From: Bradyrhizobium zhanjiangense
GTDB taxonomy: Bacteria; Pseudomonadota; Alphaproteobacteria; Rhizobiales; Xanthobacteraceae
Reading direction: 5' to 3'
Assembly: GCF_004114935.1 (NCBI RefSeq)
Contig: NZ_CP022221.1
Span: 4,423,001 to 4,487,000, forward strand
DNA length: 64,000 nucleotides
The notes beneath the pieces are model-generated. The model had not been told where the DNA came from, ran no database searches, and worked only from the letters and a program-made list of their open reading frames with translations. The translations under genes were made by a program, and so were the position numbers. Below are positions 1 to 64,000 of the stretch, piece by piece (the first letter of the stretch is position 1; each line of letters begins with the position of its first letter).

Positions 1-132
1 CTTTTGGATCAGCTGCTTGATGTGACTGATGTTGAAATTGGCGTCGGGCCAGGCGCCGGGATAGCGCCAGGCGCCGGTGTGGATGCTGATCGGGCGCATG
101 AACGCGCCAAGCTTGAGTTGCCGTTGTGCCAT
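1..132 (-). CDS. FMN-dependent monooxygenase, NtaA/SnaA/DszA family (N-terminal part only)
   Basis: Only the first 44 codons are inside the window; the gene runs off the left edge. The visible N-terminus, MAQRQLKLGAFMRPISIHTG followed by AWRYPGAWPDANFN, matches the start of the nitrilotriacetate monooxygenase component A family: flavin-dependent, two-component luciferase-like enzymes that use FMNH2 supplied by a separate reductase. The substrate cannot be told from this fragment. The start is the ATG at 132-130; upstream of it on the coding strand there is only a weak purine stretch as ribosome binding site. Family assignment rests on the N-terminal signature alone. Confidence 0.7.
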   Translation of the reverse strand, partial: MAQRQLKLGAFMRPISIHTGAWRYPGAWPDANFNISHIKQLIQK

Positions 133-241
133 CGCCCGGTGTCCGTTTTGGGTGTCGTTGGGGAAAGACATAGGCACGCGGCGGAACTCCGCCATTGGCG
201 GCGGCGGGAAGATTATTTTGTTTTTTGCAGATCTCTCAGCA

Positions 242-396
242 CGTCATTCCGGGGCGCGCCTCTTGGCGCGAGCTATGATGCGCAATCGCGCATCTGAGAA
301 TCCATCGAGCCGCAGACACGGTGGATGAATGGATTCCGGGATCGCGCTGCGCGCGCCCCGGAATGACCAGTGGAGAGAGGCGCGCCCCGGAATGAC
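242..396. repeat. Palindromic intergenic repeat (family A) with an extra half copy
   Basis: Outer arms read CGTCATTCCGGGGCGCGCC and the reverse complement GCGCGCCCCGGAATGAC. An inner pair, GAATCCATC and GATGAATGGATTC, surrounds a short loop. The element ends at 366 and a second right arm follows at about 379-396. A related copy lies at 10428-10536. I read it as a short dispersed hairpin-forming repeat with no coding function. Confidence 0.8.
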
Positions 397-413
397 GGAG
401 AGGGGAGCGCCGA

Positions 414-1166
414 TCAGCTCAAAACATCCTTTTGCATCTTGCCGCCGTAGAAATGGAAGAACGGCACCGGCGCATCGTGGCGGAGCGGGCCGCTGGCAAG
501 GCGGGTGTCGAGCTCGTTGAGCACGTTGCGCGTCATCGGATGCAGATCCGCGAGCGGTTTTGAGCCGAGCTCGACCCAGACCAGCTCGACCAGCTCGGCA
601 TCGGCATGGATCACGCCGTCGACGCGGTGAGTGATCGCGGAGGCATCCGCCGTGAAGAAGCGCGTATCGAAGCGCTTGACGCGGCCGGGCGGGGTGATGG
701 CGCGGGCGATCAGGAACAGGCCGGATGGGTCGGGCAGGAGGCCGGCATCCGCGAATGGCTTCCAGGGGCCTTCGAGCTTGGGCACCTTGCCCTCCGCTTG
801 GCGGCCGAGGCACAGACCAGTCTCCTCGCAGGCTTCGCGGATCGCAGCAATGGCGAGCGACTTCGCGCGCGAGGCCGGGGTCTTCGGGCTGCCCTTGGCG
901 AGATTGGCTTCGAGCTCCGTGGTGATAGGGGCGGCGCAGGGCACGCGATAATCGGCCTTGTCGACGCGGCCGCCGGGGAAGACGAACTTTCCGGGCATGA
1001 ACACCACCTTGTCGTGGCGCTTGCCGACCAGCACTTTCGGAATGGGCCCGCTGCGATCGACCAGGATCAGCGTCGCCGCATCCCTCGGGCGAAAATAGGG
1101 ATGGTGGTCGGCTTCCTTCTCATCGTGAACCTTGGCCTTCTCCACTGCTTGCGCAATATCCGTCAT
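414..1166 (-). CDS. NUDIX hydrolase (NUDT7/NUDT19-like)
   Basis: Likely hydrolyses a nucleoside-diphosphate-linked compound, possibly a CoA derivative or nucleotide sugar. The Nudix signature is present but stretched: FPGGRVD at about residues 63-69 and REACEETGL at 110-118 are separated by some 40 residues, as in the NUDT7/NUDT19-like branch rather than in MutT. Length is 250 residues. I chose the ATG at 1166-1164 because GTGAGG lies just upstream; a TTG four codons earlier is possible. It lies downstream of the DUF983 gene and rnr on the same strand, a common alphaproteobacterial neighbourhood. No signal peptide. The substrate is not predictable from sequence. Confidence 0.85.
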   Translation of the reverse strand: MTDIAQAVEKAKVHDEKEADHHPYFRPRDAATLILVDRSGPIPKVLVGKRHDKVVFMPGKFVFPGGRVDKADYRVPCAAPITTELEANLAKGSPKTPASRAKSLAIAAIREACEETGLCLGRQAEGKVPKLEGPWKPFADAGLLPDPSGLFLIARAITPPGRVKRFDTRFFTADASAITHRVDGVIHADAELVELVWVELGSKPLADLHPMTRNVLNELDTRLASGPLRHDAPVPFFHFYGGKMQKDVLS

Positions 1167-1197
1167 ATCCTCACCCAAACCGTTTTTTGCTTCTTAC

Positions 1198-1638
1198 TTA
1201 CACAGGCGGAATACCATCGGGAGGGTTCTCGTCAAACCCGTGCATGCGCAGAGCCCATTGCAAGCCGACCACAGCTCCCTTCACGGGCTGCAATAGCGCG
1301 AGTGAGGCGACGAAGGTGAAGGGCAGATAGGCCACGAAACTGAGCCAGATCGGCGTAGTGTAGTTGGTCTCGATCCAGAGGATGGTCGGCACCACGATGT
1401 GACCGACAATGACGATGACGAGATAGGCGGGCAGATCGTCGGCGCGATGCGGGGTGAAGTCGAGGCCGCATTTGGCGCAATTGTCCGCCGTCTTCAGGAA
1501 GGCGCGGAACAGCTTGCCCTCGCCGCAGCGCGGACAGCAGCCGCGAAAGCCGCGCTTCATCGCAGCCCACACGTCGCGCTTCTCGACGAGACCGGTCTCG
1601 CGCGTCCAGATCTTTGGGGCCGTGCTCATCGTCACCAT
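1198..1638 (-). CDS. DUF983 family membrane protein with two CxxC zinc-ribbon-like motifs
   Basis: A 146-residue protein of unknown function. The N-terminal half has CCPRC (about 34-38) and CAKC (54-57), a probable metal-binding ribbon. The C-terminal half has two hydrophobic segments (about 70-89 and 96-118), so it is probably an inner-membrane protein with a cytoplasmic zinc ribbon. The first ATG overlaps the end of rnr, and AGAAGGG sits six bases before it, implying translational coupling. A second ATG nine bases later is also possible. DUF983 genes are often next to rnr in alphaproteobacteria, but no activity is established that I know of. Confidence 0.85.
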   Translation of the reverse strand: MVTMSTAPKIWTRETGLVEKRDVWAAMKRGFRGCCPRCGEGKLFRAFLKTADNCAKCGLDFTPHRADDLPAYLVIVIVGHIVVPTILWIETNYTTPIWLSFVAYLPFTFVASLALLQPVKGAVVGLQWALRMHGFDENPPDGIPPV

Positions 1639-3986
1639 ACCTTGCCCTTCTGTCCCTTGCCTTTGCCCTTGCTCTTTCCCTTGACCTTCCTGCCCTTGGC
1701 AGATTTTTGCTTTTCCGGCTTGCGTTTTCTCTCCGGACTGCGCCCCGGATGCGCCTTGGACAATTTGCGCTGCGGACGGAACGGCCGGCGCTCGCGGGGA
1801 CTGGTCTCGCGTTCTGACGACAGCAGTTCGAAGCGTAGCGCGCCTGCGATAGGAGCTGCTTCTATCAGACGGACGTCGACGACGTCACCCAGCTGATGCA
1901 TGGTGCCGCTGCGCGTGCCGACCAGCGCGTGGCGGCTCTCGTCATAGTTGAAATATTCCGTGCCGAGGGATCGGATCGGGATCAATCCGTCGGCGCCGGT
2001 CTCGCTCAGCTTGACGAACAGGCCGGCGCGCGTGACGCCGGAGACGCGGCCCTGGAAGCTGGCGCCGATGCGGTCGGCGAGATGATGCGCGATCAGGCGA
2101 TCGACGGTCTCGCGCTCTGCCTTCATCGCGCGCCGTTCGGTCAGCGAGATATGCGCGGCGACTTCGCCGAGACTTTCCGGCGTCTCGCTGTCGGGCAGGG
2201 CGCCTTCGCCGAGGCCGAGCGCGCGGACCAGTGCGCGGTGCACGATGAGGTCGGCATAGCGGCGGATCGGCGAGGTGAAATGCGCATAGCGGCGCAGGTT
2301 CAGGCCGAAATGACCGTAATTCTCCGCGGAATATTCCGCCTGCGCCTGGGCGCGCAGCACGACCTCGCTCACCAGCGGGTAATAGTCGTGACCTTCGAGC
2401 TGGGCCAGCACGCGGTTGAACAGGGTGGGGCGCAACGCGCCTGATTTCGCGAAGGGAACGTCCAGCGTCTCCAGAAACTCGCTGAGCGCGTGGACCTTCT
2501 CCAGCGTCGGCTCGTCGTGCACGCGGTAGATCAGCGGCAGCGATTTCTTCTCCAGCATCTCGGCCGCGGCGACGTTGGCGAGGATCATGAACTCCTCGAT
2601 GAGCTTGTGCGCATCGAGACGTTCCGGCACGACGACGCTGTCGACCGTGCCGTCGCTCTTCAAAAGGATCTTGCGCTCGGGCAGATCGAGATTGAGCGGA
2701 TCGCGCTCGTCGCGGGCGCGCTTGACGCAAGCATAGGCGGCGTAGAGCGGCCTCAGGATCGGATCGAGCAGCGGGCCGGTGGTGTCATCGGGTCGACCGT
2801 CGATCGCAGCCTGTGCCTGCGCATAATGCAGCTTCGCCGCCGAGCGCATCAGGATGCGGTGAAAGGTGTGCGAGCGCTTGCGTCCGTCGGGTCCGATCAC
2901 CATGCGTACCGCGAGCGCGCCGCGCGGCTCGCCCGGCACCAGCGAGCAGAGATTGTTGGAGATGCGCTCGGGCAGCATCGGCACGACGCGGTCAGGGAAA
3001 TAGACCGAGTTGCCGCGATCGAGCGCGTCGCGGTCGAGCGCGGTGCCCGGCCGCACATAGAAGCTTACGTCGGCGATGGCGACGTTGACGATGAAGCCGC
3101 CCTTGTTGTTGGGATCATCGTCGGCCTGCGCATGCACCGCGTCGTCGTGATCCTTCGCATCCGGCGGATCGATGGTGACGAGCGACACGTCGCGCCAATC
3201 CTCGCGCCCTTTCAGGTTCGCCGGCTCGGCCGCCTCCGCCTCGCGCTCGGCCGCAGGCGAGAATTGCAAGGGGATGTCGTGGGCGTAGATCGCGATCAGG
3301 CTGATCGCCCTCTCCGACTTGACCGAGCCGAGCCTCTCCTTGACGCGGCCGGAGGCGAGGCCAAAGCCGCGCGAGCGGACGATGTCGACGCTGATGAGGT
3401 CGCCGTCCTGTGCGCCTTGTGTGTCGGCCTTCGCGATGTTCAATTCGCGGTCGGCGAACTTCTTGTCGACGGGGACGAGCCGTCCGCCGCCTTCGGGCAG
3501 TGCTCGGAATACACCGAGGATGCGGCTCTTGGCCTTGTCGATGAGCTTGATGATGCGGCCGCGATAGGCGGGGCCTTCGTCCTCGTCGGTGCGTTCGATG
3601 CGCAGCAGCGCGCGGTCGCCGACACCGGCGGCGGTGCCAGGCTTGGGCCGGCGCGGCATCTCAATCAGGATTTTGGGCGGCTCGCCGCTTTCGACCTCGT
3701 CCCATTCGGCGCGGGAGGCGATCAATTCGCCGTCGCTGTCGCGCCCGGTGATGTCGGCGAGCAGCGTCGGCGGAAGCGTGTCCGGCTCGGAGACCTTGTG
3801 GCGCTTCTTCTTGATGATGCCGTCGTCGGCGAGCTCGCGCAGCATGCGCCTGAGCTCGGCGCGATCGGCATTCTTCAGGCCGAACTCGCGCGCAATTTCG
3901 CGGGTCCCGACCTTTCCGTGGTTTGCCTTGATGAAGGCGACGATGGCTGTCCGGTCGGGAAAGCCACGGTCATTCTTGCGTTTCAC
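1632..3986 (-). CDS. rnr: Ribonuclease R (3'-5' exoribonuclease)
   Basis: Degrades structured RNA processively from the 3' end and takes part in RNA quality control and tmRNA-linked decay. The 784-residue protein has an N-terminal winged-helix region (about 1-70), cold-shock-like domains, the RNB catalytic domain with the metal-binding aspartate motif DPPDAKDHDDAVHA, a C-terminal S1 domain, and a strongly basic tail rich in KGK repeats over the last 50 residues. The start is GTG, with GAGG four bases upstream. It begins eight bases after the topA stop and overlaps the DUF983 start, so topA-rnr-DUF983 are probably cotranscribed. Confidence 0.96.
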   Translation of the reverse strand: MKRKNDRGFPDRTAIVAFIKANHGKVGTREIAREFGLKNADRAELRRMLRELADDGIIKKKRHKVSEPDTLPPTLLADITGRDSDGELIASRAEWDEVESGEPPKILIEMPRRPKPGTAAGVGDRALLRIERTDEDEGPAYRGRIIKLIDKAKSRILGVFRALPEGGGRLVPVDKKFADRELNIAKADTQGAQDGDLISVDIVRSRGFGLASGRVKERLGSVKSERAISLIAIYAHDIPLQFSPAAEREAEAAEPANLKGREDWRDVSLVTIDPPDAKDHDDAVHAQADDDPNNKGGFIVNVAIADVSFYVRPGTALDRDALDRGNSVYFPDRVVPMLPERISNNLCSLVPGEPRGALAVRMVIGPDGRKRSHTFHRILMRSAAKLHYAQAQAAIDGRPDDTTGPLLDPILRPLYAAYACVKRARDERDPLNLDLPERKILLKSDGTVDSVVVPERLDAHKLIEEFMILANVAAAEMLEKKSLPLIYRVHDEPTLEKVHALSEFLETLDVPFAKSGALRPTLFNRVLAQLEGHDYYPLVSEVVLRAQAQAEYSAENYGHFGLNLRRYAHFTSPIRRYADLIVHRALVRALGLGEGALPDSETPESLGEVAAHISLTERRAMKAERETVDRLIAHHLADRIGASFQGRVSGVTRAGLFVKLSETGADGLIPIRSLGTEYFNYDESRHALVGTRSGTMHQLGDVVDVRLIEAAPIAGALRFELLSSERETSPRERRPFRPQRKLSKAHPGRSPERKRKPEKQKSAKGRKVKGKSKGKGKGQKGKVW

Positions 3987-3993
3987 TTAACCT

Positions 3994-6747
3994 CTAATTC
4001 TTGCCGGCACTCTTCTTGGCCGGAGCCTTGGTGGCGGCTGCCTTGGTCGGCGACGGCTTTGTGGCAGAAGTCTTGGCCGTCGACGGCACGGCGGCGCGCG
4101 CCTTGCTGGTGGATTCGGTTTTCGATTTGGCCGCGGCTTTCTTCGCGGCCGGTTTCTTCGGCTTTGGCGCGGCGTCCTCGCCGTCCGTAGCCTTCTTGGC
4201 CTTGGCGGGCTTGGCCGCCTTCTTCGCCTTGGTCTTGCCGCCGCCCTTGGCCGCGCGTTCGTCGATCAGCGCGATCGCCTGCGGCAGCGTGATGGCGTCC
4301 TTTTCGAACTCGGCCGGGATCGTGGCGTTGACGCCGCCTGCGGTGACGTAGGGGCCATAGCGGCCGCTCTTCACGGTGACGGTGCCGAGCGTCGGATGAT
4401 CGCCGATTGCCTTGCCGGGATCGGCGCCGAAGCGGCGGCTCGGGCCCTTCGCGACCTTTTCCGCGATCAGCGTCACCGCGCGGTTGAGGCCGATGTCGAA
4501 CACCTCGTCGCCGGCCTCGAGGCTGGCGTAAGTCTTCTCGTGCTTCACGAACGGCCCGAAGCGGCCGAGGCCGGCGGTGATCGGCTGACCGGTTTCCGGG
4601 TGCTTGCCGATCTCGCGCGGCAGCGACAGCAGTTTCAGCGCAAGCTCGAGGTCGACATCGCTGGGCGAGGTGCCCTTCGGAATGCCGGCGCGCTTCGGCT
4701 TCTCGCCTTCCGCATAATCATTCTGCTCGCCGAGCTGGATGTAGGGGCCGAAGCGGCCGGCCTTGATCCAGACATCGAAGCCGGTGTCGGGATCCTGGCC
4801 GAGCGAGCGGTCGGCGTTGGCTTCACCATCGGCGGCGAGCTGGCGAGTGTAGCGGCACTCCGGATAGTTCGAGCAGCCGACGAAGGCGCCGAACTTGCCG
4901 GCCTTGAGGTTCAACCGGCCGGTGCCGCAATTCGGGCACTGCCTGACGTCGCCGCCATCGGCGCGAGGCGGATAGATGTGCGGGCCCAGCATCTCGTCGA
5001 GCACGTCCAGGACCTGCGCGACGCGCAGATCCTTGATGTCGTCGACGGCCCCGATGAAGTCGCGCCAGAAGTCCTTCAGCACCTCCTGCCAGGAGATCTC
5101 GTTGTTGGAGATGCGGTCGAGCTGCTCTTCGAGGCCAGCGGTGAAATCATATTCGACGTAGCGGCTGAAGAAGCTCTCGAGGAACGCGATCACGACGCGG
5201 CCCTTGTCCTCGCCATGCAGGCGCTTCTTCTCCAGCTTGACGTAGCCGCGGTCCTTCAGGACCTGGAGGATCGAGGCATAGGTCGAGGGCCGGCCGATGC
5301 CGAGCTCTTCCATGCGCTTGACGAGGGATGCCTCAGAGAAGCGCGGCGGCGGCTCGGTGAAATGCTGGGTGACGGCGAGCGACTGCCGCTTCAGGGCTTC
5401 GCCGGCGCTCATGCTGGGCAGGCGGCGGGAATCCTCGTCCTCCTCGTCGTCGCGGCCTTCCTGGTAGAGCGCGAGGAAACCGTCGAACTTGATGACCTGG
5501 CCGGTGGCGCGCAGCTCCAGCGTCCGGCCGCCGGCTTTCGCGGTGATGTCGACCGTGGTGCGTTCCAGTTCGGCCGCCTCCATCTGGCTCGCGATGGTGC
5601 GCTTCCAGATCAGCTCATAGAGCCGGGCCTGATCGGCATCGAGCTTGCGGCTCATGCTGTCGGGGCGGCGCGAGAGATCGGTCGGACGGATCGCCTCGTG
5701 CGCTTCCTGGGCGTTCTTGGCCTTGGCCTGGTACTGGCGGGGAGCGTCCGGCACATAGGCGTTGCCGTAATCCTCGCCGATCACCTTGCGTGCCTGGGTG
5801 ATCGCCTCGGGGGCGATCTGCACGCCGTCGGTACGCATATAAGTAATGAGTCCGGTGGTCTCGCCGCCGATGTCGATGCCTTCATAGAGGCGCTGGGCGA
5901 TGCGCATCGTATGGGCCGGCGCGAAGCCGTATTTGCGGCTGGCTTCCTGTTGCAGCGTCGAGGTGGTGAAGGGCGCCTGCGGATTGCGTCGCGCAGGCTT
6001 GGCATCGACCGCGGTCACGGCATAGGCGGCCGCTTCCAGCGCCTTCTTGAAGTCTTCGGCCTCCGCGCCGGTGCCGATGTCGAGGCGCTGGATCTTCTTG
6101 CCGTCGGCGCCGACCAGGCGGGCCTCGAAGGCATCGCCGCGCGGGGTCAGCAGGGTCGCGACCAGCGACCAATATTCGCGCGGGACGAACTTCTCGATCT
6201 CGAGCTCGCGGTCGCAGACGAGGCGCAGTGCCACCGACTGCACGCGGCCGGCCGAGCGCGCGCCGGGCAGCTTGCGCCACAGCACGGGGGAGAGGGTGAA
6301 GCCGACCAGATAGTCGAGCGCGCGGCGCGCCATATAGGCATCGACCAGAGCGCCGTCGATCTGCCGCGGATGCTTCATGGCTTCCGAGATCGCCTGCTTG
6401 GTGATGGCGTTGAACACCACGCGCTCGATCTTCTGGTCCTTCAGCGCGCGCTTCTCTTTCAGCACCTCCAGCACGTGCCAGGAGATGGCCTCGCCCTCGC
6501 GATCAGGGTCGGTGGCGAGAATCAGGCGGTCAGCGCCCTTTAGCGACCTCGCGATATCGTTCAGCCGTCCGGCGGCCTTGGGGTCGACCTCCCAGATCAT
6601 CTTGAAATTGGCGTCGGGATCGACGGAGCCATTCTTGGCGGGGAGGTCGCGGACATGGCCGAACGACGCCAGAACCTCGTAGGACGAGCCTAGATATTTG
6701 TTGATCGTCTTGGCTTTCGCCGGCGACTCCACAATGACGATATTCAT
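3994..6747 (-). CDS. topA: DNA topoisomerase I
   Basis: Type IA topoisomerase that relaxes negative supercoils. The 917-residue protein starts with the TOPRIM domain (IVIVESPAKAKTINKYLG). DPDREGE is at 80-86, and the active-site tyrosine is Tyr303 in ITYMRTD. A four-cysteine zinc finger follows (CPNCGTGRLN with CSNYPEC), then several topoisomerase C-terminal repeats of the GRFGPY type. The last 100 residues are lysine- and alanine-rich, resembling histone H1 tails. Upstream in-frame sequence up to 7125 is not homologous to the family, so I place the start at the ATG before NIVIVESPAK. Confidence 0.97.
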   Translation of the reverse strand: MNIVIVESPAKAKTINKYLGSSYEVLASFGHVRDLPAKNGSVDPDANFKMIWEVDPKAAGRLNDIARSLKGADRLILATDPDREGEAISWHVLEVLKEKRALKDQKIERVVFNAITKQAISEAMKHPRQIDGALVDAYMARRALDYLVGFTLSPVLWRKLPGARSAGRVQSVALRLVCDRELEIEKFVPREYWSLVATLLTPRGDAFEARLVGADGKKIQRLDIGTGAEAEDFKKALEAAAYAVTAVDAKPARRNPQAPFTTSTLQQEASRKYGFAPAHTMRIAQRLYEGIDIGGETTGLITYMRTDGVQIAPEAITQARKVIGEDYGNAYVPDAPRQYQAKAKNAQEAHEAIRPTDLSRRPDSMSRKLDADQARLYELIWKRTIASQMEAAELERTTVDITAKAGGRTLELRATGQVIKFDGFLALYQEGRDDEEDEDSRRLPSMSAGEALKRQSLAVTQHFTEPPPRFSEASLVKRMEELGIGRPSTYASILQVLKDRGYVKLEKKRLHGEDKGRVVIAFLESFFSRYVEYDFTAGLEEQLDRISNNEISWQEVLKDFWRDFIGAVDDIKDLRVAQVLDVLDEMLGPHIYPPRADGGDVRQCPNCGTGRLNLKAGKFGAFVGCSNYPECRYTRQLAADGEANADRSLGQDPDTGFDVWIKAGRFGPYIQLGEQNDYAEGEKPKRAGIPKGTSPSDVDLELALKLLSLPREIGKHPETGQPITAGLGRFGPFVKHEKTYASLEAGDEVFDIGLNRAVTLIAEKVAKGPSRRFGADPGKAIGDHPTLGTVTVKSGRYGPYVTAGGVNATIPAEFEKDAITLPQAIALIDERAAKGGGKTKAKKAAKPAKAKKATDGEDAAPKPKKPAAKKAAAKSKTESTSKARAAVPSTAKTSATKPSPTKAAATKAPAKKSAGKN

Positions 6748-6973
6748 GTAGTTCCAGTAACTTATGGGAAAATCTTGGGCCGAAAACGAAAGGACTCGGG
6801 TCGGCCGTTTCGACCCGAACATGGGTGGTGAGGCCGGTCCTGTCAAATCGGCGGGTGTTGAAAGCCGCCGCAATGGGAAAAGTTTCATATCGAGAAAGTT
6901 GCAAAATACCACCTTGGAGTTGCGGTCGATGTCGGCATAATGTTTCTCCGGGGCATGGATTCGGGGTGGGCTG

Positions 6974-7213
6974 GTGACTAGGCCAGGAAAGAAACGGGCG
7001 CGCGCTTCATCGGGCGCGCCGGGAGGCGCGCGCAACGAGGAACCGGGGGAAGGCGGGGCGGATGAGGCGGTGGCCTTCATTGCCGAGCAGACCGCCGCCC
7101 TGCGCAAGCTCGCCGAGCGCCACAAGCTGCACGTGTTACATTATCTCTTGGGCATGACACAGGTCGAGGCCGACGAGCATCTGAGGCTGCGGAGCAGGCG
7201 CAAGCTGTCGTAG
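6974..7213 (+). CDS. Small conserved-looking protein of unknown function
   Basis: A 79-residue protein starting with GTG, divergent from topA. The first 30 residues are basic and of low complexity. The remainder (AVAFIAEQTAALRKLAERHK, then LHVLHYLLGMTQVEADEHLR) is a well-formed amphipathic helical region with balanced charge, unlike the chance translations nearby. I believe similar short proteins occur in Bradyrhizobium, but I cannot name a family. No signal peptide or metal motif. It is followed directly by two palindromic repeats. Confidence 0.65.
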   Translation: MTRPGKKRARASSGAPGGARNEEPGEGGADEAVAFIAEQTAALRKLAERHKLHVLHYLLGMTQVEADEHLRLRSRRKLS

Positions 7214-7234
7214 CGGTGCGGCCAACATCAGATC

Positions 7235-7364
7235 CGTCATCCTGAGGCGCGAGTGGAGCGATGCCGAGCATCGCGTCGGGAGCCTCGAAGGATGAACGGC
7301 CGAGTTGCCAGCCGGGCCGTCGCCCTTCGAGGCTCGCCGAAGAGGCGAGCGCCTCAGGGTGACG
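7235..7364. repeat. Palindromic intergenic repeat (family C)
   Basis: Arms are CGTCATCCTGAGGCGCGAG at the left and GCGCCTCAGGGTGACG at the right. A second inner pair, GAGCCTCGAAGGATGAACGG and CCGTCGCCCTTCGAGGCTC, makes a long imperfect hairpin. It lies in the gap between the small gene ending at 7213 and the HxlR gene, immediately before a different repeat. Confidence 0.75.
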
Positions 7365-7394
7365 GTGATAAAAATGAGTACGCTGCATCAACGT

Positions 7395-7474
7395 CGTCAT
7401 TGCGAGCGTAGCGAAGCAATCCAGACTGCCGCCGCGGAAAGACTCTGGATTGCTTCGCTGCGCTCGCAATGACG
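7395..7474. repeat. Palindromic intergenic repeat (family B)
   Basis: Nearly perfect hairpin: CGTCATTGCGAGCGTAGCG, then AAGCAATCCAG, and the reverse complement CTGGATTGCTTCGCTGCGC, then TCGCAATGACG, around a short GCCGCGGAAAG loop. Sister copies lie at 20785-20871 and 55165-55244 with the same loop motif. Confidence 0.85.
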
Positions 7475-7493
7475 GTGGGGCGGCAGCGCGTTG

Positions 7494-7964
7494 CTATCCC
7501 GCCGACCGCCGCCGTCGCGCCGGCCGCGGCTTCAGCGCGGTATCGGCGGGGCTGAGCAGGCGGCCGTCCTCGGCGCGCATTTCGAGCTTCTTCACCGGGC
7601 GGCCCTTCTCGCGATCGACCAGGATCGTCGCGATCCCCGCGGGGTGATCGTCGAACTCCTCGCTCCATTGCCGTAGGGCCACCAGGATCGGGAAGGTGCC
7701 GCGCCCCTTGGGCGTCAGCACGTATTCCTGGTAGGCGCTGCCGTCGGAGGCGGGGGCGGTTTCCAGAATGCCGTGATCGGCCAGCGCGCGCAGCCGCGCC
7801 GCCAAGATGTTCTTGGCCATGCCGAGCTTGCTCTGGAATTCGCCGAAACGGCGTAGGCCGAACAGCGCCTCGCGGATGATCAGCAGCGACCACCAGTCGC
7901 CGAGCGCCTCCAGCGATCGCGCGATCGGGCAGGCATCGCCCTCAAAGCTCGTTCGTTTCACCAT
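7494..7964 (-). CDS. HxlR-family winged-helix transcriptional regulator
   Basis: A 156-residue one-domain regulator. The HxlR core is visible: CPIARSLEALGDWWSLLIIR with one cysteine near residue 12, followed by the recognition region GEFQSKLGMAKNILAARL and the wing. The C-terminus is basic. It is divergent from the short-chain dehydrogenase gene, and the space between them holds a large nested dyad, so it very probably represses itself and that gene. HxlR proteins often respond to reactive electrophiles through cysteine chemistry; whether this one does is unknown. I chose the ATG before VKRTSFEG because residues upstream of it do not fit the family. Confidence 0.88.
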   Translation of the reverse strand: MVKRTSFEGDACPIARSLEALGDWWSLLIIREALFGLRRFGEFQSKLGMAKNILAARLRALADHGILETAPASDGSAYQEYVLTPKGRGTFPILVALRQWSEEFDDHPAGIATILVDREKGRPVKKLEMRAEDGRLLSPADTALKPRPARRRRSAG

Positions 7965-8020
7965 GGTCTCGTCTCTATCGCTTCCGTCGGAGTGGGCGGG
8001 TCCGATCACGCGCTTGTGTG

Positions 8021-8073
8021 GTTGCATCATAAAACCATTTGCCCTAGATGGCAATGTAGTTTCATCATGCAAC
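8021..8073. promoter_or_regulatory. Nested inverted repeat, probable HxlR operator
   Basis: Outer arms GTTGCATCATAAAAC (8021-8035) and GTTTCATCATGCAAC (8059-8073) are inverted copies with two mismatches. The inner dyad TTGCCCTAGATGGCAA (8039-8054) shares nearly the same centre, around 8047. The site lies between two divergent genes and ends 14 bases before the dehydrogenase start, a good place for repression of both promoters. The assignment to the adjacent HxlR protein is inference. Confidence 0.65.
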
Positions 8074-8087
8074 TACTGGAGGCGAGC

Positions 8088-8861
8088 GTGAGACTGAAGA
8101 ACAAGACGGCCCTGATTACCGGCGGCAACAGCGGCATTGGCCTTGCGACCGCAAAGCTGTTCGTGGCCGAGGGCGCCAGGGTCGTGATCACCGGGCGCAA
8201 CAAGGAGACGCTGGAGGCGGCTGCGAAGGAGCTCGGGCCGAATGCGCTGGCGCTCGCCGCCGACGCCACCGACATCGCCGCGACGGAAGCCGCGATCAAG
8301 AAAGGCACCGAGACGTTCGGCAAATTCGACATCGTCTTTGCCAATGCCGGTATCGCCGGCGGCACGCCGCTCGGCTCGGCGACGCTGGACGTCTTCGAGA
8401 AGGTCATCAGCACGAACCTCACTGGCGTGTTCTTCACCGTTCAGTCGGCGCTGCCCTATCTCAACGACAATGCCTCGATCATCCTCAACGGTTCGGTGAT
8501 CTCCGTGCTCGGCATTCCCGGCTACTCCGCTTACGGCGCCGCGAAGGCCGGCGTGCGCGCGATGGCGCGGACCATGGCCTCGGAACTGTCGCCGCGCGGC
8601 ATTCGCGTCAACGTGGTGGCGCCCGGTGCGATCCGCACGCCGATCTGGGGACCTGCGGTCGCGACGCCCGAGGCCGAGAAGGCGTTCGAGAAGCGGATCG
8701 CGCTATCGACGCCGCTCGGGCGGATCGGCGAAACGGATCATGTTGCGAAGACGGTGCTGTTCCTCGCCTCCGATGATTCCGCCCATGTGCAGGGCCAGGA
8801 GATTTTCGTCGACGGCGGCGCGGTGGCCTCGCCGAGCGGCGCGCCGATCTATCGCGGCTGA
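8088..8861 (+). CDS. Short-chain dehydrogenase/reductase (SDR family)
   Basis: A 257-residue classical SDR that probably oxidises or reduces a carbonyl/alcohol with NAD(P). The cofactor motif TGGNSGIG is near the N-terminus, NAG in the middle, the active-site YSAYGAAK motif around residue 150, and an FVDGG motif near the end. The start is GTG at 8088, with GGAGG six bases upstream; the alternative ATG at 8067 lacks a binding site. It is divergent from the HxlR regulator, so expression probably responds to the same inducer. The physiological substrate is unknown. Confidence 0.9.
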   Translation: MRLKNKTALITGGNSGIGLATAKLFVAEGARVVITGRNKETLEAAAKELGPNALALAADATDIAATEAAIKKGTETFGKFDIVFANAGIAGGTPLGSATLDVFEKVISTNLTGVFFTVQSALPYLNDNASIILNGSVISVLGIPGYSAYGAAKAGVRAMARTMASELSPRGIRVNVVAPGAIRTPIWGPAVATPEAEKAFEKRIALSTPLGRIGETDHVAKTVLFLASDDSAHVQGQEIFVDGGAVASPSGAPIYRG

Positions 8862-9027
8862 TCAAATCAAGCGCAAATTGAATCGGCCGGCGCGGTGCAC
8901 GCAGTTGCGCCAGCTGGTTCCTGTGCCTTGCGGGATGTTTCCAAAATCTTGCGTAAGGCGTTGAACCTTCGCGCATACCGCCAATACATTCTTACGGGGT
9001 CAGAAGACTCATCTGAGGGAGTCTGCG

Positions 9028-9198
9028 ATGCCGAAAGCAGCCCGTATTTTTTCCGCGATTCCATCACCGCGAAGATCCGCCGTTCCGGTGAAGCGCTCCG
9101 GTACATCCGAACTCGTCGCGGTCGCATTATTTTCCGCAATTGGCCTGTTCGTCTCGCTCGTCGCCGTGATCCTGGGCATGCAGGGCGTCTGGATCTAG
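9028..9198 (+). CDS. Small single-pass membrane protein, 56 residues
   Basis: A short frame with a good ribosome binding site (GAGGGA seven bases before ATG). The product starts MPKAARIFSAIPSPRRSAVP, has a basic N-terminal half with five arginine or lysine residues in 22, and then one hydrophobic helix (about 29-50, ELVAVALFSAIGLFVSLVAV), ending MQGVWI. This is a tail-anchored, inside-positive design. It lies alone between the SDR gene and the convergent azoR gene. I do not recognise the family; the binding site, charge distribution and helix make chance unlikely. Confidence 0.6.
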   Translation: MPKAARIFSAIPSPRRSAVPVKRSGTSELVAVALFSAIGLFVSLVAVILGMQGVWI

Positions 9199-9264
9199 CT
9201 TCGCAGATCGTGCGACCGACGACCGGCCGCCGCAGACGATTTCGCGGCGACCGGTCACGTGATC

Positions 9265-9873
9265 TCAAGCGGCGCGCAGGCTGGTTGCGGCCTGGAGCGC
9301 GCCGGTGAGAGCCTTCTCGCGATGGTCCGGCCCGACCTGGATGCCGTCGGCAGGGATGAATTCGACGCTAGTGATACCCATGAAGCCGAACACCCAGCGC
9401 AGATAGGTTTCGAGATGCTCGCCGGCCGCGTATGGCGTCTCGGAGCCGTAATAGCCGCCGCGTGAGATCGCGACGATCACGCGCTTGCCGCCGGCGAGCC
9501 CCTCAGGTCCGGTCGCGCCGTATTTGAACGTCTTCCCCGCCACGAGAATGCGGTCGATCCAGGCCTTGAGCTGGCTTGGGATCGTGAAATTGTACATGGG
9601 CGCGCCGATGACGACGATGTCGGCGGCCAAGAACTCGTCCAGCGCGGCTGCGCTCGCGGCAAGATCGGTTGCGAGTTCCGCTGGCGCCGGCGCGCCTTGC
9701 GCGGCGGCCAGATGCGAGCCGGAGAGATGGGCGAGCGGGGTCTGGGTCAGGTCGCGATAGGTGATGTCGAGCCCGGGCGTCGCCTGGCGCAGCCGGTCGA
9801 CGATGGCGGCGGAAACCTGCCGGCTGACGGAGTGGGGGCCGAGGACGCTGGAGTCGAGGTGGAGGAGTTTCAT
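9265..9873 (-). CDS. azoR: FMN-dependent NADH-azoreductase (flavodoxin-fold quinone reductase)
   Basis: Two-electron reductase of quinones and azo compounds using NADH and bound FMN, generally protective against electrophile stress. The 202-residue length is typical. Visible signatures are the N-terminal [15 protein letters not shown] phosphate-binding loop, the flavin contact [19 protein letters not shown], and SRGGYYG. It is divergent from a second HxlR-type regulator, a common arrangement in which the HxlR protein represses the reductase until it senses quinones. Cytoplasmic. Confidence 0.93.
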
Positions 9874-9956
9874 TTGGGGTCACCCTGGTATAAGATTGTA
9901 ACCAGCGCTACATGAGTGACTATCGAAATCCTCGCAAGAACGCACTTTTTTGAGCC

Positions 9957-10403
9957 ATGGGCACATTATTGAAACCTGAAAACACCGATTTGCCTGCTCC
10001 GCCGAGGCCAAATCCAAAACCAGATACGAGGCCCGGCCCAAGGCCGGATCCCAACCATGCGGATTGTCGTGGGGTCGCCTCCGTGCTGTCCCGTGTCGGC
10101 GACAAATGGAGCGTGTTCGTCATCATGATGCTCAGCGACGGGCCGAAGCGCTTCAATGAGCTGAAGCGCATGATCAACGGCATCTCGCAGCGGATGCTGA
10201 CCTTGACGCTGCGCGGGCTGGAGCGCGACGGCCTCGTCACGCGCACGATCTTTCCGACCATCCCGCCGCGCGTGGACTATGAGCTGACCGATCTCGGCCA
10301 CGGACTGTCGCAGCCTGTCGAGGCGCTCGGCAAATGGGCAAAGGACCATCTGGGCCAGATCGAGGCGGCACGGACGCAGTTCGATCAGCGCAACGACGGC
10401 TAG
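9957..10403 (+). CDS. HxlR-family regulator adjacent to azoR
   Basis: A 148-residue winged-helix protein. The first 32 residues are a proline-rich extension (PAPPRPNPKPDTRPGPRPDP) not needed for the fold. The HxlR domain follows: CRGVASVLSRVGDKWSVFVI with a conserved-position cysteine, the recognition helix region RMINGISQRMLTLTLRGLER, then the wing. It is divergent from azoR with 83 bases between, so it probably controls the reductase. I find only weak dyad symmetry between them (GGTATAAGATTGTAACC), too poor to call an operator. It is unlike the HxlR protein at 7.5-8.0 kb in length and ends. Confidence 0.88.
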   Translation: MGTLLKPENTDLPAPPRPNPKPDTRPGPRPDPNHADCRGVASVLSRVGDKWSVFVIMMLSDGPKRFNELKRMINGISQRMLTLTLRGLERDGLVTRTIFPTIPPRVDYELTDLGHGLSQPVEALGKWAKDHLGQIEAARTQFDQRNDG

Positions 10404-10427
10404 GGTTGCGACTCCGACGATCCATTC

Positions 10428-10536
10428 CGTCATTTCGGGGCCCGAGCGGAGCGAGGGAGCCCGGAATCCATCTAGCCGCAGAGTGCGTGGACGAATGGAT
10501 TCCGGTCTCGCGACTTCGTCGCGCCCCGGAATGACG
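10428..10536. repeat. Palindromic intergenic repeat (family A)
   Basis: Arms CGTCATTTCGGGGCCCGAG and GTCGCGCCCCGGAATGACG, with the inner pair CCGGAATCCATC and GAATGGATTCCGG. It shares architecture with 242-396. It sits between the convergent HxlR and dprA genes, where a hairpin could also help end transcription. Confidence 0.8.
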
Positions 10537-10570
10537 TCTCTCCAGTGAACAAGACGTCAGAGACCCAGCA

Positions 10571-11689
10571 CTAGAGCAGCGACACCAGCCCGCCGCCGTG
10601 ACGCTCCAGCTTGCCGGCGAGCTCGAGCTCCAGGAGCACGGTACGCACGATTGCGGGCGAGGCGCCGGACATCCGCACGAGATCGTCGATCGAGATTGGG
10701 GCGGGGCCGAGCAGGCCGGTGATCTGGTCGCGGTCGTGGCCTTGCGGATCGCTCTCGAACGGCTCGCTGTTTGGCTCGCTCGCCGGATGCATCAGCGGGC
10801 GCTCCATGATCGGCTGTACCGCATTGACGATATCGTCGGCCTCGGTGACGAGCGTTGCGCCCTGCTTGATCAGATCGTTGGTGCCGGCGGCGCGCGGATC
10901 GAGCGGCGAGCCGGGCACTGCGAACACCTCGCGGCCCTGTTCGGCCGCCATGCGCGCGGTGATCAGCGAGCCCGAGCGGTGCGCCGCTTCCACCACGACC
11001 ACGCCGAGCGATGCACCGGAGATCAGGCGGTTGCGGCGGGGAAAATCGCGGGCACGCGGCTCATGGCCGAGCGGCATCTCGGAAATCGCGGCGCCCTCGT
11101 GATCGAGGATCGCGGCGAGCAGGTCGCCATGCTCGGGCGGATAGATGCAATCATGCCCGCCGGCGAGCACGGCGATCGTGCCGCCTTCGACGCTCGCGCG
11201 ATGCGCGGCCTGGTCGACGCCGCGGGCGAGGCCGGAAATGATGACAAAACCGGCTTCGCCGAGCTCGCGCGCAAGCTGGCCGGCAAACTTCAAGCCGGCA
11301 CCGGAGGCGTTGCGCGAGCCGACGATCGCGATCATCGGTCGCATCAAGGTTTTCGCGTCGCCGCGCACCGCGAGCAATGGCGGCGCATCGTCGAGCGTTG
11401 CGAGCCGCGCCGGATAGCCGTCTTCGCCGGGCGCGCGCCAGGCGATGCCGAACTTGCGGCTTGCGGCGAGCTCGGCCTTCGCTTCATCGGCGCTACAAAT
11501 GCGCCCCGATCGCTGCGCACCGCCGCGGCGCGCCAGATCCGGCAGCCGCTCCAGCGCGGCGCGCGCGGTGCCGAAATGGTCGACCAGCGAACGGAAGGTG
11601 CGCGGCCCGACATTGTCGGAGCGGATCAGCCGCAGGTGGTCGATCCGCTCAGCCTCGGTCAGGTCCACGCTCGGATTGATGGCGTCCAC
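10571..11689 (-). CDS. dprA: DNA-processing protein DprA
   Basis: Loads RecA on incoming single-stranded DNA during natural transformation. The 372-residue protein has the Rossmann-like DprA core with [43 protein letters not shown] and [17 protein letters not shown], followed by a C-terminal winged-helix (DML1-like) domain over the last 65 residues. The start is GTG at 11689, with AAGGAGA five bases upstream. This is far better than the in-frame ATG at 11713 or the longer upstream reading frame, which overlaps the divergent amidase gene. dprA lies beside plsY and topA in many alphaproteobacteria; here unrelated genes separate them. Confidence 0.95.
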
Positions 11690-11804
11690 GGCGTCTCCTT
11701 GTGAGTGCAGCATGGAACAACCTGAGGGCGTTGCGCAACAGTGACGTGCGCTTGCGCGGCTTCGCCCCAATGCTAAAAGCGATGCCAATAAGAAGGATTT
11801 TGCC

Positions 11805-13049
11805 ATGATCTCACTCGCCGACCTCCAGCGCCGCATTGAAGCCGGCGAGTTGTCGCCCGATGCCGCGATAGCCCAATCGCATGCGGCGATCGAGGCCAAG
11901 GAGAAGGACGTCCGCGCCTTCGTCCGCCACGACAAGGCCGCGAAGGCGCAAGGCGCCGGTCCGCTGCGCGGCATCGCCGTCGGGATCAAGGACATCATCG
12001 ACACCGCCAATATGCCGACCGAGATGGGCTCGGAGATCTATCGCGGCTGGCAGCCGCGCTCGGATGCGCCGGTCGTGATGATGCTGAAGCGGGCGGGCGC
12101 CACCATCATCGGTAAGACCACGACCACGGCGTTCGCCTCGCGCGATCCCACGCCGACGCGCAATCCGCACAACACGGGCCATTCGCCAGGCGGCTCGTCC
12201 TCCGGCTCCGCGGCAGCCGTCGGCGCCGGCATGATCCCGCTGGCGCTGGGCACCCAGACCGGCGGCTCGGTGATCCGCCCCGCCGCCTATTGCGGGACCG
12301 CCGCGATCAAGCCGTCGTTCCGCATGCTGCCGACGGTCGGCGTCAAATGCTATTCGTGGGCGCTCGACACGGTCGGCCTGTTCGGCGCGCGCGCGGAGGA
12401 TCTCGCGCGCGGACTGCTGGCGATGACGGGGCGCAGCGAATTCTCCGGCATCGCCGCAGCGAAGTCGCCGCGGATCGGCGTCGTCAGGCAGGAGTTCGCC
12501 GGCGCTGTCGAGCCGGCGGCCGAAGAGGGACTGCAAGCCGCGATCAAGGCGGCGACGCGCGCCGGCGCCAGCGTGCAGACCATCGATCTGCCCGAAGCGG
12601 TGCAGGAGGCCTGGCACATCCATCCGATCGTCCAGGATTTCGAGGCGCATCGCGCGCTGGCCTGGGAGTTTTCCGAACGCCACGACGAGATCGCGCCGAT
12701 GCTGCGCGCCAGTCTCGACGCGACGGCCGGCCTGACGCCGAAGGAATATGACGAGGCGCGGCGGATCAGCCGGCGCGGCCGCCGCGAGCTCGGCGAGCTG
12801 TTCGAGGGCGTCGACGTGCTCCTGACCTATTCCGCGCCGGGCACGGCGCCGGCCAAGGAGCTCGCGACCACGGGCGATCCCCGTTACAACAGGCTCTGGA
12901 CGCTGATGGGCAATCCTTGCGTCAACGTACCGGTGCTGAAGGTCGGCGGCCTGCCGATCGGTGTGCAGGTGATCGCACGCTTCGGCAACGATCCGCTCGC
13001 ACTCGCAGCGGCCTGGTTCCTGGAGGACGCGCTGGCGAAATCAGGCTAG
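11805..13049 (+). CDS. Amidase-signature family hydrolase
   Basis: Hydrolyses an amide bond with the Ser-cisSer-Lys triad. Signature elements are the lysine in VGIKDIID, the glycine/serine stretch [12 protein letters not shown], and the nucleophile motif [16 protein letters not shown]. At 414 residues it is shorter than GatA (491 residues, at 29-30.4 kb) and is not its paralogue in function, since a full gat operon is present. It is divergent from dprA and overlaps the patatin gene tail-to-tail by nine bases. Substrate unknown. Confidence 0.88.
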
Positions 13050-14246
13050 TGCGGGTTCGTCGGCAACAATGCGCTGGCCGGATGCTGCCAGCGCGGCGCT
13101 GCTATCCGCACCTTGCTTCAGCCAGCGCTCCGCGGCCTCGCGGCCGCTGCGGTGCCGGAGGCGAATGAAGCCGCGGCCGAGATCGGTGGACGAGCGCTGC
13201 GCCAGCCCATCAACAAAGTCTTCTGCCGCGATCCTGGAGAGCCGCAGCGATGGCGCGGCATGAGCCTGCGCCCATTCGATCGCGGCGATCTCGGCGTTGA
13301 GCGCGGCGTTGGCCGCGATCTGGTCGAGCCGGCGGTCGATCGCGGCGAGCGTGATCGGCACGTAGCTGTCGCGCGCCGGCGTGACCTGGACCAGCAGGAC
13401 ATCGGACGTGGTCGTTTCCTGCGCCAGCCGCAGCAGCGGCGGGTTGCCGCCAAAGCCGCCGTCCCAATAGGCCTCGCCGTCGATCTCGACGGCGCAGTGG
13501 ACGAGGGGCGGGCAGGTCGAGGCCAGCGCGACGTCGGCGGTGACAGCGTCATTGCGGAAGATCTGTTGCTGGCCGTCGTGGATCCGCGTCGCTGCGATCA
13601 AGAGCTTCGGACAGTTCGGATGGCGCAGGGCGGCGAAATCGATGTCGCGCGACAGCGCCTGCCGCAGCGGATCGAGATCGAACGGATCGAAGTGGCCGGA
13701 GCGCAGCGTCGGCCCGAACGCGACCGAGCTTCCCGCCGGCGAGAAGCCGCCGACCAGCATCAGCGCGCGGAACGAGGCTTCGTGCATCAGGCGGAGCCAG
13801 AACCGGTTCAGCCGTGACCGGGCGCCTTCGCGCCCGCCTTCGGCAAAGCCGGAGGCGAGCAGGAGTGCGTTGATGGCGCCGGCGCTGGCGCCACTGATGG
13901 TGTCGATCGCGATGGAGGGCTCTTCCAGCAGCCGCTCGAGCACGCCCCAAGTGAAGGCGGCGAAGGTGCCGCCGCCCTGAAGCGCCAGCGACAGTTTTCG
14001 CGGCGGCCATTGATCGGAATGCGTCCGCGCGGGCGCGACCGGTGCAGCCGGCTCGACTGTCGCAGGTGCTTGCACAACGAGATCAGGCTGCGGTGCTTGC
14101 GGTAAAGCGGGAGCAGGTTCTGGTGCGGGAGGCGGCGAGGCCGCATCGGACCAGATGTTGGTCATTGACAGCAGTCGGCTCGCTGCGGTGCCCGGAGCAC
14201 CCTGCGAACCAACCCCGTCATGCGCGCCGACAATCTTCTCGCTCAT
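13041..14246 (-). CDS. Patatin-like phospholipase
   Basis: Lipid acyl hydrolase with a Ser-Asp dyad. Catalytic serine is Ser121 in GASAG and the aspartate is Asp262 in WDGGFGG. The oxyanion-hole region is LQGGGTFAAF (about 89-98), where the usual GGGxxG glycine is replaced by alanine. Residues 30-80 are a proline/alanine-rich linker. Length is 401 residues if the ATG at 14246 is used; MTNIWSD at residue 28 is an alternative start. No clear signal peptide. It overlaps the amidase 3' end by nine bases in a convergent arrangement. Confidence 0.88.
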   Translation of the reverse strand: MSEKIVGAHDGVGSQGAPGTAASRLLSMTNIWSDAASPPPAPEPAPALPQAPQPDLVVQAPATVEPAAPVAPARTHSDQWPPRKLSLALQGGGTFAAFTWGVLERLLEEPSIAIDTISGASAGAINALLLASGFAEGGREGARSRLNRFWLRLMHEASFRALMLVGGFSPAGSSVAFGPTLRSGHFDPFDLDPLRQALSRDIDFAALRHPNCPKLLIAATRIHDGQQQIFRNDAVTADVALASTCPPLVHCAVEIDGEAYWDGGFGGNPPLLRLAQETTTSDVLLVQVTPARDSYVPITLAAIDRRLDQIAANAALNAEIAAIEWAQAHAAPSLRLSRIAAEDFVDGLAQRSSTDLGRGFIRLRHRSGREAAERWLKQGADSSAALAASGQRIVADEPALA

Positions 14247-14394
14247 TCTGAGCTACCGCGTAACGCTATCCACGCTGTCAGGATGACAGCCCCAGAACCC
14301 CGCTGGCCAATACAACAGTGATTCGGCCGCAAGTTGCGAACAGGATTTGGGATTTAATGTGGAAGGACCGCTTCGGTATCCGTAGACGCCCGGC

Positions 14395-14458
14395 TTTGGA
14401 TTCTTGTTTTGATGCGTTGTCTTGACGCGAACCGGCATCCGCTTCGCTCGAAAACACT
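14395..14458. repeat. Dispersed intergenic sequence (family G)
   Basis: On the minus strand this reads GAGTGTTTTCGAGCGAAGCG, then GATGCCGGTTCGCGTCAAGA, then AACGCATCAAAACAAGAA. A close relative lies at 62366-62426 on the plus strand. It directly follows the plsY stop codon, as the other copy follows the hydrolase stop, suggesting a position preference for gene ends. Confidence 0.7.
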
Positions 14459-15055
14459 CTAGGCCTTCTCGCCGATCCGGCTTTCTTTGCCCGCTTGCAA
14501 GCGCTTGATGTTCTCGCGATGCGCGTAGAACAGCAACAGCGTCAGCACCGCTGTCAGAGCAGACAGTGCGAGGTGCCCGAACCACCACAGGAACATCGGC
14601 GTGATGAACGCCGCCACCAGCGCGGAGAGCGAGGAGTAGCGGGTGGTGAAGGCGGTCGCCAGCCAGAGCAGGCAGAACACGACGGCGCCAGGCCAGAACA
14701 GGCCGAGCAGGATGCCGATATAGACGGCCACGCCCTTGCCGCCTTTGAACTTGAGCCAGACCGGGAAGAGATGGCCGAGGAAAGCGCCGAGCCCGGCCAC
14801 CATGGCGGCATTGGGGCCTGCAATGTAGCCGGCGATCACCACGGCCACAGTGCCCTTGAGCGCGTCGAACAGCAAGGTGCCCGCGGCAAGGCTCTTGCGT
14901 CCCGTGCGCAGCACATTGGTGGCGCCGATGCTGCCGGAGCCGATCGAGCGGATATCCTGCGTGCCCGCGAGCTTGGTGAGGATCAGCCCGAACGGAATCG
15001 AGCCGAGGAGGTAGCCGATGACGAAGGCCACCGGCAAAAATGCTTCAAGCCCCAT
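14459..15055 (-). CDS. plsY: Acyl-phosphate:glycerol-3-phosphate acyltransferase
   Basis: Inner-membrane enzyme that transfers the acyl group from acyl-phosphate to glycerol-3-phosphate, giving lysophosphatidate, the first step of phospholipid synthesis. The 198-residue protein is highly hydrophobic and has the family motifs [20 protein letters not shown] and [10 protein letters not shown] start at the ATG before GLEAFLP; the longer in-frame sequence upstream is an out-of-frame reading of the pyrC-like gene. It lies 32 bases after the pyrC-like gene on the same strand, the usual pyrB-pyrC-plsY order. Confidence 0.95.
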
Positions 15056-15087
15056 GGCTGAATCTCCATGTCGAACGATCGCGCGCG

Positions 15088-16395
15088 TCAGACATGCTCG
15101 TACACCGTCCGTCCGCCGACAATGGTGCGCACCACGCGGCCTGTAAAGCGCGCCTCGTCGAACGGGGTGTTCTTGCAGGGTGATTTGAGGTCGGCGGGAT
15201 CGACCACCCACGGCGTATCGGGGTCGATCACGATGACATCCGCCGGGCTGCCGGCGCGCAGGGTTCCGCCTTGTAGCCCGAGCAGCTCCGCCGGTCGGGT
15301 CGACATCGCGCGGATCAGCGTCTTCAGTTCCATCTCGCCATTGTGCACGAGGCGCAGGCCCGCGGGCAGCATGGTCTCGAGTCCGACGGCGCCGGGAGCG
15401 GCTTCCGCGAACGGCAGGCGCTTGACCTCGACGTCCTGCGGATTGTGGTCGGACATGATGACGTCGAGAAGGCCGGAGCCGAGCGCCGCCACCAGCGCGC
15501 GGCGGTCGTCCTCGGTGCGCAACGGAGGCGACAGCTTCAGGAACGAACGATAGGGCCCGATGTCGTTCTCGTTCAGCGCCAGATGATTGATCGAGACCGA
15601 GGCGCTGACGGTAAGCCCGGCGTCGCGGGCGCGCTCGAGGATCTCGAGGGAGTCGATGCAGGTCAGCGACGCCGCGTGGTAGCGGCCGCCGGTGAGCGCG
15701 ACGAGCCGCAGATCGCGCTCCAGCATCACGGCTTCGGCGGCGTTCGGAATGCCCATCAGGCCGAGCCGGGTGGCGAACTCGCCCTCGTTCATCACGCCTT
15801 CGCCGACGAGGTTGGGATCCTCGGTGTGATGAACGATCAGCGCGTCGAAGTCGCGGGCGTAGGTCAGCGCGCGGCGCATCACCTGGGCGTTGGTCACGCT
15901 CCTGTCGCCGTCGCTGAAGGCGACCGCGCCGGCGGCTTTCAACAGGCCGAACTCGGTCATCTCCTCGCCGTGCATGCCCTTGGTGAGGGCCGCCATCGGC
16001 TGGATGTTGACGATCGCGGTGTCGCGCGCGCGCCGCATCACGAAGTCGACCGTCGCAGAATTGTCGATCACGGGCGAGGTGGCGGGCTGGCAGATGATGG
16101 TGGTGATGCCGCCGGTCGCGGCGGCCTGGCTCGCCGAGGCAAAGGTCTCGCGGTGGCTGAGGCCGGGCTCGCCGACGAAGGCGCGCATGTCGATCAGGCC
16201 CGGCGCCACGATCTTGCCGGTGCAATTGACGATGTCGGTGCCTTCGGGGACGCCGGCCGCACCAATGCCGCGACGAGTCTCGCGGATGGTGCCGTCGGCA
16301 ATGAGGACGTCGGCGACACCATCGAAATCCCTGGAGGGATCGACGACGCGGGCGTTGGCGAGCAGGATGGGGCGGCGGTCGGTCAACATCGGCAT
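15088..16395 (-). CDS. pyrC: Dihydroorotase-like protein lacking the HxH metal motif (PyrC'/PyrX type)
   Basis: A 435-residue class I dihydroorotase homologue. The active-family motif DxHxH after the first strand is replaced: residues 65-78 read [14 protein letters not shown], so both metal-binding histidines (expected at 71 and 73) are Arg and Phe. Other expected residues remain recognisable: Asp162 region (FSDGD), His189/190, His240 and Asp316 (SDHNPQ). Loss of HxH is known in the PyrC' proteins that form an inactive scaffold with aspartate carbamoyltransferase in Pseudomonas. I infer the same here, with the active dihydroorotase encoded elsewhere. The ATG overlaps the pyrB stop by one base (TGATG), implying coupling. 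Confidence 0.9.
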
Positions 16396-17342
16396 CACGC
16401 GTTCGGCAGGTTGCGGGCGAGCGCTTCCAGCACGGCCATGCGCACGGCAACCCCCATCTCCACCTGTTCGCGGATCAGGGACTGGGCGCCATCGGCCACG
16501 ATCGAGTCGATCTCCACGCCGCGGTTCATCGGGCCGGGATGCATCACGAGCGCGTCCGGCTTGGCGTAGGCGAGCTTCTTCTGGTCGAGCCCGAAATAAT
16601 AGAAGTATTCGGATGACGAGGGCACGAAGGAGCCGTTCATGCGCTCGCGCTGCAGCCGCAGCATCATGACGATGTCGGCGCCTTCGAGGCCCTCGCGCAT
16701 GTCGCGCGCGACCTCGACGCCCATCCGCTCGATGCCGGGCGGCAAGAGCGTGGAGGGGCCGACGACGCGGACGCGGGCGCCCATGGTGTTGAGCAGGATG
16801 ATGTTGGAGCGGGCGACGCGCGAATGCAGCACGTCGCCGCAGATCGCGACCACGAGGCCCTCGATCCGACCCTTGTTGCGGCGGATGGTGAGCGCGTCGA
16901 GCAGGGCCTGCGTTGGGTGCTCATGCGCGCCGTCGCCGGCATTGATCACGGAACCGTCGACCTTGCGCGCCAGCAGTTCCACCGCACCGGAGGCGTGATG
17001 GCGCACCACCAGGATGTCAGGGTGCATCGCGTTCAGCGTCACCGCGGTGTCGATCAGGGTCTCGCCCTTGCGGATCGAGGACGAGGACACCGACATGTTC
17101 ATGACGTCGGCACCCAGCCGCTTACCGGCGAGCTCGAACGAGGACTGGGTCCGGGTGGAGGCCTCGAAGAAGAGGTTCACCTGCGTCCGTCCCCGCAGGA
17201 CGGTGCGCTTCTTGTCAACCTGGCGGTTAAGCTCGACATATTCTTCGGACAGGTCGAGGAGGCCGGTGATGTCGGCCGCGGAAAGGCCCTCGGTGCCCAG
17301 CAAATGCCGGTGGCCGAGGACGAAGGTCGATTTCGATGTCAT
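16395..17342 (-). CDS. pyrB: Aspartate carbamoyltransferase catalytic subunit
   Basis: Condenses carbamoyl phosphate and aspartate, the committed step of pyrimidine synthesis. The 315-residue length is typical. Carbamoyl-phosphate contacts STRTQSSFE (62-70) and HPTQALLD are present, along with the later aspartate-domain motifs ERMNGSF and MHPGPMNRG. No regulatory PyrI subunit gene follows; instead the next gene is the inactive-looking PyrC, consistent with a PyrB-PyrC' dodecamer. I use the ATG before TSKSTFVLG. The DNA just upstream of the start contains runs of seven and nine cytosines on the coding strand. Confidence 0.96.
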
Positions 17343-17449
17343 TAAAAGCAGAGCTATAGGGGGGGACGGGGGGGGGAGCAAGGGGCAAAGACGGGGAAGT
17401 GAGTTATCCCCTGATCTGTCGGCGCGGGCGGCGCGACGTCATCCTCCCT

Positions 17450-17546
17450 GTCATGCCCGGGCTTGTCCTGGCTTGTGCCGGGCATCCACGTTCTTCTATC
17501 GCATTTGACGCAAAACAACGTGGTCGGGACAAGCCCGGGCATGACG
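17450..17546. repeat. Palindromic intergenic repeat (family D)
   Basis: Left arm TGTCATGCCCGGGCTTGTCC and right arm GGACAAGCCCGGGCATGACG form an almost perfect outer stem. Inner parts include GGGCATCCACG and CAACGTGGTC. It lies between the divergent pyrB and dipeptidase genes. Confidence 0.8.
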
Positions 17547-17562
17547 GTCCGGAGGCCATAGC

Positions 17563-18312
17563 GTGAGATCACTTCTGATTGCGATTGTCGTGATGGCTAT
17601 CGTTTCGCCTACCCACGCCCAATCGCTGCCCGGCGGTTTCGTGTACCTGCGCGACATCGATCCCAGCATCATCCAGGACATCCGCTACGCCACATCGAAC
17701 AATTTCGTTGGCCGTCCGCTCGCCGGCTATGGCGCCGGCGAATGCGTGGTGAAGCGGGAGGTGGGGCTGCGGCTGAAGGCAGTTCAGGAGGAACTGGCGG
17801 CGCAAAATCTCTCGCTCAAGATGTTCGACTGCTACCGGCCGGCGCGGGCCTCGCTCGACATGGTGAAGTGGTCGCAGAACGGCCACGAGACGGCCGCCGA
17901 GCGGCGCTACAATCCCAAAATTCCCAAGACCGAGCTGTTCCGCCTCGGCTACATCGCGAGCCGTTCGCAGCATTCCACCGGGGCGGCACTCGATCTCACT
18001 CTGGTCGATCTGAAGGGCGACAATTCCGCCAAATATGATCCGTCAAGGATCTATGCCAATTGCACGGCACCGGCCGAGGCGCGGGCGCCGGAGGGCAGCG
18101 TCGACATGGGCACCGGCTATGACTGTACCGATGCGCTGGGCCATACTGCGGCACCATCGATCAACGCGGCCCAGCGCGCCTGGCGCAAGCGGTTGGTGGC
18201 TGCGATGGCCAGGCAAGGCTTTGTGAACTATTCGAAGGAGTGGTGGCATTTTTCCCTGCCGGGGGCGGGCGGGGCGGCCTATGATTTCCCGATCCAGCCG
18301 CGGCGGAACTAA
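17563..18312 (+). CDS. D-alanyl-D-alanine dipeptidase (VanX/DdpX-like, peptidase M15D), exported
   Basis: Zinc dipeptidase that cleaves D-Ala-D-Ala, probably in periplasmic peptidoglycan turnover rather than vancomycin resistance. Residues 1-19 form a signal peptide ending THA. Zinc ligands and catalytic residues are visible in SQHSTGAALD (135-144: His137, Asp144) and EWWHF (226-230: Glu226, His229). The start is GTG with GGAGG nine bases upstream. The 249-residue length matches the family. aidB begins 22 bases after the stop, so the two may share a transcript. Confidence 0.9.
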   Translation: MRSLLIAIVVMAIVSPTHAQSLPGGFVYLRDIDPSIIQDIRYATSNNFVGRPLAGYGAGECVVKREVGLRLKAVQEELAAQNLSLKMFDCYRPARASLDMVKWSQNGHETAAERRYNPKIPKTELFRLGYIASRSQHSTGAALDLTLVDLKGDNSAKYDPSRIYANCTAPAEARAPEGSVDMGTGYDCTDALGHTAAPSINAAQRAWRKRLVAAMARQGFVNYSKEWWHFSLPGAGGAAYDFPIQPRRN

Positions 18313-18334
18313 GGCCCCGTTCGAGGAAGCGCAG

Positions 18335-19978
18335 ATGACCCAGCCGAGCTTTGCGACCCACGAGGTCTTCAACCAGTCGCCGCCGTTCGAGAACGTCGAC
18401 CTGTTCGCGGTGGATCGGCCGCTGGTCGAGGCAGTCAAGGCCAATGGCGGCGCGGCGGCGGAACGCGAGCTGTCGGAGTTCGGCAAGCACTGGGGTTCGG
18501 CCGCGATGGCTGATCGCGGGCGCGTCGCGAACGAGAACACGCCAAAACTGCGCACCTTCGATGCCAAGGGCAATCGTCGCGACCAGGTCGAGTTTCACCC
18601 CTCTTATCACGAGCTGATGGCGCACAGCGCGCATGCCGGCGTGCACAATTCGACGTGGACGGCGGACGGGAAGCCCGCGGGCGATGCCGCCGAGGTCATC
18701 CGCGCGGCAAAATTCTATATCGCCGCGCAAGTCGAGACTGGCCATCTCTGCCCGATCACCATGACGCGTGCCTCCGTGGCCGCGCTGGCGATGCAGCCGG
18801 ATCTGCTCGCGCGCGTGATGCCGGTGCTGTCGACGAAAAGCTACGATCCCAGCTTCGCGCCGTGGTGGGAGAAGCGCGGCATGACGCTCGGCATGGGCAT
18901 GACCGAGAAGCAGGGCGGCACCGACGTGCGCGCCAACATGACGCGCGCAGTGCGCGACGGCGATGCTTACCGAATCACCGGCCACAAATGGTTCATGTCG
19001 GCGCCGATGTGCGATGCGTTCCTGGTGCTGGCGCAAGCCGACACTGGGCTGACCTGCTTCTTCATGCCGCGCTTTGCGCCGGATGGCTCGGTGAATGCGA
19101 TCCAATTCCAGCGGCTGAAGGACAAGCTCGGCAACCGCTCCAATGCCTCCTCCGAAGTCGAATTCGTCGGCGCCTATGCGCAAGCGGTCGGCGAGGAGGG
19201 CAAGGGCATCCGCACCATCATCCAGATGGTGCAGCTGACGCGGCAGGATTGCGCGATCGCCTCCGTCGGCCTGATGCGCTCGGGCCTCGCACATGCGCTG
19301 CATCACGCCCGTCACCGCAGCGTGTTCCAAAAGCATCTCGCAGACCAGCCCTTGATGCAGGCGGTGCTGTCGGACATGGCGCTGCATGTCGAGGCGAGCA
19401 CAGCCCTGGTGATGAGGCTCTGCCGCGCCTTCGACCGCACGCCGCACGATGCGGCGGAGGCCGCGTACATGCGCCTGCTGACGCCGGCGATCAAATACTG
19501 GACCTGCAAGAGCGCGCCGCCGTTCCTCTACGAGGCGATGGAGTGCCTCGGCGGCAACGGCTATGTCGAGGACGGCATTTTGGCGCGTCACTATCGCGAA
19601 TCTCCCGTCAACGCGATTTGGGAAGGCTCAGGCAACGTCATGTGCCTCGACGTGCTGCGCGCGCTCTCGCGCGAGCCGGAGGCGGCGATGGCGGTGCTGC
19701 AAGCGCTTGCCGCCGAGACGAAGGGGCTACCAGGGGCAGGAGATGCGGTGGCGTTCATCGGCAAGACCTTCCGCCGCGCCGACGGCGAACGGGTCGCGCG
19801 GCTTGCGGTCGAGAAGCTGGCGTTGCTCGCTGCGGCTGCGGCGCTGAACGGCGTGTCACCGCACGATGCCGAACTGTTCGCGAGCACGCGTCTCGCTGCC
19901 AATCACCCCAGCATGTACGGTGCCGTGGAGCTCGACAGCGCCGACGTGCGCGCGTTGCTGGAGCGCGCGCTGCCGTGA
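18335..19978 (+). CDS. aidB: AidB-type acyl-CoA dehydrogenase-like protein
   Basis: Flavoprotein of the acyl-CoA dehydrogenase superfamily that in enterobacteria is induced by alkylating agents and binds DNA. The 547-residue length, much longer than ordinary acyl-CoA dehydrogenases (about 380), and the N-terminal THEVFNQSPPFENVDLFAVD are diagnostic. The flavin-binding motif is GMTEKQGGTDVRANMT, and the C-terminal half has the ECLGGNGYVEDG and IWEGSGNVMCLDVLRA motifs. The start is the ATG after GAGGAAG. A CPBP protease gene follows after 22 bases. No Ada operator was recognised upstream. Confidence 0.93.
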   Translation: MTQPSFATHEVFNQSPPFENVDLFAVDRPLVEAVKANGGAAAERELSEFGKHWGSAAMADRGRVANENTPKLRTFDAKGNRRDQVEFHPSYHELMAHSAHAGVHNSTWTADGKPAGDAAEVIRAAKFYIAAQVETGHLCPITMTRASVAALAMQPDLLARVMPVLSTKSYDPSFAPWWEKRGMTLGMGMTEKQGGTDVRANMTRAVRDGDAYRITGHKWFMSAPMCDAFLVLAQADTGLTCFFMPRFAPDGSVNAIQFQRLKDKLGNRSNASSEVEFVGAYAQAVGEEGKGIRTIIQMVQLTRQDCAIASVGLMRSGLAHALHHARHRSVFQKHLADQPLMQAVLSDMALHVEASTALVMRLCRAFDRTPHDAAEAAYMRLLTPAIKYWTCKSAPPFLYEAMECLGGNGYVEDGILARHYRESPVNAIWEGSGNVMCLDVLRALSREPEAAMAVLQALAAETKGLPGAGDAVAFIGKTFRRADGERVARLAVEKLALLAAAAALNGVSPHDAELFASTRLAANHPSMYGAVELDSADVRALLERALP

Positions 19979-20000
19979 GTCTCCCAAAGAAAGCCTTTTG

Positions 20001-20765
20001 ATGGACTCCGTTAATCCCGATCATCCGCCATTGAGGGTAACGCCTGCGACGCCGCACGTCTGGATGTTCTGGGGCACGGCGCTGTGGGGCCTCCTCATCT
20101 TCGTCGCGATGTTCGTCGGGCAGATCGGCGCGATCGTTCTGCTGGTGGCGGCGCGTGGTCTGCCGGTGGACCTCGCCTCGCTGCAACTCGTCGGCCGTGA
20201 GCCTCAGGCGCTGGCGCTGTCGGTCACCATGGGCCTGCCGGCGACGCTGGCCGCGGTCTGGCTTGCCATTCGTATCAAGCAGGCGTCCTTCGTCGATTAC
20301 CTCGCGCTGCATTGGCCGGCCTGGAGGCAACTGCTGTTCGGCGCCGTGGGGCTCATCCTGCTGGTACTGGCCTGGGAGACGATGTCACGCGCGCTCGGGC
20401 GCGAGGCGACGCCGGGCTTCATGGCCGATCTGTTGAAATCGGGCCGCGACAAGGGCGCCGCAATGGTGCTGCTGTTCGCCTTCAGCGTCGCGGCGCCGAT
20501 GTCGGAAGAAGTCCTGGCGCGGGGCTTCCTCTATCGCGGCTGGTCGGCAAGCTTCCTGCGGGTGCCTGGCGCGATCCTCCTGTCGTCGCTGGTGTGGACG
20601 GTCGTGCACCTGCAGTATGACATGTACTTCCTCGCCGAGGTCTTCACCATCGGATTGTGGTTCGGTTACATGCGCTATCGCGCCAATTCGCTCTGGCTCA
20701 CGACCGTGCTGCATGCGCTCAACAATCTGACCGCAGTGGTGCTGACGATGTGGCTGGGTGTCTGA
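20001..20765 (+). CDS. CPBP-family intramembrane glutamic endopeptidase (Abi/Rce1-like)
   Basis: A 254-residue protein with about seven hydrophobic segments. Conserved CPBP residues are Glu169-Glu170 in MSEEVLARGFLYRG, His203 in VVHLQYD and His238 in LHALNN, all at expected spacing. Such proteases process prenylated or secreted peptides, and some protect against self-made bacteriocins; no peptide substrate gene is visible here. It lies 22 bases after aidB on the same strand. The start is ATG with only a weak AAAGAAAG binding site. Confidence 0.87.
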   Translation: MDSVNPDHPPLRVTPATPHVWMFWGTALWGLLIFVAMFVGQIGAIVLLVAARGLPVDLASLQLVGREPQALALSVTMGLPATLAAVWLAIRIKQASFVDYLALHWPAWRQLLFGAVGLILLVLAWETMSRALGREATPGFMADLLKSGRDKGAAMVLLFAFSVAAPMSEEVLARGFLYRGWSASFLRVPGAILLSSLVWTVVHLQYDMYFLAEVFTIGLWFGYMRYRANSLWLTTVLHALNNLTAVVLTMWLGV

Positions 20766-20784
20766 CGGCAGTTGCCCCACGTTC

Positions 20785-20897
20785 CGTCATGCGAGCGCAA
20801 GCGAAGCAATCCAGAATCGTTCCGCGGAGGTATTCTGGATTGCTTGGTCGCAAGGGCTCCTCGCAATGACGAGGTGAGGGAGCTCGCAATGACGAGT
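20785..20897. repeat. Palindromic intergenic repeat (family B) plus a partial arm
   Basis: Arms CGTCATGCGAGCGCAAGCGA and CTCCTCGCAATGACG, with inner AATCCAGAAT and ATTCTGGATT. The right side is less regular than in the copies at 7395 and 55165. A second right-arm fragment, GAGCTCGCAATGACGAG, follows. It sits between convergent genes. Confidence 0.75.
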
Positions 20898-20898
20898 C

Positions 20899-21822
20899 TT
20901 AGGCCGCCAGCGCGATCGCGACCGGCATCGTGATGGCCGCAAAAATCGTCTGCAGCGTGATGATCTGCGCCAGCAGCGGCGCATCGCCGCCCATCTGGCG
21001 GGCCAAGACATAGGCGCTGGGCGAGGTCGGCACCGCTGCGCAGATCGCCACGATCGCGAGGCTGTTTCCGGAAAGCCCGAACCAGGCACCGAGCACCAGC
21101 GCGAGCGCGGGCATCAGCGCGAGCTTGAAGACGACGCCGATCGCCGCTCCCATGCTCGGGCGCAAGAGGCCGTCGAGATGCAGGCCGGCGCCGGTGACGA
21201 GCAGGCCGATCGCGAGCGAGGAGCGGCTCAGCGCATCCGCCACTTCGTGCCAGAGCTTCGGCAGCGGCAGATGCGTCAGATTGACGGCAAGTCCGATCAC
21301 GCAGCTCCAGATCAGGGGATTGCGGATCACCGTCATGACGATGGCGCGTGCGGACTGCTTTTCAGGCGCGGCGTAATGGGCGAGCACCACGACGCTGAGC
21401 ACGTTGACCAGGGGAATGATCGCGACCATCGCCACGGAGGCGAGCGCCAGCCCGACGTCGCCGAACAGGTTGGCGGCGACCGACAGCCCGACGAAGGTCT
21501 GCCAGCGCGTTGCGCCCTGAAAGATCGAGGTGAAGGCGGGGCCGTCGATGCCGAGCCGCGACAAAGCGGGGCGCAACGCGAGGCACAGCAGCGACATCGC
21601 GAGCGCCGACAGCAGTAGCGCGCCGCCGACGCCGGCGACCGGCACCTTGGAGAGGTCGGCCTTCACCAGCGTCTGGATCAGCAGCATCGGAAACAGCACG
21701 AAATAGGTCAGCCGCTCCAGTCCGTGCCACTGCGTGTCGAGCCGCATCAGGCTGCGCTTCAGCACGACGCCGAGCACGATGAGGACGAAGACCGGCAGCA
21801 GCGCCGCGATGACGACGGCCAT
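20899..21822 (-). CDS. AEC-family (auxin efflux carrier-like) transporter
   Basis: A 307-residue inner-membrane permease with roughly ten hydrophobic segments and a central hydrophilic loop around residues 150-165. Family features include the N-terminal MAVVIAALLPVFVLIVLGVV, the central NPLIWSCVIGL and the C-terminal AAVPTSPSAYVLARQMGGD. Bacterial members export or import small organic acids such as malate or malonate; the substrate here is unknown. Its ATG is three bases after the ruvX stop, so it is probably cotranscribed with ruvX. Confidence 0.88.
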   Translation of the reverse strand: MAVVIAALLPVFVLIVLGVVLKRSLMRLDTQWHGLERLTYFVLFPMLLIQTLVKADLSKVPVAGVGGALLLSALAMSLLCLALRPALSRLGIDGPAFTSIFQGATRWQTFVGLSVAANLFGDVGLALASVAMVAIIPLVNVLSVVVLAHYAAPEKQSARAIVMTVIRNPLIWSCVIGLAVNLTHLPLPKLWHEVADALSRSSLAIGLLVTGAGLHLDGLLRPSMGAAIGVVFKLALMPALALVLGAWFGLSGNSLAIVAICAAVPTSPSAYVLARQMGGDAPLLAQIITLQTIFAAITMPVAIALAA

Positions 21823-21825
21823 GGA

Positions 21826-22317
21826 TCAGTCGATCCCCGGGCTAGCGCGAAGATTGGCGAGGCGGTCGAGCGCGCCCTGCAGGATGAAGATCGCGGCATG
21901 CTCGTCGATCACCTCGGCGCGCTTGGCGCGGCTGACATCCATGCCGATCAGCTCGCGCTCGACCGCAGCGGTCGAGAGCCGCTCGTCCCAGAGGCCGATG
22001 GGGAGCGCGGTCAGGCCGGCGAGATTGCGGGCGAAGGCGCGCGTCGACTGCGCGCGCGGGCCCTCGCTGCCGTCCATGTTGATGGGCAGGCCCAGCACGA
22101 AACCGGTCGCCTTGCGCTCGGCCGCGATTGCGAGCAGTCGGGCGGCATCCTGCTTGAATGCCTTGCGTTGGATCGTCTCGACGCCGGTCGCTAGCCGCCG
22201 GTCGGGATCGGACACGGCAACGCCGATGGTCTTGGTACCGAGGTCGAGCCCGATCAGCGCGCCGCGTGCGGGCCAGTGGGTTGCAGCATCGACGAGTGGC
22301 AGGATAAGAGCCGGCAT
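21826..22317 (-). CDS. ruvX: Pre-16S rRNA nuclease / Holliday junction resolvase-like protein
   Basis: YqgF/RuvX RNase H-fold protein, 163 residues. It processes the 5' end of 16S rRNA precursor in E. coli and was earlier named as a putative Holliday junction resolvase. The family motifs are present: [15 protein letters not shown] with the first catalytic aspartate, [29 protein letters not shown] and [11 protein letters not shown] with the last aspartate. I begin at the ATG before PALILPLVD; in-frame sequence upstream is not family-like. It is divergent from the broken small gene at 22364. Confidence 0.94.
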
Positions 22318-22363
22318 GGCCTTAGCGCATATCACGCGTCGCGCTGCGGAGTGAACCCTGGAC

Positions 22364-22589
22364 ATGGATGCACTGACACTATTCGGCCTGTTTGCCGTGA
22401 CGGCGATGCTGGTCTGCTATGCACTGGAAGACCGCAGCCATTGGTTCGTGCTGCTGTTTGCGGTGTCCTGCGCACTCGGCTCGGCCTACGGCTTCCTGCA
22501 GGGCGCCTGGCCGTTCGGCCTGGCCGTTCGGCCTGGTCGAGGCGATCTGGGCTCTGGTGGCGCTGCGGCGGTGGCACCGGAAGGGCTAG
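22364..22589 (+). pseudogene. Small membrane protein gene broken by a 13-bp tandem duplication
   Basis: From the ATG the frame encodes a two-helix membrane protein ([20 protein letters not shown], then a second hydrophobic segment up to FLQGAWPFGL). At 22509-22534 the 13-mer GGCCGTTCGGCCT occurs twice in direct tandem. Removing one copy restores a natural ending, GLVEAIWALVALRRWHRKG and a TAG at 22587-22589, the usual C-terminus of this kind of small rhizobial protein (about 71 residues). With both copies the frame shifts and reads an unrelated arginine/serine tail to 22636. It is either a genuine mutation or a sequencing error. Confidence 0.7.
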
Positions 22590-22729
22590 CGACGGAAGCT
22601 CGTCTTTGGACCCGTCTGAGCCTTTCGAAACCGTGACGCACACATGCGCGAAGATCGATCATTTGTTGCGTAGTTCACACAAGCAAAGCACTCCCCATGA
22701 CATGATGCCGCGCGCGCAGCCGGCATCAA

Positions 22730-22758
22730 TTGACGCGTTGGTTGTGGCGCGATAGGAT
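22730..22758 (+). promoter_or_regulatory. Sigma-70-type promoter for the protease-nuclease gene
   Basis: TTGACG (22730-22735) and TAGGAT (22753-22758) are separated by exactly 17 bases, a near-consensus housekeeping promoter. Transcription would start near 22765, giving a leader of about 135 bases before the start codon. The 309 bases between the broken small gene and the fusion gene hold no other feature that I can support. Confidence 0.55.
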
Positions 22759-22898
22759 TATGAGGCTAAAGTAGTAGGGGGGCCAACCCCGATTTGAACA
22801 ATCATTGGCAGTGAACGGCAGATCAGGCCGCATTGCAGCCTTGGCGCAATTTTCAGCGTCCGCACGTCGATATTCATCCGAATTTTCGAGAGGTCATC

Positions 22899-25106
22899 AT
22901 GTTCATCAAGCCAAGCCTGATCGCGGGCTCAGAAAGGCGATTCAAGCAAGCCGAGTTTTCACCGGAAGCCTTGAACCGGAAATTGGGCGACGGCCCGATC
23001 GAGATGACGGTCGAGAAGAAACGCCTGCGCCAGCGCCAGCTTTTCGCCGAGACACGGGACGTGCAGGCGGCCGAGATCGGCCTCGAGCGGATCATCCAGG
23101 GCAACGATCTCGACAGCATCAACTACCTCGCCAAGGGTACGGCGGCCTCGCGCCCGGTCTGTCGCATCCAGCTCAGGGATATGAGGTCAAATCTGCTCGG
23201 CTATGGCTCGGGCTTTCTGATCGGGCCGGGCCTGCTGCTCACGAACCATCATGTCTTCGGCAAGCCGTCCGACGCAGCCAATTCGATCGCCGATTTCAAC
23301 TACGAACTGGACATTTCGGGACAAGAGCGCGTGCCGGTCAGATTCGGATTCGAGCCGGGCAAATTCTTCTACACCAACGACAGGCTTGATTTCTCGCTCG
23401 TCGCGGTGGCGCCGACCTCGCTGTCAGGCGATGAACACCTCGAGGATTGGGGATGGCTGCCGCTCAGTGGCGCGCCCGGCAAGGCTGACCCTGGCGAGTA
23501 CCTCACCATCGTCCAGCATCCCAGCGGGCAGATGAAGCAGGTCTGCGTCCGCGAGAACAAGCTGCTCAAATATGTCGGTGACTTCCTCTGGTACAACACC
23601 GATACCACGGCCGGCTCGTCGGGCTCGCCGGCGTTTAACCGCTTCTGGCAGGTGGTCGCGCTGCACCACAGCGGCGTCCCGAGGAAGGACGCGCGAGGCC
23701 GCACGCTGACCAAGGATGGCAGAGTGTGGGATGCCTCGATGGACGAAACCTCGATCGACTGGATCGCCAACGAGGGCATCCGGATCAGCGCGATCGTCGC
23801 CGATCTCAAGGTTTCCGTGGGCTCACACCCTCTGATCAAGCCGGTGCTCGACGAGGAGGAGCCGCCGATCCGGCAGGAGGTCGCGAAAGTCCCGCGTCCG
23901 GCCGCCGCAGCTCCCTTCGGAGCGAGTGTCTGGGTCGAGCAGTCTGTCGACGGAAGCTCGCTGGTGGTCCCGATCCGCGTGCCATTGCCAATGTTCAGGA
24001 AGGACATTGCTCCGCTGGCGCCCGTTTCGAACCTTGGGGGCAATGGCGGAGCGCCGAACGGCGGCATGCAGAACGGCGGCAAGCCCTTGATCGTCCCGCC
24101 GGTCGGCCTGTTGCCTCACATCAGCGCGAAGAACGGCCTGCCCATGGAGGCGGTGCATATCGATCAAAGCACGCTGAAATCGCGGCCCGGCTACAAGGCG
24201 AATTTTCTCGGCAGCGGCAAATTTTCCGTCCCCTTGCCGAAGATACCCGCCGCCCTCAAATCCCGGGTTGCGATGTTGAAGGGTAGCTCCAAGCAGTCCG
24301 AGCTGAAATATTTCAACTATAGCGTCGTCATGAACAAGGCGCGCAGGCTCGCCTTCTTCAGCTGCGTCAATATCGACGGCGGCGAGCAGCAGGACGTCGG
24401 CAAGCGCGAAGGCGATTCCTGGCTGCGCGATCCACGCATCGACGATGAGGCCCAGATCGGCGACGAGTTCTACCGCAAGCAGGCCACGTTCGAGGCCGAC
24501 CGCAGCAAGAATCCGTTCGATCGCGGTCATCTCGTGCGCCGTCTCGATGCGACCTGGGGCGACACCGTCGCCGCCGCCAAGCAGCATGGCGACGATTCTT
24601 TCCATTTCACCAATTGCTCGCCGCAATTCTTCTCGTTCAACCAGGGCAAGCAACTCTGGGCCGGACTGGAGGATTATACGCGCGATGTCCTGCTCGAAGG
24701 CGAGGAGAAGGGCATCGTGATGAACGGTCCGGTCTTCGACGGACCGGATGCCGACGGATCGGATTTGCCCAATCCGGCCGGCAAGTCGCACAAGGATCCG
24801 AGCTTCGGTGGCGTTCAAATTCCGAAATACTTCTGGAAAATCCTGATCCGACGCGACGACGACGGTCTCAAGGCGGCGGCATTCCTGATGAGCCAGCGAA
24901 AGCAGGTCATGGAGATCGACCGGATCCAGGAGGCGGATCTGCTCGAGCGGTTGTCCGAAGAGGATGTCAGCGTCTTCCAGGTCTCGATCGCAGACCTGAC
25001 GAAATTGACCAAGCTCGACTTCGGCAATCTTGTCGACGCGGATTCGCACGAGGCGACCTCGGTCGGCCCGCGCCGGATCGAGTCGTATGAGGATATTCGA
25101 ATATAG
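22899..25106 (+). CDS. Trypsin-like serine protease fused to DNA/RNA non-specific endonuclease
   Basis: A 735-residue two-enzyme protein without signal peptide. Residues 1-80 are charged and helical, ending in an ERIIQGNDLDSINYL segment. Residues 80-305 form a chymotrypsin/V8-type protease domain with the whole triad: His118 (LLLTNHHVF), Asp164 (RLDFSLVAV) and Ser241 (TTAGSSGSPAF). Residues 305-410 are a proline- then glycine/asparagine-rich linker. Residues 465-705 form a NUC1/NucA-type nuclease domain with the ββα-metal signature NPFDRGHLVRR (His544), FTNCSPQ (Asn572) and NQGKQLWAGLEDYTRD (Asn581 probable metal ligand). The start ATG has GAGAGG six bases upstream. No partner gene is adjacent. 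I infer a protease-gated nuclease effector; phage defence or programmed death is a hypothesis. Confidence 0.9.
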   Translation: MFIKPSLIAGSERRFKQAEFSPEALNRKLGDGPIEMTVEKKRLRQRQLFAETRDVQAAEIGLERIIQGNDLDSINYLAKGTAASRPVCRIQLRDMRSNLLGYGSGFLIGPGLLLTNHHVFGKPSDAANSIADFNYELDISGQERVPVRFGFEPGKFFYTNDRLDFSLVAVAPTSLSGDEHLEDWGWLPLSGAPGKADPGEYLTIVQHPSGQMKQVCVRENKLLKYVGDFLWYNTDTTAGSSGSPAFNRFWQVVALHHSGVPRKDARGRTLTKDGRVWDASMDETSIDWIANEGIRISAIVADLKVSVGSHPLIKPVLDEEEPPIRQEVAKVPRPAAAAPFGASVWVEQSVDGSSLVVPIRVPLPMFRKDIAPLAPVSNLGGNGGAPNGGMQNGGKPLIVPPVGLLPHISAKNGLPMEAVHIDQSTLKSRPGYKANFLGSGKFSVPLPKIPAALKSRVAMLKGSSKQSELKYFNYSVVMNKARRLAFFSCVNIDGGEQQDVGKREGDSWLRDPRIDDEAQIGDEFYRKQATFEADRSKNPFDRGHLVRRLDATWGDTVAAAKQHGDDSFHFTNCSPQFFSFNQGKQLWAGLEDYTRDVLLEGEEKGIVMNGPVFDGPDADGSDLPNPAGKSHKDPSFGGVQIPKYFWKILIRRDDDGLKAAAFLMSQRKQVMEIDRIQEADLLERLSEEDVSVFQVSIADLTKLTKLDFGNLVDADSHEATSVGPRRIESYEDIRI

Positions 25107-25136
25107 GACTTCTATTCCCGAGCATCGGATTGCCAC

Positions 25137-25166
25137 GACGTCATCGCGTCAGGCCGCGATGACGTC
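25137..25166. terminator. Hairpin at convergent gene ends
   Basis: Perfect 12-bp stem GACGTCATCGCG (25137-25148) and CGCGATGACGTC (25155-25166) with a six-base loop. It overlaps the last codons (DVIAA) and stop of the LysR gene and follows the protease-nuclease gene, so it may end transcription from both sides. There is a short T-containing stretch but no classic U tract. Confidence 0.55.
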
Positions 25167-26039
25167 TTCATCCTTCTTCAGGCACGCGGCAAAGCCACTG
25201 AGCGCGCTGGTTTGATGGCCGGCGCAGCGCTGGATGAAGAGGGTCTCGACGCGCGCGTGCGAGGCGCTCAACGTGTGGATCGACACGTTGCCGTTCATCG
25301 CGCTGCATTCGACCACCGCGCGCGGCAGCAGCGTCACGCCCATGTCGGCGGCGACGCAGCCGATCATGCCGTCGAGCGTGCCGAGCTCGAAGCGCGCGGC
25401 CGACGGCCAGCCGAATTCGACGAACACTTGCTCGAGCCGCTGACGGTAGGTGCAGCCGGTGCGGAACACCAGCGCGGTCGGGCCGGATTCCGGTGTGCCG
25501 GCGCGCAGCTCGGCCAGCGAAGCCCAGCGCCGCGCGCTGACCAGCACCAGCTCCTCCCGGAAGGCGCTCGTCGCGATGAGGTCGGCATGCGCGATCGGGC
25601 CCGCGACGAAGGCGCCGTCCAGCGTGCCGTCAAGCACGGCGGCGACGAGGTCGGCGGTCGGCGCGGTGCGCAAGGAAAGTCGCACGGCGGGGAAACGGCG
25701 ATGGAAGTCCGCCAGCAGCGGTGGCAGCCGCACGGCCGCCGTCGTCTCCATCGATCCGATCGCGAGCGGTCCCTTCGGCTCGCCATCGTCACGCGCGGCG
25801 AGCAAGGCTTCGCGCGACAGCGCCGCCATTTTTTGCGCGTAGGGCAGGAGGCGCTTGCCGGCGCCGGTCAGCGTCATGCCGCGGCTGTGACGTTCGAAAA
25901 GCGGCGTCCCGATCTCCGCCTCCAGCGCCTTCACGCGCTGGGTGACGTTGGACTGCACCGTGTTGAGCTCTTCGGCCGCGCGGGTGATGCCGCCGGTGTG
26001 GGCGACGGCGGCAAAGGTCTGGAGATCGCTGAGTTCCAT
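25149..26039 (-). CDS. LysR-family transcriptional regulator
   Basis: A 296-residue LTTR. The N-terminal helix-turn-helix is clear (LQTFAAVAHTGGITRAAEEL, then NTVQSNVTQRVKALEAEIG), followed by the linker helix and a two-lobe effector domain with the usual FRTGCTYRQRLEQVF region. It is divergent from the first nitronate monooxygenase gene with 96 bases between the starts; TTCTCTAGAATTCAATTTTA and AGAGAATGC in this gap give a palindromic TCTAGA/AGAGAA-type region that could be the binding site. The probable target is therefore the monooxygenase. Confidence 0.92.
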   Translation of the reverse strand: MELSDLQTFAAVAHTGGITRAAEELNTVQSNVTQRVKALEAEIGTPLFERHSRGMTLTGAGKRLLPYAQKMAALSREALLAARDDGEPKGPLAIGSMETTAAVRLPPLLADFHRRFPAVRLSLRTAPTADLVAAVLDGTLDGAFVAGPIAHADLIATSAFREELVLVSARRWASLAELRAGTPESGPTALVFRTGCTYRQRLEQVFVEFGWPSAARFELGTLDGMIGCVAADMGVTLLPRAVVECSAMNGNVSIHTLSASHARVETLFIQRCAGHQTSALSGFAACLKKDEDVIAA

Positions 26040-26135
26040 GGCGTCGTTCCGTTTTTGAGATGGTAGCGTTCTCTAGAATTCAATTTTAGAGAATGCTATT
26101 CGCGCCTAATCTTCCTGTCCAGAGTGGGAGGACGC

Positions 26136-27155
26136 ATGCCGATCGCGACGTCGCTGACGAACCTTCTTGGGATCAAGCATCCGATCCTGTCGGCGCCGAT
26201 GGACACCATCGCCGGCAGCCGGCTGACCCGCGCTGTCAGTGGGGCTGGCGGATTCGGCATCCTGGGTGGTGGCTACGGCGACCGTGCCCGGCTTCAGACA
26301 GAGGCCGCAGAGCTGAAGGGCTTTGCGCCGTTCGGTATCGGCTTGATCACCTGGAGTCTGGCAAAACAGCCCGAATTGCTCGACATCGCACTCGACGCTC
26401 GCCCGCAGGCCATCATGCTGTCATTCGGTGATCCCGCGCCGTTCGCGCCGCGCATCAAGGCGGGCGGCGCGCGATTGATCTGCCAGGTGCAGAGCGAGGA
26501 CATGGCGAAGCAGGGGCTCGATTCCGGGGCGGACATCCTGATTGCACAAGGTACCGAGGCCGGCGGCCATGGCGCATCACGCACCACGATCGACATCGTG
26601 CCTGCGATCGTCGATCTCGCGGCAGGGCGCGTGCCGGTCGTCGCGGCCGGCGGTATCGCCGATGGCCGAGGCCTCGCCGCAATGATGATGCTCGGCGCAT
26701 CTGGCGTGCTGATCGGCACGCGCTTTTATGCGAGCCTGGAGGCCAATGGCGCGGAGGAAGCGAAGCGACGCATTCGTGAAGCCGATAGCAATGACACCGT
26801 GCGCGGCGTCGTGTTCGATTGGTCGCGAAATCTGTTCTGGCCGGCGCCATTTACCGCGCGCTCGCTGGTCAATGATCACATCAAGCGCTGGACCGGTCGT
26901 GAGATCGAGTTGATGCAGCGCGCAAGCGAGGTCGCCGTGGAGTATGCTGCGGCGAAGGCCGCAGGCAATTTCGAGATTGCTGCGGTTTTTGCCGGCGAGG
27001 CGGTCGGCCTGATCCATGACATTCCGTCTGCCGCGGAGATCGTCGAACGCATTGCGGCTGAAGCCGAGCAGCTGCTTGCCGGACGGCGCAACTCGGTGAG
27101 AGGTACGCACGCTCTTCCACCCTCCCCTGGAGGGGGAGGGTCGCTTCGCATGTAG
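26136..27155 (+). CDS. Nitronate monooxygenase family protein (first copy)
   Basis: FMN-dependent TIM-barrel enzyme of the 2-nitropropane dioxygenase family, which oxidises toxic nitronates. Visible signatures are HPILSAPMDTIAGSRLTRAV, the AQGTEAGGHGASR flavin/active-site segment, [20 protein letters not shown] and GASGVLIGTRF. The start is the ATG after GGGAGG; four residues upstream are possible through a GTG. The last 13 or so residues (PPSPGGGGSLRM) are encoded by the beginning of a palindromic repeat, so the original stop has been replaced. It is divergent from the LysR gene. Confidence 0.88.
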   Translation: MPIATSLTNLLGIKHPILSAPMDTIAGSRLTRAVSGAGGFGILGGGYGDRARLQTEAAELKGFAPFGIGLITWSLAKQPELLDIALDARPQAIMLSFGDPAPFAPRIKAGGARLICQVQSEDMAKQGLDSGADILIAQGTEAGGHGASRTTIDIVPAIVDLAAGRVPVVAAGGIADGRGLAAMMMLGASGVLIGTRFYASLEANGAEEAKRRIREADSNDTVRGVVFDWSRNLFWPAPFTARSLVNDHIKRWTGREIELMQRASEVAVEYAAAKAAGNFEIAAVFAGEAVGLIHDIPSAAEIVERIAAEAEQLLAGRRNSVRGTHALPPSPGGGGSLRM

Positions 27156-27283
27156 CGAAGCGAAATGCGTGGCGGGGTGGGGTGATCTCTCCAGGTGGGC
27201 AGTGCCTCCGAGGAGAGACTGTCACCCCACCCCGCTCGCGCTACGCGCGATCGACCCTCCCCCCCCAGGGGAGGGTAAGGAAA
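27117..27283. repeat. Long palindromic repeat (family E)
   Basis: Arms CCACCCTCCCCTGGAGGGGG and CCCCCCCCAGGGGAGGGTAA; the inner parts GGCGGGGTGGGGTGA and TCACCCCACCCCGC also pair, giving a hairpin of about 165 bases with an irregular middle. The left arm runs into the 3' end of the first nitronate monooxygenase gene. No gene is encoded. Confidence 0.8.
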
Positions 27284-27302
27284 ATAAGTAGTGAGAGAAC
27301 CC

Positions 27303-28744
<1,442 letters not shown>

Positions 28745-28765
28745 TTTAATTCAGGACGTAGTCCG

Positions 28766-28978
28766 ATGTGCCTGCTTTGCGACGATGAGAAGGCCTATCA
28801 GGCCTATATGAACTATCTCGACAAGATGGAGCGGCAGGGCAAGGCTGCCGATCCCAACGTCGCCGTCAATGCCGTGCTCGACGAGATCGAGGCCGCCGCG
28901 AAAGCAGCCGCCAAAAAAGACGACCCGGCCAACGACAAGACCCTGTCTCCGTTCTTCTGCAGCCCGATCAATAAATGA
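28766..28978 (+). CDS. Small unknown protein between gatC and gatA
   Basis: A 70-residue acidic/alanine-rich protein. It begins [20 protein letters not shown], with a CxxC pair at residues 2 and 5 that could bind metal or be redox-active, continues with a predicted helix [20 protein letters not shown] and ends PFFCSPINK with another cysteine. AGGA lies about nine bases before the ATG. Its stop overlaps the gatA start in ATGA, so translation is probably coupled. I do not recognise a family and would not guess a role in amidotransfer without evidence; the operon position makes it a real gene. Confidence 0.78.
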
Positions 28979-30450
28979 CCGATTTGACATCGCTGACGCT
29001 CGCCGAGGCCCGCAAGGGCCTCGCGGCCAAGACCTTCACGTCGCTCGAGCTGACCGACGCGCATCTTTCCGCGATCGAAGCCGCGCGCGTGCTCAATGCC
29101 TTCGTCATGGAGACGCCGGACCAGGCGCGAAGCATGGCGCGCGAGGCGGACGCCAGGATCGCCAAGGGCGACGCCGGTCCGCTCGCCGGCATCCCGCTCG
29201 GCATCAAGGATCTGTTTGCGACCAGGGGCGTGCGCACCACGGCCTGCTCGAAGATCCTCGGCAATTTCGTGCCGACCTATGAGTCCACCGTGACCTCGCA
29301 GCTCTGGCGCGACGGCGCGGTGATGCTCGGCAAGCTCAACAATGATGAGTTCGCGATGGGCTCGTCGAACGAGACCTCGTGCTTCGGCCCGGTCGGCAAT
29401 CCCTGGCGGCGCGACGGCTCGAACACGACGCTGGTGCCCGGCGGCTCATCCGGTGGTTCGGCCTCGGCCGTGGCGGCGCTGCTCTGCATGGGCGCGACCG
29501 CGACCGACACCGGCGGCTCGATCCGCCAGCCCGCGGCGTTCACCGCGACCGTCGGCATCAAGCCGACCTATGGCCGCTGCTCGCGCTGGGGCATCGTCGC
29601 CTTTGCCTCCTCGCTCGATCAGGCCGGTCCGATCGCGCGCAGCGTGCGCGATAGCGCGATGCTGCTGCGCTCCATGGCGGGTCATGACCCGAAGGACACG
29701 ACCTCGGTCGACATCCCGGTGCCGGACTACGAGGCTGCGATCGGCAAGTCCGTGAAGGGCATGAAGATCGGCATCCCCCGGGAGTATCGCCTCGATGGCA
29801 TGCCGGCGGAGATCGAAAAACTTTGGGAAGCGGGCGCGGCCTGGCTCAGGAGTGCCGGCGTCGAGCTCGTCGAGGTGTCGCTGCCGCACACCAAATATGC
29901 TCTGCCGGCCTATTACATCGTGGCGCCGGCGGAGGCCTCCTCCAACCTCGCGCGCTATGACGGTGTCCGCTACGGCCTGCGCGAACCGGCGAAGAACATC
30001 ATCGAACTCTACGAAAACACCCGCGCCGAAGGTTTTGGCGCAGAGGTGAAGCGCCGCGTCATGATCGGCACCTATGTGCTCTCAGCCGGCTATTACGACG
30101 CGTACTATTTGCGCGCCCAGAAGGTGCGCACGCTGATCAAGAAGGATTTTGAGGACTGCTTCGCAAAGGGCGTGGATGCCATCCTGACGCCAGCGACGCC
30201 GTCGGCAGCCTTCGGCATCGGCGAGAAGGGCGGCGCCGATCCCGTCGAGATGTACCTCAACGACATCTTCACGGTGACCGTGAACATGGCGGGCCTGCCC
30301 GGCATCGCCGTGCCCGCCGGCAAGGACGCGCAAGGCCTTCCGCTCGGCTTGCAACTGATCGGCCGTCCCTTCAACGAGGAGACGCTGTTCTCGCTCGGCG
30401 AGGTGATCGAGCAGGCCGCCGGCCGCTTCACGCCCGCGAGGTGGTGGTGA
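28975..30450 (+). CDS. gatA: Asp-tRNA(Asn)/Glu-tRNA(Gln) amidotransferase subunit A
   Basis: Glutaminase/amidase subunit, 491 residues, that releases ammonia from glutamine for GatB. The amidase-signature triad is visible: lysine in [11 protein letters not shown], cis-serine in [12 protein letters not shown] and nucleophile serine in [13 protein letters not shown]. The ending ARWW is typical. The ATG overlaps the preceding small gene by four bases, and its stop overlaps the following small gene, forming a tightly coupled operon gatC-small-gatA-small-gatB. Confidence 0.97.
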
Positions 30451-30739
30451 ATGTCGCGGCGTTCATTGCGAGCCTCGACGGCGCGGCGCCAGCGCCGGAA
30501 TTGAACGCGCCGCTCGCCGGACTCTGGTGGGCGGCCAAAGGCGACTGGGACCGCGCGCACAAGATCGTTCAGGACGAGAGCAGCTGTGAGGCGGCTTGGG
30601 TGCACGCCTACCTGCACCGCGTCGAAGGCGATCTCGGCAATGCCGGCTATTGGTACCGCGAGGCCGGCCAGCCCACAGCAAAGGATTCATTGGAAGCAGA
30701 GTGGCAGCGGATCGCGGCCACGCTGCTCGGGAGCAAGAC

Positions 30740-30743
<4 letters not shown>
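30447..30743 (+). CDS. Small unknown protein between gatA and gatB
   Basis: A 98-residue protein starting at GTG inside the gatA stop (GTGA overlap), with GAGG five bases upstream; GTGs three and six bases earlier are alternatives. It is rich in Trp, Ala and His: [20 protein letters not shown] and [20 protein letters not shown], followed by YREAGQP, giving a helical, TPR-like pattern. I have the impression of a widespread uncharacterised family with this AHKIVQ...[18 protein letters not shown] signature. The stop overlaps the gatB ATG, so it is translated within the gat operon. Confidence 0.82.
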
Positions 30744-32218
<1,475 letters not shown>

Positions 32219-32234
32219 CCTCGCGCGTTTGAAT

Positions 32235-32261
32235 GAGGTGACGAACACGCTTCGTCACCTC
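32235..32261 (+). terminator. Hairpin after gatB
   Basis: GAGGTGACGAA (32235-32245) and TTCGTCACCTC (32251-32261) form a perfect 11-bp stem with a five-base loop. The following sequence has only scattered T residues, so it is a weak intrinsic terminator or a 3'-end stabiliser. Confidence 0.6.
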
Positions 32262-32788
32262 CTCGCTTTCCGCTCTTGGTGCGACGCTCGCGCGCATCCT
32301 CGGCGGTAAACTTCATCCCGATCGACGGTGATGCGGCGGCCGAATCGCCAGCGCGCGATTCGCGCAAAACGGCGGCTTGCACACGCTCAGGCGAGCGTTC
32401 GCGCCGTTAAGCATGAAAATTTTTTCGTTGCCAAAAGTCGCGACTCAGAGTCCGCGAAACGCCTTCGCGAGGCGATCGCGCGACTCGCGACGCTCATCAT
32501 CGCGTTGCTCATGCGCGATGCATGCGCGCGGAAAAATACTTGCTGCATAGTGTTTTTCTGCAATCGCATCCGTCGCAAATGCCGACGATGCGCCCACTCT
32601 CAGCGATCGCAAGCACACGAGATGCAGTGCGCTTGCGTCGCGCTCGCCAAGCGCACGCGCGTTGCGCCGTCAACACTTCTTTAAGCGAGACGCTGTTTTT
32701 TTCTTCGTGTTGGTGTATTCGGGATGAAGTGCATTCGATCCCCGAGTGCACGCAGCGATTAAAGCCATCTCACACATCGGAGGGCAAC
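32262..32788 (+). other. Long non-coding stretch upstream of the lysine-rich gene
   Basis: About 530 bases with no convincing frame. It is visibly more AT-rich than the neighbouring genes, with T runs (GTTTTTCTG near 32550 and a longer one near 32695) and many short CGCGA/TCGCG words between 32450 and 32510. It may hold the promoter and a long leader of the small gene at 32789. Frames that span it have unnatural composition. Confidence 0.4.
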
Positions 32789-32881
32789 ATGGCCAAGAAA
32801 GCGAAGAAGGCGAAGAAGGCGAAGAGCGCAGTGAAGAAGACTGCGAAGAAGACCCGCAAGGTCGCGAAGAAGAAGAAGTAA
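32789..32881 (+). CDS. 30-residue lysine/alanine-rich histone H1-like peptide
   Basis: GGAGGG sits five bases before ATG, and the frame encodes MAKKAKKAKKAKSAVKKTAK plus KTRKVAKKKK: 16 lysines and one arginine, no acidic residue. The AKK and KK(T/V)AKK repeats resemble histone H1 tails and the tails of TopA and the transglycosylase in this window. It probably binds nucleic acid and could compact DNA or act with RNA. A 20-base perfect palindrome follows the stop. Too short for most gene finders, but the binding site and terminator support it. Confidence 0.75.
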   Translation: MAKKAKKAKKAKSAVKKTAKKTRKVAKKKK

Positions 32882-32896
32882 CTTCGCTTCTGAAGT

Positions 32897-32916
32897 TGCC
32901 GGCTACATAGCCGGCA
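32897..32916 (+). terminator. Hairpin after the lysine-rich gene
   Basis: TGCCGGCTA CA TAGCCGGCA is a perfect nine-base stem with a two-base centre, beginning 16 bases after the stop codon. No U tract follows, so termination would be inefficient or assisted. Confidence 0.6.
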
Positions 32917-33789
32917 CGTCATCAGCGCCTCCTAAAGGTTCTGGTCGACGATAGAGGGTGTCGGCGAGACATCAGGTCAACGGTCGGATCGTTTCTCTTT
33001 CGCGGTCCGGCAGAAGAAACGAGTTTTCTTCGTTCGGTGCGGTTCTCCTCAAGGGGCTCCGCAATTTCACAAGCGGCCTTCGGGCCAACGTGGAATCTGG
33101 TCCTGACGTGTTCGCCGACGCCCTCGTTCTCTTGAAGCCGGGGCATTGCCGGCATTCCTTTCCCGACATTGCTGATCTGACCGCGACGCGGCCGCGCGCC
33201 TTGCTCGCACTGCCTTGGGGCAGGCAAGGGCTGCGGCCTGATTGCACGCTGTTCGCACGCCGCTTCTCCGTTCGCGGCGTCATCGCCCGGCTCCGACCGG
33301 GCGATCCAGTATTCCGGGATGGCATTGGTCGAGTAGATCCGCCGCGGCGTCCTGCATTCCCCGCCGGAGCCTGTCATCGGGCTCGCCGGAGGCGAGACCC
33401 GGTGGCGGGGCATGACTGAGCGGGTGCGGCCACGACGGCGATCCGCTCCGACAAATCGTAACCGCAGGACATCCGCCACCGCGCGCGATGGTTATCGTTC
33501 CCCCAAAATCGCAAGGTAAACCGAATCTGACGAATTGCAGAAGTATCTGCAAGTCAGGGACTTTTCGAATTCCCTGCGCAGGCACCGCGCGTTCGCGTTT
33601 ACGTCTGCTTCATCGCGATACTTAAACTGCCATTCAAATTTGCCCGCCATCATCGCCTCCAACAAGCCGGCAAACGGCAATGGGGATGAGTTGAACAGTG
33701 CACGATCCCGGGAAGGGTCATGCACATCAGAGTTGGACGGGAGCCGCGCTCGAGGGAACGAGACGGCATAAGAAAAAAGGGGATGCGAC
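32917..33789. other. Gene-poor region with a degenerate repeat
   Basis: About 870 bases without a gene I can support. From about 33263 to 33420 there are remnants of palindromic repeat DNA: GGCGTCATCGCCCGGCTC, GACCGGGCGATCCAGTATTC, CCCGCCGGAGCCTGTCATCG and GGTGGCGGGGCATGAC. Frames across it, on either strand, give proline/arginine-rich text of the sort produced by such repeats. The part after 33480 is more AT-rich and may hold the promoter of the gene at 33790. Confidence 0.45.
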
Positions 33790-34056
33790 ATGTTTCAGGG
33801 TACCTTCGATCTGGAGACCGCGACGCCGATCGACGCGAGCGCGCTCTCGGATGTGCTGTTCGAGCGCGGCATCTATTGGGCGAGTGGCCGCTCCGGCCTC
33901 GTCGATCTCGTTGCCGCGCATAAATGGTTCAACCTCGCCGCGCTGAAGGGCCGCAAGGACGCCGTGGCGCTGCGCCAGGAGGTCGCCGGGCAGATGTCGG
34001 ACGCCGAGATCTCGGCCGCGCAGCGCGAGGCGAGGGCGTGGGTCTCCACCCACTGA
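33790..34056 (+). CDS. Sel1-like repeat protein, short
   Basis: An 88-residue protein with one recognisable Sel1-like unit: GLVDLVAAHKWFNLAALKGR, followed by KDAVALRQEVAGQMSDAEIS, AAQREARAW. Single-unit rhizobial proteins of this type are known as small conserved hypotheticals. GGGA about six bases before ATG serves as a binding site. No signal peptide. The role is unknown, though Sel1 units usually mediate protein contacts. Confidence 0.78.
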   Translation: MFQGTFDLETATPIDASALSDVLFERGIYWASGRSGLVDLVAAHKWFNLAALKGRKDAVALRQEVAGQMSDAEISAAQREARAWVSTH

Positions 34057-34150
34057 ACTGAGAATCGCATCCGCATCCGTGTTTCCACGGGTGAGTTCGG
34101 TTGCGCTGGATCAAATTCCCTCGTCGTGCGGTCCCCTAGATCCGCACGGT

Positions 34151-34372
34151 ATGAGCGACCCCGACCAGAATAGGCCAAACAATGGCCGATGGCTTCCGAT
34201 TCAGATCGCGCCCGACGACTGCGATCTGGAACTCGGGCGGTTCCACAAGACGGGCATTTTGCCCTGGACTTTTCCATGCCGGCGCAGGTCTGGCGTCTGG
34301 TTCAACGTCTGGGCGGGCGAGGCGGTGCTGATATCGCCCTCGCACTGGCGGATCTGGCGATCCAGCCGCTAG
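34151..34372 (+). CDS. Small unknown protein with a conserved WxPI-APxDxDLEL signature
   Basis: A 73-residue protein. The text RWLPIQIAPDDCDLELGRFH, TFPCRRRSGVWFN and SPSHWRIW matches a pattern I associate with short uncharacterised rhizobial proteins (W-P-I, AP-D-DLEL, FPCR-R, P-HWR-W). I chose the internal ATG before SDPDQNRPN; upstream in-frame residues do not fit. No clear ribosome binding site, so the start is uncertain. It lies 94 bases after the Sel1-like gene and before tRNA-Ser. Confidence 0.55.
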   Translation: MSDPDQNRPNNGRWLPIQIAPDDCDLELGRFHKTGILPWTFPCRRRSGVWFNVWAGEAVLISPSHWRIWRSSR

Positions 34373-34541
34373 ACGCGCGCACGCATATATAAGGTCAGTG
34401 CGAATCGCAGGAACTCGCCGCGAGGATCCATTCGCGAGGCTTGCGCCGCCGGCCGCTCGTCAGCTTTCAGGTGAAAAGAACCCGCCGCCCTCAATTCTGC
34501 CGCTTGCGGCCCGCCGCCGTGTCGGGCATACCCGGCACATT

Positions 34542-34635
34542 GGAGACGTGGCCGAGTGGCTGAAGGCGGCGGTTTGCTAAACCGTTATAGGCTTGTAAAG
34601 GCCTATCGAGGGTTCGAATCCCTCCGTCTCCGCCA
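34542..34635 (+). tRNA. tRNA-Ser (anticodon GCU)
   Basis: Class II tRNA. The acceptor stem GGAGACG pairs with CGTCTCC before discriminator G and an encoded CCA. The anticodon stem-loop CGGTTTGCTAAACCG carries GCT (reads AGC/AGU serine codons). A long variable arm (TTATAGGCTTGTAAAGGCCTAT) and the T-loop GGGTTCGAATCCC are complete. No intron. Confidence 0.97.
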
Positions 34636-35211
34636 GCCAAGCTGGCCCGGACATAGATACCCCTGCACCACACATAGATAGAGAGAGCTGACCTGGTCGA
34701 GATTTGGCCTCGCGTGTCGGGGCCAAGGCCGTTTCGCCGCCATCGATAACCGTTGGGCTGAGCGAGATTCGGACTGTGCTTGAGTCTCGTCCGATTCTAC
34801 GATTCGAGCGCGCCAGGATCGCCACATCACAGCCCTCCGCTTGCCGCGCCCTAGGTGCGGAATTTTGACGGCAAGCGGAACCGCCTTGAAAACATAAATA
34901 AAAACAATGTGTTGTGAGCGTGCCGCGATCACATCTACGTGTTATTTGTGCAACACCCGTCGGAAAACACGTCTCATAGGCCCGCTTCGGAGCGTTCTTT
35001 TGTTGTGTGTGCAAGGACGTTCGGTAATTGTGACTGAGCGACGGAGGGGGGCATCCCAAGGTCGTCCCGTTTAGGTCATTCGCTTAAGTCCCTCGCGTTC
35101 ATGCGGGTGTGTCCGAAGACGCGAAGGAGCCGAAAGCGGTGATTTAGAGGGGGTTGGGGAATTGGCCGTCCGGTCAGTGACCTTCCCTGAAGAGCAACTT
35201 GGAGGTTTAAC
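34636..35211 (+). other. Porin upstream region
   Basis: About 575 bases between tRNA-Ser and the porin with no credible gene. An AT-rich stretch near 34885-34910 (AAACATAAATAAAAACAATG) may be part of the porin promoter, which would give a leader of about 250 bases. GGAGG lies eight bases before the porin ATG. Minus-strand frames here extend through the tRNA antisense and are spurious. Confidence 0.4.
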
Positions 35212-36750
35212 ATGAAGTTGGTTAAGAGCCTTTTGCTCGGCTCAGCGGCGGGTCTGATCGCCGTGGGCGGAGCGCAGGCAGCCGATCTGCCCGTGAAGGC
35301 CAAGGCGGTCGAATACGTGAAGATCTGCTCCCTGTACGGTGCAGGATTCTACTACATCCCCGGCACTGACACCTGCATCAAGCTGGGTGGCTACCTGCGC
35401 GCCGAAGTCGCGCTGGGCACCAACAGCGTCTACGGCATTGCGAACGGCGCTCCCGCCGGTGCGCACAACCGCCTGAGCAACTACTACACCGCGCGCGCTC
35501 GTGAAGATCTCAACATCGACACGCGCACCGCCACCGAATACGGCGTCGTCCGCACCTTCTTCGATGCGACGTTCTCCTGGACCACCGCCGGCTACGTCGG
35601 CACCGGCTCGGCCACGGGCACGACCGCCGCTACCTTCACGACGGCTGGTAACACCACCATCAATCCGACGGACGGCGGCACCTCGGGCGGTTCGCTCGGC
35701 GTGTACTACGCCTTCATCCAGTTCGCTGGCTTCACGATGGGTAAGGCCGTGTCGCAGTTCGACGCGCCCTGGACCAACTATCCCGGCAACAACATCGACA
35801 GCCTCGTCGGCGGCAGCGGCACGGTCACTGGCGTCAACCAGTTCACCTACACCGCTGACTTCGGTCAGGGCGTGACGGCGGCGTTCTCGGCGGAAGACGC
35901 GACGGCCTACTATCAGGCCGGCAACCTCAACCTGTTTGGCATCACTGCTGCCGGCGTCGTTGGGGGTTCCTACGGCTCGAACGCCATCGGCGGTTCGCGT
36001 TCGCCGAACCTCGTCGGTATGGTCCGTGTCGACCAGGCCTGGGGTCTGTTCCAGGCATCGGTTGCTGCGCATGACAACCACGTTGCCTACTACGGCGCGA
36101 CCGAGACCACTGGCCACCCCGACGACAAGTGGGGCTGGGCGGTTCAGCTCGCTCTGTCGATCAAGAACATCCCGACCGGTGCGGGTGACACGATCAACAT
36201 CCAGGGCGTCTACACGGATGGCGCGACCCGCTACAACTTCCAGAACCTCGCGGGTAGCTCGTACGCGATGTACGGCGGTTCGGGCATTGCGTATCAGAGC
36301 ATCGGCTTCGCCAATGCGCCTGATACGGTGTTCGTCCCCGGTTCCAACCAGGAATCTGTGAAGACCTGGGGCTTCCGTGGTGCGTACACCCATAACTGGG
36401 ATCCGTACTGGAACACCGCTATCTATGGTGCCTATGCGCATGCATCGTTCGGATCGCTTGCCAAGAACTTCCTTTGCGGTGGCGGCGGCTTCGCCGGCTT
36501 CCTCGCAGTGCCAGGCGTTACCTCGTGTAACCCTGATTTCAACATCGGCCAGGTGGGTGTGATCACTCGCTGGACCCCGGTGAAGAACCTGACGTTCTCG
36601 GCCGACTTCAACTGGACGCGTCTGGATCAGAAGTATGCCGGCGTAATCGGTGTTACACCGGCTGCTACCGTTGCCAAGCCGACGGCGGTCTATGAGCTGA
36701 AGGACCAGGACAGCTTCACGCTGCTGCTCCGCGCTCAGCGCAACTGGTAA
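35212..36750 (+). CDS. Outer-membrane porin, alphaproteobacterial (Porin_2) type
   Basis: A 512-residue general porin of the rhizobial type. Signal peptide MKLVKSLLLGSAAGLIAVGG with cleavage after AQA at residue 23; the mature protein starts ADLPVKAKAVEYVKIC. The conserved early motif SLYGAGFYYIPGTDTCIKLG is present, and aromatic alternating beta-strand segments run to the C-terminal LLLRAQRNW, the BamA-recognised end with terminal aromatic residue. Composition is rich in Gly, Asn and Thr, as for abundant outer-membrane proteins. It is a single gene, followed by a strong terminator. Confidence 0.95.
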   Translation: MKLVKSLLLGSAAGLIAVGGAQAADLPVKAKAVEYVKICSLYGAGFYYIPGTDTCIKLGGYLRAEVALGTNSVYGIANGAPAGAHNRLSNYYTARAREDLNIDTRTATEYGVVRTFFDATFSWTTAGYVGTGSATGTTAATFTTAGNTTINPTDGGTSGGSLGVYYAFIQFAGFTMGKAVSQFDAPWTNYPGNNIDSLVGGSGTVTGVNQFTYTADFGQGVTAAFSAEDATAYYQAGNLNLFGITAAGVVGGSYGSNAIGGSRSPNLVGMVRVDQAWGLFQASVAAHDNHVAYYGATETTGHPDDKWGWAVQLALSIKNIPTGAGDTINIQGVYTDGATRYNFQNLAGSSYAMYGGSGIAYQSIGFANAPDTVFVPGSNQESVKTWGFRGAYTHNWDPYWNTAIYGAYAHASFGSLAKNFLCGGGGFAGFLAVPGVTSCNPDFNIGQVGVITRWTPVKNLTFSADFNWTRLDQKYAGVIGVTPAATVAKPTAVYELKDQDSFTLLLRAQRNW

Positions 36751-36774
36751 GTTCGGTCTAACGACCTGACAGAG

Positions 36775-36808
36775 AGCCCCGGCGGGAAACCGCCGGGGCT
36801 TTTCTTTT
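36775..36808 (+). terminator. Rho-independent terminator of the porin gene
   Basis: AGCCCCGGCGG (36775-36785), loop GAAA, CCGCCGGGGCT (36790-36800): a perfect 11-bp GC stem with a GNRA tetraloop, followed by TTTCTTTT. This is the clearest intrinsic terminator in the window. Confidence 0.95.
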
Positions 36809-37211
36809 GCCGGCTTGTTCTCGCCTCGTCATGACGGCCGAGTGGACGCCTCGCGCTCCGTTGATCGATCGTTCGCCGAGACCTGATTGAAGCCGCTGCG
36901 AGAGAGGGATTTGCGCGCAGCTCGCATCTCCGTCCGAAGCGCGCATGGGCAGACTGTCGCTGACCGATCCGCCTTGCAAAGCGACCCGCCGATCTGGGCC
37001 TTGCAGCTGGGCGCGACCGCTGCGTTCAGTCTTCAGACAGCGGACAACGGTGAGCTTGTCGATGTGGCAAGCGATCTTGCAGACCTCGATCGAGGCTCGT
37101 CTTGGGAAGGGCGCCCGAAGGTCGCGTGACTGCGCAGTCCGTCGGAGACTTAATGCCTGACGGCATCGCTTGCCACCGATGCTCCCGGCAGCAAATCGGG
37201 CGAGGGTGTTG
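36809..37211. other. Intergenic region, nothing supported
   Basis: About 400 bases between the convergent porin and transglycosylase genes. Short frames on the plus strand (for example 36887-37129) lack ribosome binding sites and family-like text. No palindromic repeat family is recognised here. Confidence 0.5.
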
Positions 37212-39698
37212 CTATTCCACGCTGCCAGTGCCGCGGCGCAAATCGGCTTCGATCTGCAACCGCGTGCCTCCGCCGAAGCGGGCGCGGTAGACCTGAAGGT
37301 TCTCCATGATCCGCTGCACGTAGTTGCGCGTCTCGGAGAAGGGGATCAGCTCGACCCAATCGACTGCGTCGACCTTCGGGTCGCGCGGATCGCCGTAGCG
37401 CTCGACCCACTTCCTCACGCTGCCGCGGCCGGCATTGTAGGCGGCAAACGTCATGATGTAGGAGCCGCGATAATCCTCTAGCAGTCCGCCGAGCTCGGCC
37501 GAGCCGAGCGTGGCGTTGTAGACCGAATCGTTCTTCAGCCGGGACAGGTCGTAGGTCGCGCCGTGGCGTTTGCAGACGTAACGCGCGGCGTCCGGCGTCA
37601 CCTGCATCAGCCCATAGGCCTGCGCCGGCGAGACCACCGACGGATTGAATGCGCTCTCCTGCCGCGCGATCGCATAGACGATGCTGCGCTCGACCTGGGG
37701 GCCGATCGGCGTGAACTGCGGAATGCCGTTGACGGGGTAGGCGTAGAAGTCGAACGGCAGGCCGCGATTGAGCGCGGCCTTGCCCAGCAGCAGCATGCCG
37801 CGCGCGTCGGTGTAGCGCTGGGTGAGCTCGCCGAGGCCGGCAAGCGCTTCGGGATCGCCGTTTTCGCCCATGTCGGCGAGCATGGGCACCGCGAGCTCGC
37901 GCTCGTCGAGCTCGTAGAGCAGTTGCGCGGCGCGCACGATCTCCAGCCGTTCGGCGCCGCGTCCGCGCGGCGGGTTGTTGAGCTCGATCTGCGGCAGGCC
38001 GAGTTTCGCGCGCGCGAGCTGGCCGTAATAGCTGGTCGACTGCTCGGCGGCGCGGGCATAGGCGTTGCGCGCTTCCTGCTGGCGCCCCATCGCTTCCGCA
38101 GCGCGGCCCTGCCAATAGCCGGCGCGCGCCAGCGTGGTCGGGTTGACGCTGCCCACGCCGATACGGGCGAAGTGCTGGGCGGCGGTCGCGGGATCGTTGA
38201 GGAAGCGCAGCGCGATCCAGCCCGCGGTGAACTCCTGCTCGGTCTTGTAGATGTCGCGCGAGGGCAGGGCGGCATCGCGCGCGATCAGATAGGCGCTGCG
38301 GAATTCCTCGGTGTCGATCATCTTGCGTGCCAGGAGGCGCCGCTCGATCCACCATTCGTCGAGATTGTGGAGCCGGTTCGGATCCTTCGGCGCCGAGAGC
38401 ATGAGCTGCGCTGCTTCGGCAAACTTCTCCTCACGGCGCAGGAGCTGGATCTTGCTGAAGATGAAGCCGGGATCGCTGTGCAGCTCGCGCGGCACGGCAT
38501 CGAGCAGCGCGCGCGCATTCGGCGCCTTCTTGACGGCAGCGATGCGAGCCTTGGCGAGCGCGACATAGCCGCCGCCGAGGCGTTTGGCGGCGCGCAACGC
38601 GGCTTCGCTCTCGCTGCCGTAGAGCAGGGTGTCCATCCGCGCTTTCTGATCGCCCGCCGTCAGCAGGGCGCCAAACTGGTCGAGCGCGTTGTTCTCGGTG
38701 TCCTCCGACATCGGATCGCTGCGCCAGGCCTCGCGCACCAGCCGCTCGGCGTTGGCGCGGTCGCCGCGCGCCAGCATCGCCTTGGCAAGCGTGAAGCGAC
38801 CCTTGGCGGAGATCGGGGACTCATTCTCGAACCACGACCACGCAACTGAATCGTCACGCCTGTCGTCCCACATCGCAGCCTCGAGCCGGCGGCGCAGGAA
38901 GGTCTGCGACGGCCAGCTCGGATTGGCGGACAGGAAGGCGCGGTAGCGCTCCACGGTCGCGCCATTGTCCTCGCTGCGCAGGATGATCCATTCCGCCAGC
39001 TTTCGCGCAACGGGATCCGAGATCGAAGCAGCATAATTGGTGGCGTCGCCCGCCTTGCGCTTGCGCACGAGCTCGATGACGTTTTCCAGCGTGTCCTTGT
39101 CGGCCTGCGACGTCGACGACGTTGCGGCGACCGCGGCCGGTATGAGCGGCTTGCGCGGCGCTGCATGCTGGCGGGTCGCAGGAGCCAGCACGGGAGCTGC
39201 GGACGGTCTGGCGGCGGCCGGGGCGGTGGGTCTGACGGTGGCCGTCGAAGCCGGGGCGGGTGCGGGCTTGGACGGCGCGCCGTTGGCGGTCGGTTTTGAA
39301 GTTGGCGCGGCGGCCGCTGCCGCAGGCTTGGATGCTGCCGCGGGCTTGGATGCTGCCGCCGGCTTGGGCTTGTCCTTGGTGGGTTCCTTGCCGGCGTTCT
39401 TCCCAGCGTCCTTGGCCGATTTGTTCGCGGCATCCTTGGTCGGGGCGCTGGCCGCGCTCTTGCTGGCGCCCTTGTTGGCGCCCTTGGCCGTATCCTTTGA
39501 AGTTTCCTTGCCGGTTCCCTTGGACGAGTCCTTGGCGGCTGGCTTCGCGGAGTTCTTGGCCTCGTCCGCGGTCGTCTCGTTGGACTTGTCGGACCTGTCA
39601 CTGGACTTGGCCAAGGCGGCACAACCGACGGACAACCCTGCCATCAGGCATACGACCAGACCGGTGGATCGCCATGCGGCACGAGGAAAGGAGGTCAC
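37212..39698 (-). CDS. Soluble lytic murein transglycosylase (SLT family) with Lys/Ala-rich linker
   Basis: Cleaves peptidoglycan glycan strands in the periplasm. With the GTG start the protein has 828 residues: a signal peptide ending near [10 protein letters not shown]; a low-complexity linker of about 150 residues dominated by Lys, Ala, Ser, Thr and Pro (repeats such as KPAAAS); a long alpha-superhelical region; and the C-terminal SLT domain with catalytic glutamate in [30 protein letters not shown] and [24 protein letters not shown] 12 codons earlier is an alternative start. Neither start has a good binding site. Confidence 0.92.
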
Positions 39699-39923
39699 GG
39701 CGTTTCGTCGCCCCGAATCAGTCAAGTGGCCCAAAATCTAGCTGTATTGATTGAATATGCGGACAAAATACCAACAGCCGCTTACCTCGGGCCGATTTGC
39801 ACCATCACCGCGGCAAAATCGCGGCCTAAACGGTGCGTCACACGGCGGCGGGCCTTTTACCGGCGGGATAGACCCGATATGTATGGGGCTTGCTCAAGAG
39901 ATCGCCGCGTACGGAGGAAGTCC

Positions 39924-40814
39924 ATGGCAGCCAAGACGAAATTCCGGGGGTCGTTCACCGCCTTGGTCACGCCGTTCAAGAACGGCTCGCTGGACGAGGC
40001 GGCGTTCCGCTCGCTGGTCAATTGGCAGATCTCAGAAGGCACCAACGGCCTGGTGCCGGTCGGCACCACCGGCGAGAGCCCGACGCTGAGCCATGACGAA
40101 CACAAGAAGGTCGTCGAATGGTGCATCGCTGAAGCCAAGGGCCGCGTGCCTGTCATCGCGGGTGCCGGCTCCAACTCGACCAAGGAGGCGATCGAGCTCT
40201 CTCAGCACGCCGAGAAGGCGGGCGCGGACGCCGTGCTGATCGTGACGCCTTACTACAACAAGCCGACCCAGGAAGGCATGTATCAGCACTTCAAGGCGAT
40301 CAACGATGCGATCGGCATCCCGATCATCATCTACAACATCCCGCCGCGCTCGGTGATCGACATGTCGGTCGACACCATGAAGCGGCTGTGGGAGCTGAAG
40401 AACATCGCCGGCGTCAAGGACGCCACCGCCAGCATGGTCCGCGTGTCGCAACAGCGCGCGGCGATGGGTGAGGACTTCAACCAGCTCTCCGGCGAGGACG
40501 CGACCATCCTCGGCTACATGGCCCATGGCGGCCATGGCTGCATCTCGGTGACCTCGAACGTCGCGCCGCGCCTATGCGCGGAGTTCCACGTGGCCTGGCA
40601 GAAGGGCGACCATGCTACTGCCCTGAAGCTTCACGACAAGCTGATGCCGCTGCACAACAACCTCTTCATCGAGAGCAATCCGGCGCCGATCAAGTACGCG
40701 ATGTCGCTGCTCGGCAAGCTGGACGAGACGCTGCGGCTGCCGATGGTGCCGGTCTCCGAGCCGACCCGCGTCGCCGTGCGCAGCGCAATGGTGCACGCCG
40801 GCCTCATCAACTGA
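39924..40814 (+). CDS. dapA: 4-hydroxy-tetrahydrodipicolinate synthase
   Basis: Condenses pyruvate with aspartate semialdehyde, the first dedicated step to lysine and diaminopimelate. The 296-residue TIM barrel has [10 protein letters not shown] (pyruvate site), [14 protein letters not shown] with the catalytic-triad tyrosine, and the Schiff-base lysine in [18 protein letters not shown] lies three to four bases before the ATG, which fixes the start well inside a longer in-frame stretch. mscL follows after 25 bases and may be cotranscribed. Confidence 0.97.
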
Positions 40815-40839
40815 CGCATTGGCGTTTGGGGAGCGTTTC

Positions 40840-41280
40840 ATGAGCGTCGAGGAGAAGGGCATGCAAATGCTCAAGGAGTTCCGCGAATTCGCCATGAAGG
40901 GCAACGTCGTCGACCTCGCGGTCGCCGTCATCATCGGTGCGGCCTTCGGTGCCATCGTCAATTCGCTGGTCGGCGACGTGATCATGCCGATCATCGGCGC
41001 CGCTACCGGCGGGCTCGACTTCTCAAACTACTTCACCCCCTTGTCGAAGGCGGTCACCGCCACCAATTTGGTTGAAGCGAAAAAGCAAGGCGCCGTACTT
41101 GCTTGGGGCAACTTCCTCACGCTGACGATCAACTTCATCATCATCGCCTTTGTGCTGTTCCTGGCGATCCGGGTGATGAGCCGACTGAAGAAGGAGCAGG
41201 CCGCGCCTGCGGCGCCGCCTAAGCCGTCGGCCGAGGTCGAGCTGCTGACTGAGATCCGTGATCTCCTCAAGAAGTCTTGA
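40840..41280 (+). CDS. mscL: Large-conductance mechanosensitive channel
   Basis: Pore that opens under high membrane tension during hypo-osmotic shock. The core is typical: [40 protein letters not shown] (first transmembrane helix), a second helix [20 protein letters not shown] and a C-terminal helix [14 protein letters not shown]. Two starts each have a GGAG six bases upstream: ATG at 40840 (146 residues) and ATG at 40861, which gives the more usual N-terminus. I list the longer form. Confidence 0.94.
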
Positions 41281-41339
41281 CGCGCGCGCTTCATCCGAAC
41301 TGTTAGAATCCGTGCGCATCTTGATCAGGTTTGTCTGCG

Positions 41340-41813
41340 ATGGCCGATAAGAACGAACGTCCGATCAAGGTGATGGCGGAGAATCGCAAGGCCCGCTTCA
41401 ACTACGCCATCGAGGATACGATCGAGGCGGGCATTGCGCTGACCGGCACCGAGGTCAAGTCGATCCGCAACGGCAAGAGCACGATCGCGGAATCCTACGC
41501 CGACTCGAAGAACGGTGAGATCTGGCTGATCAACGCCACCATTCCTGAATATCTCCAGGGCAATCGCTTCAATCACGAGCCCAAACGGCCGCGAAAACTG
41601 CTGCTTCACCGCCGGCAGATCAACAAGCTGATGGGCGCGGTCGACCGCGAGGGCATGACGCTGATCCCGCTCAAGCTCTACTTCAACGAACGCGGTCGCG
41701 CCAAATTGCAGCTGGCGGTTGCCAAAGGCAAGAAGCTGCACGACAAGCGCGAATCCGAGAAGAAGCGCGACTGGAGCCGCGAGAAGGGCCGCCTGATGCG
41801 GGCGAGGGGATAG
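41340..41813 (+). CDS. smpB: SsrA-binding protein SmpB
   Basis: Delivers tmRNA to stalled ribosomes for trans-translation. The 157-residue protein contains [20 protein letters not shown], the [14 protein letters not shown] loop and a C-terminal basic tail [20 protein letters not shown]. The ATG at 41340 gives the family N-terminus; a TTG three codons before it is possible. tmRNA itself is not in the window. The peroxiredoxin gene begins four bases after the stop. Confidence 0.96.
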
Positions 41814-41817
41814 CAGG

Positions 41818-42399
41818 ATGACCCAGAGGAACCTGCTCGAGGTCGATTGGAGCCGGATTCCCGCGCCTGCCGACGACGGTGGCGCCGCCCATCTGAGGGG
41901 CATGACGTTGCCGCCGATCGGCCTGCTCGCGACGGACGATAGGTCAATCACGCTGTCGGCGCTGCGCGGCCGTACCGTCGTGTTTGCCTATCCCCGCACC
42001 GGCGAACCCGGCAAGATCGCGCTGGTCGACGATTGGGACATGATCCCGGGCGCGCGCGGCTGCACCCCACAGACTTGCGCGTTCCGAGATCTGTTTGCCG
42101 ATTTGAAGGCGGCTGGCGCCTCGCACGTGTTCGGTCTCTCGACCCAGAGCAACGACTACCAGATCGAGATGGCCTCGCGGCTACATCTGCCGTTCCCAGT
42201 GCTCTCGGACGAGAAGCTGGCGCTGACGCGCGCCCTGAATTTGCCGACGATGGAGGTGGCAGGCCTGACGCTGATCAAGCGGCTCGCGCTGATCATCGAC
42301 GACGCCAGGATCACGCACGTGTTCTATCCGGTGTTTCCGCCCGACCGGAATGCCGGCGATGTGCTCGACTGGCTGAAGGCCAATCCCGCCAAGGGCTAG
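41818..42399 (+). CDS. Peroxiredoxin, AhpC/BCP-like
   Basis: Thiol peroxidase of 193 residues. The peroxidatic motif is unusual in spacing: after VFAYPRTGEPG (about 55-65) comes IPGARGCTPQTCAFRDLFAD, with Cys82 as the likely peroxidatic and Cys87 as the likely resolving residue five positions later, as in BCP proteins. An insertion of about 15 residues separates the YPRTGEPG strand from the cysteine, more than in canonical BCP. It sits four bases after smpB and is probably cotranscribed. Cytoplasmic. Confidence 0.87.
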   Translation: MTQRNLLEVDWSRIPAPADDGGAAHLRGMTLPPIGLLATDDRSITLSALRGRTVVFAYPRTGEPGKIALVDDWDMIPGARGCTPQTCAFRDLFADLKAAGASHVFGLSTQSNDYQIEMASRLHLPFPVLSDEKLALTRALNLPTMEVAGLTLIKRLALIIDDARITHVFYPVFPPDRNAGDVLDWLKANPAKG

Positions 42400-42447
42400 A
42401 TCGCTAGCTAAGGTGGGATGAGTTTTGGTTGAATCGATGCGAGCCGA

Positions 42448-42482
42448 GGGTTCACCTCTCCCCGTCGGGGAGAGGTGAACCC
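42448..42482. terminator. Long hairpin between convergent genes
   Basis: GGGTTCACCTCTCCCC (42448-42463) and GGGGAGAGGTGAACCC (42467-42482) form a perfect 16-bp stem with a three-base loop. It lies between the peroxiredoxin gene and the convergent uracil-DNA glycosylase gene, so it can act on both sides. CCTCTCCCC hairpins are also common as dispersed rhizobial repeats. Confidence 0.7.
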
Positions 42483-42513
42483 GGACAACCGACCGGCCCA
42501 ACTGCACCAAGCT

Positions 42514-43188
42514 CTAATCGAGATCGGCCTTCACCTTCGCGAACACGGACCGGAACATGTCGGGCGTCAGCACGCCGGTATTCGTGTTGTAGCGCGAGCA
42601 ATGGTAGCTGTCGTAGAGCTTGAACGCGCCGGCCTGGTGGACGACGCCATGGCCGAAGGGGGCTTGCGAGCCCTTCAGATTCAGCGGCTTGAGCACGCTG
42701 TCGTGCGCAATCCGCCCGAGCGCGACGATCACGCGCAGGTTCGGCATGGTCGCGAGATTCGCCGCAAGGAATTGGCGGCAGGTGGTGATCTCGATCGGGA
42801 GCGGCTTGTTCTGCGGCGGCAGGCAATGCACTGCGTTGGCGATCCGGCAATCGATCAGCTTCAGGCCGTCATCGGGGCGCGCCTGATAGGTGCCCTTGGC
42901 AAATCCATATTCGACCAGCGTCGCGTAGAGGAGATCACCGGCATAGTCGCCGGTAAAGGGACGGCCGGTGCGGTTGGCTCCCTGCATCCCCGGCGCAAGG
43001 CCGACGATCAAGAGGCGCGCCTTGATGTCACCGAAGGGCGCAACCGGCGCATTGTGCCACGATGGCTCGCGCGCGCGGTTGGCCTCGCGAAAGGCGACCA
43101 GGCGCGGACAGAGCGGGCAGTCACGGTCGGGAACGACGGTGGAAGGCTGGCGGCTTGACCGGGCCGCCTCACTCCTCGAAGTCGTCAT
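42514..43188 (-). CDS. Uracil-DNA glycosylase, family 5 (UDGb)
   Basis: Excises uracil (and, in this family, hypoxanthine or other deaminated bases) from DNA. The 224-residue protein has the iron-sulfur cysteines beginning with DCPLCPRL (Cys24, Cys27) and further cysteines near VHCLPP and TTCRQF. The signature segments are HNAPVAPFGD, IVGLAPGMQGANRTGRPFTG, and a C-terminal SYHCSRYNTNTG. The family 5 assignment rests on GLAPG...GANRTGR. It overlaps the end of the NYN-domain gene by 20 bases on the same strand. Confidence 0.9.
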   Translation of the reverse strand: MTTSRSEAARSSRQPSTVVPDRDCPLCPRLVAFREANRAREPSWHNAPVAPFGDIKARLLIVGLAPGMQGANRTGRPFTGDYAGDLLYATLVEYGFAKGTYQARPDDGLKLIDCRIANAVHCLPPQNKPLPIEITTCRQFLAANLATMPNLRVIVALGRIAHDSVLKPLNLKGSQAPFGHGVVHQAGAFKLYDSYHCSRYNTNTGVLTPDMFRSVFAKVKADLD

Positions 43189-43813
43189 CGCCCCTCGGCG
43201 CCATCGTGGTTGCGCGCTGGAGGAATTGCGGAGCGTGGTGGCGTCCCTCGCGCTCGCCGCGGTCGCGCGGGGCGGGGCGTTCGGACGGGTCGCGGCCGAG
43301 CTTGGATTGCAGCTCGACGAGGTCAGTGAAGACGTCGGCCTGGCGGCGCAGCTCGTCGGCGATCATCGGCGGCTGGCTGGCGATGGTGGAGACCACGGTG
43401 ACCCGCACGCCGCGGCGCTGGACGGCCTCGACCAGGGAGCGGAAGTCGCCGTCACCCGAGAACAGCACCATCTGGTCGATATGCTCGGCGAGCTCCATGG
43501 CGTCGACGGCAAGCTCGATGTCCATGTTGCCCTTGACCTTGCGGCGGCCGGAGGCGTCGATGAATTCCTTGGTCGCCTTGGTGACGACGGTGTAGCCGTT
43601 GTAGTCCAGCCAGTCGATCAGCGGGCGAATCGAGGAGTATTCCTGATCCTCGATGATGGCGGTGTAGTAGAACGCCCGAAGCAGCGTCCCGCGGCTCTGA
43701 AACTCCTTCAGCAGGCGCTTGTAATCGATGTCGAAGCCCAGAGTTTTCGCCGTCGCGTAGAGATTGGCCCCGTCGATGAAGAGCGCGATCTTGTTGGTAG
43801 GAGAAAGTGACAT
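43169..43813 (-). CDS. NYN-domain (LabA/DUF88-type) putative ribonuclease
   Basis: A PIN-like nuclease fold protein of 214 residues. Characteristic acidic active-site residues are in IALFIDGANLYA, the KGNMDIELAVDAMELAEHID segment and MVLFSGDGDFRSLVEAVQRR. The C-terminal 35 residues are charged and disordered (RDRGEREGRHH...). Related LabA proteins act on RNA; the target is unknown. It is transcribed divergently from rpoZ, with the uracil-DNA glycosylase overlapping downstream, an arrangement common in rhizobia. Confidence 0.9.
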   Translation of the reverse strand: MSLSPTNKIALFIDGANLYATAKTLGFDIDYKRLLKEFQSRGTLLRAFYYTAIIEDQEYSSIRPLIDWLDYNGYTVVTKATKEFIDASGRRKVKGNMDIELAVDAMELAEHIDQMVLFSGDGDFRSLVEAVQRRGVRVTVVSTIASQPPMIADELRRQADVFTDLVELQSKLGRDPSERPAPRDRGEREGRHHAPQFLQRATTMAPRGDDDFEE

Positions 43814-44140
43814 TCAGTTTGCTCGCGTAGTGCTCGTGATTGATCGTTTATTGTTGGCGCGGCGGCAGCGAGCCGCGCAGGTCTTAAGGCGCCGTCGAAA
43901 CCCGTCGAAACCGCAAATCCGGAGAAGTCGGGGCAATCAAGGTATAGTTATGGCGGTCCACACGCCCGGCGCTAACTTCGATGGCAGCCCGGCAAATCAC
44001 CCATTCCGACCCCAATGTGGGGGTACCAGAGCCGTTTGGCGAGGCCAAATCACAAATTGGCCTTGCGAAATCGGCCCGCTCCCTATAACTAGCCCCGATC
44101 ATCCACATATTTCGTCCCACCCACAACGGAGCGACAGGCC
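43814..44140. other. Intergenic region between NYN gene and rpoZ
   Basis: About 330 bases that must hold the divergent promoters of the NYN gene and rpoZ. AT-rich words (TATAGTTATG near 43944 and TCCCTATAACTAGC near 44080) are candidate -10 regions for rpoZ. No gene or repeat is supported. Confidence 0.4.
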
Positions 44141-44533
44141 ATGGCTCGCGTCACCGTAGAAGATTGTATCGACAAGGTCGACAACCGCTTTGACCTGGTC
44201 CTGCTGGCCGCCCACCGTGCCCGCATGATTTCGTCCGGTTCACAACTAACGGTTGACCGCGATAACGACAAGAACCCCGTTGTGTCTTTGCGCGAAATTG
44301 CCGAGACGACCATTTCGCCGGAGGACCTCCGCGAGGAGCTGGTGCACTCGCTCCAGAAGTTCGTCGAGGTCGACGAGCCCGAGCCCGATACGGTGCCGCT
44401 GATCGGTTCCGCGGGTGCGAGCGTCGATGCGGATGATACTGAGGTCGCCGTCGAACGCATGACCGAAGAGGAGCTCCTGAAGGGCCTCGAAGGCCTCGCG
44501 CCGCCCGAGGAGCAGCCGGAGGAGGACGAGTAG
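44141..44533 (+). CDS. rpoZ: RNA polymerase omega subunit
   Basis: A 130-residue omega subunit that assists assembly of RNA polymerase and, with ppGpp, participates in stringent control. The core [34 protein letters not shown] and the Asp/Asn-rich [15 protein letters not shown] are typical. The C-terminal third is acidic, ending EEQPEEDE, as in other alphaproteobacteria. It is followed by a terminator, then rsh, the conserved order. Confidence 0.97.
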
Positions 44534-44572
44534 ATCGTCCCGTCGCAATCATCGACCTCTTGTGATCTTATC

Positions 44573-44606
44573 AAGGCCCGAACCGTTGTTCGGGCCTTTG
44601 CTTTTG
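44573..44606 (+). terminator. Rho-independent terminator after rpoZ
   Basis: AAGGCCCGAA (44573-44582) pairs with TTCGGGCCTT (44589-44598) around a six-base loop and is followed by TGCTTTTG. The T run is short but the position, 40 bases after the stop, is typical. Confidence 0.85.
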
Positions 44607-44740
44607 TTGGTGTTTTCGTGGTTACCATAGCGTTGTCGGTCCGCGCCGCGCCCTGTCACCGAATTGATCGGACGCGCCCGGGATCAGCGTTAAGATGTAT
44701 ACAACGGGCCGCCTCCGGGTCCGTTTGAAGGCAGGACGGC

Positions 44741-47026
44741 ATGGTGTATCGGCGCTGGAAACCAATGCAGATGCAGGCCGCAACCGAATCGGTTGCCGTG
44801 GCCCCGACTGCGCCGGTGCCGCGCCCGGCGAAGCCACGCGCACGCATGATGCGTCAATATGACCTCGTCGAGCGCGTCAGGTCCTACAACCCCAACACCA
44901 ACGAAGATCTACTCAACCGCGCCTATGTCTATGCGATGAAGGCGCACGGCTCGCAGACCCGCGCCTCGGGCGACCCCTATTTCTCGCACCCACTCGAAGT
45001 GGCAGCGATTCTCACCGATCTCAAGCTCGACGACGCCACCATCGTGGCTGCGCTGCTGCACGACACGATCGAGGACACCGAAGCGACGCGGGCCGAGATC
45101 GACCAGATCTTCGGGCCCGAGATCGGCGCGCTGGTCGAGGGCCTGACCAAGCTGAAGCGGCTGGAGCTGGTGTCGCGGGAGGCCAAGCAGGCCGAGAACC
45201 TGCGCAAATTGTTGCTGGCCATTGCCGACGATGTCCGTGTGCTTCTGGTCAAGCTCGCCGACCGCCTGCACAACATGCGCACGCTGGACTTCGTGCCGAC
45301 GGAATCGCGCAGGCGCATTGCCGAGGAGACGCTCGACATCTATGCGCCGCTGGCCGGCCGCATGGGCATGCAGGAAATGCGCGAAGAACTGGAGGATTTG
45401 TCCTTCCGCACCCTCGATCCTGAGGCCCATTCGGTGGTGATGCAGCGGCTCGACGCGCTCGCCGAGCGCAACCGCAATCTGATCGGCGAGATCGAGGACC
45501 AGCTCTCCAACAATCTGCGCCACCGCGGGCTGGGCGCGCGGGTCTATGGCCGCCGCAAGAAACCGTTCTCGATCTGGACCAAGATGGAGCGCAAGTCGGT
45601 CGGCTTCGAGCAATTGTCCGACATCTTCGGCTTTCGCCTCGTCGTGAGTGACATCGAAGCCTGCTATCGCGCGCTCGGCATCGTCCACACCACCTGGCCG
45701 GTCGTGCCGGGGCGTTTCAAGGACTACATCTCGACGCCGAAGCAGAACGACTACCGCTCGATCCACACCACCGTGATCGGCCCCGGGAACCAGCGCGTCG
45801 AGCTCCAGATCCGTACCGAGGCGATGGACCAGATCGCCGAGCGCGGCATCGCCGCGCACGTCTTCTACAAGGAAGGCGTCGGCTCGCCGACTGAGTTCCT
45901 CAAGCGCGAGTCCAACGCGTTCGCCTGGCTGCGCCACACCATCGGCATCCTCTCGGAGAGTGCCAATCCCGAGGAATTCCTCGAGCACACCAAGCTCGAG
46001 CTGTTCCACGACCAGGTGTTCTGCTTCACCCCGAAGGGCAAGCTGATCGCGCTGCCGCGCCATGCCAACGTGATCGACTTCGCCTATGCGGTGCATACCG
46101 ACGTCGGCAACAGCGCGGTCGGCTGCAAGATCAACGGCAAGTTTGCGCCGCTGTCTTCGGAGCTCCAGAACGGCGACGAGGTCGAGGTGCTGACCTCGGA
46201 GGCGCAGTCGGCGCCGCCATCGGCCTGGGAGACGCTCGCGGTCACCGGCAAGGCGCGCGCCGCGATCCGCCGCGCCACGCGCACCGCCGTGCGTGATCAA
46301 TATGTCGGCCTCGGCCGGCGCATCGTCGAGCGCCTGTTCGAGCGGGCCAAGATCGAATACGCCGACGACAAGCTCAAGGGCGCGCTGCCGCGGCTGGCGC
46401 GGACCTCGATCGAGGACGTCATGGCGGCGGTCGGCCGCGGCGAGATCAAGGCCTCCCACGTCGCGCGCGCGATGTATCCCGACTACAAGGAGGAGCGCAT
46501 CGCGCGCTATGGCGCCAAGAAGGGGCTCGCTGCCAAGCTCAAGGAGAAGTCGTCGGAGTCGCCGCGCAGCCCGGTCGCGATCCCGATCCGCGGCATCAAT
46601 TCCGACCTGCCGGTGAAGTTCGCGCCGAATGGCGGCGCCGTGCCCGGCGACCGCATCGTCGGTATCGTCACGCCGGGCGAGGGCATCACGATCTACCCGA
46701 TCCAGGCGCCGGCCCTGAAGGATTTCGAGGAGGAGCCGGAGCGCTGGCTCGACGTGCGCTGGGACATCGAGGATTCCGCGCCGCAGCGCTTCCCGGCCCG
46801 CATCAAGGTCGAGAACGTCAATGAGCCCGGCGCGCTGGCACAGATCGCGACGGTGATCGCCGAGCACGACGGCAATATCGACAACATCAGCATGCAGCGC
46901 CGCTCACCTGATTTCACGGAGACGACGATCGACCTCGAAGTCTACGATCTGAAGCATTTGAGCGCGATCCTCGCCCAGTTGCGCGCGAAGGCGGTCGTCG
47001 CCCGCGTCGAACGTGTTAATGGATAG
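44741..47026 (+). CDS. rsh: Bifunctional (p)ppGpp synthetase/hydrolase, RelA/SpoT homologue
   Basis: Sole Rsh-type enzyme expected in this group; makes and destroys (p)ppGpp. The 761-residue protein has the HD hydrolase domain (FSHPLEVAAILTDLK and ALLHDTIEDTEATRAEID, with intact His and Asp), the synthetase domain (RRKKPFSIWTKMERKSVGFE, FGFRLVV, DYISTPKQNDYRSIHTTV), a TGS domain (VFCFTPKGKLIALPRHANVI) and a C-terminal ACT domain. Both catalytic sites look intact. The ATG used gives an extension of about 35 residues before MMRQYDLVERVRSYN, which is an alternative start. Confidence 0.96.
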   Translation: MVYRRWKPMQMQAATESVAVAPTAPVPRPAKPRARMMRQYDLVERVRSYNPNTNEDLLNRAYVYAMKAHGSQTRASGDPYFSHPLEVAAILTDLKLDDATIVAALLHDTIEDTEATRAEIDQIFGPEIGALVEGLTKLKRLELVSREAKQAENLRKLLLAIADDVRVLLVKLADRLHNMRTLDFVPTESRRRIAEETLDIYAPLAGRMGMQEMREELEDLSFRTLDPEAHSVVMQRLDALAERNRNLIGEIEDQLSNNLRHRGLGARVYGRRKKPFSIWTKMERKSVGFEQLSDIFGFRLVVSDIEACYRALGIVHTTWPVVPGRFKDYISTPKQNDYRSIHTTVIGPGNQRVELQIRTEAMDQIAERGIAAHVFYKEGVGSPTEFLKRESNAFAWLRHTIGILSESANPEEFLEHTKLELFHDQVFCFTPKGKLIALPRHANVIDFAYAVHTDVGNSAVGCKINGKFAPLSSELQNGDEVEVLTSEAQSAPPSAWETLAVTGKARAAIRRATRTAVRDQYVGLGRRIVERLFERAKIEYADDKLKGALPRLARTSIEDVMAAVGRGEIKASHVARAMYPDYKEERIARYGAKKGLAAKLKEKSSESPRSPVAIPIRGINSDLPVKFAPNGGAVPGDRIVGIVTPGEGITIYPIQAPALKDFEEEPERWLDVRWDIEDSAPQRFPARIKVENVNEPGALAQIATVIAEHDGNIDNISMQRRSPDFTETTIDLEVYDLKHLSAILAQLRAKAVVARVERVNG

Positions 47027-47072
47027 ACGCTTAGCGTCTGCGTCTATCGCCCTGATTTCGTGAGTCCTGCAA

Positions 47073-47825
47073 ATGCCCGCACTTCCGCTCCGCCTCGGCG
47101 TCAATGTCGACCATGTCGCAACCCTGCGCAACGCGCGCGGCGGGCGTAATCCCGATCCGGTGCGCGCCGCGCTGCTCGCGATCGAGGCCGGCGCCGATGG
47201 CATCACGGCGCATTTGCGCGAGGATCGCCGGCACATCCGCGACGAGGACATGGCGCGGCTGAAGGCCGAGATCTCCAAGCCGCTCAATTTCGAGATGGCG
47301 GCGACCGACGACATGATGCGCATCTCGCTCGCCACCAAGCCGCATGCGGTGTGCCTCGTGCCGGAGCGCCGGCAAGAGGTGACGACCGAGGGCGGGTTAG
47401 ATGTCGTCGGCCAGCACAATGCGCTCGCGCCCTATATCGCGCGGCTCAACGATGCCGGCATCCGGGTGTCGCTGTTCATCGCCGCCGACCCCGCGCAGAT
47501 CGAGATGGCGGCACAGCTGCGCGCGCCTGTCATTGAGATCCACACCGGCGCCTGGTGCGACGCCGTCGCCGATGGCCACACCGACAAGGCCGAAGCCGAA
47601 TGGCAGCGGATCGTGGCGGGGGCGAAGCTGGCCAAGGCTGCCGGGCTGGAGGTCCATGCCGGACACGGGCTCGACTATGCGACGGCGGAGACGATCGCGG
47701 CCTTGCCGGAGGTCATGGAGCTCAATATCGGCTACTACATGATCGGAGAGGCGCTGTTCGTGGGTCTGGCCGAGACCGTGCGCAGCATGCGCGCGGCGAT
47801 GGACCGGGGCCGGAGCCGGGCATGA
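47073..47825 (+). CDS. pdxJ: Pyridoxine 5'-phosphate synthase
   Basis: Condenses 1-deoxyxylulose 5-phosphate with aminoacetone phosphate to form vitamin B6. The 250-residue barrel has [40 protein letters not shown]-like [45 protein letters not shown] and [17 protein letters not shown]. It is downstream of rsh and overlaps acpS by four bases (ATGA). The full-length family alignment leaves no doubt. Confidence 0.97.
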
Positions 47826-48241
47826 TCATCGGCATCGGTTCGGACCTGATCGACATCACCCGCGTCGCCAAGGTGATCGAGCGCCACGGCGAGCGCTTCC
47901 TCGACCGCATCTTCACCGTGGCCGAGCGGGCCAAGGCGGAGCGGCGCGCCAAGAACGAGAAGATGGTGGTGGCGACCTACGCCAAGCGCTTTGCCGCCAA
48001 AGAGGCCTGCTCCAAGGCGCTCGGCACCGGCATCAGGCGCGGCGTCTGGTGGCGCGACATGGGGGTGGTCAACCTGCCGGGGGGACGGCCGACCATGCAA
48101 CTGACCGGCGGCGCCTTGGCCCGGCTTCAGGCCCTGACGCCGGAGGGTTTCGAGGCGCGGATCGATGTGTCGATCACCGACGACTGGCCGCTCGCACAGG
48201 CCTTCGTCATCATTTCCGCCGTTCCGCCGGCCAAGCCCTGA
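47822..48241 (+). CDS. acpS: Holo-[acyl-carrier-protein] synthase
   Basis: Transfers 4'-phosphopantetheine from CoA to acyl carrier protein. The 139-residue protein has the two metal/CoA motifs: [20 protein letters not shown] with the catalytic aspartate, and [20 protein letters not shown] with the glutamate and lysine. It overlaps the pdxJ stop and is followed after 250 bases by lepB, the standard order. Confidence 0.96.
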
Positions 48242-48491
48242 CAGGGATCCAGGAAATCTCATAATTCGTTTGAAATACCAAGGTCTTATGCAGTTTTGAT
48301 GCGATCCTTGATTGCGTGGTCTTCGACAACGGTCTAAAAGTCCGCCGACGCAAATCAGGCTGGGTGAATTCGGCTTTACGCCGGAATTGGCCCTCACTAT
48401 CAGAATCAGGACAATCTCCTTGGGCCGCGAACCGATGGGCTGTTCGCGGGAGGAGGGCGCTCTGTGACCGCCGGCCGGAATTGAGAGAGCA

Positions 48492-49256
48492 ATGAGCGTG
48501 ACTTCGGGAACGAAAACTGAGAGCGGCGTCGGCGAAACGATCCGGGTCGTGATTCACGCTCTGCTGATCGCGCTGGTGATCCGCACGTTCCTGTTCCAGC
48601 CGTTCAACATCCCGTCTGGCTCGATGAAGGCGACGCTGCTGGTCGGCGACTATCTGTTCGTCTCGAAATATTCCTACGGCTATAGCCACTATTCGATCCC
48701 GTTCTCCCCGCCGCTGTTCTCCGGGCGGATCTGGAGCTCGGACCCGAACCGCGGCGACATCGTCGTGTTTCGCTTGCCCAAGGACGATTCCACCGACTAC
48801 ATCAAGCGCGTGATCGGTCTTCCCGGCGACCGCATCCAGATGCGGGACGGTCTGCTCTACATCAACGACACCCCGGTCGAGCGGCAGCGCATGAGCGAGT
48901 TTGTTGGGGAGGATCCGTGCGGCTCCGAAGGCGGCGGCATCTCCCGGGTGAAGCGCTGGAAGGAGACGCTGCCGAACGGCGTGTCCTACGAGACGCTGGA
49001 CTGCGCCGACAACGGCTACATGGACAACACCAACGTCTACACGGTGCCGCAGGGCCACTTCTTCATGATGGGCGACAACCGCGACAACTCGACCGACAGC
49101 CGCTTCCTCGGCCAAGTCGGTTATGTGCCGCAGGAGAATTTGATCGGCCGCGCCCAGATGATCTTCTTCTCCATCGCCGAAGGCGAGCATGCCTGGATGT
49201 TCTGGCGCTGGCCGTGGGCGGTGCGCTGGAATCGTTTCTTCAAAATCGTTCGATGA
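48492..49256 (+). CDS. lepB: Signal peptidase I
   Basis: Inner-membrane leader peptidase that removes signal peptides from exported proteins. One N-terminal transmembrane segment (about 19-36, VVIHALLIALVIRTFLF) is followed by box B with the nucleophile serine in NIPSGSMKATLLVGDYLF, the lysine general base in DYIKRVIGLPGDRIQ, and the box E motif MMGDNRDNSTDSR. Length is 254 residues. Its stop overlaps the rnc start. The upstream 250 bases have no gene. Confidence 0.97.
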   Translation: MSVTSGTKTESGVGETIRVVIHALLIALVIRTFLFQPFNIPSGSMKATLLVGDYLFVSKYSYGYSHYSIPFSPPLFSGRIWSSDPNRGDIVVFRLPKDDSTDYIKRVIGLPGDRIQMRDGLLYINDTPVERQRMSEFVGEDPCGSEGGGISRVKRWKETLPNGVSYETLDCADNGYMDNTNVYTVPQGHFFMMGDNRDNSTDSRFLGQVGYVPQENLIGRAQMIFFSIAEGEHAWMFWRWPWAVRWNRFFKIVR

Positions 49257-50074
49257 AAGACGAAGCCAAGGACATCGCGACCCCACCGACGGAGGCGCAA
49301 GGCGCCCCTGATGGCGAAGCTGCGACCAAAACGCCGGCGAAGAAGAAGCGGACGCGAAGCAGCAAGGCCAAAGGCACTGATGCGAACGCGGCGCTCGAGG
49401 CGCGCATCGGCCACAGCTTCACTGATCCGAACCTCCTGATGCAGGCGATCACGCATGTCTCGGCGCTGAAGTCCGGGCGCAAGCGCGGCGACAGCTATCA
49501 GCGACTGGAATTCCTCGGCGACCACGTGCTCGGGCTGGTCGTCTCCGACATGCTCTACCACGCCTTCCCGAACGCCGACGAAGGCGAGCTGTCGAAGCGG
49601 CTTGCCGAGCTCGTGCGCAAGGAGAGCTGCGCCGACGTCGCAAAATCGCTCGACCTCGTCGACGACATCAAGCTCGGCTCGGTCGGCCCCAGCGCCGACG
49701 CCCGTCTGCGCAAGAGCGTGCTCGGGGACATCTGCGAGGCCGTGATCGGCGCGATCTTCCTCGACGGCGGCCATGCGGCGGCAGCCGAGTTCGTCAGGCG
49801 CAACTGGACCGAGCGCATGCACAAGCCGCGCCGTCCCTTGCGCGACCCCAAGACCGTGCTCCAGGAATGGGCGCAGGGGAAGGGGCTGCCGACCCCGGTC
49901 TACCGCGAGGTCGAGCGCACCGGCCCGCACCACGATCCGCAGTTCCGCGTCGCGGTGGACCTGCCGGGATTGGCCCCGGCCGAAGGCATCGGCGGCAGCA
50001 AGCGCGCGGCAGAGAAGGTGGCAGCTTCAGTGATGATCGAACGCGAAGGCGTTGGCGGCGGCAATGACGGCTGA
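49253..50074 (+). CDS. rnc: Ribonuclease III
   Basis: Double-strand-specific RNase that processes rRNA precursors and regulatory duplexes. The catalytic motif is YQRLEFLGDHVLGLVVSDML, with the second set of acidic residues in GDICEAVIGAIFLDGG. The double-stranded RNA binding domain occupies the last 70 residues. The 273-residue protein has about 45 extra N-terminal residues, including a basic stretch TKTPAKKKRTRSSKAKG, longer than E. coli RNase III. It is coupled to lepB through ATGA and overlaps era by 11 bases. Confidence 0.96.
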   Translation: MKDEAKDIATPPTEAQGAPDGEAATKTPAKKKRTRSSKAKGTDANAALEARIGHSFTDPNLLMQAITHVSALKSGRKRGDSYQRLEFLGDHVLGLVVSDMLYHAFPNADEGELSKRLAELVRKESCADVAKSLDLVDDIKLGSVGPSADARLRKSVLGDICEAVIGAIFLDGGHAAAAEFVRRNWTERMHKPRRPLRDPKTVLQEWAQGKGLPTPVYREVERTGPHHDPQFRVAVDLPGLAPAEGIGGSKRAAEKVAASVMIEREGVGGGNDG

Positions 50075-50990
50075 AGCAAGCGGCGAGGCGCCCACCGCGA
50101 CGCGCTGCGGCTTCGTTGCGCTGATCGGTGCGCCGAATGTCGGCAAGTCCACCCTGGTCAACGCGCTGGTCGGGGCCAAGGTCACGATCGTCTCGCGCAA
50201 GGTGCAGACCACGCGCGCGCTGATCCGCGGCATCGTGATCGAGAACAACGCGCAAATCATCCTGGTCGACACGCCCGGCATCTTCCTGCCCAAGCGCCGG
50301 CTCGACCGCGCCATGGTCTCGACCGCCTGGAGTGGGGCGCACGACGCCGATCTCGTCTGCGTGCTGCTCGATGCCAAGACGGGTATTGACGAGGAGGCCG
50401 AGGCGATCCTCGCCAAGGCGGCCAGCGTCAACCACGAGAAGATTTTGGTGATCAACAAGGTCGATCTGGTCCAGCGAGAGAAGCTACTGGCGCTGGCGCA
50501 GGCCGCCAACGAGCGCATGAAGTTCGCGAAGACCTTCATGATTGCGGCAATCTCAGGCGACGGCGTCGACGACATCCGCACGACGTTGGCCGAGATGGTG
50601 CCGCCAGGCCCGTTCCTCTATCCCGAGGACCAGATGTCGGACGCGCCGATGCGGCAGCTGGCTGCCGAAATCACGCGCGAAAAAATCTATCAGAAGCTGC
50701 ACCAGGAATTGCCCTACCAGTCCACGGTCGAGACCGACAAGTGGGAGGAGCGCAAGGACAAGTCGGTGCGCATCGAGCAGACGATCTTCGTCGAGCGTGA
50801 AAGCCAGCGCAAGATCGTGCTCGGCAAGGGCGGCGCCACCATCAAGTCGATCGGCGCGGACTCGCGCAAAGAGCTGATGCAGATCTTGGACGTGCCGGTG
50901 CATCTGTTCCTGTTCGTCAAGGTGCGCGAGAACTGGGGCGATGATCCCGATCGCTATCGCGAGATGGGGCTGGACTTCCCCAAGGAATAG
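50064..50990 (+). CDS. era: GTPase Era
   Basis: Essential GTPase that binds the 3' end of 16S rRNA and supports small-subunit assembly. The 308-residue protein has G1 IGAPNVGKSTL, the G2 region VQTTRALIRG, G3 LVDTPGIFLPK, G4 INKVDLV and a C-terminal KH domain (RKIVLGKGGATIKSIGADSR). I place the start at the ATG at 50064 rather than the TTG 12 bases earlier; either overlaps the rnc end. Part of the lepB-rnc-era unit. Confidence 0.97.
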   Translation: MTAEASGEAPTATRCGFVALIGAPNVGKSTLVNALVGAKVTIVSRKVQTTRALIRGIVIENNAQIILVDTPGIFLPKRRLDRAMVSTAWSGAHDADLVCVLLDAKTGIDEEAEAILAKAASVNHEKILVINKVDLVQREKLLALAQAANERMKFAKTFMIAAISGDGVDDIRTTLAEMVPPGPFLYPEDQMSDAPMRQLAAEITREKIYQKLHQELPYQSTVETDKWEERKDKSVRIEQTIFVERESQRKIVLGKGGATIKSIGADSRKELMQILDVPVHLFLFVKVRENWGDDPDRYREMGLDFPKE

Positions 50991-51011
50991 CCAAGCAAAG
51001 ATCGGTATCCG

Positions 51012-51392
51012 ATGAGCGTGCCCAGCAACGTCCGGCGCTTCGAAGCGCTGCTCTATGCATCGTTGATGTTGGATGCCCTGTCAGTCGCGGTGCAGGATCG
51101 CACGCCCAATGCCGAGATGACCGAGCAGATGATCACGACGGCGACGCTGATCGCCGGCGGCATGATCCTGCTACTGTTCTATTTCGTTTGGCTCGCTGCG
51201 CATTGGCGCAAGAACTGGCCGCGCTGGGTGCTCGCGGCAGCCCTCGTGCTGTCGGTGATCTCGCTCGGCCAGATCATCGGCGAGAAGGGCATGCAGCTCG
51301 ACAGCGCCATCGAGGTCGTCTCCTGCGTGCTGACCACGATGGGACTGTATTTCTCCTTCACCGGGGATGCGCAGGGCTGGTTCAACGCGTGA
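51012..51392 (+). CDS. Small multi-pass membrane protein of unknown function
   Basis: A 126-residue protein with four hydrophobic segments (about 13-27, 42-62, 72-91 and 97-119) and short loops such as AHWRKNWPRW. It has no motif that I recognise. It lies 21 bases after era on the same strand, between era and recO, and its 3' end is followed directly by a palindromic repeat. Codon usage matches the neighbours, so it is a real gene, possibly read through from the era transcript. Confidence 0.8.
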   Translation: MSVPSNVRRFEALLYASLMLDALSVAVQDRTPNAEMTEQMITTATLIAGGMILLLFYFVWLAAHWRKNWPRWVLAAALVLSVISLGQIIGEKGMQLDSAIEVVSCVLTTMGLYFSFTGDAQGWFNA

Positions 51393-51404
51393 AGTTTCAC
51401 GCGG

Positions 51405-51504
51405 TGCCGTAGAATGGGCGCACGCACCCTTGCGCGCCGTGCCCACCAAGTTTGGCCATGGATCAAAATCGGTGGGCACGCTTCGCTTTGCCCACCCTAC
51501 GGCC
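51405..51504. repeat. Palindromic intergenic repeat (family F)
   Basis: Left parts TGCCGTAGAATGGGCGCACG and CGTGCCCACC pair imperfectly with right parts GGTGGGCACGCTTCGCTTTG and CCCACCCTACGGC. It is placed between the small membrane gene and recO. Confidence 0.75.
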
Positions 51505-51529
51505 CCTCGAATGGGCTACACTTCCTCCC

Positions 51530-52282
51530 ATGGAATGGACCGACGAAGGCATCGTGCTGGGTGTGCGGCGGCATGGCGAGTCGAGCGCCATCGTCGAGCT
51601 GCTGACGCGCGCGCATGGCCGCCATCTCGGTCTCGTCCGCGGCGGCGCCGGCTCGCGGATGCGGCCGCTTTTGCAGCCGGGGAACAGCGTCAGTGCGGTG
51701 TGGCGGGCGCGGCTCGACGAGCATCTCGGTACCTATGCGATCGAGGGATTGAAGCTGCGCGCAGCGACGCTGCTGGCATCGTCCTACGGGGTCTACGGCG
51801 TCACCCATCTGGCCTCGATTGCGCGGCTGCTGCCCGAGCGCGATCCGCATGAGGCGATCTTTGCGCTGCTCGAACATTCGCTCGACGATTTCGACGATAT
51901 CGGCGGCGCCGCCGTGCACGTCATTCATTTCGAGCTGGCGATGCTCGCCGAGCTCGGCTTTGGGCTCGCGCTGGAAAATTGTGCGGTGACCGGGGAGACC
52001 ACGGACCTGATCTATGTCTCGCCCAAATCCGGCGGCGCGGTGTCGCGCGGCGCGGGCGAGCCGTGGCGCGACCGGTTGCTACGCCTGCCGCCATTCCTGC
52101 GCCAGGGCGAGGTGCAGACCGATCTCACGGAGCAGGATCTCCTGGACGGTTTTCGGCTCACCGGTCTGTTCCTGCTGCGCCACGTGCTGGAGCCGCGCGG
52201 TCAGGGCCATTCCGACGCGCGCGCCGGCTTCATCAACGCCTTGATGCGGCAGCAGGCGAGGGCGGCAATCCCGGCGCCATGA
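51530..52282 (+). CDS. recO: DNA repair protein RecO
   Basis: Partner of RecR in the RecFOR pathway; loads RecA onto SSB-coated gaps. The 250-residue protein starts [20 protein letters not shown] with the OB-fold, continues [18 protein letters not shown] and has a helical C-terminal half. I use the ATG at 51530; the in-frame text upstream is translated from repeat DNA. Bacterial RecO sometimes has a zinc finger, but the CxxC pairs are absent here. Confidence 0.94.
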
Positions 52283-52383
52283 TGAAATCGCGTTTCTGCC
52301 TTGCCAGCCAGCATAGATTTTCCGGGAACCAAATCAGGCCGGCCGGAATTGGCTCGCGGGTTCCACAATGGGGGACAGCCTAA

Positions 52384-52668
52384 ATGTTGATCAGGGGATT
52401 CGCCTTATCCGCGGCGCTGCTCGCGTTTGCGCCTGATGCAATGGCCGGCGAGCCGCAACCTGGCGTATTTCGCCGGGCGTCCTGCACGGTTGTCCGGTAC
52501 TATGTGGCCAAATATTCTGCTGCGGCCGCAGAGGCATGGGCGCGGTCCCACGGCGCGACCGAGGCCGAAATCGACGCCGCCCGCCGCTGTGTGACCAATG
52601 CGCCGCCGGCTCAATCCCCTGGCCAATCCAAGACCCAGCCTGTGACAGCCGGCTGGGCCGGCCAGTAG
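52384..52668 (+). CDS. Small exported protein of unknown function
   Basis: A 94-residue protein with a signal peptide MLIRGFALSAALLAFAPDAM, cleavage after AMA (residue 21). The mature part has two cysteines (RASCTVVRYYVAKYSAAAAE and AARRCVTNAP), which may form a disulfide, then a proline/glutamine tail. No domain recognised. It is between recO and parC on the same strand, with a weak binding site. Confidence 0.72.
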   Translation: MLIRGFALSAALLAFAPDAMAGEPQPGVFRRASCTVVRYYVAKYSAAAAEAWARSHGATEAEIDAARRCVTNAPPAQSPGQSKTQPVTAGWAGQ

Positions 52669-52729
52669 GCCGCCCCCAGGGAACCAATCGATCCTTGCCC
52701 GATTCGCTTCCACGGTTTAACCGGGCGGC

Positions 52730-54988
52730 ATGGGAAAACGAATCGTTCCGCCGGAAGAACCGGCCGAAATTCACGAGGTGCCGCTGCGTGACGCGCTGGA
52801 AGAGCGCTATCTCGCCTATGCGCTCTCCACCATCATGCACCGTGCGCTGCCGGACGCACGCGACGGCCTGAAGCCGGTGCACCGGCGCATCCTCTACGGC
52901 ATGCGCCTGCTCCGCCTCGACCCCGGCACGGCCTTCAAGAAATCCGCAAAAATCGTCGGCGACGTGATGGGCTCGTTCCATCCGCATGGCGACCAGGCGA
53001 TCTACGACGCCATGGTGCGCCTTGCGCAGGATTTCTCCTCGCGCTACCCGCTGGTCGACGGCCAGGGCAACTTTGGCAATATCGACGGCGATAATCCCGC
53101 CGCCTACCGCTACACCGAAGCGCGCATGACCGACGTCGCGCGGCTTCTGCTCGAGGGCATCGACGAGGACGGCGTCGAATTCCGCGCCAATTACGACGGC
53201 CAGTCGAAAGAGCCGATCGTGCTGCCGGGCGGCTTCCCGAATCTGCTCGCCAATGGCGCGCAAGGAATCGCGGTCGGCATGGCGACCTCGATCCCGCCGC
53301 ACAACGCCGCCGAGCTGTGCGATGCCGCGCTGCATCTGATCGAGAAGCCCGACGCGAAATCCAAGGCGCTGCTGAAATGGGTCAAGGGCCCGGATTTCCC
53401 GACTGGCGGCATCTGCGTCGATTCCAAGCAGGCGATTGCGGAAGCTTACACCACGGGCCGCGGCTCGTTTCGCGTCCGCGCCAAGTGGCAGCAGGAGGAG
53501 GGTGCGCGCGGTACCTGGGTGGTTGTCGTCACCGAGATTCCGTATCTGGTGCAGAAGTCGCGGATGGTCGAGAAGATCGCTGAGCTGCTCGACCAGAAGA
53601 AGCTGCCGCTGGTCGGCGACATCAGGGACGAGTCGGCCGAAGACGTCCGCCTCGTCATCGAGCCGAAGTCGAAGAACGTCGATCCCGCCCTGATGATGGA
53701 ATCGCTGTTCCGGCTGACCGAGCTCGAAAGCAAGATTCCGCTGAACCTCAACGTGCTGATCAAGGGCCGCATTCCCAAGGTCGTGGGGCTCGCGGAGTGC
53801 TTGCGCGAATGGCTCGATCATCTGCGCGACGTGCTGATCCGCCGCAGCAACTACCGCAAGGCGCAGATCGAGCACCGCCTGGAAGTGCTTGGCGGTCATC
53901 TCGTCGCCTATCTGAACCTCGACAAGGTGATCAAGATCATCCGCACCGAGGACGAGCCGAAGCCGGCCCTGATCAAGGCGTTCAAGCTCACCGAGATCCA
54001 GGCGGAGGCCATCCTCAATATGCGTTTGCGCAATCTGCGCAGGCTCGAGGAAATGGAGATCCGCAACGAGGACAGGGATCTCCGCAAGGAGCTAAAGGGC
54101 ATTGAAGGCGTGCTTGCTTCCGAAGCCGAGCAGTGGAAGAAGGTCGGCGAGCAGGTCGGCAAGGTCCGCGACATGTTCGGACCCAAGACGCCGCTCGGCA
54201 AGCGCCGCACCACCTTTGCGGATGCACCCGAGCACGATCTCGCCGCGATCGAGGAAGCCTTCGTCGAGCGCGAGCCGGTGACGGTCGTGGTCTCCGACAA
54301 GGGCTGGATCCGCACCATGAAGGGGCATGTCGAGGATCTCTCGGGCCTTGCCTTCAAGCAGGACGACAAGCTCGGCTTCGCCTTCTTCGCCGAGACGACG
54401 TCGAAGCTGCTGCTGTTCGCCACCAACGGAAAATTCTACTCGCTCGACGTGGCCAAACTTCCGGGCGGCCGCGGCCATGGCGAGCCGATCCGCCTGTTCA
54501 TCGACCTCGAGCAGGAGGCGGCGCCAGTTGCGCTGTTCGTCAACAAGGGCGGACGCAAATTCCTGGTCGCGAGCCAAGAGGGCCAAGGTTTTGTCGTCAA
54601 CGAGGACGATTGCGTCGGCACCACCAAGAAGGGCAAGCAGGTCCTCAACGTCGACATGCCGAACGAGGCGCGTGCGATCACCGAGGTGCTTGGCGACACC
54701 GTCGCGGTCATCGGCGACAACCGCAAGATGCTGATCTTCCCGCTCGACCAGGTGCCGGAGATGGCCCGCGGCCGCGGCGTGCGCCTGCAGAAATACAAGG
54801 ACGGCGGCCTCTCCGACGTTGCGGTGTTCGACGCCAAGGCGGGCCTGACCTGGAAGGACTCCGCGGGTCGCGAATTCTCGGCGACCATGAAGGAGCTCGC
54901 CGAGTGGCAAGGCACCCGCGCCGATGCCGGCCGCCTGCCGCCAAAGGGTTTTCCGAAGTCGAACAAGTTCGGCCGGGTGATCGGGTAG
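52730..54988 (+). CDS. parC: DNA topoisomerase IV subunit A
   Basis: Breakage-rejoining subunit that decatenates daughter chromosomes. The 752-residue protein has the conserved start [49 protein letters not shown] and the active-site tyrosine Tyr128 in [11 protein letters not shown]. The C-terminal beta-pinwheel repeats are shorter than in GyrA, and no GyrA box is seen, supporting ParC. The partner parE is not within the window. It is followed by repetitive DNA. Confidence 0.95.
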
Positions 54989-54996
54989 GGCGGTCC

Positions 54997-55132
54997 CGTG
55001 TCCCGGACGCGCTGCAACGCTTTTCGCGTTGCTGCGCAGAGCCGGGACCCACGCTGCACGGATTGCTCGGAGACATGGGCCCCGGCTCTGCAGCGCACCG
55101 CTGAAGTAGCGCTGCACTGCGTCCGGGGCACG
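54997..55132. repeat. Palindromic intergenic repeat (family I)
   Basis: Outer arms CGTGTCCCGGACGCGCTGCA and CTGCGTCCGGGGCACG; inner pairs include CAGAGCCGGGACCCACGC and GGGCCCCGGCTCTGCAGCGC. It begins nine bases after the parC stop, where it can also act as a transcript end. Confidence 0.75.
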
Positions 55133-55164
55133 AGAGAGCGTGAAGCGAGCACCTGTCTTTCCAC

Positions 55165-55244
55165 CGTCATTGCGAGCGCAGCGAAGCAATCCAGAATCCC
55201 GCCGCGGAAAGACTCTGGATTGCTTCGCTGCGCTCGCAATGACG
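55165..55244. repeat. Palindromic intergenic repeat (family B)
   Basis: Nearly identical to 7395-7474: CGTCATTGCGAGCGCAGCGA, AAGCAATCCAG and the mirrored CTGGATTGCTTCGCTGCGCT, CGCAATGACG, with the same GCCGCGGAAAGA loop. Confidence 0.85.
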
Positions 55245-55335
55245 GAGCAAGCCGGGCGGCCATCGCTCTGCAATTCACATTTCAAATAGCGCGCGAGCGT
55301 TCGCATTCCCGCGGCGCATTCGCCCGAGTTTTGCT

Positions 55336-55720
55336 CCAGGTGCACCCTCGAAAAAGACAAGGGCGCAGGGAAGGCCGGGCGCCGGCTGGCACCCGCAGGT
55401 CCGTGCGCTGTAGAAATGCACACGGGGGTGGACCACAGGTGATGCCGGTCGCCCGGCCTTCCCTGCGCGAATGGTTTTAACGGTGTCCTTCGTGCTCTCC
55501 CCGGGGAGCGATGCACTATTGCCCCCATCGCCCTGCAGATGGCTGATGTGCGGACCCGGTTGGGTCGCAGGCATCACCGCAGGACTTGACGCGCAGACCC
55601 CGGGCGTCAGGACCACACGACTTCTCCGTCCGCGCACGTCTCCGTTGGGACTTCGAGGGCTGGCGTGTGCTCGCCCCCGAAACCATGCGAAGACGCTGTC
55701 CGCGTCGTGTCGTGCACTTA
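55336..55720. repeat. Large structured repetitive element
   Basis: A block of about 385 bases with a very stable stem: GCGCAGGGAAGGCCGGGCG with CCGGC (55363-55386) pairs with GCCGGTCGCCCGGCCTTCCC TGCGC (55444-55468), one bulged base, around a 57-base loop. It continues with GACCCGGTTGGGTCGCAGGC, GACTTGACGCG and GGGCGTCAGGACCACACGAC. From memory, similar text occurs in multiple copies in Bradyrhizobium genomes. It may be a non-autonomous mobile element or a structured RNA. No frame in it looks like a gene. Confidence 0.5.
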
Positions 55721-55852
55721 GTTCGTCAATATTTCTTACAGTAATTCCCCGGAGTTGCTGTTTCGTCAAACACGGTCTGGGGTGCGGCATTGCATGCTCT
55801 GTGGAGCAACAGCCGCGCTGCATTCGAATCGTACATTGAGTTGGAGACGATC

Positions 55853-56278
55853 ATGCGCAACATCGTATTGGTGATGGCATTCGTGAACTCGCTGTCGACT
55901 CCGGCTTTGGCTCAGAAGCCCGAGATTGAAGCGATCAACAACAAATTTGTCGAATTTTTCAACAAGGGTGATTTCCCTGGCATTGCGTCGCTCTATAGCG
56001 CTGATGCGATCGCTTTGCCGCCCGGTTCTTCGATGGCGCGGGGCCGAGCAGCCATCGAAGTCATGTGGAAAAGCATGGCGGAACAAGTCGGCGACCCGAA
56101 GCTCACGACTGTTGATGTGAAGGCGCTCGGCCCTTTGGCGGCACGCGAGATCGGCACGTTTGCTCTGAAGACCAAAGGGCCGACACCGCAGGAAGTGACT
56201 GGGAAGTACGTCGTTGTTTGGGAAAAGGTCGGAAATGACTGGAAGCTCGCCACCGACATATGGAACGAGGGCAAGTAG
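55853..56278 (+). CDS. Exported SnoaL/DUF4440-like protein
   Basis: A 141-residue protein with a signal peptide (MRNIVLVMAFVNSLSTPALA, cleaved after ALA) and an NTF2-like fold typical of DUF4440: IEAINNKFVEFFNKGDFPGI, ASLYSADAIALPPGS, the strand VVVWEKVGNDWKLATDIWN. Such domains bind small hydrophobic ligands or act as calcium/calmodulin-associated or steroid-isomerase-like enzymes; the ligand is unknown. GGAGA precedes the ATG by five bases. Its G+C content is lower than the core genes. Confidence 0.85.
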   Translation: MRNIVLVMAFVNSLSTPALAQKPEIEAINNKFVEFFNKGDFPGIASLYSADAIALPPGSSMARGRAAIEVMWKSMAEQVGDPKLTTVDVKALGPLAAREIGTFALKTKGPTPQEVTGKYVVVWEKVGNDWKLATDIWNEGK

Positions 56279-56576
56279 GCCAGTCGGCGTACGTGTCTGT
56301 TGTTGACCCATCAGCGAAGTGGCGGCGGTTCTCATTGAGGTCCGTTTGGTGGGGCATAACAGACGTGATTTGCTCACGCTGACATCACCGATCAATGGGC
56401 TCACCTGTGACATCCGGCTCCGAAGGCAGGCTGAGAGCTTTGAACCTCCCGTTCGCCACGTCGACCTATATCTTGAAGAACCATGCGCGCATGAGGATCG
56501 TCGTCGTTTCGCCGGGAGGAGATGATGACGATTCCGCGCGACTTCCGCGGTCGGCCGAACTCTAGGGGGAGAACGG

Positions 56577-57983
56577 ATGAGCAAAATCCTAATTTGCGGC
56601 GGAGGCGTGATTGGATTGTGCACAGCGACGATGCTTGGTCGCGATGGCCACCGAGTCACAGTCCTAGAGGCTGACCCGGCCGATCAACCTGCCGCGCCGG
56701 CCGAGGGATGGAATTCGTGGGAACGTCCGGGAGTTGCCCAATTCAGGCAACCTCATAACCTCAGTTCGCGATTTCGGATGATCAGCGATCAGGAATTGCC
56801 GGGGTTGACTGATGGTCTGCTTCGAGCCGGTTGCGTTTGGGTGGACTATCTGGACAGTCGATCTCTTCCCCCAACCATAACGGATCGGACGCCGCGTCCG
56901 GGCGACGAGGCCATACGCTTCGTCACCGGTCGGAGGCCCATTATTGAATGCGCCGTAGCTGCAATGGCGCAAGTGGCACCTAACGTGACCATTCGTCGGG
57001 GCACCAAGGTTCGCGAACTGATCACGGGCGCTTCGGCGATCCGAGGTGTGCCGCACGTTGCAGGGGTACGCACGACATCTGGCGAAGAGATTCGCGCTGA
57101 TCTGGTAATCGACGCCATGGGACGACGAAGCGCGGCCTGCGATTGGATCGTCAGCGCGGGTGCCCGTAGCCCGATCGAGGAATGCGAGGATAGCAACTTC
57201 GCTTATTTTACGCGGTATTTCTCAGGGCAACGGCGGCCTCGCAGGACGGGACGTGCACTCACGCCGATGGGCTTGTTTTCGATCCTTACGCTGGACGGGG
57301 ACAATGACACCTGGTCGATCACTTTGTATACCTCGTCGAAGAACAAGGCGATGCGAGCCTTGCGCGATACGGCGACATTCCATCGCGTCGTCTCCGCATG
57401 TCCGCGGCAAGCCCATTGGCTCGACGGCGAGCCAGTAACGCCCGTCCTTCTGATGACGGGAGTTGTCGACCGATACCGGCGGTTTGTCGTCGATGGTCGG
57501 CCGGTCGTCACGGGATTCGCCGCTGTAGGTGATGCATGGGCGTGCACCAATCCGTCCGCCGGACGCGGCTTGAGCGTCGGCCTTCTGCACGCGCAGGTGC
57601 TCCGTAATGTTGCCCGCCGACACATCGACGATCCCGGAGCTTTCTCCCGGGAATACGACGCTGACACCGAAAGCCAAGTCGGTCCGTTTTATCGAAATCA
57701 GATCGCCGCGGACCGCGTTCGGATCGCCGAAATGACAGCTCTGGAAGAGGGCATGCCGATGCCCGCGCCCAACCCAGTCATGGCCAAGCTTCTGGTGGCA
57801 TCATCCCAAGACGCAGACGTGCTCCGTGGCCTGATCGAAATCGCAATGTGCCTTGCGCTGCCTCAGGACGTCATCGCTAGACCGCATGTAGCCGCAAAAC
57901 TGGCCGAGTTGGACGGCTGTCAATTGCCGCAAGACCCCAGCATCGTCGATCGACAACGGATGGCAGCGCTACTGGATGGCTGA
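56577..57983 (+). CDS. FAD-dependent monooxygenase, group A-like
   Basis: A 468-residue flavoprotein. The dinucleotide-binding motif is GGGVIGLCTATMLGRDGH at residues 8-25, with a glutamate (LEADPAD) at the end of the second strand, and the second FAD motif is GDAWACTNPSAGRGLSVGLL. The region RQPHNLSSRFRMISDQELPG resembles hydroxylases of aromatic or styrene type. The substrate cannot be read from sequence. Base composition is lower in G+C than the flanking genes and codon choice is less biased (TTA, CGA appear), suggesting recent acquisition together with the SnoaL-like gene. Confidence 0.83.
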   Translation: MSKILICGGGVIGLCTATMLGRDGHRVTVLEADPADQPAAPAEGWNSWERPGVAQFRQPHNLSSRFRMISDQELPGLTDGLLRAGCVWVDYLDSRSLPPTITDRTPRPGDEAIRFVTGRRPIIECAVAAMAQVAPNVTIRRGTKVRELITGASAIRGVPHVAGVRTTSGEEIRADLVIDAMGRRSAACDWIVSAGARSPIEECEDSNFAYFTRYFSGQRRPRRTGRALTPMGLFSILTLDGDNDTWSITLYTSSKNKAMRALRDTATFHRVVSACPRQAHWLDGEPVTPVLLMTGVVDRYRRFVVDGRPVVTGFAAVGDAWACTNPSAGRGLSVGLLHAQVLRNVARRHIDDPGAFSREYDADTESQVGPFYRNQIAADRVRIAEMTALEEGMPMPAPNPVMAKLLVASSQDADVLRGLIEIAMCLALPQDVIARPHVAAKLAELDGCQLPQDPSIVDRQRMAALLDG

Positions 57984-58069
57984 TCCTAGCGAAGCCAGCC
58001 ACACTTCCGCGCGTGGTTATGGGGAGCATCGCTCGGCGCGAAACATTCGTTTCTCTTGCTAACCACGCC

Positions 58070-59455
58070 CTAGATCACCCCCGCCAGCCGTAGCGCCACG
58101 CCGGCGGCGCTGCTGCCCGCAAGCACCGTGAGCATGCCGAGCTTGAAGCGGAAGATCGCGGTGGCGGCCGCGATCGACAGCACCAGCGCCGGAACATCGA
58201 CGCTCGTCAGCACCGGCCTGTCGAAGTCGAATGGAAACGCGTGCACCGGCACGGTCTCGCGGAACAGCGTGTGTAGCGCGAACCAGATCGAGAGGTTCAG
58301 GATCACGCCGACCACCGCGGCGGTGATCGCGCTGAGTGCGCCGGCCAATCCCGTATTGCCGCGCAGGCGCTCGATATAGGGCGCGCCGACGAAGATCCAG
58401 AGGAAGCAGGGCGTGAAGGTGACCCAGGTCGCGAGCAGTCCGCCGAACGTTGCCGCGAGCATCGGCGACAGGCCGCTTGCGTCGCGATAGGCCGCCATGA
58501 AGCCGACGAACTGGAGCACCATGATCAGCGGGCCGGGCGTGGTCTCGGCCATGCCGAGGCCGTCCAGCATCTCGTGCGGCTTCAGCCAATGATAATGCTC
58601 GACCGCCTGCTGCGCGACATAGGCCAGCACGGCATACGCGCCGCCGAAGGTGACCAGCGACATTTTTGAGAAGAACAGCGCGATCTGGCTGAAGACGTTG
58701 TCCTGACCGAAGGCCGCGAGCAGCGCCACGACTGGCACGAGCCAAAGCGCAAGCCACAACGCACCGACACGGATCGCGCGCCCGGTGTTGGCACGCACAT
58801 GCTCGGGCACGGCTTCGCCGAGCATGCTGTCGATTGCAGCATTGTTGCCGCCATGGCCGTGACCGGCCGGCGCGAATTCCGGACGGCCACTTCTGGCGCC
58901 GGCATAGCCGATGATGCCGGCAGCGATGATGATGATCGGGAAGGGCACCGCGAGGAAGAAGATCGCGACGAAGGCCGCGGCCGCGAGCGCGATCATGATG
59001 CGGTTCTTGAGCGCGCGCTTGCCGACGCGCACCACAGCCTCGACGACGATGGCGAGCACAGCGGCTTTCAGCCCGAAGAACAGCGCCTCGACGAAGCTGA
59101 CATTGCCGTAGGCGGCGTAGACGTAGCTGAGGCCCATGATGGCGATGATGCCGGGCAGGATGAACAGCCCGCCCGCCATCAGCCCGCCGGCGGTGCGATG
59201 CATCAGCCAGCCCACATAGGTCGCCAGCTGCTGCGCCTCCGGTCCCGGCAGCAGCATGCAGTAGTTCAGCGCATGCAGGAAACGGCCTTCGGAGATCCAC
59301 TTCTTCTCCTCGACCAGGATGCGATGCATCACGGCGATCTGGCCGGCGGGCCCACCGAAGCTCAAGGACGCGACGCGCAGCCAGACGCGAAATGCCTCAT
59401 TGAAGCTGACGCCGTGACCGGCGTCAGCTCCTGCTTGAAGGTTACGGGTATCCAT
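58070..59455 (-). CDS. chrA: Chromate transporter ChrA
   Basis: Long-chain CHR-family exporter of 461 residues with two homologous halves. The first half carries VASLSFGGPAGQIAVMHRIL and NYCMLLPGPEAQQLATYVGW; the second carries KMSLVTFGGAYAVLAYVAQQ and MAETTPGPLIMVLQFVGFMA. About ten transmembrane segments. It pumps chromate out of the cytoplasm using the proton gradient. The ATG overlaps the chrB stop by one base (TAATG), so the two are translated together. Confidence 0.95.
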   Translation of the reverse strand: MDTRNLQAGADAGHGVSFNEAFRVWLRVASLSFGGPAGQIAVMHRILVEEKKWISEGRFLHALNYCMLLPGPEAQQLATYVGWLMHRTAGGLMAGGLFILPGIIAIMGLSYVYAAYGNVSFVEALFFGLKAAVLAIVVEAVVRVGKRALKNRIMIALAAAAFVAIFFLAVPFPIIIIAAGIIGYAGARSGRPEFAPAGHGHGGNNAAIDSMLGEAVPEHVRANTGRAIRVGALWLALWLVPVVALLAAFGQDNVFSQIALFFSKMSLVTFGGAYAVLAYVAQQAVEHYHWLKPHEMLDGLGMAETTPGPLIMVLQFVGFMAAYRDASGLSPMLAATFGGLLATWVTFTPCFLWIFVGAPYIERLRGNTGLAGALSAITAAVVGVILNLSIWFALHTLFRETVPVHAFPFDFDRPVLTSVDVPALVLSIAAATAIFRFKLGMLTVLAGSSAAGVALRLAGVI

Positions 59456-60273
59456 TACGCCTTCACCTTGTTGGTCGGCCAGTTGTGGGTCTCGGCCGTG
59501 GCATCGCGGCACCAGCGGTAGAAGGCGTCGTAGAGCAGCATGCCGGCCTCGAGCTGTTCGAGGTCATCGTCATACATGCGCGACAGTCCGAGCGAGGCCG
59601 CGAGCAGGCCCGGCGCCTCTGGCGCGAGATCGGGCCGCGCGGTGTCGGCGCCGCGCACCAGCGTCGCGAGCCGGAGCAGGGCAGGCGAGGCGATCCCGAA
59701 TTCCTCGATCATGACGTCGAAGGTACAGAGCTCGCCGCGGTGGCTCCAGAACACGTTCTCGATGTCGAAGGGAGCTGCATTGAACCGCTCACCGACGCCG
59801 ACCACCTCGGACGGTGTCACATACAGGAACACCGCGTTGGGGTCGACAAAGCGACGGATCAGCCAGGGGCAGGCAATGCGGTCGATCTTCGGCCGCGCCC
59901 GCGTGACCCAGACGGTGCGCCCCCTCGCATCGCGCGGCGGCAGCTTGCGCGTGTCGAGCAGCGGCAGCTTGGCTGTCTTCCAGCCCTCGAAGCCGCCTTC
60001 CAGCGTCTCGGCCTGGACGCCGAGCTGGCGCAGCCAGGCCGCCGTGCCCTGTGCGAGCTTTTCGCCGCGCAGGCACGCGACGATCGCCCGGCGGCCGGCG
60101 AAGTCGCGGCCCCAGTCCTGGACCTTGTCGTGGCTGAGCTTGATCGAGCCGGGGATCAGCCGCTGATCAGCGGCAAAATCCTCCTCGGTCCGAACATCGA
60201 TAAGTGCAGGGGCATTGGCCGTGCCGATCAGGCGCGCCAATTTGTCGGATGATATGGTCGTGAAAGTAGACAT
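59455..60273 (-). CDS. chrB: Rhodanese-ChrB fusion, chromate resistance protein
   Basis: A 272-residue fusion. Residues 1-115 form a rhodanese domain with ALIDVRTEEDFAADQRLIPG and a catalytic-position Cys67 in VACLRGEKLAQG. Residues 135-272 are the ChrB C-terminal domain, VWVTRARPKIDRIACPWLIR and RFVDPNAVFLYV. The usual ChrB N-terminal segment is replaced by the rhodanese. ChrB senses chromate and regulates chrA. It is the first gene of the chrB-chrA unit; GAGGA precedes the ATG. The rhodanese could link sulfur status or sulfane sulfur to the response, which is inference. Confidence 0.88.
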   Translation of the reverse strand: MSTFTTISSDKLARLIGTANAPALIDVRTEEDFAADQRLIPGSIKLSHDKVQDWGRDFAGRRAIVACLRGEKLAQGTAAWLRQLGVQAETLEGGFEGWKTAKLPLLDTRKLPPRDARGRTVWVTRARPKIDRIACPWLIRRFVDPNAVFLYVTPSEVVGVGERFNAAPFDIENVFWSHRGELCTFDVMIEEFGIASPALLRLATLVRGADTARPDLAPEAPGLLAASLGLSRMYDDDLEQLEAGMLLYDAFYRWCRDATAETHNWPTNKVKA

Positions 60274-60326
60274 GATGCGTCCTCGCAAAAACCGAACGGG
60301 ACGCGATACTTGGGCATGTCGCCTCG

Positions 60327-60349
60327 TGGGGAGATCGCTCAAATCCCCA
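60327..60349. promoter_or_regulatory. Inverted repeat upstream of chrB/dmeF
   Basis: TGGGGA (60327-60332) and TCCCCA (60344-60349) are perfect inverted hexamers spaced by 11 bases, in the 197-base gap between divergent chrB and dmeF. It is a candidate metalloregulator site. No dedicated regulator gene is next to dmeF, so which protein would bind is unknown. Confidence 0.4.
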
Positions 60350-60470
60350 TGGCGCAGATTACAGCGAAACTAAGCTGGACTGTCAATCCACTGGACGATT
60401 GGGCCTTAGAAAATCGGCCCCCGGCGGTCTATACTGCGCGCCGACAGACCTGAATTTTCTGGAGAATTCG

Positions 60471-61457
60471 ATGCACTCGCACTCCATCGAGCAATGGACC
60501 CACGACCACGCCTTCCTCGGCGACAAGCACGAGGAGAACGAGCGGCGCACCTGGCTCGTGGTCGTCCTGACGCTGGTCATGATGGTCGGTGAGATCGTCG
60601 CCGGCTCGCTGTTCGGTTCCATGGCGCTGCTCGCCGACGGCTGGCACATGGGAACGCATGCGGCCGCGCTCGGCATTGCGGCGTTCGCGTATCGTTTCGC
60701 GCGCCGGCACCTCGGAAATGCGCATTTCACCTTCGGCACCGGCAAGTTCGGCGATCTCGCCGCCTTCTCCAGCGCGATCATCCTGGGCCTGATCGCGGTC
60801 GAGATCGCCTATGAGAGCGTGCTACGGCTGATCGCCCCGGTGCCGATCGTCTATGGCGAGGCGATCGCGGTTGCCGCGCTCGGCCTGTGCGTCAACCTCG
60901 CCAGCGCGTGGCTTTTGCGCGGCAGCCACGATCACCACCATCACGGCCATGATCACGGCCATAGCCACGCGCATGATCATCGCGATGATCATGACAACGA
61001 CCATGATCATCATGGCCATCACTACCATCATCATCACGACAACAATCTTCGCGCTGCCTATGTGCACGTCATGGCTGATGCGGCGACCTCGGTGCTGGCG
61101 ATCGCGGCACTCGTCGTCGCGATGTATTCAGGCTGGATCTGGGCCGATCCAGCCGTCGGCCTGATCGGCAGCGTCGTGATCGCGAGCTGGGCGTTCGGCC
61201 TGATCAAGTCATCAGGTGCGGTGCTGCTCGACGTGCGCGCCGACGAGAAGCTGGAGCGGGTGATCCGGGCGCGCATGGAGATCGGTGACGACCGCGTCAC
61301 CGATTTGCACCTGTGGCAGGTTGGCCCCGGCCATTGTGCCGTGCTGCTCTCGGTGGTGTCGGACCAGCCGAAGCAGCCGGCCGTCTACAAACGGCGACTT
61401 GCCGGGCTGAAGGGCCTCAGCCACGTCACGGTCGAGGTCGAGACCTGCCCGCATTGA
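60471..61457 (+). CDS. dmeF: CDF-family divalent metal exporter, DmeF type
   Basis: Cation diffusion facilitator of 328 residues that exports Co2+/Ni2+ or related ions. The N-terminus is His-rich (HSHSIEQWTHDHAFLGDKHE), characteristic of DmeF. Transmembrane metal-site residues are in ADGWHMGTHAAALG (Asp56, His59) and VHVMADAATSVLA. Between transmembrane helices 4 and 5 lies a cytoplasmic loop (about 152-190) with about 20 histidines in 38 residues. It is divergent from chrB, giving a metal-stress cluster. Confidence 0.92.
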   Translation: MHSHSIEQWTHDHAFLGDKHEENERRTWLVVVLTLVMMVGEIVAGSLFGSMALLADGWHMGTHAAALGIAAFAYRFARRHLGNAHFTFGTGKFGDLAAFSSAIILGLIAVEIAYESVLRLIAPVPIVYGEAIAVAALGLCVNLASAWLLRGSHDHHHHGHDHGHSHAHDHRDDHDNDHDHHGHHYHHHHDNNLRAAYVHVMADAATSVLAIAALVVAMYSGWIWADPAVGLIGSVVIASWAFGLIKSSGAVLLDVRADEKLERVIRARMEIGDDRVTDLHLWQVGPGHCAVLLSVVSDQPKQPAVYKRRLAGLKGLSHVTVEVETCPH

Positions 61458-61536
61458 CGGGCTTTACGGGAATTCCGCGAACGGGCCGGGGTTGATCCTC
61501 GGTCGTGGCCTGCATGGCTGTACGGGAGGAACAACA

Positions 61537-62367
61537 ATGATGCCCAGGATGAAGTTCGCGCTCGCCATTGCTGCACTCGCTCTGTCCAGCCCTTCAGCGC
61601 TGGCACAATCGGAAAAGACCGGCGTCGAAAGGCTCTACGTGCTCAATTGTGGCGAGGGCACCGCGGGCGACATCTCGCGCTGGACGCCCGGCCTGAACGA
61701 AGGCAAGACGATGGACTTCGTCGACACCTGCTATCTCATCAAGCACAGCAAGGGCTGGTTCCTGTGGGACACCGGCATTGCCGATTCCGTCGCCGCGATG
61801 CCGAATGGGCTCGTGCCCGCCGATCCCAAAGCCGTCACCTGGCGCCGGCCGAAGACGCTTGCTGCCCAGCTCGAGCAGCTCGGCGTCAAGCCCGCCGACA
61901 TCAAGGCGATGGCGGTTTCGCACACGCATCCCGATCACACCGGCAATGTCGAACTGTTCCCGCAGGCCACGCTCTATGTGCAGAAGGCCGAATATGATTG
62001 GCCCGCCGCCAACAACGAGCCGCGCTTCAAGCCGTCACATCCGGTCGAACTGCTGGCGGGCGATAAGGACGTGTTCGGCGACGGCAGCATGACGATCCTG
62101 TCGACGCCCGGCCACACGCCGGGGCACCAGTCGCTGCTGGTGAAATTGCCGAAGACCGGCGCGGTGATCCTGTCGGGCGATGCCGTGCACTTCAAAGACA
62201 ATTGGGACAATCGCCGCGTGCCCAGCATGAACGTGAGCAAGGACCAGACCGCGGCCTCGATGCAGAAGATCGCCGACACGCTCGCCAAGGAAAAAGCCCA
62301 GCTCTGGATCAACCACGACAAGGCCCAGCGCGACAGCCAGAAGATGGCGCCGGAGTTTTACGAGTAG
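61537..62367 (+). CDS. Exported metallo-beta-lactamase-fold hydrolase (N-acyl homoserine lactonase-like)
   Basis: A 276-residue protein with a signal peptide of about 23 residues ending ALA. The zinc motif HTHPDHTG (His129, His131, Asp133, His134) and the later TPGHTPGHQSLL (His193 region) and LSGDAVHFKDNW aspartate are all present. The N-terminal strand text VERLYVLNCGEGTAGDISRW and the overall layout resemble AhlD/AttM-type lactonases. Localisation to the periplasm is unusual for those enzymes, so the substrate could be a different lactone or ester. GGGAGGA precedes the ATG. Confidence 0.87.
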   Translation: MMPRMKFALAIAALALSSPSALAQSEKTGVERLYVLNCGEGTAGDISRWTPGLNEGKTMDFVDTCYLIKHSKGWFLWDTGIADSVAAMPNGLVPADPKAVTWRRPKTLAAQLEQLGVKPADIKAMAVSHTHPDHTGNVELFPQATLYVQKAEYDWPAANNEPRFKPSHPVELLAGDKDVFGDGSMTILSTPGHTPGHQSLLVKLPKTGAVILSGDAVHFKDNWDNRRVPSMNVSKDQTAASMQKIADTLAKEKAQLWINHDKAQRDSQKMAPEFYE

Positions 62368-62426
62368 AGCGTTTTCCAGCGAAGTGGACACCGGTTCGCG
62401 CCAAGAAAACGCGTCAAAATAAGAAC
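62366..62426. repeat. Dispersed intergenic sequence (family G)
   Basis: AGAGCGTTTTCCAGCGAAGT, GGACACCGGTTCGCGCCAAG, AAAACGCGTCAAAATAAGAA. It is the plus-strand relative of 14395-14458 and begins inside the stop codon of the preceding hydrolase. Confidence 0.7.
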
Positions 62427-62509
62427 TGGGTGCGTGACGACGTTGCTGCCATGATGCTGGCAGCAGCTGCGTGCTAGGGCCCGCGAAAGCTCCGCAACAG
62501 GAGATGATC

Positions 62510-63388
62510 GTGGGCGAATGGGCCGGGGTTGCGATCGCGCTGGCGTCGAGCAGCCTCGGTGGCACGGCGGCGGCCATTACTCGCTATCTCGTCGGCGGCG
62601 CCGATCCCATCCTGCTCGCGATCCTGCGCTGGGGGATCGGCTTTTTCTGCCTCCTGCCATGCGCGCTGATGCTCGGCGTGCGCTGGCCGCAGCGGCCCGA
62701 TTGGCCGGCCGTGGCGCTGCTTGGCGTCTGCTTCTTCGGCCTGTTCTTCATCCTCTACAACATCGCGGTGTCCTACACGACCGCCGCGCGCGCCAGTCTT
62801 GCGCTCGCGACGTTGCCGCTCCACACCATGGTGGTCGGAGCGCTGCTTGGCGTCGAGCGGCTGACGGCGCGCAAGATCACCGGCGTCGGCATCGCCGTGC
62901 TCGGCGTGGCCGCGGCGCTGGCCGCGGGCCTGGCGCAGAGTCCGCCAGGAGCCTGGCGTGGCGAATTGATCATGACAGCGGCCGTATTCTGCATGGCTTT
63001 CTACAACGTATTGTCGCGTCCGCTCATGCAGCGATCGAGCGCGCTCGGCTTTCTCACCGTCGGCATGGGTGCGGGCGCCGTCGTGCTGGTGCTGGCGGGT
63101 CTGGTGAAGGGCAGCTTCGCGGCGCTCGATCACTTCGCGACGGCGCAGTGGATCGCCGGCATTTATCTGGGCATTGGCGGCGGTGCGCTCGCCTTCATCC
63201 TCTGGGTCATGGCGCTGCGGCGGGCAACGCCGACCCGCGTCGCCAACACCATGACGGTCAATCCGATCGCTGCCGCTCTGCTGGCGGCGCTGCTCATCGG
63301 CGAGCCGATTACGCCCAATCTGCTTGTCGGCCTGCTTGCGGTGTTCGCCGGGATCTGGATCGCGACCAGCGAGACGAAGCCGGCCTAA
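62510..63388 (+). CDS. EamA (DMT superfamily) transporter
   Basis: A 292-residue permease with ten transmembrane helices in two EamA halves: the first with SSLGGTAAAITRYLVGGADP and ILRWGIGFFCLLP, the second with GELIMTAAVFCMAFYNVLSR and the typical end NTMTVNPIAAALLAALLIGE. Such transporters export amino acids or metabolites; the substrate is unknown. I prefer the GTG with AGGAG six bases upstream; an ATG six bases earlier is directly next to that site, and GTG at 62471 is also in frame. Confidence 0.9.
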   Translation: MGEWAGVAIALASSSLGGTAAAITRYLVGGADPILLAILRWGIGFFCLLPCALMLGVRWPQRPDWPAVALLGVCFFGLFFILYNIAVSYTTAARASLALATLPLHTMVVGALLGVERLTARKITGVGIAVLGVAAALAAGLAQSPPGAWRGELIMTAAVFCMAFYNVLSRPLMQRSSALGFLTVGMGAGAVVLVLAGLVKGSFAALDHFATAQWIAGIYLGIGGGALAFILWVMALRRATPTRVANTMTVNPIAAALLAALLIGEPITPNLLVGLLAVFAGIWIATSETKPA

Positions 63389-63491
63389 AGCGCGCGATGA
63401 GCCTAGGATGAATCGTCACCGCGCTTTAGGTTTTTGTTTTGAGCATGATCTTTTCGGAAAACCGCTGCACACTTTTCCGGATCATGCTCTA
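63389..63491. repeat. Dispersed palindromic sequence (family H)
   Basis: GAGCATGATCTTTTCGGAAA (63441-) and TTTTCCGGATCATGCTC (to 63489) form a hairpin, preceded by AAAGCGCG and CGCGCTTTAGGTTTTTGTTT. It is a typical rhizobial gene-end element, and here it overlaps the stop of the minus-strand gene by three bases. Confidence 0.75.
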
Positions 63492-63680
63492 GCTCCGCGG
63501 GACGGTTGCCGCGGGCGGACTCGTTTCGGGCGTCTTCTTCGGCTTCAGCGTGCCGGCATAGAACGAGAGCAGCCATACCAGCAGGATGGCGAGGAGATAG
63601 ACGCCCCAGGCCTGCGGCGGCGTGGTCGCCCAGCGCAGGAGGCCTTTGAATGTGCGGGGCGGGCCGGCGTCTTCGCTCAT
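63489..63680 (-). CDS. Small single-pass membrane protein
   Basis: A 63-residue protein with one hydrophobic segment (about 26-43, GVYLLAILLVWLLSFYAG), a charged N-terminus MSEDAGPPRTFKGLLRWATT and a proline/threonine-rich C-terminus. I do not recognise the family, but its charge and helix pattern look genuine. It lies 31 bases downstream of the MFS gene on the same strand. Confidence 0.7.
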   Translation of the reverse strand: MSEDAGPPRTFKGLLRWATTPPQAWGVYLLAILLVWLLSFYAGTLKPKKTPETSPPAATVPRS

Positions 63681-63711
63681 GGCCCGCTTGTGCGTGAAAG
63701 TGGCTGGGCGG

Positions 63712-64000
63712 TCAATCCGGGCGTCGCTCCGGGCGGATCAGGAACAGGGCCGCCAACGCCGAGAGGCTGAGCGCGGAGGAGACGATCAGCACCTTGGCGC
63801 CCATGACGTCGATCAGCAGGCCGAAGGCGAGCGGCGCCACCGCCTGCGCCATCCGCGCCGGCGCGCCGATGATGCCGAGACGATAGCCGAAGTCCTTCGG
63901 CCCGAAGATCGCGAGCGGAAGCGTGCCGCGCGCGATCGTCAGGATGCCATTGCCGGAGCCGTGGAACAGCGCAAACGCGCTCGCCGCAGCGCCGCCGAAG
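63712..64000 (-). CDS. MFS transporter (C-terminal part only)
   Basis: The last 95 or so residues of a major facilitator superfamily permease whose start is beyond the right edge. Visible text includes FALFHGSGNGILTIARGTLP, LAIFGPKDFGYRLGIIGAPA and a final transmembrane pair LIDVMGAKVLIVSSALSLSA before the polar end IRPERRPD. The glycine/arginine-rich loop is typical of a drug or metabolite transporter. Substrate not predictable. Confidence 0.8.
   Translation of the reverse strand, partial: FGGAAASAFALFHGSGNGILTIARGTLPLAIFGPKDFGYRLGIIGAPARMAQAVAPLAFGLLIDVMGAKVLIVSSALSLSALAALFLIRPERRPD

Follow-up and report, generated by a model that had tools for sequence, protein, structure and literature searches.

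An apparently cytoplasmic trypsin-like protease-EndoG-like nuclease fusion in Bradyrhizobium zhanjiangense, a single-gene member of the predicted NucA-trypsin class

What does a bacterial cell do with an apparently cytoplasmic protein that joins a serine protease to a sugar-nonspecific nuclease, and how would the nuclease be held in check? We addressed this question for a gene within a 64,000-nucleotide stretch of the Bradyrhizobium zhanjiangense chromosome (the window; contig NZ_CP022221.1, positions 4,423,001 to 4,487,000), in a genome of 9.34 Mb that forms a single contig. An earlier note, made from the letters of the window, had proposed that the protease senses or is triggered by stress or phage and releases or relieves the nuclease. 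We favor, with a probability of roughly 0.55, a related answer: that the protein is a single-gene cytoplasmic member of the predicted NucA-trypsin conflict systems, in which a protease-armed nuclease would kill or arrest the cell.

Results

One chain carries two intact enzyme domains

The gene, its flanking signals, and the parts of its product ahead of the nuclease are as follows.

22730..22758, + strand: sigma-70-like promoter match (2 sites in the region versus 0.5 expected)
22899..25106, + strand: Trypsin_2-Endonuclease_NS fusion gene, 735 aa (ORF call and Pfam, relatives, dN/dS)
22899..23084, + strand: N-terminal region, residues 1-62, predicted helical (structure model)
23085..23114, + strand: residues 63-72, conserved Glu-Arg ahead of the protease (Glu63 in 355/355 relatives, Arg64 in 352/355)
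23205..23663, + strand: Trypsin_2 domain, residues 103-255 (Pfam E 1.2e-20, over the curated cut-off; fold)
23250..23252, + strand: catalytic His118 (355/355 relatives)
23388..23390, + strand: catalytic Asp164 (355/355 relatives)
23619..23621, + strand: catalytic Ser241 (355/355 relatives)
23877..24137, + strand: predicted disordered linker, residues 327-413 (model confidence, alignment)
25137..25166, no strand: perfect 12-bp inverted repeat with a 6-nt loop (arms 25137-25148 and 25155-25166), between the fusion gene and the convergent LysR gene

The ORF and its reading as a protease-nuclease fusion were borne out, with both Pfam domains above their curated cut-offs, and His118/Asp164/Ser241, the DRGH His544, and Asn572 all lie at the positions given in the earlier note. 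The linker that it had called flexible is predicted to be disordered, with pLDDT below 50 almost throughout. No sensor domain was found in the protein, and Pfam gave no further domain beyond trypsin and nuclease in the chain; NCBIfam returned no match, and in PADLOC the protease domain matched RT-Protease_XI twice, both times weakly. The modeled helices of residues 1-62 may represent a propeptide-like or dimerization region. A promoter-like sequence and a hairpin had also been proposed: the promoter match and the 12-bp repeat are both present, and the repeat extends into the 3′ end of the LysR gene and does not appear in the set of terminator-like sites called in the region.

Three database searches, with P0001, a 37%-identical Undibacterium protein, and a 40%-identical Bradyrhizobium fusion as queries, gave at least 1,210, at least 2,446, and at least 3,783 matches in overlapping sets, the best 120 of each being detailed. 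Source names include Burkholderiales, Tahibacter, Pyrinomonadaceae, Planctomycetota, Actinomycetota, Dendronalium, and Nibrella. From the 361 closest matches, 355 proteins of 640-800 aa were aligned, six being left out for length. All 355 share Glu63, His118, Asp164, Thr236, Ser241, His256, Asp541, Gly543, His544, Asn572, and Asn581; Arg64 is kept in 352 and Arg542 in 327. A set of 19 diverged ORFs was picked from other loci. Every one of them has an aligned His118 and Asp164, and 18 have Ser241, the remaining ORF being broken there. The nuclease histidine and Asn572 each align in 17; of the 17 with the histidine, only 5 have the complete DRGH. Glu63 aligns cleanly in 14 of the ORFs, as part of Glu-Arg in 11.

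Median dN/dS, calculated against 12 of 29 relatives, is 0.119 for the whole gene, 0.169 for residues 1-62, 0.108 for the protease, 0.217 for the linker, and 0.074 for the nuclease. Both enzyme domains are intact and, by these ratios, under purifying selection. A linker patch around Trp345/Glu347 was considered as a family-wide feature and rejected, since its conservation is confined to the Bradyrhizobium-type set.

Some relatives lie among conflict-type genes

The search for homologs of the same domain order, suggested in the earlier note, yielded many fusions, and some relatives have EAD, AAA/STAND-like, or caspase genes in their vicinity. Searching via the nuclease, we found 34 actinobacterial loci with a nuclease gene and no trypsin in it detectable by profile. 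A related trypsin gene lies downstream in 17 of 23 Streptomyces loci, adjacent to or up to ~6 kb from the nuclease gene, and in 0 of 11 loci of other actinobacterial genera, some loci being too short to tell. Two Streptomyces partners were scanned; one is an 1816-aa AAA/STAND-like, EAD5, trypsin protein, paired with an EndoG-type nuclease gene (locus L034, 9893-16392), and the other is an EAD5-trypsin protein. The remaining 16 paired Streptomyces loci fall within L033-L066. All 17 Streptomyces trypsins have Glu-Glu-hydrophobic-hydrophobic where the fusions have Glu-Arg-Ile-Ile.

Three further neighborhoods belong to genomes from the same genus or family. In L067 (65-17948), a trypsin-Endonuclease_NS fusion is found with a caspase, another trypsin, two astacin/matrixin-like proteases, and an 1816-aa trypsin-PLD protein; L069 has a nuclease ORF with trypsin-like motifs close to an EAD1-trypsin and an AAA_16 protein; and L070 has a nuclease ORF close to an EAD1-trypsin. 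Matches were also present in 123 plasmid records and spanned at least 80% of the length in 14. The surroundings of the match were inspected in 5 of the 123 and showed no clear defense island; on a Nostoc plasmid, a NACHT gene lies ~6.5 kb from the match. Separately, a 1252-aa ORF (L074, 4448-8203, − strand) combines trypsin, Endonuclease_NS, and a calcineurin-like phosphoesterase in one chain.

The gene occupies a fixed chromosomal site among metabolic genes

In all 29 Bradyrhizobium-type loci (L002-L030), the fusion gene lies between ruvX and the LysR gene; the nearest named relative at the locus, a Bradyrhizobium (L028), is 99% identical. A cyclase-like gene, named by eye, follows the fusion gene in 16 of these loci, precedes it in 4, and is undetected in 9, as it also is in the window. 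The fusion gene may have arrived at this interval, or shifted within it, on more than one occasion. Among 265 genomes of the genus, at least 98 have some match and at least 41 have a close ortholog (38 full length, with identity of at least 71%, and 3 in two pieces); at most 4 candidates per genome were scored, so that these counts are lower bounds. Two-piece genes occur in genomes G342, G378, and G297, and the break in G297 falls in the linker. The ruvX site was recovered in 20 of 23 genomes without a match, none of which has the fusion gene there: 17 sites are closed (11 with ruvX and LysR directly joined, 6 via the cyclase) and 3 are rearranged. Divergence of the fusion gene tracks that of five neighbors (r 0.86-0.94 across 26 of 29 loci), but only at r 0.33-0.54 inside the close clade. 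The gene is thus mostly vertically inherited, lineage-variable, and chromosomal.

The earlier note had proposed a self-contained defense or self-destruct module, which the context of the gene does not support. Eight neighbors of the gene are metabolic or housekeeping by Pfam, one being unmatched, and no defense gene was found beside it among these 8 or among 6 neighbors scanned with PADLOC. No defense island was found at the gene by these scans or at the fixed ruvX-LysR site. The site was also rejected as a defense hotspot: the interval holds ~6.8 kb with ABC-transporter, HupE, and metallo-beta-lactamase-fold genes in one genome lacking the fusion (L103) and methyltransferase/glycosyltransferase genes in L090, with no clear defense gene in either. 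No EAD1 was found in the host genome by a search that was positive in 4 of 7 genomes, and the fusion gene is the only Endonuclease_NS match found there.

A stable place among metabolic genes, with no defense neighbors found and a gate that is a candidate only, speaks for an intracellular enzyme of turnover or lysis. Such an enzyme would degrade protein and nucleic acid when cells die, starve, or differentiate; it would have neither a phage role nor a proteolytic gate and would be held back by weak expression, by the supply of metal, or by an inhibitor that is not linked to it. The patchy presence of the gene (a close ortholog in at least 41 of 265 genomes) and the occurrence of relatives near EAD/AAA genes and on plasmids speak against such an enzyme, which we consider unlikely.

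The protease resembles FAM111A and V8

Fold comparison used a structure prediction; an earlier model from 34 close sequences (pLDDT 53.6) was set aside. The protease matched FAM111A best, followed by HtrA and V8, and the Foldseek rows also name autotaxin. The residues responsible for the Glu specificity of V8 are Thr164 and His184. Thr236 and His256 of the fusion align with these positions and are kept in all 355 relatives, and the protease may be Glu-specific. The V8/glutamyl endopeptidases (Protein Data Bank 1qy6, 4jcn) share its triad and fold, but V8 is secreted, whereas the fusion has no visible secretion signal and is joined to a nuclease.

Residues 63-72 fall close to where mature V8 begins in the alignment, in a stretch where the V8 alignment is weak and which two other alignments do not reach. 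In the fold match, they directly precede the aligned FAM111A alpha-1 dimer helix. The Glu63 region may be a propeptide boundary or may instead be part of a dimer helix. Dimerization-dependent activity through a helix before the barrel, as in FAM111A, is a candidate for this protease from the fold match.

The likeness is to the serine protease domain of human FAM111A (8s9k, 8s9l), which, according to the text of PMC10920703, acts at DNA-protein crosslinks. With a nuclease resembling EndoG and EXOG in the same chain, this best match could suggest that both domains act on nucleoprotein, the protease stripping DNA and the nuclease cutting it, in crosslink repair or in attack on protein-capped phage DNA. 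A sugar-nonspecific nuclease would be dangerous for repair, the neighbors of relatives are of conflict type, and ruvX lies on the other strand and is present also without the fusion gene. A nucleoprotein role is quite improbable.

The nuclease is EndoG-like and has a loop beside its active site

24276..25040, + strand: Endonuclease_NS domain, residues 460-714 (Pfam E 1.2e-40, over the curated cut-off; fold)
24480..24497, + strand: low-confidence loop, residues 528-533, just before DRGH (pLDDT below 50; alignment)
24519..24530, + strand: DRGH motif, residues 541-544 (alignment of relatives)
24612..24614, + strand: Asn572 of the nuclease site (355/355 relatives)

The nuclease fold matched EndoG (6nju; TM 0.75 by target length) as well as EXOG and Serratia nuclease. 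The histidine and asparagine sites and the fold are common to all of these, but the known enzymes are mitochondrial or secreted and are not fused to a protease. From Asp511 to Asp541, 116 of 117 proteins of the Bradyrhizobium-type set have 31 residues, whereas the span is 21 residues in 119 of 120 set B and 109 of 118 set C fusions, and likewise in 28 of 34 stand-alone actinobacterial nucleases, the other six being not measurable. The 10 extra residues lie directly before DRGH, are absent from the other fusion sets, and include a Glu532 that is kept in 117/117; set C fusions have 7 extra residues elsewhere, after Asn581. Relative to EndoG, loop length depends on the alignment, two alignments pairing the long form without gaps and one the short form. 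The reading of one alignment, that there is no extra length before DRGH, was dropped, the extra being clear versus relatives and ambiguous versus EndoG. From this sequence pattern, loop 528-533 with Glu532 is a candidate gate on the nuclease site, and if the protease is Glu-specific, Glu532 would be a natural cut site.

Neither a signal peptide nor a transmembrane segment was seen by hydropathy, a method that is not a dedicated signal-peptide predictor; 19-residue means reach a maximum of 1.02 over the protein, and the best N-terminal window reaches −0.27. An in-frame TTG at 22833, upstream of the ORF, would lengthen the protein by 22 residues, which are not hydrophobic, so the lack of a signal peptide in the earlier note holds also for the longer N-terminus that it had named as a possible objection. 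In a comparison of starts, MLIKP or MFIKP forms the N-terminus in 58 of 121 aligned relatives. The protein is thus apparently cytoplasmic. Two exported roles, as an antibacterial effector that a secretion machine carries into rivals or as an enzyme secreted for scavenging, are very improbable. Although some Endonuclease_NS enzymes are secreted, among them the extracellular nuclease of Serratia (one of the matches), no export signal or membrane segment was seen, and there is no obvious immunity gene, the matched flanks being divergent ruvX and convergent LysR.

Discussion

Neither the architecture nor the idea that the protease activates the nuclease is new. Kaur et al. 2020 (PMC7159879) describe predicted NucA-trypsin conflict systems ("System 3"), in whose text trypsin and NucA are the proposed core, activated by a proteolytic cascade that deploys the nuclease. 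These systems are mostly alphaproteobacterial, with EAD1, transmembrane segments, and STAND/bDLD2 partners as optional parts, and they combine NucA/Endonuclease NS with a trypsin-like peptidase, also as one protein, as here. The Bradyrhizobium copy differs in having no transmembrane segment seen, no EAD1 in its genome, no operon, and no STAND partner among the eight neighbors scanned; it is a clean single-gene, EAD1-free member of the 2020 class.

Proof of protease gating comes from another nuclease fold. According to the main text of Tuck et al. 2025 (PMC12799240), trypsin-gated MBL pro-nucleases act in Hachiman, AVAST, Lamassu, and DRT, oligomerization triggers the protease, and further enzyme classes are suggested to await discovery; NucA, Endonuclease_NS, and EndoG each occur 0 times in a word search of that main text. 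Like the fusion, those pairs couple a trypsin-like protease to a nuclease, and their disordered active-site loop with a conserved residue has a candidate counterpart here. They differ in that their nuclease is an MBL enzyme encoded by a separate gene and their protease is fused to a defense enzyme, whereas the fusion has Endonuclease_NS in one chain and no core defense enzyme. In the literature searched, mostly outside subscription journals, we found no experiments on a NUC1-trypsin fusion. New here are the best match of the protease fold to FAM111A, the conserved Glu63-Arg64 ahead of the protease, the 10-residue loop beside DRGH with an invariant Glu532, and the EAD5-trypsin genes that accompany the Streptomyces nuclease.

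Membership of the conflict class retains part of what the earlier note proposed: an apparently cytoplasmic location, intact enzymes, purifying selection, and conflict-type neighbors of relatives are in its favor, and defense genes among the neighbors scanned and a sensor domain did not emerge. In the mechanism that we infer from the activation predicted for this architecture (PMC7159879) and shown for MBL nucleases (PMC12799240), a cue, either phage infection or cell damage, would lead to assembly or dimerization of the S1-type protease, which would then clip a chain of this protein. The cut would fall ahead of the protease domain (about Glu63/Arg64), within the disordered linker, or within the loop next to DRGH. 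Clipping would arm or free the EndoG-like nuclease, which would degrade nucleic acid and so kill or arrest the cell. The cue, dimerization, Glu specificity, cut sites, the way in which the nuclease is restrained, and a role in defense are all inferred steps, and restraint is the weakest link of the mechanism. In its most specific and quite tentative form, this would be a one-protein apoptosis-like device, in which dimerization and a cut near Glu63/Arg64 switch on a cytosolic FAM111A/V8-type, probably Glu-specific protease, which then cuts its own chain in the Glu532 loop or the linker and so arms the nuclease.

Protease-gated nucleases have, by the account in PMC12799240, only recently been proven to provide bacterial immunity. 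Since the fusion has many relatives, testing one simple single-gene member would be informative on the reach of gating and could show whether it extends to the nuclease class of eukaryotic cell death. If the apoptosis-like device were true, proteolytic gating would extend from MBL to EndoG-class nucleases, in one polypeptide with no NTPase sensor and in a family across several bacterial phyla.
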